A DNA stretch of 64,000 nt, taken from positions 11,727,997-11,791,996 of the forward strand of contig NC_087082.1 of assembly GCF_026151205.1 (NCBI RefSeq). The letters run 5' to 3'. Made by a program: the position numbers and the translations under genes. Source of the stretch: Bolinopsis microptera (Eukaryota; Ctenophora; Tentaculata; Lobata; Bolinopsidae). Below the pieces are notes generated by a model. It saw only the letters and a list, made by a program, of their open reading frames with translations, was not told where the DNA came from and ran no database searches. Positions 1 to 64,000 of the stretch are shown here, piece after piece. Numbering within the stretch: the stretch's first letter is position 1; every line of letters begins with the position of its first letter.

Positions 1-150
1 GTTTGAGGCCCTGAAAATCAAATTGTAAAGTAACAATTTCGGTGTTATAGTAAGTGGTGAAAATGTTTTAACTGGAATATTTCTAAAAGTGCTTGCAAAG
101 TTAATTATGAGCTAAGTATTATATACGAATATCAATTGCATACTACCCAG

Positions 151-9205
<9,055 letters not shown>

Positions 9206-11116
9206 TAAAACGAAATTAAGTGATTAAGTGGTTAATTGAGTGATAGATCAATTAAACTTACTTGGGGTAATGGACGATTACGTATAACCTCTATGCCACC
9301 ATTATCTAGCCACTATATTTCGGAGTGGTTGTGTTAGGGCAGCGTATCTAATCTCCCATTACCACGCTTACTTTTATATTAACGTCGCTCGGTTATGTGA
9401 TAAGAGCGCTTTAGTTGACAATTTAATTAATGAGAGAGTTTGTACCATCACCTTATAATAAGAGAATTCAGGAAAACAACGTGTCATTCTGGGAATCAAG
9501 CAGCCACATAATTAGGATGAATTTTAGTAAATGTAACTGTGGAAAATTATTCGTAAATTAGACTTTCGTCAGATCTTTTCTAATAAATGTTGAATAAACG
9601 TTCCTTGTGGGATGATCACTGGTATAATGTGCTTGATGTTGTCACGTGTTATTAACACGTGTAGCACGTGACTGTGATATTTTCTTGTACTTTATAATAA
9701 TGACTTATCTGATTAACCCATTTTATGTTTAACCGGAGGAATTTTCGTTAACAAATAAATGCTTTACTTTTAAGTGCAAGACACAATTGTGAAGATGATG
9801 TAGAAATGACTTGAATGTGACAAAACTGACATTTTGCTTGAAAATTTTACGTCAATGTACAATACAACAATTTGATCGTTTATTTTTAAGATTTTATTTC
9901 ATTTTTATGTGTGTCGGTGTTGGACAGAGCGTATCTTATTTGGTCGATTTTCTCATATTTCAGGGGGTACAGTTATAAGCCTCGAACCGCGAACCAGTCT
10001 AAAACCAAGTAAATCAAAATTTTTCCGGGAATCCATTGGTTGCATTAATCTTCCGGAATTTATCTTCGGTTTCAATTTTATCAGGTCTAGCTGGATTGGA
10101 GTTCGGTGTCCGAAAATTTAAAGGTTTTTGAAACAAATTATAATTAAGCTGCTTTTTTTGGTTACCAATAAGAATTTGTGGGATTAGAGACACACCATAT
10201 TGACCAAATGTGATACGCCCATGTGTCGTTAGGGTTGATATGATTTTCTTTCTGATCATTTATAAAATTTAGTTATCCGTTTTCAGCAAGTTTTTTTAGA
10301 GTTCAATTGTTCGTTAATTCAGACAAAAGTTTGCTTTTTAAAGTCACATTTAACTTGATAAAACTTTCCAAACTTTGGCTCTCACCAGTCATAAACGATA
10401 TTAAATGATACGTTTCAGTGGATTTCTTTGACAATAAAGTGTGTTCGGTTTGAGATGAGATTAGGGTTGAACATTTTACTAGATAGAGTACAATAGAGCA
10501 TGATTTGAATAAACATAATATTTAGATTGTTAGCTGTAATTTTATAATTATCACACATACAAATTCTAGTTTAACGGTTTATAATATTGCGTTTTTTATT
10601 TGCGTTATAGGTTCCATCATTTCACAACTAAATAGCTGACACATTCATAGATTATTATCTTGAGAATCTTCAATATACAATATTATACCATCTTTAATAT
10701 ACAAATCAAAATTACGTTAAACTTAAAATTACAATTTATTCTGGTCTAAACATCAAATGAACACTGATCACATTCTTAAAGTGATTTCTAGTGATAAGCA
10801 AAGCTATTGCATATATGCACTATTGTATATATATATACACTTGTGTCTTGTATATATATATATACACTTGAATCTTTGCATGAACACTTTAACTCAAATA
10901 CGTTGATTCGTGTTAAATGTCTCGAACCTGTTTGATAAAACGCTAAAGTCACTTCAGCATGTCACTTCGCCATATCATCAGTGTTTATGAACATTGAACA
11001 CTGAAGCCTGGGGTCCCCAGGTAATAGAGTATAGTCATAGATAATAGAGCGTTAAAATCGTAAAATCTCGCGATCTTTCACCAAAGGAGCTTGTCCAATA
11101 TCTGGGCATGATTATT
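9206..11116. other. Intergenic region between convergent aPKC and MIOX
   Basis: Besides the aPKC 3' UTR, this AT-rich stretch holds two copies of a TATATATATATACACTTG unit (10826-10869) and, at about 10981-11023, a truncated copy of the short MITE described below, recognisable by its 3' palindrome CCTGGGGTCCCCAGG. I see no coding exon with splice context. Confidence 0.6.
9582..9598 (+). terminator. Likely polyadenylation signals of aPKC
   Basis: Two AATAAA hexamers (9582-9587 and 9593-9598) lie 380-390 bases after the aPKC stop codon, in AT-rich sequence suitable for a 3' UTR end. Position and motif only; there is no transcript evidence. Confidence 0.5.
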
Positions 11117-14100
11117 TCACCAGAGGAGCTTACCGGGGCAATATTTGTCTATCAGATCTTCGTAGAACGGCTTAACTGCTTCTACATCGGGTATCTCTGC
11201 TCCTTTGGAGTACAGATCAAACGAACTGAAAGTGAAAGTATAATAACAATCAGAGCATTATCTCGAAAGTTTTTCAACCAGGCGAGCTTCTCTGTTTATA
11301 ATTAAAGGACCAGTTAACTGAAAAAAAAGTTATCCTCATATTTTGACAGATTGTGACAAATAGCTAACTAAGCAACGAGTCGAAATTCCTAAATCTCTAA
11401 CTGCTCTCTAACGCGTGTAATTAGCGTTTGTATTATTTTGGCGATGACGTCATAAAGTCCCTTGCGCGCACAGAGTAGCTCGTGAGACTGTATTTTACAG
11501 GTAGAAAATGGACACAATATAATGTTTCTCCCCCAAATAACTCGAAAAGTAAGTATTTTAGGGTACATGTTGCTTTATAAGTTGTATATAAACATGGCCA
11601 TTCTGCACAATTTGCACCCATTCAAAAATCTGTAGGGCCTTCATAGCCCAATTTACGAGATGCTCATATTTTAGCATGATTTCTGGAACCGAAAATCAGT
11701 TTTTCGCCAATAACTGAAAAAGTAAGCACTTTAAGGCATATGTTTGTTCGTAAGTCATATATTAATATGCTAATTGCGGTTCTTTTGCACCCTGTCTAAA
11801 GACTCTATCACGATCCTATCGAAAATGGGCTCAGCACCACGCCCAAAATGGTTTTTGGCAAATTTCTCGAAAAGTAAGGATTTTAGGCCATGTGTTGCTC
11901 AGTAACTCCTATATAAACATGCATATGCCGCTTGGTTAAAACCTATTTAGAAGTCTCTACGACCTTCAGAAGCAAGGGGTCGGTTACGTTATTGGGTCAA
12001 TATGGGCGTGGCCCTCCTGGGGTTTCTCCACGGTCAAAAAATGTCTCCAAACGAAAATCGTTTATTCATACCTTCAGGAAGGTCTGTGCAAAGTTTCGTG
12101 AGTATTTGAACATTTGCAGGTTCATTTCCATAAATGTCCATAAATGACTGGACTACACAACTTTAGAGTTAACTTTAGAGAAACTCATAAGTCATTTATC
12201 TCAAATTAAGCTGTTAGTGTCCATGATCAACCTGTGGCGACAATGTTTAACGTGAAATGTAAAAATCAGGAGTAATATAAAAAGTGTATTTTTAGATTAA
12301 AGTGCTAGCTCATAGTTTTAGAATTGTATAGATTAACGTTGGTCGTTTAGCCATCTAACAATCGATCGTGCCGTAATATATGGCCAAACAATAATAGGGT
12401 CTTGGAAATTCTATAGTTGTTCAGTGGGTCGATTGACTGAACACGTTTGCACTTGGTATTTAAACTTACCAGTAGTTTATTTATGTTATGTACCGATGAT
12501 AATGCAATTAGGATAACAACTAGGTAAGCCGTAAGTAGAATTCAAAACAAACCGCACACCGTACACACCAATCAGTATTACTATTTGGTAGACCTGGTAT
12601 TTTGGCGGGAATTCTGTTCCCACGGCACTGTTCTGATAGAAGCTACTTCTACTAATGGTCCCAGAGGAACGGCCGTAAAGTAGCCAGACTTCTTGTCTCC
12701 TGTACTGGCTGACGCATGTGGATTAAAGTTAGAAATTCCGCTATGATATAAATATAATTGCTCTCGGAATTGAACAAACTCCTACTTATCTAGATCCTTT
12801 CTAAATTCGTTAGAGTTTCATGGACTGGGGAAAATAATCGGTACAGTCTCCCTGCTTGTGTAATTAAGCAATGAAAACAATCCAAAATTATTACATTATA
12901 TGACATAAGTTGTAATAGCAGAAACTTTCTAACCGTACATTCACCCGCCACTGTTCAAGAAATTATGTCACTGTTTAAAATCATGACGTGAGCACTGTAC
13001 ATACAATCAGCTATTCCTTTAGTTAGGATGATAGCCAAAACTATAAGGATTTTGGAGAACTAGGGTAATAGTCATAATTCTAAAATTTGAGTGAGTTACA
13101 CGTGTTTTATTGACGATGATAAACATTTGCAATGTATTACGCTATGCAAGCGCGCACTGAGGGACTTTATGACGTCACGACGCCACAGCTTATTATTGCA
13201 ATAACACACGTTACACGTACGCTAGAGAATTGGTTCTTTCGGCGATACGATTCTTTACCAGTTTGTCACAGCTGATTTAAATCTTAGCCAAATTGGAGAC
13301 TACAAATTTTTCAGTTAACTGGTCCTTTAACCGATAATTTAGTTGCCAAGAATTTTAAAGGTTGATTAGGTTGAACTCACATAAATTATGCGACTAACCT
13401 GAATTTTTGGACCCAGGGAAGCATGGTCATGTCGATGTCAGAGCAAAGGTGATGGTAGTCTTCATGGTGATGCCAGGGATACAGTGAATGGTACCGTATC
13501 ATGTACAGTCCCTGTGAAAAGAATAATACTATAGTCCTGAAGTATATTATTGAGAAGAACACTGATACACAACAGCTATGTGTAAAATTGAGTACGGAAA
13601 AATTGACCAAAAATTAATTACGTAATATGTGAACGACCCCTATGGACTGTGAGTTGTGACAAACTCAGCGTTATGAGCTATAGCTATTCTCCTTATGCTA
13701 TCAATGACCTATTTCCTAAAACATCAGAGGTATCTGATCCAAGTAAAGTCTATAGCCGAGTTAGAAATAACATCTAAATCTTAAATACCAACATACCTGA
13801 TATTAGTATTACGGTAATTAATATTAGGTTGACTGACTTTAAGAAACCAACCTCAGTAGGTATAGTGGCCTTGTTCCTGGTAAGAACCTGATACATGTAT
13901 TCGTCGTGCCCCCAAGATGTCACCACTTCGTTCAGTCCACAGTTCGGACTGTAGATCCCGTACTTGGTGTTGTAGCGCGGATCTGCTATGTCCGGGTTTC
14001 CTTTGAAACTGAGATTTTCGATAATATATTAGATTCGTTTTTTACTTTCAGCGATATCATCAGTCGCATGTGCAATGTGTACAAGTTGACGAGTGACTAG

Positions 14101-15102
14101 TCAATTTTTACTCTAGTTTTCACGTCTACTACATGTTTACTATCACTAATGTTACAGGTAAGACAGTAGAATTTTGACGTTTTCGAATCAAATTTCAAAG
14201 GACTTGGGAGATTTACGGCTAAGTTGCAACCCGGATCGGAAAATACCTGGGTAATCCGAAGACGACTGAGGATCCAGGTTGGCAGCCGGTAACAAAGACG
14301 TCTCCCACCACTGCCCACTGGGGTTCACCGTGTAGGGCCAGCACTTTTCCCAGGTCGTGGATTAAACCTACCAGAGCAAACCATGGCTGGTCTGGATGGG
14401 CTTCTCTTATTCTCTCAGCTGTCTGCAGAAAACGTTCATTAAGTTCGATTCTCGCAAATCACTTGAGACCTCATCTTGTAATACTGCCAAAAATCTACTA
14501 ATATGTATAAAATTGAACTTCAGACCAAACTAGGTTTTATAAAGTAAAGTAAGCTTGTCCAGGTTATGCACCCCCTCCCCCTCTCCCCTCCCTCCCCCTC
14601 TCCTACTATACCTGGTACATGTGTATATCATTAGGTAGCGAGGTGTCCGGGTCACTCTCATCCACTAGTTTAGCCACCACGTCCATCATCTCCATTATCG
14701 TGTGCTTCCCCATTATTCCTGACCTGTACTTTTCTCGCTGGATATAGGGTCCATTATTTTACAGACTAATCATGGGATGGTAGAACAGTGCAGTTGCGTG
14801 AAGTTCGATCGTGGAGTTTCGGTTGTGAATATCATGCACATTTTGTATTACTTGTAGTTGACAGAAGACATCAATTAAAATATTCGATTTATCTGATCAC
14901 AATGTACCTGATCACAAGCAAACTGATGAGTCTGGTTCTTGTGCATATCGTAGTACGTATCCCTGACTCTTATCATTTCCCCCTCCAAGTTTTCGTAGTC
15001 CCTGAAGTTCTCCATTGCTTTGTCCAGTTCGAATTGAGGGGGTTCCGGTCTGTAAATCTCCGAGGGGTCCTCAAGACCCATTGTGGTAAAATCTGGATCC
15101 AA
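11117..15102 (-). CDS. MIOX: Myo-inositol oxygenase, six coding exons
   Basis: Di-iron enzyme that cleaves myo-inositol with O2 to D-glucuronate, the first step of inositol catabolism in the cytosol. Exons in transcript order: 15102-14908, 14737-14612, 14422-14247, 14008-13852, 13511-13399, 11225-11117; phases agree throughout. Starting at the first Met (15081, [12 protein letters not shown]) gives 284 residues, the usual family length. Iron ligands are all visible: His in DIHMYQTAE, His-Asp in LIHDLGK, His in [10 protein letters not shown], His in RYHSLYPWH and Asp in [11 protein letters not shown]. The C-terminus is [10 protein letters not shown]. An acceptor-like site at 15103 leaves room for a short upstream exon, since the frame is open back to 15102. 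Confidence 0.97.
11304..13330. mobile_element. TTAA-flanked DNA element in the last MIOX intron
   Basis: Both ends read TTAA-AGGACCAGTTAACTG, inverted, so the block is bounded by a TTAA target duplication as in piggyBac and Kolobok elements. A second inverted block with GACGTCATAAAGTCCCT and GCGCGC lies about 150 bp inside each end (near 11448 and 13150). The interior has three degenerate copies of a ~180-bp unit with CTCGAAAAGTAAG...TTTTAGG (from about 11530, 11710 and 11865) and short open frames that I cannot assign. No transposase is recognisable, so it is probably non-autonomous. The AGG start favours Kolobok over piggyBac, by inference. Confidence 0.7.
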
Positions 15103-15118
15103 CTGAAGTTGCAAAAGT

Positions 15119-17206
15119 ATATCACAGTGCTGGCAAGCACGACCGTTGCATTTATTGTGGGTATACTATGTACCCCATTTACTATTATACCCCCTTTACT
15201 ATTATACCCCCTTTACTATTATACCCCCTTTGGTACACGTTACAAGCCTCTTTCGTGCACGCGAAGCGTGCACTCCGGCCGAAGGCCGCCGCCTCCGGCA
15301 GGAGTTTTTCAGGCATTAAGACTCATCGGAAGTCGATCAGCAGATTTATTTTTAGTTCAAAACATTCTAATTTGATGTCAAAGATGACAGAAATAAAAAT
15401 AGTTATGTTGAGATTTTTAAGAAATTTGCATAAAATACTCGCCAGCACTGTTATACGAAATTCGGTAAAAAACCCAAAATCGCCATATTCAGGTGCCTTA
15501 AAAACCATGTTAAAATTGAGTTAGAGATCTGAAATTTTTCAGGGCGTCTAGACGGTGGCCAAATCGACTGCAAAAAAAGTTTCAGGTTTCAGGAGCATCG
15601 GGAAATGGGTTTTCTAGAACCCCTGTTTTACGATAGATTGTCGTGATACATATATACATATATATATATATTCAGGGATAGACGCTTTGCCAGTCAATTG
15701 TAGCCTGTATTTAATTGTCCATAGATTCAAAAGTATAAAAGATACAGCCATTTCCTACCACAGGTCTTGAAAATAATTGTTTACACTTTAGTTTACATTG
15801 TATAAACAAATTATTTGACGTCATGAACACCCCTTGATGACGTCATCAAGTTAACCGTTTTTAAAACTTGATTTTTGACAAAGTAATAACTTTTAAAACT
15901 GATTTTACACCATTAAAAAGTAATTGTATTCAAAATCTGAGGAAATTTTCATCTTAGATAATTGTTCAAGCATTCTGAAAATCTACCGGAAAGTTTTTCT
16001 AGCTTGCTCCTTCATAAAGATATTCGTCATTGAAGTTTGTGCTTTTTTGAAGAATTATTTTATAAAAACGTCAATTTTGCGATTTAGTATTCTCTGGTGT
16101 TGGGCCATGCCTTGGGTTGTGGAGCTCAGTTCTGCTTCCTATAGGTATAAATTGTGTCATAGGCTAGTTTTAAAGTTGAAAATCGAAAAGTTGCACACGT
16201 TGGGACACGCCCAAATTGATAGAAAATCGCTAAAATCACTGAAAATTGCTGTTTTCGTCATTTTCTGTCAACTTTAGAGTGCCGTTGTGATTACAGTTCT
16301 TCTTGAAATACTTTGAAACTTTGCATGCTTATCAAACTATATATAAAACAATTACATGCAAAAATTTACGGCGATTCAATATCGGATGCGCACGCAACGT
16401 CCGCTCAAAGTTTGCACGTGCGAAAGGTGAGAATTTTGCTCATTCGTGATTTCCAACAAATTCTGCTTTGCCACCACAGTTTAATGTCATTATATATGAA
16501 TTTAATGCCAACTTGAATGAGTATTAAGTGGCATATTCAGTCAGTGATCGACCGATATGCTTACCTAAACACAAGGAAATGTTTTTAAAGGAAAAATTTC
16601 GAAATCGTTGAAACTTCCTCCTTATTAATGAAGATATCAGTTTATATTTCGACTTTATAAAGTACCCTGACATTATAATCAAAAAGAGATGATATTTTAC
16701 CAAAACCCATAATCATGGGTAGAGTGGACCGCTGCCAGTGTCTCTCTTTCCAAAACAAAAGGAAATGATATTAATTTGATTGACCGTTCTCAAATGCAAA
16801 ATGATACCGAGAATGAAATCGGTCGCTCGCTTTTCCCATTCATTTACAATTGTAATAGATTAAGAAGAACTACCCAAAGGCAGCTGTACTCGGCAATAAA
16901 GATTCAATAAACTTCAGCTAATTCAATAAGTAATAACTACCACCCTTACCCCGAAATACTAGGTATCGACCCGAACGCAACCCAAAGAGATTTTTACAGC
17001 ATCTGATTGATGTAATCAATCGAAACTTATTCATTATTACAATTCGTAAGCCGTGAATGAATGGGAAAAGCGAGCGACCGATTTCATTCTCGGTATCATT
17101 TTGCATTTGAGAACGGTCAATCAAATTAATATCATTTCCTTTTGTTTTGGAAAGAGAGACACTGGCAGCGGTCCACTCTACCCATGATTATGGGTTTTGG
17201 TAAAAT
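15119..17206. mobile_element. Dispersed repeat family, copy A, with terminal hairpin module
   Basis: About 2.1 kb closely similar in order and sequence to 33349-35127 (copy B). Shared landmarks: TGCTGGCAAGCA at the left end, runs of ACTATTATACCCC, GGCATTAAGACTCATCG, TGATGACGTCATCAAGTTA, ATTCTCTGGTGTTGGGCCAT, GTCCGCTCAAAGTTTGCACG. The right part is an inverted repeat (about 16697-16850 against 17040-17206) with CCAAAACCCATAATCATGGG and its complement. No protein is recognisable. The left end starts 17 bp upstream of the MIOX first-exon acceptor. Confidence 0.8.
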
Positions 17207-17741
17207 TAAAGTCACAATATTGGTGGTACGTACACAGAACACACGTTTTAAACCTTTAATTTAAGAACCAGATATGATGGAGACTCCTTTATAATATTTT
17301 TCGTTTCCTTGGGGCCTATTTTAATTTTAGAGTAATATTAAATTTAAAAGTTTATTATCTCTTATTTTAATTTACGATATAACGCTTTACAGTTACTAAG
17401 GCCTGCAAAATGGACAATAAAAGCCATTCATGGTTTTAATACTTATACAGCAAGATACGATGTATTCAGAATTGGTGTTATTAATTATTCACCACAATCA
17501 TCGTTCAGTAGGTTGCAACCCGATTAGCTGGCGTGAGTCCAAAAGAAACTCCAATTGCGGAAATAACAAGCATATACAGTTATACTTATATAGTTGGCAA
17601 TAAATTAACCGGCATAATATAATTATATATCAATATGGTCACGTATAGCAAAAGTAATTGTGACATCTGAATTAGCCTTATATCACGAGTTCGTTTACGA
17701 TGGGATGGGAGGTGACATATGACGCTTCTTAACCGAAAGAG

Positions 17742-19031
17742 TCACATGAAACAGCCGACCAAACGTGTGAACTGTGCATGAACTTGGACAATGAGTTGGG
17801 TCGTGTGTGCTACATGCCATGTCTGCATATTCCATTTTCAATTGTTCAGATATGACATTTTACAACTTGTTAGTTATTACTTACACTTACACTTATAACA
17901 GCTGTAAACTGCAAACAAATTACCTACCTTATCGGACGTTATTGAACGGATTAACCAGTCACTGCCTGAATGCTAAACGAACATGATTTTGAACGGATAC
18001 CATAAAATTAACGCTCGAAGGTATTCAAAATCATTAAAAAATCCGAAAATTTTTCATAGTGAAGCTCACCAGACCAATTTGGTGAATAGGGAAGATGACC
18101 ATTTTCAAGTACCTGGTTTGATCAAATCAAAGAGGTATCAGTAAATGCTTAAATGCAAAACGTAAGCCGGATCAAAACTGTTTTAATGCTCGAGGCAATC
18201 AACTGATCCCATTTATCCTCTCTAAAAAAACCTGGTTGTACCTGTTCAGCTTGATATTCTTGGCAGTAGTCCACAAACATCGCGTGATTCTGGTCCTATC
18301 ATTAACCATTGGTTCAGTGCCATCAAATTCAATCATACAAGTCACGTCCTCATTACGCCTACGTAAGAATCATGAATAGTTGTCCAACTCTCCTCGGTGT
18401 ATGCTATGTAACGGCCCGGAGTCGCCAGGACCCAGGGCCCGGAGTCGCCAGGACCCAGGGCTCAGGAGACATCGCGTGTATTATATAACCAGGATACGGT
18501 AGCTAGGCGAACCTTGGAGCTCGTCCAACTGATCTCCTGTGATCTGTGCTCTCGTCTAACTTTTTTAACAGGTGGGATTAAATTTAAAATGTAAAAAGTA
18601 GCTACTTAAACTTAAAGTGAAGTTGTGGTTGAGTTTTGTGAGTTTGGAGTTGATTCATTCATGTTCGTAGTGATCCTCCGTTGGTAAAATTCAGTCTTTT
18701 TACAAATTATCGATTTACTATATTACTATCTACATATGTTGTCTGTGTCATGATTGTCAAAATCAGATTAAAAACGTACGATTGACGATGACCTTACTAT
18801 AGTTCTATACAGAGTTTTGGACTGTAGCCAGGACGACAAACTGCAAAGTGCAACTCCTACTGCACCGGAACCGCTGGAACAAGTTTTTAATTTCTTCCGT
18901 CTTCTATATAGCCAGGCGGTGGTTGTCTGCAGAATCGGAATATAGCACTTTAAGTATACAGTAAACCAGTCTAGCTACCTCAGGTACAATCTCATTCTCT
19001 CAGCTGTTTCAATTTTTATCCGTGGTTCCAT
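17742..19031 (-). CDS. Possible five-exon gene for a 112-aa protein of unknown function
   Basis: I do not recognise the product. Exons in transcript order: 19031-18979, 18358-18242, 18112-18070, 17972-17928, 17822-17742. Each has AG/GT borders and the phases (2, 2, 0, 0) chain without a stop from an ATG (MEPRIKIETAERMRLYL) through DVTCMIEFDGTEPMVNDR, LKMVIFPIHQIGL and GSDWLIRSITSDK to TWHVAHTTQLIVQ and a TGA. No signal peptide or obvious membrane segment. Exons 18242-18295 and 18070-18112 also have a second open reading, so frame choice rests on acceptor quality and phase. Confidence is limited accordingly. Confidence 0.4.
18405..18455. repeat. Tandem 23-bp duplication
   Basis: Two head-to-tail copies of GGCCCGGAGTCGCCAGGACC plus CAG. 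GC-rich against an AT-rich background; origin unknown. It lies in an intron of the possible 112-aa gene. Confidence 0.7.
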
Positions 19032-20164
19032 GTCTACGAGTACGATCAAGACGGATGAAACAATAATATAGGATTTATTTTTAAAGGGTCTGAGATTTAT
19101 GATCAGGTGTTGTATTTGTAATAACATCTTAACATCACGAGATCGTGTTGCATAAGGACGCTCGAAAAACACGCCGTAGCCAACTCTCGCTAGTATAACT
19201 ATAGGCCATAGGGTGTAAGTCACTTAGTCACTACATGGTGACTAAAATCCACGCGACGAACTTGAGAGTTGAGATGAATAATGAATATGTCGGCTCTTCT
19301 GCGACATTAAATAAAAGTAAAACATTAATTATGTAAAATGTTTATCACAATTTTGTATTTTGGTGTATGTAATATAATGGTATTCTAGGAAGTAATATAA
19401 AATATTGATATTGAATGTTATTGTTTACGTAATACTAAAATAATTTGCTGTGGCCAACTCATTCTAGATACAATTTGTTGTTTCTGTACATGTTTACAGT
19501 TTAGTGCATACTTCTGTATAATTGTGTATGTACTCATTACTCATACATCATTACTGGGCCGCGCTCAGCCTGTCATTCCGCCTAATCTCTATTCGGTTAA
19601 TGAACATAATAGCCTGGGGTCCTCAGGTAAATACATCATAACCCTTACTAGTTATCAAACTCTTCCACTCCCCATCATATAGTACTGAGCAATAGTATTA
19701 GTAATTAACCAACTAAATTTGGTGAACCCCATAGCTTGATTATTTCTCCCTACTCAACCTCCAATTTGTTGGTTCTTTTGTTTCACCTTGTCGCCCTCTC
19801 GGCCTTTCATGGGAAATTAGGTTATTTGTAGGAGTACTGCGAGGTTTTCAGAAGTAATAATATAAGGTGTCTACGTATAGAAATCTACATACGTCGTACT
19901 ATATTCTGCGTACGCTATGTGTGTTTACAATCTTGTGTGTATTAAGTGTTTCAATCGTGTTTCAATCGTCTCTCATGATCATATACTTTTCTGTGGTTAT
20001 ACATTTAGTAAGTTTGTTTTCTTAAATGAAAGATATTTAGACCACAAGTAAGGGAGCTATTTTTGACAAAAACACGTACCTAATATCTGATTATATTCTG
20101 CTTGAGAGTTGTGGCCTATAAAACTAGCGCAGTACTCCAATACCAGTTTCAGTACGCATTGGTT
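19032..20164. other. Stretch without recognised gene
   Basis: AT-rich sequence upstream of the possible 112-aa gene. Apart from the 80-bp MITE at 19551-19630 I see no exon, RNA gene or transposon end that I can support. Confidence 0.5.
19551..19630 (+). mobile_element. Short MITE-like element, 80 bp, 8-bp target duplication
   Basis: Begins TTACTGGGCCGCGCTCAGCC, ends CCTGGGGTCCTCAGGTAA, and is flanked by direct repeats ATACATCA (19543-19550 and 19631-19638). Same family as the elements at 31025, 36571, 37753 and 59846. Target size fits hAT- or MULE-like integration; no coding capacity. Confidence 0.85.
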
Positions 20165-23100
20165 GGCACTATCCGTCGCGGAGTCGAGTCCGCGGCGGAG
20201 CCGCCGGACTCCGAGCGGACTCCGGCGGAGCCGCCGGACTCCGAGCGGACTCCGGCGGTGCTCCGCCAAAATGTATTTACAGTGGACTCGAGTACATTTT
20301 GGCGGACTCCGAGCGGAGCCGAGCGGACTCCGAGCGGACTTTAAAGTCCGCCGCGGACTCCGAGCGGCTCCGCGGCGGCTCGGTGGAGTGTCCGCCGCGG
20401 ACTAAGCCACTAGGCGGACTCAGGTCCGCCGCGGACTCCGGCGGAGTGCTTGGCGGACTTCGCCGGACCTCTCCGCCAGACTTGAATCCGGCGGAGTCCG
20501 GCGGAGCTTGGCGGAGTCCGCCAGCTCGGCGGACTCCGCTCGGAGTCCGCCGGACTCCAACAGAGTTCACTGACTTCCGACCTCCGTCTTCCGACCCTCG
20601 GCTAAATTTGTCACGTGACATACAACATAGCATTTTGCAATATTGTGGTCAGATGAAAAGGTCGCTAGTGATAAACCTTAACCATTACCCTCACAATGTC
20701 AATAGTGTACAACTCTAGTCCTAACTTTGACCCTATAATGTATAAACGTTGACCCTAACCCTCCACCAAACCGTCCGCAGCGAAATATCAATGTCATTGA
20801 CTGGTCACGTGACCAAAACAATTTTTGTCATATTATCTCATTTTGTCATATTATCTCATTACATATGGGGAAGCGTTTTTAGCAAGCAAAAATACGTCGA
20901 CCATCACAGGACGACGCCAGCCAGCTGCACTCTCTACGCTCTTCGAGCTCCGATCGTCCTGTGACGAAGTAAGGACGAAGCCTGAGGTCCTCAGGTAACG
21001 GATGATGATTAATCACTCTACACTCGACTGTCACGTGACTTTTTCAACCGGTTCTCTATCTGGTCCTGGACGACTTTTTGAAATCCTAACCCTCTAATCT
21101 GATCCCAACCCTAACCCTAACCCAATCTTTAACAAAAGCATACACTAAAACCCTAACGAGAAATTAGACTAACTTCCTTATACGGTCATATCACGTGATC
21201 GAGACAGTTTTTTGCCAATATCTCGTCAGGGGAGCATTTTAACCGTATGTCATGGGGGGTGATTTGGAATCAGCGTCCGAAAATACATCGATTGAAGTTC
21301 GTTTTAACTGTCGGGGTCCCTTTTAGAACAATCTCGAAGATCGACTGTAGAGTGATTTATATATATTAATTTAGCACGCTCGTCAGGTAACATCGACCAC
21401 CGATTGAAAATTCAAAGATTTTTTGACATAAAGGTCAAATGTAAAACTAAAATCTTGATGTTGATTGATTGACGACGTCAATTTTTACCTCATTTTACCT
21501 AATTTTACCTCATCCCATTAAGGAACGCGCGCTGGGTAAGAAGAAACCTAGCGCGCCAGAGTGGAAGTCGGCGCCCTCATTAAATTTTTGGAGAAAATCG
21601 CTCGCCAAAATTTGTTGGACCAGGACGATGTCCTAGCCTGGCAGCTCATTGCGCGGCGCGTCGCAACGAGCTTCGTTGTTCGTCGACGTGCGACGAGCAA
21701 CGAGAAAAATTGTGTGGCGCGTCGAGTGGCACATCTTAACGGGGGATACGCGTATAAATTTCGATCGCTGACGTACAGCGCGCAGCACAGCTGCGAATGG
21801 CGTCAGCTAGTAGGAGTTCATCCTACAAGGCACATCGCGTTTACCTAGCTAACCAGGTCATTTCCGCCTCCGGCGGTCGCGCGCTACTGCAAGCGAGAGG
21901 GCTATAGTTAGAGCAACACATCGCGCCACAAGCCAAATATTTATCAACATCTTGACTAGCTACGCGGTCCTTTTCCGCATGCGCTCGCGCTATGCTCAAA
22001 AATTGACGTCGTCAATCAATCAACATCAAGATTTTAGTTTTACATTTGACCTTTATGTCAAAAAATCTTTGAATTTTCAATCGGTGGTCGATGTTACCTG
22101 ACGAGCGTGCTAAATCACTCTACAGTCGATTTTCGAGATTGTTCTAAAAGGGACCCCGACAGTTAAAACGAACTTCAATCAATGTATATGTATTTTCGGA
22201 CGCTGATTCCGAATCACCCCCCATGACATACGGTTAAAATGCTCCCCTGACGAGATATTGGCAAAAAACTGTCTCGATCACGTGATATGACCGTATAAGG
22301 AAGTTAGTCTAATTTCTCGTTAGGGTTTTAGTGTATGCTTTTGTTAAAGATTGGGTTAGGGTTAGGGTTGGGATCAGATTAGAGGGTTAGGATTTCAAAA
22401 AGTCGTTCAGGACCAGCTAGAGAACCGGTTGAAAAAGTCACGTGACAGTCGAGTGTAGAGTGATTAATCATCATCCGTTACCTGAGGACCTCAGGCTTCG
22501 TCCTTACTTCGTCACAGGACGATCGGAGCTCGAAGAGCGTAGAGAGTGCTGGCTGGCGTCGTCCTGTGATGGTCGACGTATTTTTGCTTGCTAAAAACGC
22601 TTCCCCATATGTAATGAGATAATATGACAAGATGAGATAATATGACAAAAATTGTTTTGGTCACGTGACCAGTCAATGACATTGATATTTCGCTGCGGAC
22701 GGTTTGGTGGAGGGTTAGGGTCAACGTTTATACATTATAGGATCAAAGTTAGGACTAGAGTTGTACACTATTGACATTGTGAGGGTAATGGTTAAGGTTT
22801 ATCACTAGCGACCTTTTCATCTGACCACAATATTGCAAAATGCTATGTTGTATGTCACGTGACAAATTTAGCCGAGGGTCGGAAGACGGAGGTCGGAAGT
22901 CAGTGGACTCTGTAGGAGTCCGGCGGACTCCGAGCGGAGTCCGCCGAGCTGGCGGACTCCGCCAAGCTCCGCCGGACTCCGCCGGATTCAAGTCTGGCGG
23001 AGAGGTCCGGCGGAGTCCGCCAAGCACTCCGCCGGAGTCCGCGGCGGACCTGAGTCCGCCTAGTGGCTTAGTCCGCGGCGGACACTCCACCGAGCCGCCG

Positions 23101-23278
23101 CGGAGCCGCTCGGAGTCCGCGGCGGACTTTAAAGTCCGCTCGGAGTCCGCTCGGCTCCGCTCGGAGTCCGCCAAAATGTACTCGAGTCCACTGTAAATAC
23201 ATTTTGGCGGAGCACCGCCGGAGTCCGCTCGGAGTCCGGCGGCTCCGCCGCGGACTCGACTCCGCGACGGATAGTGCC
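20165..23278. mobile_element. 3.1-kb foldback (palindromic) element
   Basis: The left arm (20165 to about 21486) and right arm (about 21998 to 23278) are near-perfect inverted copies of each other, starting GGCACTATCCGTCGCGGAGT. The outer ~400 bp of each arm is made of GC-rich repeats of CGGACTCCGAGCGGA and CGGCGGAGCCGCCGGA type. Further in, each arm has a partial MITE end (CCTGAGGTCCTCAGGTAA at 20979 and inverted at 22481) and telomere-like CCCTAACCC. The ~510-bp centre is GC-rich with an unassigned 95-codon frame (21561-21848). No transposase is recognisable. The flanks show no clean target duplication (CATTGGTT against CATTATTA). Confidence 0.9.
21561..21848 (+). other. Unassigned 95-codon open frame at the centre of the foldback element
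   Basis: Starts MEVGALIKFLEKIARQNLLD and is followed by an arginine-rich segment. I see no known domain. GC-rich sequence keeps frames open by chance, so this may not be a gene; it is listed because it is the only sizeable frame in the unique centre of the element. Confidence 0.2.
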
Positions 23279-23335
23279 CATTATTACACCCACTGTATTT
23301 TCAGAGATACAAACAAATCAAGCAGAAAAAAATAG

Positions 23336-23382
23336 TGCCCTAAACCTTGTGTCCTAAACCTTGTGCCCTAAACCTTGTGTCC
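23336..23382. repeat. CCTAAACCTTGTG short tandem repeat
   Basis: Three imperfect copies of a 14-15 bp unit CCTAAACCTTGTGTC/CC just outside the right end of the foldback element. Confidence 0.6.
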
Positions 23383-23713
23383 ACCTCAAACCTATATTTA
23401 TATATAGGTATATACATATTCCATTGCGTCTTAATATAGCATAGAACCATTCGTAATGTAATCAGAGTGTCGCTGTAAAGATACAATATCTCATGTAGTA
23501 CCTCAATATTGTAATCTGATACTAACCCCGTGTGCTCAACCTCTCAGCTGGCTTTTAGGTAACCTCGATACCTTTATAATATAAAAGTAAAAAGGTATCG
23601 AGTCAATATAAATTATATTGACTAGTGCTGACTTGACAGTTTTCAGTTTTGGGTTGTATATCAGCTATAGATCATGGGTTGAAGTTGCTTTTTAAGGAGT
23701 TAATTGTAGAAGG

Positions 23714-26700
23714 ATGAATCGTTCTTCAGTAAGTACTCAGTGTTCAGTGGAGTTGTTGGTTTTAAATCACTTTTCATTGTTCCGATAATTCATGTTGTAC
23801 TTCATGTTGTAAATTGATCTAAAAAGCATTGAATTTGATGATATACAATTACATGTTTGCCTCTGTTGATAAGCTTAAATTTAATAATTGATTCCTTTTG
23901 ATTTATGTGATACTGAGGAAAAGCTGGGTATCCAGCGACTTTAAGTAACAAATTAATTCAAGTGTAGCCCACCGATTCTGCAAATAACTGCAAATCAAGT
24001 GTACCGATTGTTTAAACCGTGGCCGACAAGCGGTTCTCAGCCTCATTAGAAGAATACCTAAAGCATGCCGACAGAAGGGTTTCTACACCTGTCACACTTC
24101 CACATCATGTAGAATCACCCATCCTCCGCCGGGTGATTATACTTCAGCATACTTTACTTTTTATCCTACATCCATCCAACTTGTGGAATGTGGGGTAGAT
24201 GCTGGAAAAAGAGTTTTGGGTTTGCATTCCACGAAACTCGACGATTTATGTTTTTGATCAGTGTAATCACGAGTGACTTTATGTTTTGTACAATACAACA
24301 ACTTCAATCAAGAACACTTATAATTTATATCTATGACGAGTAACTGGATGTAATCCCACCAGTTTTATAAAGGACGGGACGTGACACCTAGAACCAGACC
24401 CAACAGTATCGCAACCACCCAGTTCAAACTACCCTCACCTACTTCTCACAATGCTAACGGAACAGGTTAGTACAGACATATTTCATATCTAGAAAGAGGG
24501 GGAGAGAGAGAGAGAGAGGGGGGGGGGGGGGGGGGGGTTGGCCGGGGCGACTAGGCGGTTATTGGTCGAACTTTAAACAGTATCTACTCTTGGACCTAAC
24601 TGATAAGTGCAGTACTCAATCTCTATTTAAATCTGTTTCTTGAAGTTAGCTTGGCCAGCAACATCTCTGATGTAAACATTTAAGGAAAGAAACCAGTCCT
24701 AAAGAAAGTAGACAGACCAACACTAGCAAGAGCCAAGAAGTTAGGTAATACCGATACTTTGGATATCCCTTTCTTTGATAGGATCGTCATTGTTTCCCTC
24801 AAACGACAGGTTGGTTATTTTCATAAACCTCCCTTTTAGAAGCTGAAATCCGACGGTTATGGCTGGTTTTAACTAAAATCATGGCGTTAACAGTGTTAGT
24901 AACACTGTTAGTAACACTGTTAGTATTAGTAACACTGTTAGTAACACTGTTAGTAACACTGTTAGTAAGACTGTTAGTAAGACTGTTAGTAACACTGTTA
25001 ATAACACTGTTAGTAACATTGTTAGTTAGTTCCAAGATAGCACACAGAACAATTCCAGGAAGGAGCGGATGACCTTACTCCCTACGTTTCATACTCATTT
25101 CCCAAACTCAGTGGTCCTGATCCCTCTCCTTTTCTTCCTCTCTTTTGTTTCCCTGACTCCCAGCGGATAACTGAAGGTTTGTTATTTTTTATTAATAACG
25201 TGATATACCTATAACACTTGTGGGGAGGTGAGCCACACTTGTTTGGACTTCTGACAGTGATTTTGGAATTTTATTGGCGTCCAAAACGATCGCCCCATCA
25301 TTGATTGACCCTGTGATACTTTTATACCCAGGAGAATCAGTGTTGACGAGCATTTACTCCTTCGTGCTAACAGAAGTAACGGGAGATAAACAGTACGGCT
25401 ACTGTAGACGCGTTAAGTCACGTGACAAAAGTACTGTACTGCCACAGGTATGTGGTTAGCATGTTAGCTATAGCAAATATTGTATTTTCCTATCCTTCTA
25501 AATTCTAAAAATAAACATAATAACAGCCATTAAAACTCACGGAAGCGGTGGATGTGGGTTCTGGTTCAGATGGAGGGGCTGGTTTGACTGGTTCTTCTGC
25601 CGTGTCAACTGGACCAAAATTGCACAATGAATAGTTTTAAGCATGTAAATGGTTCACGTTGTGAAGTAAGTTTGCATAAGCAATACTGGAAGAATCAAAT
25701 AAATCATACAATAAGCTAATAAGAAAAAATCAGCAGAAAATCTCGATTAAATCACATCATATATCTTATTCTTACCATCCTGGACTCTGATCGTGTCATC
25801 GAAAAAGCCTGCGGAGTACTTTAGATTATCTTCTGGCTGGTCTCTGAGGATGCCTCTGGCAAGGACAGACATGGTTACTAATTATAGCATTAAAGATTTT
25901 TATTAGATAAATACTTAGAAATAGAGGAGAGGAGAGTTTTTAAGACGCATCGGGAATCGGGATGGACTACACCTAAGAAGGGAGACAGATACTGACAAAG
26001 TTCATGTTATCAGGAAAAATTCAATTTTGGGGCAATTTCTCGACTTTATTTTTTCGTTCTGTGTAATATAAAATATTTGAAAAGCAAATTTGAAAAAAAA
26101 GTTAAAACAACTACAATAATGGAACAAGTACGATTATATTTTTGAACGATGATCACCCCAAACCGCATAGTGTAAAAACGCTTACAATGTACAAATGTTT
26201 GAGTCAGCACGATCACGATCTTTTTTGTAGAAATAGTCCTAAAAATAAATTACAAGAACTATAGTTAATAATAAAAGTCACAATACTTGGAGCTGATATA
26301 GTTATAAATTGTGAGTGCTACAAAACTTTCTGATGTCATGCAATTGCGAGCTCATATTTATATTATTTCGCGTGTTCAAAACGTGATCAAAACGTGACCT
26401 CAGAACAGTTTTTTTCATAACTCCTCAGGGAAGCATTTCTACTCGACGTCATGGGGGTGATTCAGAATCAGCGTCAAAAATACATCAATTGACGTTACTT
26501 TCATAAACTCAGGCCTATCAACAATTTTTTTATTTGAGCGATTGATTTTATAGTGGTAGCGTTGCAATTGCAGATAATCGGTGTCAGTCTTAATGCTTTA
26601 TAATATAATAATATAACTTAATAATATCACTTAAACGTTCGTAAATTAATTAGATTTTCATGTCGATCATTGTCTATTTTTATGTTTAGCTTTTCCTCTA

Positions 26701-29700
26701 CCATTTTATCACTCAGTATTTAGACTAGACTCTTGAGTATAAATTGTTCTGATAAACGTTATTGCAATAATTCTATGAAAGAGTGGGGAAAACGCGAACG
26801 AACAATTCCATTCACGCTGTAGTTTATAACAGAGTATTGAGGGACTTATAATTATAGTCTCTAGTTTTACTTCTCGTTGAATGTGAGGAGTAGAGCTACC
26901 AGAGGAGCTTGTATAATCGTATAGAGGAGGGGCTGTCAGTCCATATGATGATAAAGTATAATAACACGCTCTCTCTCTTGTCAGGTATACTGCGTGATTA
27001 GCAAGTTAGCATCATTGGAGCTGTACAACGTTCTTCTCAACAAACTTACCGAACTACACGCTGTTTCTGAAGCTGCTGTTCATGGTTTCCTCAGTGCCAC
27101 GGTCACTAATATTACTGTCTCTGTTTTAATTTCTTTGATTTGGTAGCATCTTTATTCTTTACGTGTTTTTATTTATTCGCACTCATATAATTGAATGGAA
27201 GATATCTGCGACATTTATTAGTGTATTCTACAGATCATGTGTAAATTTATCTAGATCCTCTTCAGATCTCCCTGCCAATCCCTGCGCCTGGCTGCAAAGT
27301 GCGGGCTAAACATCTCAACCACCTCAAAGGTATGTAATAACACTCATCTTCTGATCGTGTTTAAAATTAGTTTAATAAAAGCACACCAATTTATACGTAG
27401 AAATGAAAACAAATTCGAGACGGAGCCTCTTCGTTTAACAAAATAAATTCAGGTCGGCTAGAAGACGTGGAGATAGAACGGCCTTTAGATGGTGCTAGAC
27501 TGGAACACGTGGAGCTTAACAAACTGTTCCAATGGTTCACAGTCCAACAAGTAATAGAACTGTTCGGTAGTGTGCTCCACGAGCGTCGTATCCTCATCTC
27601 CTGCTCCCACCACCACCTCGCTAAACTATCCAGCTGTGTCTCCTCGCTTGCTACCCTCATATACCCGCTCAAGTGGGAGTGTATCTACATCCCAATACTT
27701 CCTAGACAGATGATTGAGGTTTGATCACGTGACAGGGGGATATACTGCTCGATAAAACCTAAATTACGGTGATCCCCCATGAGTTTTTCCAACTTTTTCT
27801 TTTCAATCGTAGAAACTGGGAGTGACTCGTATGAAATTTTAGGTCCCTGACTGTTCTCCACCGATCAATCTCAACTAATTGGTCGAGACATCTTTTCGTT
27901 CTAGCTTATTATGTCTTGTTGATTTGAAATTGAAAGTGTAATTATAATGAACAAAATGATTATATGATAATTAATATATTTAGTATATTTATAACTCTCT
28001 GAAAATAGCACTGTTCCAGGTAGTAACAGCCCCTACACCCTACTTGATCGGGGCTATGACAGAGGATTTACCAGCTGTTCAGAGGGAACTCGAGGAAGAT
28101 TCGGAACCACTTTTACACTTTGATATGGACACTGCTTCTTTTGTTAGGTTTGGCAGAAAAATTCGATACGTTCGACAGTGTCTTTAACATTGCAGAATTA
28201 AAACTAAATATCTAGCAGTAAATTGGAATATGTAGATAACAAGCTTATTGTAGACAACAAGCTTATTGTAGACAACAAGCTTAAGTTGTAGATAACAGGT
28301 TTAATGTAGGTAAACTTTTGTGACGAACCATCTCCAATTTACCCAGACAAAAGAGATAATTTTCTTGTACAGTCCACTGTAGAATATGGGATTCAGTGCA
28401 CTGTTGATCGGCAGGACGATTAGAACTAGGATTTCAAAGAGTAGAAAAGGAGGTCTATCACTAACAATGTGAAAGTAGACAGCAACCCCAATAAAAGATA
28501 GCCAGCTAGCCAGTTGGGTGCCAATCATAAGGAGGACCTTCACAGCCAGGGATGGTGCCTCTGCGTTTTGCCTGTTCCCGCCACCACCCAAATTCTCAAC
28601 TTCTCGCCGTGATATGACGTGTTTCCGTATGATGGCCAAGTATGTGAGTGTTATTATTGTGAGAAGGACTGAGAGCACAACAAGGTAGGAAATCTTGTAG
28701 ATCAGGTAAGATTCTTGCTCCTTGAAGACGTTGTGAACACAGAGTGGGGTGTTGCCATAGTACCCAATATCAGTGACATTGAACACGTTTCTGTTGGAGG
28801 TGATGTTGTTAAGGTTCCTGATGGTTGTGCGCAGATCTGTCGTGTTGGAGTAGTATCTCTCGTGCACCAAGTCTAGCCAAGTAAGGTTTACACGGCTAGA
28901 AGTTATGAAGGGGTTATCTTTGAAATTATGGAAGAAAATTTCAGTACGGAAGATGTTTTGAATGATATCAAATGGGAGAATAGGGATCAAGGCATTAACC
29001 ACATTAACGGTGATCAATAGTGCTGATATGGCATATATGGCGGACAGTTCGCTTTCGTATTCCATCCAAAGACAATTAAGACATCGTACCACACTCATAA
29101 GTGCTATAGCATTCAGTGACCCATGTGACGCTATCGAGAATAACATTCCCAGTAGTTGACAATAAATGCTTGATCTCCAAATTTCGTTCAAAGAGCAGAA
29201 GTCACCTTTAGAGTTGAGGATCAGGGCTGCTGCAACTATGCCACAATGGTAAAATCCCATTATCCCGTCAAAAGCGAATATCTGAAGACAGAGAAGTCTG
29301 TCGACCTTGCCTGCTTTTGAAGAAGGTGAACCTTTGTAGCAGTTGATACTCACTATAAGTATAACGTTAGCTACCAACATAAACAATCCCATCACACCCG
29401 TCAAATAAAGCAGGATATCTGAGTTTATGAAGATGTTAGCTGATCGTCCTCGTTCACAAGAATCACACTCATCCCGTCCGTTGGAGCAGTCATTGACATT
29501 GTCACATGTTTTACTAGCGGAGACCCATTCTAGGGACTGTGAACTGTTTAGGAAGCAGTAAAATCTACCAGCACATCCTATTTCGTCAGCGCCATTCGTA
29601 CAGTCCACAGTCTCGTCACATAACACTGAAATGTGAAATTGGTCCTGGCTCGTATAATTGGGCTGACACTCGAAAACAAAATCAATAACGTTTCCTAAAA

Positions 29701-32700
29701 ATACGTGTTCGCAAAACGTAGCCCAGCCGTCCTGTAGGAAACCCGGGACATGGGTGCAGTTATTTTCACAGTACTCTGATGTCGCGGATGAAGAAGCGCT
29801 GGAAAACAAAACAGTGTATGCTTCTCCAAGACACTTGTATAACGGCGTCTCCAACTGCACCTTACTCTCCAAAGTTCTAGTGCAGTTTAAATTCTCTACA
29901 TCTTCAATGGTGCAGTTTAAAGATAAGAAGTACTCTGAACCGTACAGACTCTCCAGCCTGCAGTAGTGCTTGGTTAGAAGACAAACATTTGGAGATTTTA
30001 ATCCAGTGCACGTTGCTTTGACAGAGCCTTCGCAGAGACATTCGTCATCTCCATTATCACAGTCAGTAACACCGTCACATAACTGGGGGAAGGTGATGCA
30101 ACCTCCGCTGTTTGGACAGAAGAATAAGTCAGTGGTCCTGTCTGTACAGTGGCATTCATCCGTCAAGCAATCTGAAGTGCCATCACAAAACCACGCGGGC
30201 TCCACTTGACAGAACCACGCTGCTTCAAACAGTTGTTCGGAAAATTCATTGTTCACTAACGATAAAGATTCTCTTAGAAGGTGTTCATCGATCACCATTT
30301 TGCAGACGTCCATCGTGCTGTTATTTTGAGGAGTATAATGTGTCAGCCAATTATTTTTAATGAAATGTTCAGCTGCTTTTTTGCAGGTTATTCGGGGGAG
30401 TTCAACAAATTGTAGCTGAGACCGATCTTCAATAAGCAGCGGGTCCACCAAGTAAGACATGGTTTGTTCCATAGTAGTACTTGCTGGAGTGGAGGGGTTC
30501 AGCTTCGGGTCGGAATGATAGGTAGGGAGGGATAGAGTGAGTAGTGGTGGTGGTGGGTCGGATGTGTAAAGTTTTAATGACACCAATAGCGCTATAAGTT
30601 GGCGTAACATATTCTTTCCTGAGGTGGATGGATAATTGGGTAAATTTGGTAGTAATATCCCGTCTTAGCTTCAGTTATGAATACGACAGATTATTAACAA
30701 TACTTACAGTTACAGTAACAGTTTCATTGAATGAGACATCCATTTAGAATCAAGTCAATTTGTTCATGACCCACGAGGAATTGGAAATACTGTAAAATTG
30801 GCTGAAATGTATGATATTTATGTTGTTGAGAGTTGAAATTGGTTAAAATATTAAATACCTACAAGTTCTAAAAGTTTTAAGGTATTTAGATTCTAGAAGT
30901 AAAAGCAGCAAAACATTTGATTATCATATAACTTAGGAACGAACATTTATTTTGCTGGAGCAAAATTTGAATCAGATTGGATTATAATAAATATTCATTA
31001 ATGATCGACCATGCTAGCTCCATTTTACTGGGCGGCGCTCAGCCTGTCATTCCGCCGAATCTTTATTGTTAATGAACATAATAGCCTGCAGCCTGGGTCC
31101 CCAGGTAAGCTCCATTGTGTGGCGTTCTTCTGTTTTTTTTTCAAAAAAAGTTTAGAATGTACATATATCCACTATCCAATATAGAATATCCGTGCATAAT
31201 GTAGTCAAACGACAAACAAAAGATTTTCCGAATCTCGAATATGTCTTTTCAGTTCTCGGCCATCATTGGGGTCCTAATTATTTTTCATATACCATGTCAC
31301 TGCAAATAAATGCACTTTGGCGTTTGTTCGAATTTGCGTGCAGAATTATCTTTGAAATCTCTGGTCACGAGACCTATATAGTTGTTTTCAACAACTCCCT
31401 CTCTGAAAATGATACTGGCGGCAAATATTACATTATCCTGTCCATCTAAGAGATTGGCAGCATGTTTCCGTTAGACACTTCATATGTTTGAGCTTGGATG
31501 GCGAATGGATGATCAAACAAGGAATTCTTTGGACAATGCTTGTGAACAAGAAGCTCGAACTTATCCTCATGAATGGCCATGTTGTTGCACTTAGCCCAAT
31601 TAACAACAGAGTTGAGATCATCCTGCATGACATCTTTGTCAGCCAAACTGTAGATATGCTTAAGAATCCTAGTGTCATCAGCAAAGAATCTGATGACAGA
31701 CCCTTTAAGGTTAACACATAGATTCATATCATTTATGAACAGAATGAATAACAGTGGCCCAAGAACGGTGCCTTGTGGAACTCCACTGAGGATTGCGGCA
31801 GCAAACGATGATACACCATCTAACACAACACATTGCTTCCTTTCAGTCAGGAAGGATCGGATCCAGTTTACCACCTTCTCATGAAACACCAATCTCTTCA
31901 TTTTCAGAAGCAGTAACCGATGATCGACCTTATCAAAGGCTTTGGCAAAATCCAAATATATAGCGTCAGTGTCTGCATTTCTAGTAAGACCTTGAACTGT
32001 ATCGTCTACGTGACTTAACAGCTGGGTAAGGCAGCTTCTTCCTGAGCGGAATCCGTGCTGGTTGTTGCAGAGTAACTGATTTTTCTCAATAAAGTCAACC
32101 ATAACACCACGGAGGATACGTTCATACACTTTACTTTGATGATGTGCGAAGTGAGAGCAATTCTGGCCTGTAGTTGACTGCCTTGGCCCTGTCACCCTTT
32201 TTAAATAGTGGTGTAATGTAGGTGTCTTTGTAGAACGATGGCACAGTACCGTTTTCAAATACCTCAATATACCTGGCCACTTTTTTACCCCCAAACTTTA
32301 ATTAAGTTAATTAGCCTGTAATCGACCATGCATATTTCCCCGAGAGACACTGATATAGACTATAGAGGTTTACTGTAAAAAGAAACATTACAAAATCATC
32401 ACCTTATGAAGTGAAAAGAAATATAAAATACCTCCTCCCAAATGAAGTCGAGAGTTAACAATGGAAAATATCACAGGTGTTACGGAGATGAGTCCACTCT
32501 TCTTCCCCCTAAATCTACCTCCATGATCCAGAACCAACTCCGGGCTCTTATTTGTACCCTTCATCAGGATGTTCAACTTCAGGCAGATAACACTGTTATA
32601 TCTCACGTCTTTCTTACTTTCATGTACAAACTTCTGGGTCACTTCAAAGATTTCATGGTTGGTAAAGCCAATGGGTTAAGTTGACTCATCCGGTCTAATG

Positions 32701-33101
32701 ACTATTTATAGTGATAATAGTATATAGTACCAACAGTACTACTAAATATATTCACAACTAATATAATTCTTATAATAATAAGTTAATGAATTAGGCAATT
32801 CTTTAAGATTTTTATTAAACAGATTAAATGAAAAAAGTTCTATTAAAAATATTCGCCCAAGATTTACTGTAGACATTCTCAGATCGATTATCAAGGTGTT
32901 CGTGAGTTAGATACGGAGCCTTATCTGCGTGCCACAAGGAGATACCTTCGACCCCTTGCGGAGCGGATATCGGATACTCAATCGTTTGGGATTTTTTCTG
33001 TCAATATTGGGGAGGCTGGAGACTACGATCAGTTTAAAAACTTCGCAGAAGAGAAAATTGCGAGTAGACATCAATCTGTTTTCAAAAGGACATTTTCTTG
33101 A
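23714..33101 (+). CDS. DENND2: DENND2-like DENN-domain Rab guanine-nucleotide exchange factor, twelve exons
   Basis: DENN proteins activate Rab GTPases in membrane traffic. Exons: 23714-23728, 24031-24132, 24363-24465, 24685-24809, 25059-25176, 25332-25447, 26985-27101, 27266-27329, 27453-27718, 28020-28147, 32477-32657, 32883-33101. Phases match at every junction and give 517 residues, close to DENND2D. uDENN: FFDRIVIVSLKRQ, PYVSYSFPKL, FCFPDSQ, YGYCRR. Core DENN: VYCVISKL, LDGARLEHVELNKLF, LHERRILISC, LIYPLKWECIYIPILP, APTPYLIGAM. dDENN: GDESTLLPPK and SHVFLTFMYKLLGHF. Splicing 28147 to 32477 joins FVR to CYGDESTLLPPK exactly where the family is continuous, across a 4.3-kb intron holding another gene. 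The first two exons are less certain than the rest. Confidence 0.92.
24490..24538. repeat. GA/G low-complexity tract
   Basis: GGGGGAGAGAGAGAGAGAG followed by a run of about 19 G in a DENND2 intron. The run length may be inexact in the assembly. Confidence 0.9.
24889..25024. repeat. 12-bp minisatellite TGTTAGTAACAC
   Basis: About 11 copies of TGTTAGTAACAC (one shortened, some TGTTAGTAAGAC) fill the intron just before the DENND2 exon at 25059. The unit is nearly self-complementary, so peptides on both strands are artefacts. Confidence 0.9.
26385..26580. mobile_element. Diverged relative of the foldback-element arm
   Basis: Matches the arm sequence at about 21190-21350 at reduced identity, including TCATGGGGGTGATTCAGAATC and AGCGTC.AAAATACAT. 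It lies in a DENND2 intron with no matching opposite arm next to it. Confidence 0.6.
28229..28310. repeat. Tandem ~20-bp TAGACAACAAGCTTATTG repeat
   Basis: Four imperfect copies lie between the DENND2 exon ending 28147 and the stop codon of the opposite-strand receptor gene (28301), so they form that gene's immediate 3' flank. Confidence 0.7.
28301..30610 (-). CDS. Intronless LDLa-containing 7TM receptor, nested in the DENND2 intron
   Basis: 769 residues from a true ATG with an N-terminal hydrophobic stretch (MLRQLIALLVSLKLY), a likely signal peptide. LDL-receptor class A modules: about 140-193 (CDGTSDCLTDECHC; LCDGVTDCDNGDDECLC) and about 330-385 (CDETVDCTNGADEIGC; CDNVNDCSNGRDEC). Seven hydrophobic segments at about 399-423, 438-462, 482-508, 523-546, 637-662, 690-714 and 721-743. 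TM7 ends NPIFY, the NPxxY motif of rhodopsin-like receptors. The DRY position reads VRC. Loop 2 between TM4 and TM5 is very long (about 90 residues) with several N-glycosylation sites. No leucine-rich repeats are seen, unlike relaxin/LGR receptors; GRL101-type receptors are the nearest thought. Ligand unknown. Confidence 0.9.
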   Translation of the reverse strand: MLRQLIALLVSLKLYTSDPPPPLLTLSLPTYHSDPKLNPSTPASTTMEQTMSYLVDPLLIEDRSQLQFVELPRITCKKAAEHFIKNNWLTHYTPQNNSTMDVCKMVIDEHLLRESLSLVNNEFSEQLFEAAWFCQVEPAWFCDGTSDCLTDECHCTDRTTDLFFCPNSGGCITFPQLCDGVTDCDNGDDECLCEGSVKATCTGLKSPNVCLLTKHYCRLESLYGSEYFLSLNCTIEDVENLNCTRTLESKVQLETPLYKCLGEAYTVLFSSASSSATSEYCENNCTHVPGFLQDGWATFCEHVFLGNVIDFVFECQPNYTSQDQFHISVLCDETVDCTNGADEIGCAGRFYCFLNSSQSLEWVSASKTCDNVNDCSNGRDECDSCERGRSANIFINSDILLYLTGVMGLFMLVANVILIVSINCYKGSPSSKAGKVDRLLCLQIFAFDGIMGFYHCGIVAAALILNSKGDFCSLNEIWRSSIYCQLLGMLFSIASHGSLNAIALMSVVRCLNCLWMEYESELSAIYAISALLITVNVVNALIPILPFDIIQNIFRTEIFFHNFKDNPFITSSRVNLTWLDLVHERYYSNTTDLRTTIRNLNNITSNRNVFNVTDIGYYGNTPLCVHNVFKEQESYLIYKISYLVVLSVLLTIITLTYLAIIRKHVISRREVENLGGGGNRQNAEAPSLAVKVLLMIGTQLASWLSFIGVAVYFHIVSDRPPFLLFEILVLIVLPINSALNPIFYSGLYKKIISFVWVNWRWFVTKVYLH
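31025..31108 (+). mobile_element. Short MITE-like element, 84 bp
   Basis: TTACTGGGCGGCGCTCAGCC ... CTGGGTCCCCAGGTAA, flanked by GCTCCATT direct repeats (31017-31024, 31109-31116). It lies in the 4.3-kb DENND2 intron, upstream of the nested receptor gene. Confidence 0.88.
31446..32310 (-). pseudogene. Fragment of a non-LTR retrotransposon reverse transcriptase
   Basis: An open frame with reverse-transcriptase landmarks in order: NQHGFRSGRSC, YLDFAKAFDKVDH, GVPQGTVLGPLLF and FADDT (a variant of YADD). This is the pattern of LINE-type elements such as CR1/L2/jockey. The first ~60 codons are in a shifted frame, so at least one frameshift lies near 32120-32160. Endonuclease, C-terminal and 3' parts are missing. 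It lies in the DENND2 intron, opposite in sense to DENND2. A dead, truncated copy. Confidence 0.9.
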
Positions 33102-33348
33102 CGATTATTTAGTAATACTAATAGTTACTACTAGTAATGATAATTTTAGTTTATTTTGATTCTTGATCGTTGTTTATTAAATTCATTTTATGTGCCTGGT
33201 GAACTCATTGCCGCTGGTTAATAATTATTAAATCTATATATTGCCCTTTTAAAAACTATTAATACCATTCATGTATCATGCAACTAAAGATTTTATAATA
33301 TTAATAGCAAAAGATAGTATGACGACACTAAAATTACGTTTAAAAATA
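33102..33348. other. DENND2 3' flank
   Basis: Short AT-rich 3' UTR or flank between the DENND2 stop and repeat copy B. No other feature seen. Confidence 0.5.
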
Positions 33349-35127
33349 AAATCACAATGCTGGCAAGCATTACCGTCGCCCTTATATTCACAACACTATT
33401 TACCCCCTATACGATTATATCCCCTTTATTGTTTTCCAGGCATTAAGACTCATCGAAAGTAGTTCAGCAGGTACATTTAAGTTCAAAACATTCTAATTCA
33501 ATGTTGAAGATGACAGGAATAAGAAATAGTTGTATGGAGGTTTTTAAGAAATTTGCGCAAAATACGCGCCAGCATGTTATACGAAATTAGGTAAAAAACC
33601 CAAAATCGCCATATTCAGGTGCCTTAAAAACCATGTTAAAATTGAGTTAGAGATCTGAAACTTTGCAGGGCGTCTAGACCTTGTCCAAATCGACTGTAAA
33701 AAAAATGTCATGTTTCAGGAGTATCGGGAAGTGGGTTTTCTGGAACCCCTGTTTTACAACAGATTGTCGTGAAGATATATATGTATGTATAGACGCTTTT
33801 TGCAGTCAATTGTAGCCTACATTTAAGTGTCCGTAGATTCAAAAGTATAAACGATACAGTCATTTCGAACCACAGGTTTTAAAGATAATTGTTTAAGCTT
33901 TAGTTTACATTGTATTGAAAAATAATTTAACGTCATCATCATCACTTGATGACGTCATCAAGTTAAGTGTTTTTAAAACTTGACTTTTGACAAAGTAACA
34001 ACTTTTTAAATCGATTTTACACTATTAAGGAGTAATTTTATTCAAAATCTGAGGACATTTTTATCTTAAATAATTGTTCAAGCATTCCGAAAATCTACCG
34101 GAATAGTTTCCTACCTTGCTCCTTCATAAAGATATTTGCTATTGAAGTTAGTGCTTTTTTGAAGAATAATTTTATAAAAACACAAAAGTTGTGAATTAGT
34201 ATTCTCTGGTGTTGGGCCATCCCTTGGGTTGTGGAGCTCAATTTTGCTTCTTAAAGGTGTAAATTGTGTTATAGGCTAGTTTTAAAGTTAAAAATCGAAA
34301 AGTTGCACACGTGGGGACACGCCCAAATTCATTTAAAATCGCTAAAATCGCTAAAAATTTTGATTTTCACGATTTTTATCAACTTTGGAGTCCCGCTGTG
34401 ATCCAAGTTCTTTTTGAAATCTTCTGAAACTTTGCATGCTTATCAAACTATATATTAAATACCACTATGCAAAAATTTACGGTGATGCAATATTGTATGC
34501 GCACGCGACGTCCGCTCAAAGTTTGCACGTGCGAAAGGTGAGAAATTTGCTCATTCGTGATTTCGAATATATTCTGCTTTCCACGATATTTAAATGGCAT
34601 TATATATGAATTTAATGCCAACTTGAATGAGTAAAAAGTGCCATATTCAGTCGGTTATCGACAGAAATACCTAACTAAACACAAGGAAACGTTTTCAAAG
34701 GCAGAATTTCGAAATCGTCGAAATTACCTCCTTGTTAATGAAGTTTCGACTAGCTGTGTAAATTATCCTGACATTATAATCAAAAAGAGATGATATTTGA
34801 CCAAAACCCATAATCATGGGTAGAGTGTACCGCTGCCAGTGTCTCTCTTTTCCAAACAAAAGGAAATGATATTAATTTGAGGAACAGTCCGCTAATGCAA
34901 ATTGATACCGAGAATGAAATCGGTCGCTCGCTTTTTCCATTCGATCACGGCTTACGAATTGTAATAAAGCTTATTGATTTGAAAAAGCGAGCGACCGATT
35001 TCATTCTCGGTATCAATTTGCATTAGCGGACTGTTCCTCAAATTAATATCATTTCCTTTTGTTTGGAAAAGAGAGACACTGGCAGCGGTACACTCTACCC
35101 ATGATTATGGGTTTTGGTCAAATACAA
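33349..35127. mobile_element. Dispersed repeat family, copy B
   Basis: Second copy of the repeat at 15119-17206, in the same orientation, with all the same landmarks. It also ends in an inverted repeat (about 34797-34950 against 34980-35127) with CCAAAACCCATAATCATGGG. The hairpin loop is shorter than in copy A. Start and end were set by loss of similarity between the two copies; no target duplication was identified. Confidence 0.8.
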
Positions 35128-36169
35128 AATACAAAATATAACAATTTTAGTTAGCTGTTAATTATATTACTTGGCCGGGGACCTCAGGCTTAGTTGTTTT
35201 ACAAACAGCTATTGCAAAGATAATACGAAAATAGGTTTAGGTTTATAACCTACCAAGACGCGCGCCGAGTGGGACTCGTCGACGTACGGTCTTGAAACAA
35301 ATATTTTACGAGTATCACCCGTTAAGAAAATAGCGGCTGATAAACATAAAAAGTCATGTAAACTACCTAGTATATACAGTATAGGCTACTCGGCCGATAG
35401 AAATACAAAATAAAATATAAAGGGCCATCTACTAAGGACGTCCGTCAAAATCGCAGATTTTCAGATCACCCCCCTCCCCATGTCCGGGTGTGTCCGAATT
35501 TTCGAAACCACCCGGCCCCCTCCCTATTTCATATTTGCCGGACGTCCTAAGTAAATGCATGGTTGACGGATGTTACTTGTCTAAATTTCTTCGAAGTAGT
35601 GCGCGCCGCTTTCTTCTCGAAATATTATGGCCCGATGGCAAGTGCTACCAGCTACGAAGTAGCGCGCGCCGGGCCAGATTATTAACAATGGTCAAAATGT
35701 TGCTCTAACCAGAGCCCTCTCGCTTGCAGTGAAACAAGCGCGTCATGCACGCAGTAGTACGCGTATACAATTACACATGGCTATGTGTAGTCAAAATGCA
35801 TGGCCCCTAATAGTAAAGTAATACTTCGGTTAAATCGGTTTTTGACGCACTTGATACCGTGGTGTCTGCTGCTGCTGGCTACACAGTTACTTATAGTTAT
35901 ATGTTATATATCAAGATGTTTTTTATTGAAAATAAATCGGAGGGTCACGATTTAACTTTTTCAGATATGGTAGGAATATAATACAAAAAAGGACATAAGC
36001 CCCGGCTATATCATAATAAATGTGTGATACATGAAGCTGCACTGGATACTGGATAGCATGATTCAGTATTGAGTATATTAGTGCATCGCGCTACAACCTT
36101 TTTGCTGATAACTTGTTAGTCATTGTGAAGTGTATTTAACAATTAACCCTATTCACTATTTCATTTTCA

Positions 36170-36430
36170 TGCATGTGGGGTGACTCGGAATCTGCCAAGC
36201 GTGCTAAATCGCTTTACACTTTCTAAAAGGGCCCCCGGCCGGCCGACAGTTGAAACCAACTTGAGCTTGTTATATCGATGCATTTTCGAACGCTGATCCC
36301 GAATCAACCCAATGACATTGACACATGGTTAAAATGCTCCCCTGGCGAGATATCGGCGAAACACTGTCTCGATCGCATGATATGATTGTATAAGGAAGTT
36401 GGTCTAAATTTCTAGTTAGGGTTAGGGTTG
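36170..36430 (-). mobile_element. Diverged foldback-arm relative
   Basis: Aligns in order with 22105-22360: GCGTGCTAAATC, CTAAAAGGG.CCC, CGCTGAT.CCGAATCA, AATGCTCCCCTG.CGAGATAT, GTATAAGGAAGTT. Identity is clearly lower than between the two foldback arms, so it is an older copy. Confidence 0.75.
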
Positions 36431-36570
36431 TATAATTGTAGTTCATAGTTGTCATACGTTGTATGACCCGCCACGCACGAGTGCGCGGCTCCCCCTGTAT
36501 CATAGAAACTCTAATATAGTGAAACGACAAAGGGTGTCACGACGTGATACAAATGAGCCTGCCCACTTCT

Positions 36571-36640
36571 TACTGGGCGGCGCTCAGCCTGTCATTCCGC
36601 CGAATCTTTATGAACATAATAGCCTGGGGTCCCCAGGTAA
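36571..36640 (+). mobile_element. Short MITE-like element, 70 bp, 10-bp target duplication
   Basis: TACTGGGCGGCGCTCAGCCT ... CCTGGGGTCCCCAGGTAA, flanked by perfect GCCCACTTCT repeats (36561-36570 and 36641-36650). The cleanest full-size copy in the window. Confidence 0.92.
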
Positions 36641-37294
36641 GCCCACTTCTTGTCAAATTAGATTTTGAATTACGACCCAATCATGAAGTAAAAAGTATGA
36701 GCTGTATTTTAACGGCGAAATACAGCTAATTTTAGTTCATTAAAGTCGTAGGTTTGGAGGATCAATTCGGCTACTTTTGATTCTTTAAAGTCTTAAGTTT
36801 GAACCAAAATACCATACCCTAGTATAGGGTTAAGCTAGGTAGTGCGCCATCGACAGTGAGCCGCGCGTGCCGACTGTAGGATGGTTTTTCTAGCGCTAAT
36901 TTCGGCCAGCACAAAATTCTTGAAACAAATGCGTATTGAGTAACCTTGATCCCTTGATCCAATTTTAACAAAAATTGGTTAGCTTACTTTTACTTATAGA
37001 CTTACAAGGATCAAACTGTCCGAAAAATTTAGAGCATGATATCCAACTATCAAACATTATGTTATTGTTACACTTACAGCTGAAATTAAAGAACCGTATT
37101 TTGCCCCATGGCCCATTTTCATCACTAAAGCTATATTAAATTGATCATTGATCAACTCCGATATCCACCTAATTTTTCGGACAGTTGTGAAAGCCCTATT
37201 GGAAGGTCGTCACAAATTTTCAAAATGATCTCATTCAAGGAACCGAAAATATGACAGAATAATACGACCAAAATCAACGAATTTCGTCAAATTA

Positions 37295-37590
37295 TCGGAT
37301 GATGATTAATCACTCTACACTCGACTGTCACGTGACTTTTTAAACACGTTCTCTTGGTGGCCCTGAATGACTATTCGAAATCATAGCCATCTAATCTGAT
37401 CCCAACCCTCACTGGAACCCTGCCTAACCCAATCTCTAATATGTAATAAGCATTTTAACCCTATGTCATGGGGGTGATTCGGAATCAGCGTCCGAAAATA
37501 CATCGATTGAAGTTGTTCTCAACTGTCGGCGACAGTTAGAAAAATTTCGAAGATCGACTGTAGAGCACGCTCGCAAATTATCAGCGTTAG
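37295..37590 (+). mobile_element. Diverged foldback-arm relative
   Basis: Aligns with 20999-21370: GGATGATGATTAATCACTCT, ACTCGACTGTCACGTGACTT, TAATCTGATCCCAACCCT, ATGTCATGGGGGTGATTCGG and GAAGATCGACTGTAGAG. Together with 36170-36430 it forms an inverted pair about 0.9 kb apart, possibly the remains of one old foldback copy. Confidence 0.75.
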
Positions 37591-37752
37591 CTGATATCAT
37601 TCATATAATGAACAAATATAATGAGTCATGACAACACACAAATTAGTATGATGAGGTTCAAAGCAAAAAATAGTTATAATAGGAACCATGATGAGACTGG
37701 TTTGAAATGCATTGCATGATGATTGAACTGATTGCAGGTTGATCTTGCCTGC

Positions 37753-37849
37753 TTACCTGGAGACCCCAGGCTATCAGTAACATGTTCATAAACATATACA
37801 ATATAGAGATTCGGCGCGGCGGAATGAAAGGCTGAGCGCCGCCTAGTAA
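37753..37849 (-). mobile_element. Short MITE-like element, 97 bp, inverted copy
   Basis: Reads TTACCTGGAGACCCCAGGCT ... GGCTGAGCGCCGCCTAGTAA. Slightly longer and more diverged than its relatives; no clean target duplication remains. Confidence 0.75.
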
Positions 37850-39299
37850 GGTTGAGCGGTGTGTTGTTTGGATATTTCACGTGACTGGTAATATAACTAA
37901 ACATTACCATTCAACACGTGGCCAAGTCACGACCTATTGTAAAATAATGACACCTAATATCCAACCAATGAGAAAGTTGGAACTGCCTAGCTGAGCTGAC
38001 ATGACGATAAAGAATACTATTGTTTTTGTGAATATTTGCATTTCAAAGAGTTTGGGAATGATTGTATAATATTAATGTCTTGATATGCAGTATTATTATT
38101 AAAGATCCTGATTTTACCAATCATAAGGCTTAATACCACCTCGTGTTCCTGCTCTGACCAATCACAAAACAGCACTCGAGTCTGGGTGCGAGAAAAGCTT
38201 GAGCTCAGCGCCTTGATCGTGACTCGGCTGTTTGTATTAAGTACTGGTAACATCAAAAAACAATAATTTGTCAAGGGGTTTACAACTCGTTTTATTATCT
38301 CCTTAACACTAACATTTAACAGTAACTGTTGATCATTTATCATTCATACAGCATTAAGATGCTTGTCTCTGTATGTAGATCCTGTTGCAGGGAGTTTTCA
38401 GTTCTAAATTTGTAGCTAGAAACTAAACAAATGTTTAGTTTAACTGCGGTGCGATAAAAGAAAATCACAGTTAAATATTATTAAAATTTCGATAAAAACG
38501 TTTTAAAACCTGTTACTTGCTTTTAAAATTTAGCCGTTATCAATCGTGAATGTTTACAAATTTTGTGACTGAAACATTTCAAGATATTTGTAGATATCGC
38601 TTTGATCTCATTATTCTCAAAATATAACTAGTACAAATAAAAAAAAGGTAATGATAAATTCAAATAATGTAACTTAACGTAAAAACTAAAAACAGTAATG
38701 TGATCAAAGGTGAGTGGTTCATATGCGAGTAAATTATCACGCAGTTGCAAAAATATATTTATCCTTAAGTGGAATGATTGAATTTGACCCAAGCATATGT
38801 AGTCACTTTGATTTGGCTCGTAGATCTGCAGATATGCGCAAGTAACTACATTCCCTTATGTCACAAAGCTGAACTTTATTCTGCATTGCTTCAAGGTACC
38901 TGATGTAGGAAGGTAGGTTAATGAGGTTATAATGAGGTTATAATGAGGTTACTGGGAGGTTCTCCTCTTGGAGCTGGGATCACTTACAACAGAGATATTT
39001 TGAGTATACTTGTGCAATATCGGCGCGAAGTTTGATGAACTGGTGTGATCACTGATCAGTACCTACCGGACCGGTCCATGATGTGATTTCATGGAAAAAT
39101 CGGTCAATTCGATAAATGTTGATGAGGGCAGAGCCAGAAGAAAAGAAATATGGTGAAATTGTTCAACAATCGATTAAATGATGAGGTGTTTATTATTTTT
39201 CGTCTTCTCAATCAATCTCCTTTTTCAGAATGAACGTAATCGGTCGACTATCAACCGAAATAATATCCCTAGTAGTGGAATGAAAACATCAAATCCTAG

Positions 39300-42200
39300 T
39301 TAGTGAAACCTGTCTTTAGCTCGGGGCATGGGTTTGGTCGCAAGACACGCGGGTAGCATGAACCGGCTGATGTGATCCTGGGACTGAGTCGTCCTTCTCC
39401 CTGATCTTCTAGCTAGTCCAAGCAAGGAGGTGGTAGAAGCCTGAAGAGGGGGTCTTTTAGATATGTTATTACAATGGTCCAAGTGTGCATGACTCTAAAG
39501 TCTTGCCCTTATCTGAGACTGAACTAGAGCTTAGAGTTGGATGAAAAGTTTCTGAACGTTTCTGAACTTCTTAAAACCACTGATAAGATTGACTGATTGA
39601 GATAATCGAAATTAAAAACTATTCATATTGCTTCCTTTATTCATTATTGCTATCACATTTACGACTTATCTGCAATAAACAATTTTTAATTTAATAAAAT
39701 CTCAGCATTGAATTAATGAATGTGTCAGTGTGTCCATGTTGAGACTGTAAATCAGGGGGAAAACTAACAATACCTCATTTGAGAGAAGACCAAATGGGTT
39801 TCTTCTTTCGTTTGACGGGGCTGGTTCCATTTCATTTTCACATCTAGGTAGTGTGATCTTTATCTTCTTCCAGGAATTCGTAATTTTAGAACTATAATAG
39901 AGAACGAGAATTAGAATTGTGGTTTTTACTGCTTTATTCATTATTTATACTTATAGGCATATAGCTGTACTGCTCAAAATGCGACTATTTTTGATATTGA
40001 TTGTAGCTTAGTTACTTCAGGCCATTTAAACGTTTCAGTCGAAATTTAGACAATTTAAAACTATCTGTTGCCATGAACGCCCGACTGCTAGAATAAATTT
40101 TAACTTTTCATTAAAATATGTAAAATTCCCATGTATTCAATAGCACATTGTCCATTTCTTACGTACTAATGAACATGAACAAGTATAAAAGACCATTCAT
40201 ACCACAAAAAGTCTCGAACATGCTGAAGTTCAAACACAACTTCATGACACATTAACCAAGTTCTCTAAGTTAACCACTCGAAACTATAACAAAAACTACA
40301 AAGAAATATACATTGACAAGTACTCAATCCTAGATGATAGGATATTCGCATAAATTAAATAATTCTAACGAATTATCACGTACTTCATCCGGAGTGGGTT
40401 TGATTTAGCACCGGCTGAGTGAATCTGGTGTTTTGGTTGAGAAGAAGATGAAGGCTTTGATTTAGGATTGAGTTTTGCGGGGGCAGTTCTTGGCGGGAGT
40501 TTGTGTCTTGGTATGCCTTGTACCGGTGGTAGCGTCATTTCACTGTCGTACACTGAGCTAAAAGAGGGGAGGTACTGGTGGTACCGCGACAATTGACCCC
40601 CCGACAATTGACCTCTATGTAATTACACTTGGGTCGATTGTCGCGAAATTTACGGCTGAGTACGACAATTGACCCCCCGACAATTGACCCCCCATGTAAT
40701 TACACTAGGGTCAATTGATCGGGTTAGGGTCATGAGGGTCCTGGATCAGGATCCTGGGTCAGGGTCTTGGGTCAGGGTTAGGGTTAGGGTTAAGGTTAAG
40801 GTCCTGGATCAGGGTTAGAGTTAGGGTTAGGGTTAGGGTTAGGGTTAGGGTTAGGGTTAGGGTTAGGGTTAGGGTTAGGGTTAGGGTTAGGGTTAGGGTT
40901 AGGGTTAGGGTTAGGGTTAGGGTTAGGGTTAGGGTTAGGGTTAGGGTTAGGGTTAGGGTTAGGGTTAGGGGTAGGGTTAGGGTTCGTTAGGGTTAGGGTT
41001 AATGTCCTGGGTCAGGGTCAGGGTCAGGGTCAGGGTCAGGGTCAGGGTCAGGGTCAGGGTCAGGGTCAGTTTCAGGGTCAGGGTCAGGGTCAGGGTCAGG
41101 GTCAGGGTCAGGGTCAGGGTCAGGGTCAGGGTCAGGGTCAGGGTCAGGGTCAGGGTCAGGGTCAGGGTCAGGGTCAGGGTCAGGGTCAGGGTCAGGGTCA
41201 GGGTCAGGGTCAGGGTCAGGGTCAGGGTCAGGGTCAGGGTCAGGGTCAGGGTCAGGGTCAGGGTCAGGGTCAGGGTCAGGGTCAGGGTCAGGGTCAGGGT
41301 CAGGGTCAGGGTCAGGGTCAGGGTCAGGGTCAGGGTCAGGGTCAAGGTCAGGGTCAGGGTCCTGGGTCTTGACTCCTGTCGGGGGTCAATTGTCGGGGGG
41401 TTAATTGTCGGGGGGTCAATTGTCGGGGGGTCAATTGTCGGGGGGTCAATTGTCGGGGGGTCAATTGTCGGGGGGTCAATTGTCGCCCACCCGGTACTGG
41501 TAGAGATACTTTATAATCAGGAATACAATTATATTGTCAGCTAAAGCTACAATTTTTGTTGAAGAAAATAGGCGAATTCTTAAGACGGTACATGTCACTG
41601 CAGAAGTCTGAAAAACTCAGTTTAGGTCTAGCCAGTAGCCAAGTATGATCAAAGTTGCTAAAACTACTGAATTGTTTCCAATCTTTCCATGCAAGATAGC
41701 ATATTCATTAGAATACGGTGTCATTCCCTCGGGTAAATATGTGAAACAGGGGACGTGTCCCGGCCTGCCTTAAACCGCATATTGCCAGTCCGGTATTGAC
41801 GTTATTAGCCATATATGTAAACTGTCTCGTTACTTCTTCCAGTCTCGGCACTCATTTTGGTGGTGCCATTGCGGTGACTATGGCAGCTGCTCAAAATGTG
41901 TTGAGGTAGCAGCAGAGCTTATAGTAAAGATCGTGGTTGAGATCGTGGTTGAGATCGTGGTTGAGATCGTGGTTGAGGTAGTGGTTGAGGTTTCAGCTGA
42001 ACTTATGGTTGAGGTAGACGATGTGGTAGTGGATGAACTCGGGGAGGGTCACACACAATAAATAAGTATTTCTTGTAATTGCTTTATATCTGTTTATACC
42101 TTGGGGATCTCTTTGAAGATGTAACTAACATCCAGGTGCGAGTAATCTTACTATATATAAAGCGAGACGATATATATATATGGATCCGTACCATTTTACT

Positions 42201-43042
42201 GACACCACGGCATCAACTTTAACGCGAATTTCCGCAAAAACCGTAAAAGATATACAACTGAAATTTTTTTCACTGGGCCAAATGCTTTAATGGCCTCCAA
42301 ATCAGCATGAAAAAAAATTGGCCAAGAAATAGGAGTTTTAGAGCCCAAAATTTTGACCCCCAAGTGGTGTCAAAAACGCGAATTAAATAGGTGATAATTA
42401 TTTTAGTCTCTTGAGTCTTGACACCATTTTAGGGTAATACGGGTTCCTGCTAGTAGGTTTAAAGAATGAAGACGATTGAGTCATCTAGTACTAGTAGGTC
42501 GGATGACGGATATAGGTTAGTCAAATTGGGTAGGTCTCGTGTTTTATAAATTCATGATATAACAATGTGGAATGAAAAGAATTTATGAGTTTTATTAATT
42601 CATTATCAGAAATCAGCGTTTTGTATGAAAAGTGATTCAAACCCACCTGAAACTGAATCGCTCCAGGATCCTCTCAAAGCTCCGCTTCAGTACAGCATCT
42701 CGTCTGTGTGACACGTGTTGTATCCTTCTTAGCAGAGTTAGAGACTCCTGGAACTCAAACTCATGTTGCAGCTGGAGGAGTTGTCAGTGTAATGAATAGA
42801 AGTTTCACTTACATACCGAACTTTATTTGAACGCTGGATGCCAATTCCAGGATATGACTACTTAAACTTTAAAGAAAATTATATTTGTGGTATAAAGTAC
42901 AAACCATTTCAAGTTTGAACACCTCCTCGATACACTTAGTTTCCCTGCTTAGCTCGTTCTCACATATTTTCTTTATTTGGTTCAGATGCTTCCCAAACTG
43001 CCGGTCTGCTTGCTGGATTCTGGCAGTTTTTCCAAAAGGCAT
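39300..43042 (-). CDS. Coiled-coil protein of unknown function, with transposon-disrupted acceptor
   Basis: Not recognised. Exons 1-2: 43042-42905 (ATG, MPFGKTARIQQADRQFG..., 46 codons) and 42771-42647 (LQHEFEFQESLTLLRRIQ..., charged heptad-like helices), joined in phase 0. Last three exons: 40574-40384 (FSSVYDSEMTLPPVQG..., Pro/Ser/Lys-rich), 39891-39774 (WKKIKITLPRCENEMEP...) and 39440-39300 (basic tail, ...KPMPRAKDRFH), with phases 2 and 0 matching exactly. The middle is not solved. A Ser/Thr-rich stretch at about 42034-41870 could be an exon in phase with exon 2, but its junction with 40574 is unclear. The two halves could also be separate genes. Predicted to be intracellular, with helical N-terminal and disordered basic C-terminal parts. 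Confidence 0.55.
40760..40998 (+). repeat. Interstitial telomere-type (TTAGGG)n array
   Basis: A long, nearly perfect run of TTAGGG with a few variants at the edges. It lies inside the transposon-like element 40580-41492, not at a chromosome end. Confidence 0.95.
41010..41361 (+). repeat. (TCAGGG)n array
   Basis: About 58 copies of TCAGGG, one base different from the telomere hexamer, adjacent to the TTAGGG array. The long Arg-Val and Leu-Thr open frames here are artefacts of a 6-bp period. Confidence 0.95.
41929..41985. repeat. 12-bp tandem GATCGTGGTTGA
   Basis: Four to five copies. Read on the minus strand they give Ser-Thr-Thr-Ile repeats inside a Ser/Thr-rich open stretch that may belong to the coiled-coil gene. 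Confidence 0.7.
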
Positions 43043-44337
43043 TCTATCTGCTGATCTTTATTGGAAATCATCGTTAAAAATTTGATTCGGAACACAGCAT
43101 CATAACAATGTCCATAATTAATTTAGGTTAAGTCAGAAGAGCTAGTTAAGAAGCATAATGTTTACTCAAATCTTGCACAAATCAATGCATATATAGTGCA
43201 GACGCCAATTATAGTGATAAATATTAGGTCAACTGCATGTTACCAGGTTCAATACTGCCACAATTAACTTAAAGCTATTAGCAAAAAAAATGCAAAATGT
43301 TGTTTCTGACTAGTACATGAGTAACAATGCAGTTTAACTTAAAGTTAACTTAAAGTTATATTTATTATAGGAAACAACTTTTGATAAAATGATTGAACAA
43401 ATTCCATCTGCTCAATCGAATAATTTTATTTATTTTTATTAAATGCTCGGCTCACACATAGGCAAAATGCTAAAATTTAAAGTAAAACTACTTTAAAAAG
43501 CAGAAATTAAGCAAAAAAGGCTACCGAGCTACTGCAAACGACAATCTGCAACTCTTATTTAACATAGTTATACTTCTCCGCCGGATTTTGGCGTGCAAAT
43601 TAGAAAATATTTTCAAAGGAATAGACCTGCATGCCGCAAGTAGTTGCGTCTTGCATTTGACGGTAATTACGAGCCCTTGAAGGGCTTGAAGCAGCAATCA
43701 TGTGATTCATTGTTCAGCGGTGTTGTCAAACGACATGATATGCACGATTATTGTGAAGATGTAATGAAGGGCTAAACAAGTACACTGCTACTAGTATTAT
43801 AGCGGCAACCAGAAATCTGTAACCAAGCAAGCATGGTCAAAGCAGTGCCAACAAACGGATCTTCTTCAAAGCTTGAATATTGATGTCTGATGATAAGCAC
43901 TATTATCATTAAAACACATTCAGTGTTGACCATATCATCACTTTCCTAACTTACTGTTCATCATTGTCTTAGGCCACAATTGTACTTATAACAATATAAG
44001 CGATAACAAAACTCGAATGCTCTCAGGTAAGGACCCCAATTCTTCAGCGCGACAAATGAAACACAATTTATCAAAAGTTTTTATTGAGTTTTTAATTTGA
44101 GGACCTGCTCGGCAGCTGCCTGCTCGCAGTACATATCCATATCTCTTTATTCTAAACTCTCCAGATTCTAAAGTCTCTACCTCCATTATCGTTAGTTCTG
44201 ATTAAGCATCCAGGCAGATAACTGATAAGTATAGGTTGCCTTGAAGACGCACTGGTACAACCAAGAAATTAATGTTGGATTTCTCACAATGATCAGTAAT
44301 GTAAGAGAACAATATATGACAATCTGACCAACAAATT
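43043..44337. other. Stretch between the coiled-coil gene start and the satellite
   Basis: AT-rich; would contain the promoter of the minus-strand coiled-coil gene. No exon, RNA gene or transposon end that I can support. Confidence 0.5.
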
Positions 44338-47300
44338 CCAGCACCTCAATCGTGTCATATGCCATTAATGGTTGACTGACTGATAGGTTGCTGGTGAGAA
44401 ATTTAGGAAAAACTGTAAAATTTCGGCCATGGAAATTTCATCTTCAAAAACTGAAAATGGGACAGAGATTGGGACAATATGATTTTGCAAATTTGTTCGG
44501 GATTTTGACTCCCAGTACCTCAATTTGGTTTCATACCATCATCAATTAACTGTCTAATTGGTTTCTGGGCAAAAATTTCTTCCAATCTGTCAAATTTGTG
44601 TTCAGAAAATTTCATATTTGAAAATGGGACAGGATTTTGAAAATACAACTTTTCGTTTTGTTAAGCTTTCTACTGTGGGCTTCCTCCGCCCGAAATCAAA
44701 CTTCCAGCACCTCAATCATGTCATTTGGCATCTATAGTTGACTTACTAATTAGTTGTGGGTGAAAAAATCAGTCAAAACTATAAAATTTCGGTCCTGAAA
44801 ATTTCATCTTCAAAAACTGAAAATGGGACAGAGATTGGGACAATATGATTTTGCAATTTTGTTCGGGATTTTGACTCCCAGTACCTCAATTTGGTTTCAT
44901 ACCATCATCAATTAACTGTCTAATTGGTTTCTGGGCAAAAATTTCTTCCAATCTGTCAAATTTGTGTTCAGAAAATTTCATATTTGAAAATGGGACAGGA
45001 TTTTGAAAATACAACTTTTCGTTTTGTTAAGCTTTCTACTGTGGGCTTCCTCCGACCGAAATCAAACTTCCAGCACCTCAATCGTGTCATTTGGCATCTA
45101 TAGTTGACTTACTAATTGGTTGTGGGTGAAAAAATCAGTCAAAACTGTAAAATTTCGGTCCTGGAAATTTCATCTTCAAAAACTGAAAATGGGACAGAGA
45201 TTGGGACAATATGATTTTGCAATTTTGTTCGGGATTTTGACTCCCAGTACCTCAATTTGGTTTCATACCATCATCAATTAACTGTCTTATTGGTTTCTGG
45301 GCAAAAATTTCTTCCAATCTGTCAAATTTGTGTTCAGAAAATTTCATATTTGAAAATGGGACAGGATTTTGAAAATACAACTTTTCGTTTTGTTAAGCTT
45401 TCTACTGTGGGCTTCCTCCGACCGAAATCAAACTTCCAGCACCTCAATCATGTCATTTGGCATCTATAGTTGACTTACTACTTGGTTGTGGGTGAAAAAA
45501 TCAGTCAAAACTGTAAAATTTCGGTCCTGAAAATTTCATCTTCAAAAACTGAAAATGGGACAGAGATTGGGACAATATGATTTTGCAATTTTGTTCGGGA
45601 TTTTGACTCCCAGTACCTCAATTTGGTTTCATACCATCATCAATTAACTGTCTAATTGGTTTCTGGGCAAAAATTTCTTCCAATCTGTAAATTTGTGTTC
45701 AAAAAATTTCATATTTGAAAATAGGACAGGATTTTGAAAGTACAACTTTTCGTTTTGTTAAGCTTTCTACTGTGGGCTTCCTCCGACCGAAATCAAACTT
45801 CCAGCACCTCAATCGTGTCATTTGGCATCTATAGTTGACTTACTAATTGGTTGTGGGTGAAAAAATCAGTCAAAACTGTAAAATTTCGGTCCTGGAAATA
45901 TCATCTTCAAAAACTGAAAATGGGACAGAGATTGGGACAATATGATTTTGCAATTTTGTTCGGGATTTTGACTCCCAGTACCTCAATTTGGTTTCATACC
46001 ATCATCAATTAACTGTCTAATTGGTTTCTGGGCAAAAATTTCTTCCAATCTGTCAAATTTGTGTTCAGAAAATTTCATATTTGAAAATGGGACAGGATTT
46101 TGAAAATACAACTTTTCGTTTTGTTAAGCTTTCTACTGTGGGCTTCCTCCGACCGAAATCAAACTTCCAGCACCTCAATCGTGTCATTTGGCATCTATAG
46201 TTGACTTATTAATTGGTTGTGGGTGAAAAAATCAGTCAAAACTGTAAAATTTCGGTCCTGGAAATTTCATCTTCAAAAACTGAAAATGGGACAGAGATTG
46301 GGACAATATGATTTTGCAATTTTGTTCGGGATTTTGACTCCCAGTACCTCAATTTGGTTTCATACCATCATCAATTAACTGTCTAATTGGTTTCTGGGCA
46401 AAAATTTCTTCCAATCTGTCAAATTTGTGTTCAGAAAATTTCATATTTGAAAATGGGACAGGATTTTGAAAATACAACTTTTCGTTTTGTTAAGCTTTCT
46501 ACTGTGGGCTTCCTCCGACCGAAATCAAACTTCCAGCACCTCAATCGTGTCATTTGGCATCTATAGTTGACTTACTTATTGGTTACGGGTGAAAAAATCA
46601 GTCAAAACTGTAAAATTTCGGTCCTGGAAATTTCATCTTCAAAAACTGAAAATGGGACAGAGATTGGGACAATATGATTTTGCAATTTTGTTCGGGATTT
46701 TGACTCCCAGTACCTCAATTTGGTTTCATACCATCATCAATTAACTGTCTAATTGGTTTCTGGGCAAAAATTTCTTCCAATCTGTCAAATTTGTGTTCAG
46801 AAAATTTCATATTTGAAAATGGGACAGGATTTTGAAAATACAACTTTTCGTTTTGTTAAGCTTTCTACTGTGGGCTTCCTCCGACCGAAATCAAACTTCC
46901 AGCACCTCAATCGTGTCATTTGGCATCTATAGTTGACTTACTAATTGGTTGTGGGTGAAAAAATCAGTCAAAACTGTAAAATTTCGGTCCTGGAAATTTC
47001 ATCTTCAAAAACTGAAAATGGGACAGAGATTGGGACAATATGATTTTGCAATTTTGCTCGGGATTTTGACTCCCAGTACCTCAATTTGGTTTCATACCAT
47101 CATCAATTAACTGTCTAATTGGTTTCTGGGCAAAAATTTCTTCCAATCTGTCAAATTTGTGTTTAAAATATTTCATATTTGAAAATGGGACAGGATTTTG
47201 AAAATACAACTTTTCGTTTTGTTAAGCTTTCTACTGTGGGCTTCCTCCGACCGAAATCAAACTTCCAGCACCTCAATCGTGTCATTTGGCATCTATAGTT

Positions 47301-50300
47301 GACTTACTAATTGGTTGTGGGTGAAAAAATCAGTCAAAACTGTAAAATTTCGGTCCTGGAAATTTCATCTTCAAAAACTGAAAATGGGACAGAGATTGGG
47401 ACAATATGATTTTGCAATTTTGTTCGGGATTTTGACTCCCAGTACCTCAATTTGGTTTCATACCATCATCAATTAACTGTCTAATTGGTTTCTGGGCAAA
47501 AATTTCTTCCAATCTGTCAAATTTGTGTTCAGAAAATTTCATATTTGAAAATGGGACAGGATTTTGAAAATACAACTTTTCGTTTTGTTAAGCTTTCTAC
47601 TGTGGGCTTCCTCCGACCGAAATCAAACTTCCAGCACCTCAATCGTGTCATTTGGCATCTATAGTTGACTTACTAATTGGTTGTGGGTGAAAAAATCAGT
47701 CAAAACTGTAAAATTTCGGTCCTGGAAATTTCATCTTCAAAAACTGAAAATGGGACAGAGATTGGGACAATATGATTTTGCAATTTTGTTCGGGATTTTG
47801 ACTCCCAGTACCTCAATTTGGTTTCATACCATCATCAATTAACTGTCTAATTGGTTTCTGGGCAAAAATTTCTTCCAATCTGTCAAATTTGTGTTCAGAA
47901 AATTTCATATTTGAAAATGGGACAGGATTTTGAAAATACAACTTTTCGTTTTGTTAAGCTTTCTACTGTGGGTTTCCTCCGACCGAAATCAATTTCCAGC
48001 ACCTCAATCGTGTCATTTGGCATCTATAGTTGACTTACTAATTGGTTGTGGGTGAAAAAATCAGTCAAAACTGTAAAATTTCGGTCCTGGAAATTTCATC
48101 TTCAAAAACTGAAAATGGGACAGAGATTGGGACAATATGATTTTGCAATTTTGTTCGGGATTTTGACTCCCAGTACCTCAATTTGGTTTCATACCATCAT
48201 CAATTAACTGTCTAATTGGTTTCTGGGCAAAAATTTCTTCCAATCTGTCAAATTTGTGTTCAGAAAATTTCATATTTGAAAATGGGACAGGATTTTGAAA
48301 ATACAACTTTTCGTTTTGTTAAGCTTTCTACTGTGGGCTTCCTCCGACCGAAATCAAACTTCCAGCACCTCAATCGTGTCATTTGGCATCTATAGTTGAC
48401 TTACTAATTGGTTGTGGGTGAAAAAATCAGTCAAAACTGTAAAATTTCGGTCCTGGAAATTTCATCTTCAAAAACTGAAAATGGGACAGAGATTGGGACA
48501 ATATGATTTTGCAATTTTGTTCGGGATTTTGACTCCCAGTACCTCAATTTGGTTTCATACCATCATCAATTAACTGTCTAATTGGTTTCTGGGCAAAAAT
48601 TTCTTCCAATCTGTCAAATTTGTGTTCAGAAAATTTCATATTTGAAAATGGGACAGGATTTTGAAAATACAACTTTTCGTTTTGTTAAGCTTTCTACTGT
48701 GGGCTTCCTCCGACCGAAATCAAACTTCCAGCACCTCAATCGTGTCATTTGGCATCTATAGTTGACTTACTACTTGGTTGTGGGTGAAAAAATCAGTCAA
48801 AACTGTAAAATTTCGGTCCTGGAAATTTCATCTTCAAAAACTGAAAATGGGACAGAGATTGGGACAATATGATTTTGCAATTTTGTTCGGGATTTTGACT
48901 CCCAGTACCTCAATTTGGTTTCATACCATCATCAATTAACTGTCTAATTGGTTTCTGGGCAAAAATTTCTTCCAATCTGTCAAATTTGTGTTCAGAAAAT
49001 TTCATATTTGAAAATGGGACAGGATTTTGAAAATACAACTTTTCGTTTTGTTAAGCTTTCTACTGTGGGATTCCTCCGACCGAAATCAAACTTCCAGTAC
49101 CTCAATCGTGTCATTTGGCATCTATAGTTGACTTACTAATTGGTTGTGGGTGAAAAAATCAGTCAAAACTGTAAAATTTCGGTCCTGGAAATTTCATCTT
49201 CAAAAACTGAAAATGGGACAGAGATTGGGACAATATGATTTTGCAATTTTGTTCGGGATTTTGACTCCCAGTACCTCAATTTGGTTTCATACCATCATCA
49301 ATTAACTGTCTAATTGGTTTCTGGGCAAAAATTTCTTCCAATCTGTCAAATTTGTGTTCAGAAAATTTCATATTTGAAAATGGGACAGGATTTTGAAAAT
49401 ACAACTTTTCGTTTTGTTAAGCTTTCTACTGTGGGCTTCCTCCGACCGAAATCAAACTTCCAGCACCTCAATCGTGTCATTTGGCATCTATAGTTGACTT
49501 ACTAATTGGTTGTGGGTGAAAAAATCAGTCAAAACTGTAAAATTTCGGTCCTGGAAATTTCATCTTCAAAAACTGAAAATGGGACAGAGATTGGGACAAT
49601 ATGATTTTGCAATTTTGTTCGGGATTTTGACTCCCAGTACCTCAATTTGGTTTCATACCATCATCAATTAACTGTCTAATTGGTTTCTGGGCAAAAATTT
49701 CTTCCAATCTGTCAAATTTGTGTTCAGAAAATTTCATATTTGAAAATGGGACAGGATTTTGAAAATACAACTTTTCGTTTTGTTAAGCTTTCTACTGTGG
49801 GCTTCCTCCGACCGAAATCAAACTTCCAGCACCTCAATCGTGTCATTTGGCATCTATAGTTGACTTACTAATTGGTTGTGGGTGAAAAAATCAGTCAAAA
49901 CTGTAAAATTTCGGTCCTGGAAATTTCATCTTCAAAAACTGAAAATGGGACAGAGATTGGGACAATATGATTTTGCAATTTTGTTCGGGATTTTGACTCC
50001 CAGTACCTCAATTTGGTTTCATACCATCATCAATTAACTGTCTAATTGGTTTCTGGGCAAAAATTTCTTCCAATCTGTCAAATTTGTGTTCAGAAAATTT
50101 CATATTTGAAAATGGGACAGGATTTTGAAAATACAACTTTTCGTTTTGTTAAGCTTTCTACTGTGGGTTTCCTCCGACCGAAATCAAACTTCCAGCACCT
50201 CAATCGTGTCATTTGGCATCTATAGTTGACTTACTACTTGGTTGTGGGTGAAAAAATCAGTCAAAACTGTAACATTTCGGTCCTGGAAATTTCATCTTCA

Positions 50301-52726
50301 AAAACTGAAAATGGGACAGAGATTGGGACAATATGATTTTGCAATTTTGTTCGGGATTTTGACTCCCAGTACCTCAATTTGGTTTCATACCATCATCAAT
50401 TAACTCTAATTGGTTTCTGGGCAAAAATTTCTTCCAATCTGTCAAATTTGTGTTCAGAAAATTTCATATTTGAAAATGGGACAGGATTTTGAAAATACAA
50501 CTTTTCGTTTTGTTAAGCTTTCTACTGTGGGCTTCCTCCGACCGAAATCAAACTTCCAGCACCTCAATCGTGTCATTTGGCATCTATAGTTGACTTACTA
50601 CTTGGTTGTGGGTGAAAAAATCAGTCAAAACTGTAAAATTTCGGTCCTGGAAATTTCATCTTCAAAAACTGAAAATGGGACAGAGATTGGGACAATATGA
50701 TTTTGCAATTTTGTTCGGGATTTTGACTCCCAGTACCTCAATTTGGTTTCATACCATCATCAATTAACTGTCTAATTGGTTTCTGGGCAAAAATTTCTTC
50801 CAATCTGTCAAATTTGTGTTCAGAAAATTTCATATTTGAAAATGGGACAGGATTTTGAAAATACAACTTTTCGTTTTGTTAAGCTTTCTACTGTGGGCTT
50901 CCTCCGACCGAAATCAAACTTCCAGTACCTCAATCGTGTCATTTGGCATCTATAGTTGACTTACTAATTGGTTGTGGGTGAAAAAATCAGTCAAAACTGT
51001 AACATTTCGGTCCTGGAAATTTCATCTTCAAAAAATGAAAATGGGACAGAGATTGGGACAATATGATTTTGCAATTTTGTTCGGGATTTTGACTCCCAGT
51101 ACCTCAATTTGGTTTCATACCATCATCAATTAACTGTCTAATTGGTTTCTGGGCAAAAATTTCTTCCAATCTGTCAAATTTGTGTTCAGAAAATTTCATA
51201 TTTGAAAATGGGACAGGATTTTGAAAATACAACTTTTCGTTTTGTTAAGCTTTCTACTGTGGGTTTCCTCCGACCGAAATCAATTTTCCAGCACCTCAAT
51301 CGTGTCATTTGGCATCTATAGTTGACTTACTTATTGGTTGTGGGTGAAAAAATCAGTCAAAACTGTAAAATTTCGGTCCAGGAAATTTCATCTTCAAAAA
51401 CTGAAAATGGGACAGAGAATGGGACAATAAGATTTTGCAATTTTGTTCGGGATTTTGACTCCCAGTACCTCAATTTGGTTTCATACCATCATCAATTAAC
51501 TGTCTAATTGGTTTCTGGGCAAAAATTTCTTCCAATCTGTCAAAATTGTGTTCAGAAAATTTCATATTTGAAAATGGGACAGGATTTTGAAAATACAACT
51601 TTTCGTTTTGTTAAGCTTTCTACTGTGGGCTTCCTCCGACCGAAATCAAACTTCCAGCACCTCAATCGTGTCATTTGGCATCTATAGTTGACTTACTAAT
51701 TGGTTGTGGGTGAAAAAATCAGTCAAAACTGTAAAATTTCGGTCCTGGAAATTTCATCTTCAAAAACTGAAAATGGGACAGAGAATGGGACAATAAGATT
51801 TTGCAATTTTGTTCGGGATTTTGACTCCCAGTACCTCAATTTGGTTTCATACCATCATCAATTAACTGTCTAATTGGTTTCTGGGCAAAAATTTCTTCCA
51901 ATCTGTCAAAATTGTGTTCAGAAAATTTCATATTTGAAAATGGGACAGGATTTTGAAAATACAACTTTTCGTTTTGTTAAGCTTTCTACTGTGGGCTTCC
52001 TCCGACCGAAATCAAACTTCCAGCACCTCAATCGTGTCATTTGGCATCTATAGTTGACTTACTAATTGGTTGTGGGTGAAAAAATCAGTCAAAACTGTAA
52101 AATTTCGGTCCTGGAAATTTCATCTTCAAAAACTGAAAATGGGACAGAGATTGGGACAATATGATTTTGCAATTTTGTTCGGGATTTTGACTCCCAGTAC
52201 CTCAATTTGGTTTCATACCATCATAAATTAGATGTCTAATTGGTTTCTGGGCAAAAATTTCTTCCAATCTGTCAAAATTGTGTTCAGAAAATTTCATATT
52301 TGAAAATGGGACAGGATTTTGAAAATACAACTTTTCGTTTTGTTAAGCTTTCTACTGTGGGCTTCCTCCGACCGAAATCAAACTTCCAGCACCTCAATCG
52401 TGTCATTTGGCATCTATAGTTGACTTACTAATTGGTTGTGGGTGAAAAAATCAGTCAAAACTGTAAAATTTCGGTCCTGGAAATTTCATCTTCAAAAACT
52501 AAAAATGGGACAGAGACTGGGACAATATGATTTTGCAATTTTGTTCGGGATTTTGACTCCCAGTACCTCAATTTGGTTTCATACCATCATCAATTAACTG
52601 TCTAATTGGTTTCTGGGCAAAAATTTCTTCCAATCTGTCAAATTTGTGTTCAGAACATTTCATATTTGAAAATGGGACAGGATTTTGAAAATACAACTTT
52701 TCGTTTTGTTAAGGTTTCTGCTGTGA
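44338..52726. repeat. Satellite array, 23 units of ~366 bp, each an old dimer
   Basis: The phrase GATTTTGACTCCCAGTACCT recurs every 365-367 bp from 44501 to 52549, giving 23 units, most over 97 per cent alike by eye; the first is diverged. Each unit splits into two related halves of about 174 and 192 bp, starting CCAGCACCTCAATCGTGTCA and CCAGTACCTCAATTTGGTTT. The halves share CTAATTGGTT.TGGG, AATTTCAT.TT and GAAAATGGGACAG. The right edge breaks abruptly at about 52726. Short open frames inside are by-products. No gene lies in the array. Confidence 0.97.
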
Positions 52727-54463
52727 ACGTTCGCTAAAAAAGTTTTTATATTCCATCTACCCATTTTCAGCAAAACATCAGCTATCGTATTATTTTCAAT
52801 TTATGTAAATGCAATAACAATGCCGTTGTCATGATTAAAATTGAAATGTGTAAATGTAAAGAAAATTAATTTAAAACAATGTGAAACCTATAATACAGAC
52901 CTCAAGTCGACCATGCAAAAACAGATGCAAGCCCTGCCACTACAATTGTTGAATTATTGAAATTAAAAGTACTCTATTACATTTAAATTAAGATTACTAC
53001 AAATTAAACAAGTTAATTACACGTACATTATCAACGCATTTTACAAATCAAACGTTATAAGGTATATTTCAAATAAAGAGTGTATACATTAAAAGATCGA
53101 ACTCGTGTAGAAAACTAATAATTCAATTGTGTAGAAGTTCAAAATAAGACTTCGCCTTTTAGGACACAAATGAAATTTTTCCTATGGGTTGTTTAAAAAA
53201 AAGTAGTTTCAACAGCCCTAGTGATCTACTAAACAGTTTAAATTGAATTTTCAATGTACGAAGATGTAAAATCATTCTATATAATCCCATATCTTAGAAA
53301 ATAATTTGTGTAACCGTCAATAAAATAAATTGATCGAAGATTAAAATTATAACTCACTTTAAAATACAATTCACTTTAAAATACAACTCGCTTTAAAAAT
53401 TTAACTCGCTTAAGAATGGCAACTCACTCAGAGCCCATAATCAAACTCCAAACTTTAACAGTTTAAACTTAAAACTTAACACATTATTTCGTTTAAATTT
53501 GTATGATACATACACAATAACAATAAGTCGTAAATTACACCCCTTATAATATTAATTGTAATAATCATATTTTCAATTTTATAATTAGAGCAGATTTAAG
53601 ATTATGGAACTTAAAAATGTCTGAGATAAAAAATAATAGCATAAATATAAGAATATAACATAACGTTTTTACAAATATGCCCATTTAAATTAATATCAGA
53701 TATAAAATAATGCATATTAAAGTTAAACATAAAATGTATCATACATTACATTTACCTGTTACTCTATTTAAACGAAACTTAGATCAGATTTTAAATTTGT
53801 CAATCATAAATTAATGAGTAGATAAACACTTTAAATAGACTCACATCCTATTGCATAGCATTATTATAATACTCATTTAGACTTGCAAATATTACGACCA
53901 AAACTTGATCGCCAAACAAGCACATTTTCTAAATTCTATTGGACGTTTTGTATGATCTCATTCTTAATGATGCAATAGGATTTGATAGATAAGGTAGCAA
54001 CTATCACTTAATTCTTAAAATATCTAACGTTCAAATTATCTTTAAAATTTTACTTCATTCATTTATATTTGAATTAGAATATATCGACTACAAATGATTA
54101 CAGAAAACTGCAATACGTCTTTTTCTTTTACACATAGATAAAGTTTAGCATTTATATTCAAAGAAAGGACTCTATTGTGAGGTGGACAATGCACAAGGAA
54201 GAAAAACAAAGAATTAAGAAAGCGAACGTGAAAGTGAAAGTGACAGTATCAACTGTATCACATGATATATTTGCGATTTCACCGTTCACTCTCACAATAT
54301 TAGAAACAAAGTTGGTCGCATATTATAAATCTTAAAATTGTTTAGTGAACTTAAAAGTAAATTTTAAATTCTAAATAAGACATTAACAAAAAGTTCGCTA
54401 CAAAGTAAGGTTAATGGGACGATTAAAAAAGTTATCAAATAGTCAGCTCGAACACACTTTGAA
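52727..54463. other. AT-rich stretch without recognised gene
   Basis: Very AT-rich, with short repeats such as ACTCACTTTAAAATACAA (about 53350-53400). It includes the presumed 3' flank of the kelch gene. No exon or RNA gene is supported. Confidence 0.5.
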
Positions 54464-54672
54464 GTTAAGAAGCTAAAAAGCTAAGAAGTTATGAAGCTAT
54501 GAATGTAGGAAGTTAGGAAGTTAGGAAGCTAGGACGTTAGGAAGCTAGGAATGTAGGAAGTTAGGAAGCTAAGAATGTAGGAAGTTAGGAAGTTAAGAAG
54601 CTAGGAAGTTAGGAAGCTAGGAAGTTAGGAAGCTAGGAATCTAGGAAGTTAGAAAGCTAAGAATGTAGGAAG
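54464..54672. repeat. Degenerate AAGTTAGG/AAGCTAGG repeat in the kelch 3' UTR
   Basis: About 25 copies of an 8-bp unit (GAAGTTAG, GAAGCTAG, GAATGTAG). It abuts the stop codon of the kelch gene (54673-54675), so it makes up the start of its 3' UTR. Confidence 0.85.
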
Positions 54673-57600
54673 TTAGTCTGATTCCTGAGGTTTGACGAGC
54701 ATGCAGCCCACAGTGAGACCGTACTCTACACAGTGTACCGGACTGTCGTACCTGGGAGTGTACTGTGTTATCAAGTAGTAAGTATTGGTGGAACAAATCA
54801 TAATCAAACGTTCATTATCATAGCTATGGATATATAGTACAACAAAGCATAAAAATGTTTTAAAAACCTCAAGTTGTCCAAAGCTGCTAAGCTATAACTA
54901 AACGGTTTCCAGAAATAACTATTATTGCCCACGAAGTAGAACACGTGTTAGCGGGCCCCACCTATCTAACCACTTAGTTCATACATTACATATTCAGTGA
55001 GGGGGCAGTGAGGGAGCTTCTAAATGGTTACACTAGCGTAGTTTTAACACAATAGCTATACGTATAACTGATTAGGGAGGGGGAGGGGGGGGGTTTAAAA
55101 ATTGGCCTAAAAAGCTAAAAGTGATAACCATAACGAAATACATAAACGACCCCTGACTATAGTGAACTAACTTTAAGTTGGTTCCTTTCTTCCACTTGTG
55201 TCGTGTCAGGTCGAACAGCTCTACCTTAGCTACACTGTCACCTCCTACTGCAGCGTGACTCACTGTGTATATCTGATGAGATGAGGATTTATTACCCGGT
55301 CAAACTAGGAGTTGAATTGATTAAAAATCTACTTTGACGAGATGTGACCAAGTTGATTTTAAAATAAATTGATCATAGCTCTATAAGAATGAATAATTTA
55401 ATTTAGAATTTGGCTGATAACAGTTGAGGTTTGCAGTCAGTTTATAACCATCTGGCTAGAAATAACATTAGTCGAGATTTAAGTGAGAGGGAGAGCTGCA
55501 GCCTAACACATCTCATGATCTCAACACATTATGTAAATTCTAGCCCAGTTAAATGAAAAGAGCTGACCTTATCATGGTAGATCATGCCAGTTAACATCTC
55601 GTACATTGGGGAGGGCTTGTGGTTCTGGATGATGGTCCAGGACTCCGAGGTCAGATTGTAGATCAGGATCTCTCTGTTCTGCCAGTTGCCGCCTCCCTGC
55701 ATTTAACAGTCAAGTTAGGGAGTGATACTGATATAGTGTGGTGGCAAGGGGTTGTTCACATATTACGTAATCACTGAGGGAGAGGGAGGGGGTGTCTAAA
55801 TGACCGCATAATATGTGAACGACCCCAAGTGTAAAGGTGATGAAAAGGGTACGATCTAATGTTTAAATCATACTGTGTCTGAACTTGGTTGAACTTGGTC
55901 CTGCAAATGACGAGCTATGGATAAATCATTGGATCTCATTGGTTCTGGCTTTGTCAATAAGAATGTCGTTGTTGTTGTCAATGAAGAGCTATGAATAAAT
56001 CATTGGATCTCACTGATGCTGGCCGTGTCAATGACGAACTATGAACAAATTAATTTGTTTCCCACCCCACGTTCTCGCCGCCTCAGCTTTCCCTCGGATG
56101 CCTTATAGCGATTCTGTCTGTTATCTGTTTTGTGTATGAAGTAATAAATGACCCCGTTATGCTGTTGTAGGACAATTTCGTTCTGAATTATGGGTTTGCA
56201 AGGATTTGTCTCGTAACTTTGTTTAAAATAAATCATCAAAATCTCGTGAGTTCACTGAACAATTTAAAGTTACGTTGAAGACATGTACAAGATATAATTT
56301 AGAAAAAGATAAGTGCCCCTCTGTCAAAAAAAGTTTGTTCGAGTCTAAGATATGGTATTGTGCAAGAACTCGACTTGTATATTAATAAGTTCAGAAATAT
56401 TTCGATCACGTTTACGTCGCGTGTGGCGTTTAGAATAAGGGACGAGATGAAGTGTTCGGTCCTAGCTAGACGGCACGTCACACATCTCGCAATCCTAGCT
56501 AGACGGCACGTCACACATCTCGCAATCCTAGCTAGACGGCACGTCACACATCTCGCAATCGATGACAAGCCGTCTAACTGGGGTCTTAGAGTCTAAGTAT
56601 AAGGATAACTGTCACTATCTTCATTATTCAGCAAGTTTCTATAGCTGTCCCTTACTCTACTAAAAATCCGTCTAAAAAAGTCCGGTCTGTCTCTTGTGAT
56701 GAGGATTAGAGGGAATAGAGCAGCATTTATTAACGGTAAAGTGAACACTGCAAACCCAGTGACTTTCCCTCTGGTTAGGTAGGAGTATTTAAAATCTGTA
56801 TTCTTTACAAAGTCACCGACGTCAAACTGAAAGTAGCTGAAAGCAGCAACCCCGAGAAAAGAAGCGTTGCAGAAAAAGAAGAGGGTAGAGACAAGAGACA
56901 CAGTGATGACGACATGTCTCCATATAGTTTCATTCACTGGAGATCGAGACAGTTTGAAAACCAGGAACCCCATGCTGACAAAAACGATAAATGGTGGCAC
57001 TCCCACGTGTATTGTGAAGAGCAGAGATGTTAACACAGAATTAGAGCCATCAGGGTTCAAACAGAGGGTAGAGTTGGTGTTGGCGAGACAGGAGATGTAG
57101 ACAAGAGTCCAGAGACCGGGGATGGGAAGTGTGCTGACTGTGTTGATGCGAGTCTCGTAGACTTGAAACCTGGTCGTCTCATTCAGGTAAAACACAGCAA
57201 CCCCGTCAAAGCAATGTAACACAGCACATACCACAGTTACAATCACCATGACTAGTCTCACCCTCTTAATGTTAATGGCAGTGTAGGGTCTGGCCACTTT
57301 CAGCGTCAAGACCACACTCAAAACCACATTATAAAACTTGGAGCATGTCTCCCCAACCGCGCATGTTCCTTGGTATATGTAGAGACTGTAAAACAAGTAC
57401 TTCAGGTTTAGTTCCAGAGAACCGTAGACTAGGTTCCCCACGATGGAGAGAGCTAGGTCACCCTGAGCCATGATGATGTTACTCGTTGCTATAGCAATGA
57501 AAGTAGCTGGCACGAATCTAGCCTTGTCAGTGTAGTAGCATACGATAATTAGAATGTTCTGGACGAGGATTGTGATTGATAGGGTCATGTTTAGGGGGCT

Positions 57601-60600
57601 GAAGCTGTAGATAGCCCCTTTCAGGAATTCGTGAGTTCTGTTGGCACTTATAGGGAGAGTTACTGCAACAGGAAGTTTGGTAAAGGAGTATTCGGACATT
57701 GCAGTTCGTGGCTGAATATTTATTATTTTAAAACTTTTCACCTAATTTGAAACAATAAAAAGGAATAATCGGCCATCCTAGAAAAATGCAAAATCCTTTA
57801 CTCTCAATATGTCTATTGAATCTGTAAGACGCAGTAATCGATAAAAAACGGTAAACATGAATAAAGAAAAATGCAAAATAGGATATGGAATCCGTAACCA
57901 ATGAAGGAACTAAATATAAATAAATGAAGTCAAATTGTAAAACTATAAGAAGGTCAAAGAGTAAATAGCCGGTTGAGTAGTAAGATTTAATACAATAAAA
58001 AGGAATAATCGACCATCCTAGAAAAAGGCAAAATCCTTTACTCTCAATATGCCTATTGAATCTTTAAGAGGCAGTTATCGATAAAAAATGGTCAGCACGA
58101 ATAAAGAAAAATGCAAAATAGAATATGGAATCTGTAACCAATGAAGGAACTAAATATAAATAAATGAAGTCAAATTGTAAAACTAGAAGGTCACAGAGTA
58201 GATAGCCGGTTGAGTAGTAAGATGATACCTACTCATCTCACCTTGCATTTGGTCAGCTGATCCATATTGAAGTTATGTGGAGGACAGGGAATTTTGCTAC
58301 CACAATTATAGCTTATACTATTTCTTCAATGTTCATGGGCTGAGATCAGAAAAGATGAGTTATTTTGGAATGTAAGGTACAGTTATTGGCACTGGCGTTT
58401 TTTGTTCATCCGAATTATAATTTTGGTTTTATCGAGGTATCCCCTTAATTGCGATACAGTCTCGGAAAGCATGCCTGGGAAAAATTTACTTTTTGAGAAG
58501 AATTAGAAAGACTGAATTTCACTGAAGCCCAACAACAAAACTACTTTAAAAGTTAGGCCTAGTCGACTATGCTCATTATAAAAAATTTTGAAAGTGCCAA
58601 AACATATTGCTTTAATCTAGTACATTTTCCGAACATGAAGTTATTTCCCCGACCAAATCATTAAACAGTTTCGGTGTATGTCCCTGGCTGCAATTTGAAT
58701 TTGTTTAATTGTCTCAAAAAGACTTTTATTTTCAAAGCAGGAATAACAGATTGTAAAATTCCTAACCTAGATAGTAGATAATATCGTATACAGCTATACA
58801 CCACTCCCAACTCCAAAGAGAACATGGGTCATATTCAGAAGCAACAACTTGGACATACCATTCCCTCTTAAACCATATATCTATCTGCAATGTAACATTA
58901 CAAGAGGAATCAAATAGTTGCAGTATTGCTGGTCATAAATGTTATATAAAATAAACATTCAGTTAAACTAAAACTAAAATTAATTGCCATGATCTATTCG
59001 TCAGTAACTAATAACATATAGGCCTAGTCGACTATGCTCTTTGTTCTTGGCACAGGGCTCTTTGTGGATTCATTCTTGATTAGATTTATTAAGGTACACA
59101 ATCCTATGCTATCGATAAACATTTTTCAAAGTTTTTCTGAAAACTATTCTTTTTCATGTTTTATGCTGCCCTGATCATTATTAGCCGAAAATATTTTTTC
59201 GTATTCAAAGTCCGCACCTACCCTTCGATATACGATGTTGGACTCGAGGGTTCCCCCCTTGTAATGCGCTCTTGTTCCCCCCTTCTCCCCTTGTAAAGCG
59301 ATCTCGGATAAACCTTTAAAACAGGATCTACAGGGTGAACCACATAAAATTTGACTTTTAAAAAAGGTATCACCCGGGACACCTGCCTCATTAGCAAATT
59401 TTAACAAAAATTAACAAAATCTAGAAAACTTTAACAAAATTTAACAAAATTTAACAAAATTTTACAAAATTTAACAAAATTTTACAAAATTTGACAAAAT
59501 TTTACAAATTTTGCTGCTAACAGTCACCAATGTCCGCCAATTATGTCCGCTTATATCCGCTTATGTCCGCCTATGTCTTGTCATGTCCTGTCCTGTCCGT
59601 TTTGGATTCTATGAGACAAGCGGACATAGACGGACGTGTCACCCCCCCCCAATATTATTAATATAGTTAAAGTAGTATACCCGGCAACGAGACGCAGTTT
59701 GGAGCTGCACGGGTCGGTAAGTTATGAACTAAGTTTTCCTTTGTTTATTTCCGTATTAACCAGTAACCACGGACAACCAGCATATTCTTTGATATTACCC
59801 TCATCCAAACGTGCTCACCAACAGTAAACGTAAACTGTTGTCCGTACCTGGGGACCCCAGGCGCCGCCCAGTAATGTTGTCCGTGACCAGTGACGAAATA
59901 AGCACGTGCGTAATGAGTTAATCATGAAAGTAGGGAGGTAATTAAATAACTCATTAATGAGCAGTGGGAGTGCGTCCTCAGAGTATAAGAGTATAAGTAC
60001 TCAGACACTTTAGAGTAAGAGGTTGAGAAACTAAACATACAGTTCTCGCGCACGTGCAGAGGCTAAGGAAATAATATTAACGAGCATGGCACGTGCAGTA
60101 GGTACTGGGAGAACTGAAGACCAATCTGTGTTATTAAGTGGCATGTCTAGGTAGCACTGGTCCAGATTTATAATTGTTGCGAAAATTTCTCAGGGAACAG
60201 GAGAGAGCTATCGAGTTTATTTTGTTTCTGATAAATAATTTGTATGTTTTGTTTGAATAGTTGTCTTCTAAATGAACGATATACACTTTCTGAGATTAAG
60301 TCTTATTTTTCGGTAGACCTTTCACTTAACACACAATAAGTTGTAATAAGTCACCACAATCATAACCATGATAGTCAAAACCAAAACAACATTAACGTCG
60401 ACGAAACAGAAGTTGTAGTCATCGATTTTCTAGTATTTTAATCCTGATACAATCGTTGTTTGTCTCTTTTAATAATGAACAAAATATTGCCCTTTAAATA
60501 TCAAAATTAACTTCTTTGTTTGCTAATTTGTTGTTTAAATGCTGATCCATGAGACCAAAAGTCATAACTTGAGACACTTTAACAACCGTCAACCCTCCAG

Positions 60601-63600
60601 GTATTATCATGTATCGGATTTTAACGTTCTCAATTCTATTGCTAACTCTGGTTCACAGATTTCAATCAGGTGAGGCAAGAATTTATAAATTTATAATGTA
60701 GATTATTATGCTGAGAATCTGCTTCAGTAAATACAATCATGTCTTCAATTTCAATCCGGGCGCTTCTATCTTCTTCTTCTTCTTCGTAGGGGGCTGTGGT
60801 CAGGGTGGCCACTATTATAAGATAGAGCATTAGATCCCGGTGCTTACCCCGGTAAAATATTTTTAAGTGGAAAAAAGTTAAACTTTGTTTTTTCCACATT
60901 TGGTGAACCAAGCGCTACTATCAGTTCGTACTGAAGCTAATAAATGATAACCCATTGACTGATATGTAGAGTTGATAAAATGAGAGTTAATAAAATTTTA
61001 AAATCTTTGATATTTTCCAGAGATTGGTATAGTAGCATTGCTACTAAACGGGTATCAGCCAGAGATAGTTGGGTACATGAAAGTAGGAGATATAAGGAAT
61101 GTAGTCGTCTGTACGACCAACAAAAAAGAGGCAACTAGGTACATATAATACCGATACGTTACATATACATTTTATTGATAGCAAGTGTAATGATATCACG
61201 TGTAAGTTTTGTTAATCGTATGGTGGGTAGTTAAAGCATGGCTTATTAAGAATGATTACAATAAAAACCCCTAATTAGTTTACAGAGATAGCAATACAAA
61301 TACTGCAGGTTCGAAGTAGTTGAAGGTCTCCACACAGCATACGAAGGAGCCGTCTCATTTCGGGTAATAGGTGACTCCAAAAACGTTTATCTTCGACATA
61401 GGAATTTCTATTTAACGACTGTGAAATATTCTGCTACAGACGATCAGATACAGATAGAAAAAGATGCCAGCTTTATGGAAGTGCCAGGTCTTAGTGGAGG
61501 TAAGAGACTAACACATCTCATAAAATGTCTGGATGTGCTGATACCACTGGGATTTTTGATTTCTCGCTAATCTAACGATGAAACATCAGATATCACTGAA
61601 ACTTCATATCTTGATCATTCAACTCCGCAGATGAGGACAAACTTTCATTTGAAGCGGGCAACTATCCCAACCAGTACATAAGGTATTCAACATCACTTAG
61701 CAATGTAAAGATTTCGTCAATTATGTCTGCATCAATTTCCTTGGCAACAGAGAGACAAAAAAAAGCTTCATGGACATTGGTGAAGACAATAAATGCAGGT
61801 AATTAAAGAGAGGCAATATTAAACTATGTAAGTCACTACGTATCATGTGGTGACTTCTTAATTATGATAAATAAGCGCGCAGCGCGCCCGGCGACGCGAG
61901 CAAGCAATCTTTCGAAAAGCCGATCTCCTTTTCATTTGTGGCAGTTGATCCTATTTTCAAAGTCACATGTATCAATTATAATTGTCGCACAATAACTGAC
62001 ACATGTACCTCAGAAGCTGTGTTGATACAGATTCTTAGGAAACTATGCTGATCTTTACTAAAAACAGCTAGGTCTCCTGCAAGGAACACCCCACTACAGC
62101 TATAACCGTAACTCAGATATGATTCATGATTACTTGGTCGCAGGAAGTCTTTCAAATGCTCAACGGATAAACCAAAATTAAACATTTCTTCCTGGTTGTT
62201 TTTATTTTTACCAGGGCACGTGATAGATGCAGCCCTTTCATATAAAGAAGTCAAAAAATTATGCAAACAATTGGATATTTAGACATTTAGTTCCAACATA
62301 AATACGAAAATTAAGTATCTATAATTAGCTGGAAAGCTAGAAATTATCTGACCTGTACGGTACAGAGACCACCCAATATTATTATTGTGTCCCGGTAAGC
62401 AAAGAGCCAATAGTTACTGATATCAGTGAACATCTGACTTATCACCGCTACCACCCTCTGCCGAGGTGCTTCCTCGTCTGAAAATAGAGAACATGATCAG
62501 TATAAACCACTAATGTTTAGCAAAACTAACTGCTTGCTATTTGTTTCATAAGAATTATCGTTTCGTGATTATTCAGCGATAACACTATTATTAATTCCCA
62601 GAAATTTCAAGAAAAAAAGCCCAATATCTTGTTGTATTTTCATCCTGTATCATATTCCTGCACTCGCCAACCGTGAAACTTAGCGAAGATTCCCCAAAGT
62701 GAAACTCCTTATATGGGCATCACGTGAAACTCCTTATATGGGCATCACGTGGTCTAAACAAGTTTAAGTAACTCACCGATATTGAAAGAGCAGAGAGTAT
62801 TATGAGATACGTAGTAGAGTAGTCCCTCGTGTACAATGATAGAACTAACGTAACGTTGCAGCTGATAGTTTGTTATTGGTAACTCTGTTTCTAGCTGCAA
62901 TAGGAATAGGATTAGTAAATAGTATGTGATACTGAGAGTAGCATTCTTTTGAAATTTGTGTCTTAGTTGAGGACAATGCTTTTGAGAATTGAGACATATT
63001 TAAATATTAGTTAGGTATATGGTTCAGTTGCCACGAGGCAACTTGTAGATATTTCCCTATTGAAATCTGTAGTATACGATTGTGATTATTATCACCAAAT
63101 ACGATATGAGCACTGAAAAATCAATTTAATTTCGCGAAATATCAAAACACGGTTTAATTGACCACAAAATTGGGGGAAAGAAGAGGCCCAGTATAAAAAT
63201 GTTTTGCTATAATATCTCTGTTATCTACAGTTATTTATAAACCCACCTCTTGCCAGGAGTCAGTGTGAGGAATGTATTGTAACACTCTAACAAAGCTTTT
63301 TTGGACTGTAGACAATCCTGGATCCAGACTAGTTGTCGCCCCTGTAAATATATTACTTCTGAAATATTAACAAAATGGTAACCAAGTAAATTGCCAAACT
63401 TCTTCGAATAATGCTTTCTAAAAAAATGCAGGCCTTGTGTAGGGTAACGCTACAACGTGATAAATTTAGATGACGATCCAAATTTAAAGATATGGATGAC
63501 AAAAAGTAAAGAAAAAATGCGGAAATTTCAGGAATTTTGACGATGTAGACCTTGTCGTGAAGTTTCAGTGAGCAGTTCAAAAAGTATAAAATTCAAAAGA

Positions 63601-64000
63601 GATGGACTGTCACTAAAATCTGTCAAATATTCTGACCCCATAAATTCTGATCGAGCTAGAAACATCACATCCGCTAAGGGCATAGTTCCTGTAATTACGT
63701 ACCTTGTATAATTTGTAAAAATGAAAAAAAAAGAAGAAAAAAAAGACGGCTGAAAGATGGTATCTCGAACACGAGGCTTCAGAATTCTGTAAATTACAGC
63801 GCTTTGCAAAAAATGTGCGAGTACAAATATATATTAAAAGATGGACAATTTACATATTTACATCTATAATACCACAGATTATAGAATATATATCCCATTA
63901 AAACGAAAGCAACGCACCTATCATAAGAATAGTACCCTTGTACGCCAAACACCTCACATTGGCATTAAAAGAATGTGGCGGAACAGCGATCTCACTCCAC
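54673..64000 (-). CDS. Kelch-repeat propeller protein, 5'-partial, with two genes nested in its introns
   Basis: Exons in transcript order: 64000-63918, 63341-63247, 62894-62777, 62477-62353, 58884-58767, 58474-58393, 58311-58242, 56209-56066, 55696-55568, 55272-55172, 54751-54673. All phases chain to a TAA. Blade signatures: YKGTILMIG, LLYYVSHNTL, YRDTIIILGG, WCIAVYDIIYYL, GGGNWQNREILIYNLTSESW, HAAVGGDSVAKVELFDLTRH.W. The C-terminus is VGCMLVKPQESD. Exons 58474, 58311 and 56209 have weaker splice sites. A BTB/BACK N-terminus as in KLHL ubiquitin-ligase adaptors would lie outside the window and cannot be confirmed. The intron 62353-58884 holds the AbfB gene; the intron 58242-56209 holds a 7TM receptor. 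Confidence 0.8.
56461..56559. repeat. 33-bp tandem repeat, three copies
   Basis: Three perfect copies of a 33-bp unit (CTAGACGGCACGTCACACAT core) start 34 bp beyond the stop codon of the 7TM gene at 56593, on its 3' side. Confidence 0.95.
56593..57699 (-). CDS. Intronless divergent 7TM receptor, nested in a kelch intron
   Basis: 368 residues from the first ATG at 57699 (MSEYSFTKLPVAV). The frame stays open a little upstream, and an AG (TATTCAG) lies just before, so a short 5' exon is possible. Seven hydrophobic segments, for example LSITILVQNILIIVCYY, TFIAIATSNIIMAQGDLAL, VRLVMVIVTVVCAVLHCF, FTIHVGVPPFIVFVSMGFLV, HVVITVSLVSTLFFFCNASF. The usual class A marks are weak: VARPY stands where DRY is expected, and TM7 reads NAALFPLIL with no NPxxY tyrosine. 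N-glycosylation sites near the N-terminus and in extracellular loops. A lineage-specific chemoreceptor-like or orphan receptor is the best guess. Confidence 0.8.
   Translation of the reverse strand: MSEYSFTKLPVAVTLPISANRTHEFLKGAIYSFSPLNMTLSITILVQNILIIVCYYTDKARFVPATFIAIATSNIIMAQGDLALSIVGNLVYGSLELNLKYLFYSLYIYQGTCAVGETCSKFYNVVLSVVLTLKVARPYTAINIKRVRLVMVIVTVVCAVLHCFDGVAVFYLNETTRFQVYETRINTVSTLPIPGLWTLVYISCLANTNSTLCLNPDGSNSVLTSLLFTIHVGVPPFIVFVSMGFLVFKLSRSPVNETIWRHVVITVSLVSTLFFFCNASFLGVAAFSYFQFDVGDFVKNTDFKYSYLTRGKVTGFAVFTLPLINAALFPLILITRDRPDFFRRIFSRVRDSYRNLLNNEDSDSYPYT
57752..58225. repeat. ~240-bp tandem duplication upstream of the 7TM gene
   Basis: Copy 1 (57752-57991) and copy 2 (57992-58225) share AATAAAAAGGAATAATCG, CTTTACTCTCAATATG, AATGAAGGAACTAAATATAA and ATAGCCGGTTGAGTAGTAAG at over 90 per cent identity. 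The block lies between the 5' end of the receptor gene and the kelch exon at 58242. Confidence 0.95.
59403..59640. repeat. TAACAAAATTT repeats followed by TCCGCTTATG repeats
   Basis: About ten copies of TTAACAAAATTT (59403-59516) are followed by repeats of ATGTCCGCTT/CC (59530-59600) and an inverted counterpart CAAGCGGACATAGACGGAC (59618-59637), so the second block can fold back. It lies in the kelch intron; possibly a transposon remnant. Confidence 0.7.
59846..59874 (-). mobile_element. 29-bp minimal MITE with 10-bp target duplication
   Basis: Consists only of ACCTGGGGACCCCAGG joined to CGCCGCCCAGTAA, the two ends of the short MITE family. It is flanked by perfect TGTTGTCCGT repeats (59836-59845, 59875-59884), so it inserted, or was trimmed after insertion, with both ends intact. 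Confidence 0.88.
60609..62282 (+). CDS. Secreted AbfB (CBM42-like) domain protein, five exons, nested in a kelch intron
   Basis: Exons: 60609-60669, 61021-61138, 61309-61499, 61631-61798, 62215-62282; phases 1, 2, 1, 1 all match and give 201 residues. The N-terminus MYRILTFSILLLTLVHRFQS is a signal peptide, so the product is probably secreted. The core resembles the AbfB beta-trefoil (CBM42), known in fungal and bacterial arabinofuranosidases: VSFRVIGDSKNVYLRHRNFY, DASFMEVPGLSGD and LSFEAGNYPNQYIRYSTSLS match its FRVVPGLA...VSFES.NYPGYYLRHRN pattern. No catalytic domain is present, so it is likely a binding protein. The short C-terminal exon (VIDAALSYKEVKKLCKQLDI) is new to me. It lies antisense in the 3.5-kb kelch intron. 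Confidence 0.85.
62693..62749. repeat. Tandem 26-bp duplication
   Basis: Two copies of GTGAAACTCCTTATATGGGC followed by ATCACG, in a kelch intron. Confidence 0.9.

Follow-up and report, generated by a model that had tools for sequence, protein, structure and literature searches.

A 29-bp insertion made of the two ends of a MITE family in Bolinopsis microptera, probably the remnant of an internal deletion

The window insertion

A 29-bp insertion in the Bolinopsis microptera window (the whole stretch of 64,000 nucleotides that was analysed, to which all positions without a contig name refer) is composed of the left and right ends of a MITE family fused to each other, and lies between two direct repeats. 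The insertion is confirmed as real, and its present form is probably (about 0.8) a deletion remnant of a MITE of about 80 bp that was cut down after landing. Read directly, positions 59836-59884 are TGTTGTCCGT / ACCTGGGGACCCCAGGCGCCGCCCAGTAA / TGTTGTCCGT. The minus strand of the insert is TTACTGGGCGGCGC fused to (GC)CTGGGGTCCCCAGGT, and family ends account for its whole length, as the earlier note on this DNA had claimed in describing it as only the two ends of a short MITE family. The features of the site are:

59846..59874, minus strand: 29-bp insert, the two ends of the MITE family fused; no other match in the source genome when up to 3 mismatches are allowed
59836..59845, no strand: direct repeat copy 1, TGTTGTCCGT, taken as a shared base added to a target duplication of 9 or possibly 8 bp
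59875..59884, no strand: direct repeat copy 2, TGTTGTCCGT; the same duplication as 59836..59845
59861..59862, minus strand: putative deletion junction with microhomology GC (2 bp), or GCCTG (5 bp) with an L021-like parent, from a comparison in which the insert was extended by two family-end letters
59846..59861, minus strand: right-end hairpin CCTGGGGTCCCCAGG, kept from the full element, as read from the sequence

The hairpin is no more stable than its shuffles (z -0.59 over a 31-nt stretch), and strong secondary structure was inconsistent across seven stretches, with z ranging from 0.0 to -2.7.

The flanking repeat had been reported as a perfect 10-bp duplication; the duplication is present, and 9 (or 8) bp with one shared base is the best reading of its size, because 21 of 22 duplications in the family measure 8 or 9 bp. 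Beside the intact TTAC end the duplication is 9 bp (CGGACAACA), which leaves GTAA without its last A, and in the alternative reading it is 8 bp (GGACAACA) and GTAA ends in C instead of A; the tenth base may belong to the element itself. The same boundary effect is seen in L029, whose duplication of 7 bp grows to 10 bp once element letters are included; against it stands L010, scored as lacking a duplication, which has an exact 11-bp repeat offset by 2 bases.

A search of the genome for a second copy of the window site with a 521-base query recovered the site and, apart from it, just two short partial matches, both on C1 and neither covering the insertion, and no empty site for the locus was found within the 332 kb of sequence examined. 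Upstream of the insertion, positions 59391-59580 hold two short minisatellites with a 10-bp period (TTAACAAAAT and TTATGTCCGC units).

The full-size family

Other members of the family, or parts of them, occur in the window as follows:

19551..19630, plus strand: full-size member of 80 bp, duplication of 8 bp (ATACATCA)
31025..31108, plus strand: full-size member of 84 bp, duplication of 8 bp (GCTCCATT)
36570..36640, plus strand: full-size member of 71 bp, duplication of 9 bp (GCCCACTTC)
37753..37849, minus strand: full-size member of 97 bp, no duplication seen
10950..11024, plus strand: diverged member, left end unrecognisable, right-end hairpin intact
20979..20998, plus strand: right-end hairpin alone, a weak profile match (E 0.059) within a 1.27-kb inverted repeat
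22478..22497, minus strand: right-end hairpin alone, a weak profile match (E 0.059) in the other arm of the same inverted repeat

The arms of this inverted repeat (20223-21486 and 21998-23250) are 97% identical and each carries one family right-end hairpin.

The termini of the family are TTAC...GTAA, and its inverted repeats of about 10 bp are short and imperfect (TTACTGGG/TTACCTGGGG, also read as TTACTGGG / CCCAGGTAA; the ends are also given as TTACTGGGC/CCCCAGGTAA). Within the window, only the members at 19551 and 31025 combine a TTAC/GTAA pair with a flanking exact 8-bp repeat. The relatives had earlier been described as 70-84 bp long with duplications of 8-10 bp. Three window members do measure 71-84 bp and have duplications of 8, 8 and 9 bp, but one is 97 bp long and has none (37849-37753), the lengths among the matches listed extend from 58 to 103 bp, and the repeat given as GCCCACTTCT at 36570 is 9 bp at the TTAC boundary.

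The source genome searched comprises 264.65 Mb in 232 contigs. Exact ends, TTACTGGGCGG and CCCCAGGTAA, placed 25-85 bp end to end occur 436 times, and the looser ends TTACTRGG/CYCAGGTAA at 44-103 bp occur 2,825 times, a count that includes tandem-array units and a few overlapping matches. A chance pattern was rejected on reversed controls, which gave 0 matches against these 436, 5 against the 2,825 and 1 against the 22 obtained with the looser ends at 22-42 bp. Members have a median length of 81 bp in 99 of 100 matches listed, all on C1 (one overlapping match was dropped, and lengths and coordinates were entered by hand), and at 58-103 bp they are too short to encode a transposase. Among 30 typical C1 copies, whose end letters are fixed by the search pattern itself, 22 are flanked at the TTAC/GTAA boundary by a target duplication (one mismatch allowed), which is 8 bp in 13, 9 bp in eight and 7 bp in one, as against 2 of 870 when the flanks were taken from different copies. 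A search for bacterial, archaeal and viral relatives with a 29-base left-end pattern found no exact match. By the features tested, that is short length, absence of coding, inverted-repeat ends, one size class of duplication and high copy number, the family is a MITE family.

Short two-ended copies and their junctions

The 22 matches at 22-42 bp represent 18 independent sites. When the window copy is added and four duplicated pairs are collapsed, 19 independent short sites result, 13 of which are flanked by a duplication of 8-10 bp (no more than one mismatch); their sizes are 22 bp (one), 26 bp (three), 29 bp (two, including the window copy), 30 bp (one), 33 bp (two), 36 bp (one) and 40 bp (three). 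A control with crossed flanks gave 8 of 506, most of these presumably being the duplicate pairs. Six of the 19 are without a duplication, and some short matches of this kind may have arisen by chance, L043 and L051 looking unrelated inside. Nearly every short site has its own junction; the one exception is the 33-bp form, which is present at two independent sites, no third having turned up when up to 3 mismatches were allowed.

One of the 33-bp copies, L035, has an empty relative. Its joined flanks with one TCTAGCTAT align to L009 without a gap, 145 of 151 positions being identical, and identity is 93% over a longer stretch of 175 positions. Therefore at least L035 is a true insertion, and both insertion and shortening would be fairly recent there. 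For L056 an empty site was matched in part, with a messy junction. L033 (C5:4637848) and L036 (C25:43235), both 33 bp, have a right flank in common at 99.5%, and the left flank of L033 is swapped at the element's edge for a poly-C run and other sequence, a boundary that reflects either a rearrangement or an assembly fault.

For six of the 13 duplicated short copies, two pieces of full-size copies rebuild the sequence exactly, with overlaps of 2, 3, 1, 3, 6 and 3 bp. The mean overlap over all possible internal deletions is 0.64 bp, a comparison that takes the six positive overlaps of 13, chosen after the result was known, and in which the overlap of L031 depends on two added letters. L032 splits with zero overlap, and L034, L035, L050, L053, L054 and L056 contain unexplained bases in exact two-piece splits. 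Microhomologies of at least 3 bp in two window copies predict exactly L046 (36 bp), L036 (33 bp), L044 (26 bp) and a 20-bp form treated below, and predict L049 (22 bp) except for one subfamily letter; the rule covers five of the 13 duplicated short copies (L035, L036, L044, L046 and L049). A 19-bp product is also predicted, and three 19-bp sites exist, matched by length and ends alone. Predicted products of 28 and 45 bp are absent from the size searches of the genome, and the 37- and 40-bp copies examined differ in sequence from the products predicted.

The 20-bp form and tandem arrays

A two-ended search at 17-21 bp gave 61 genome matches and 0 in the reversed control. Of the 61, 12 lie outside arrays and measure 18-20 bp, and the other 49 are units of three tandem arrays:

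C2:4736714-4736965: tandem array, 20-bp unit, period 29, spacer 9 bp
C6:20478070-20478788: tandem array, 20-bp unit, period 28, spacer 8 bp
C11:539394-540458: tandem array, 21-bp unit, period 29, spacer 8 bp

The spacers follow from subtraction of the units (20, 20 and 21 bp) from the periods (29, 28 and 29), and their sizes equal those of the family's target duplications; one spacer sequence is known, ACGTGTTAC on C2. The arrays are most simply explained if an ultra-short insertion together with one duplication became the unit of a minisatellite. The 20-bp form, TTACTGGGGTCCCCAGGTAA, is found exactly at six dispersed sites and with one mismatch at six more, in addition to the C2 and C6 arrays. 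The exact and 18-20-bp sites include C9:16471315, which has a one-mismatch neighbour 25 bp away, and the 20-bp sites C2:5697982 and C14:99101 lie beyond one mismatch from the 20-mer.

Outside arrays, 43 sites measure 50-61 bp, three 43-49 bp, 18 measure 22-42 bp and 12 measure 18-20 bp (eight of them 20 bp), after 47 of 93 matches were dropped as belonging to arrays or adjacent pairs and with lengths and coordinates entered by hand. The size distribution dips at 43-49 bp and climbs again at 20 bp. Other very short copies, whose absence the earlier note had named as evidence against mobility of so small a unit, are therefore present, and a few of these 18 and 12 sites may be due to chance.

Loss of ends and change of length

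The frequency with which one end is lost was taken from 76 consecutive exact right ends on C1, made up of sets of 30 and 40 that were examined and 6 taken as complete from the exact-end search. Eleven have no left end, as classed by eye (10 if L061 and L120, which have a common flank, are counted once), and 0 are two-ended and under 58 bp. Kept out of the 11 were L088, L112 and L126, which belong to one repeat, L081, L082, L087, L092 and L099, which belong to another, and the small left-end changes in L062, L072, L105 and L118. L097, with a one-mismatch 8-bp repeat at 33 bp and no TTACT end, and L067, with an exact 8-bp repeat at 176 bp, may not be simple end losses. As one-ended loss is far commoner in this sample than loss of the middle only, ordinary erosion acting on so large a family can account for the short copies. 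L011 (68 bp) and L012 (58 bp) stem from a single inserted element that was duplicated locally, and their different lengths show that length changed after insertion.

The second of the repeats set aside here is a dispersed repeat that ends in the family right end (TACGCCAGGCTATG...GTAA) and is perhaps a longer relative. In L082 the left end lies about 370 bp upstream of the right end, forming a two-ended unit with, by eye, a one-mismatch 8-bp repeat. In L100 a family member is inserted in the end of another member, and GGCCCAGT from that end is its target duplication.

Origin of the 29-bp form

It is proposed that a non-autonomous DNA-transposon (MITE) member of about 80 bp inserted at the window site with a target duplication of 8-9 bp, and that about 50 internal bases would then have been lost at a short microhomology (GC...GC, or GCCTG...GCCTG in an L021-like parent) while both ends and the duplication remained. 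Such a loss might proceed through repair, replication slippage or interrupted gap repair after transposase cutting, all of which would leave a similar sequence signature. The proposal is supported by the uniqueness of the form, by the 2,825 full-size matches as against 22 short ones, by the separate junctions of the short copies and by microhomology at several related junctions. Several findings weigh against it. The genome search found neither a longer allele nor a paralogue of the window site, so that deletion after insertion there is inferred, as is its repair route. Duplications are about as frequent in short copies (13/19) as in full-size copies (22/30), which fits the insertion of already short forms equally well, and the recurrence of the 33-bp form (two sites) and of the 20-bp form (many sites) goes beyond single events.

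The opposite possibility, that the element moved into the window site already as a unit of 29-31 bp and that the ends alone suffice for the transposase, draws on the clean target duplication at the window and at 12 other independent short sites, on the precise empty site of L035 and on the recurrence of the 20-bp form. It is nevertheless unlikely, given that the window form is unique in the genome, that nearly all short sites have a junction of their own, that some forms match the microhomology prediction and that full-size matches are more than 100 times more numerous. Of the two options that the earlier note had left side by side, internal deletion after insertion is thus favoured and mobility as a 29-bp unit is unsupported. 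Within the deletion reading, the loss might have been coupled to the transposase through interrupted (abortive) gap repair at an excision site and not through random erosion, a tentative variant that would account for the preservation of both ends and the duplication. Extra bases at junctions, such as those seen in L034 and L050, might be left by abortive gap repair. Medicago PIF/Harbinger elements generally follow an abortive gap repair model (excerpt of PMC2213677). However, 11 of the 76 right ends had undergone one-ended loss whereas none belonged to a two-ended short copy, and because one-ended losses are so far in excess no special end-preserving process is required. It is highly improbable that there was no insertion at all and that a chance palindrome lies between two 10-bp motifs like those of the minisatellite at 59541-59580 (TTATGTCCGC units); TGTCCG motifs do occur nearby, but family ends make up the whole length of the insert and the two-ended pattern at 22-42 bp exceeds its reversed control by 22 matches to 1.

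A related question is posed by TTACTGGGGTCCCCAGGTAA. That versions consisting of the ends only are mobile, and that this 20-mer is a transposing unit far below the DNA bend length, is a rather doubtful prospect. It draws on the recurrence of the 20-mer, on array spacers of target-duplication size and on the renewed rise in site numbers at 20 bp. The rival view takes the 5-bp repeat CTGGG as a hot spot for deletion: loss of the bases between the two CTGGG motifs gives this very 20-mer, and pairing within the element could create such a hot spot. But the 6-bp AGCCTG, which should be no less prone to recombination, yielded a single independent site (L046).

Candidate transposase

The leading guess for the mobilising enzyme is a Mutator-like (MULE) transposase. 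The MULE transposase family PF10551 has 88 matches in the genome, counted irrespective of TTAC...GTAA ends, some of them in open frames of about 500 codons. The family has the MULE trait of 8-10-bp target duplications and is without the inverted repeats of more than 100 bp that are typical, not universal, of MULEs, its own being about 10 bp. The mixture of 8- and 9-bp duplications speaks against hAT. No autonomous partner with the same ends was found within the 332 kb examined, where the longest pair with both ends and an exact duplication measured 184 bp.

Other features of the window

A satellite array of about 8.4 kb occupies 44333-52725, with a period near 366 bp and self-matches that are 93-99% identical. 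An inverted repeat of 356 bp has arms at 4488-4843 and 5284-5639 that are 96% identical. A long open frame at 28301-30610 has matches to LDL-receptor class A and rhodopsin-type seven-helix (GPCR-like) domains, below the Pfam curated cut-offs, and a reverse-transcriptase fragment lies at 31446-32294 (Pfam RVT_1, E 1.8e-24).

Significance and comparison with known systems

The single window locus matters little and taken alone is an ordinary fossil. The family is of wider use as a test set, as it combines about 2,800 full-size matches with about 30 short sites outside arrays that keep both ends (18-42 bp), and a duplication is seen at 13 of the short ones. It can be used to ask what the minimum length of a mobile transposon is and how MITEs shrink. 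The tandem arrays suggest in addition that an ultra-short insertion with one target duplication can seed a minisatellite. The open-licence literature, searched by topic and not by family sequence, gave nothing on the MITE family or on the shortest mobile MITE, and no minimum MITE size was found in an excerpt of PMC12595863.

Like other MITEs, the family is short and non-coding, has thousands of copies with matching ends and keeps to one size class of duplication; unlike them, its inverted repeats are short and imperfect and its right end can form a hairpin of its own. A median of 81 bp, in the 99 listed places, is at the small end of the MITE range. Muta1 of Aedes aegypti, a Mutator-like element, has mixed 8- and 9-bp target duplications, and MULEs typically have inverted repeats of more than 100 bp (excerpt of PMC5225508). 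The family also mixes 8- and 9-bp duplications and its genome has PF10551 matches, but its inverted repeats are only about 10 bp. Tandem P elements are joined by junctions of target-duplication size, according to a review (excerpt of PMC9659126), and hairpin elements are described from sponge mitochondria (excerpt of PMC2800124). The yeast mitochondrial GC clusters GC42 and GC18 (42 and 18 nt) are GC-rich, hairpin-forming, dispersed and flanked by short direct repeats (excerpt of PMC4478555). The short copies resemble them in being very short, GC-rich, hairpin-forming and dispersed between short direct repeats, whereas the GC clusters are mitochondrial, have AG or ACT as repeats and differ in sequence, and the family resides in a 264-Mb genome with duplications of 8-9 bp.

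The internal eliminated sequences of Paramecium are transposon-derived and have been shortened by deletion to 26-28 bp with both ends kept; they are still excised and show a 10-bp periodicity with a floor of 26 bp (excerpt of PMC3464196). The pieces of the family likewise shrink with both ends kept, but its two-ended sites reach 18-20 bp. Overall, deletion is the most likely source of the short copies, which makes them derivatives of a known kind.
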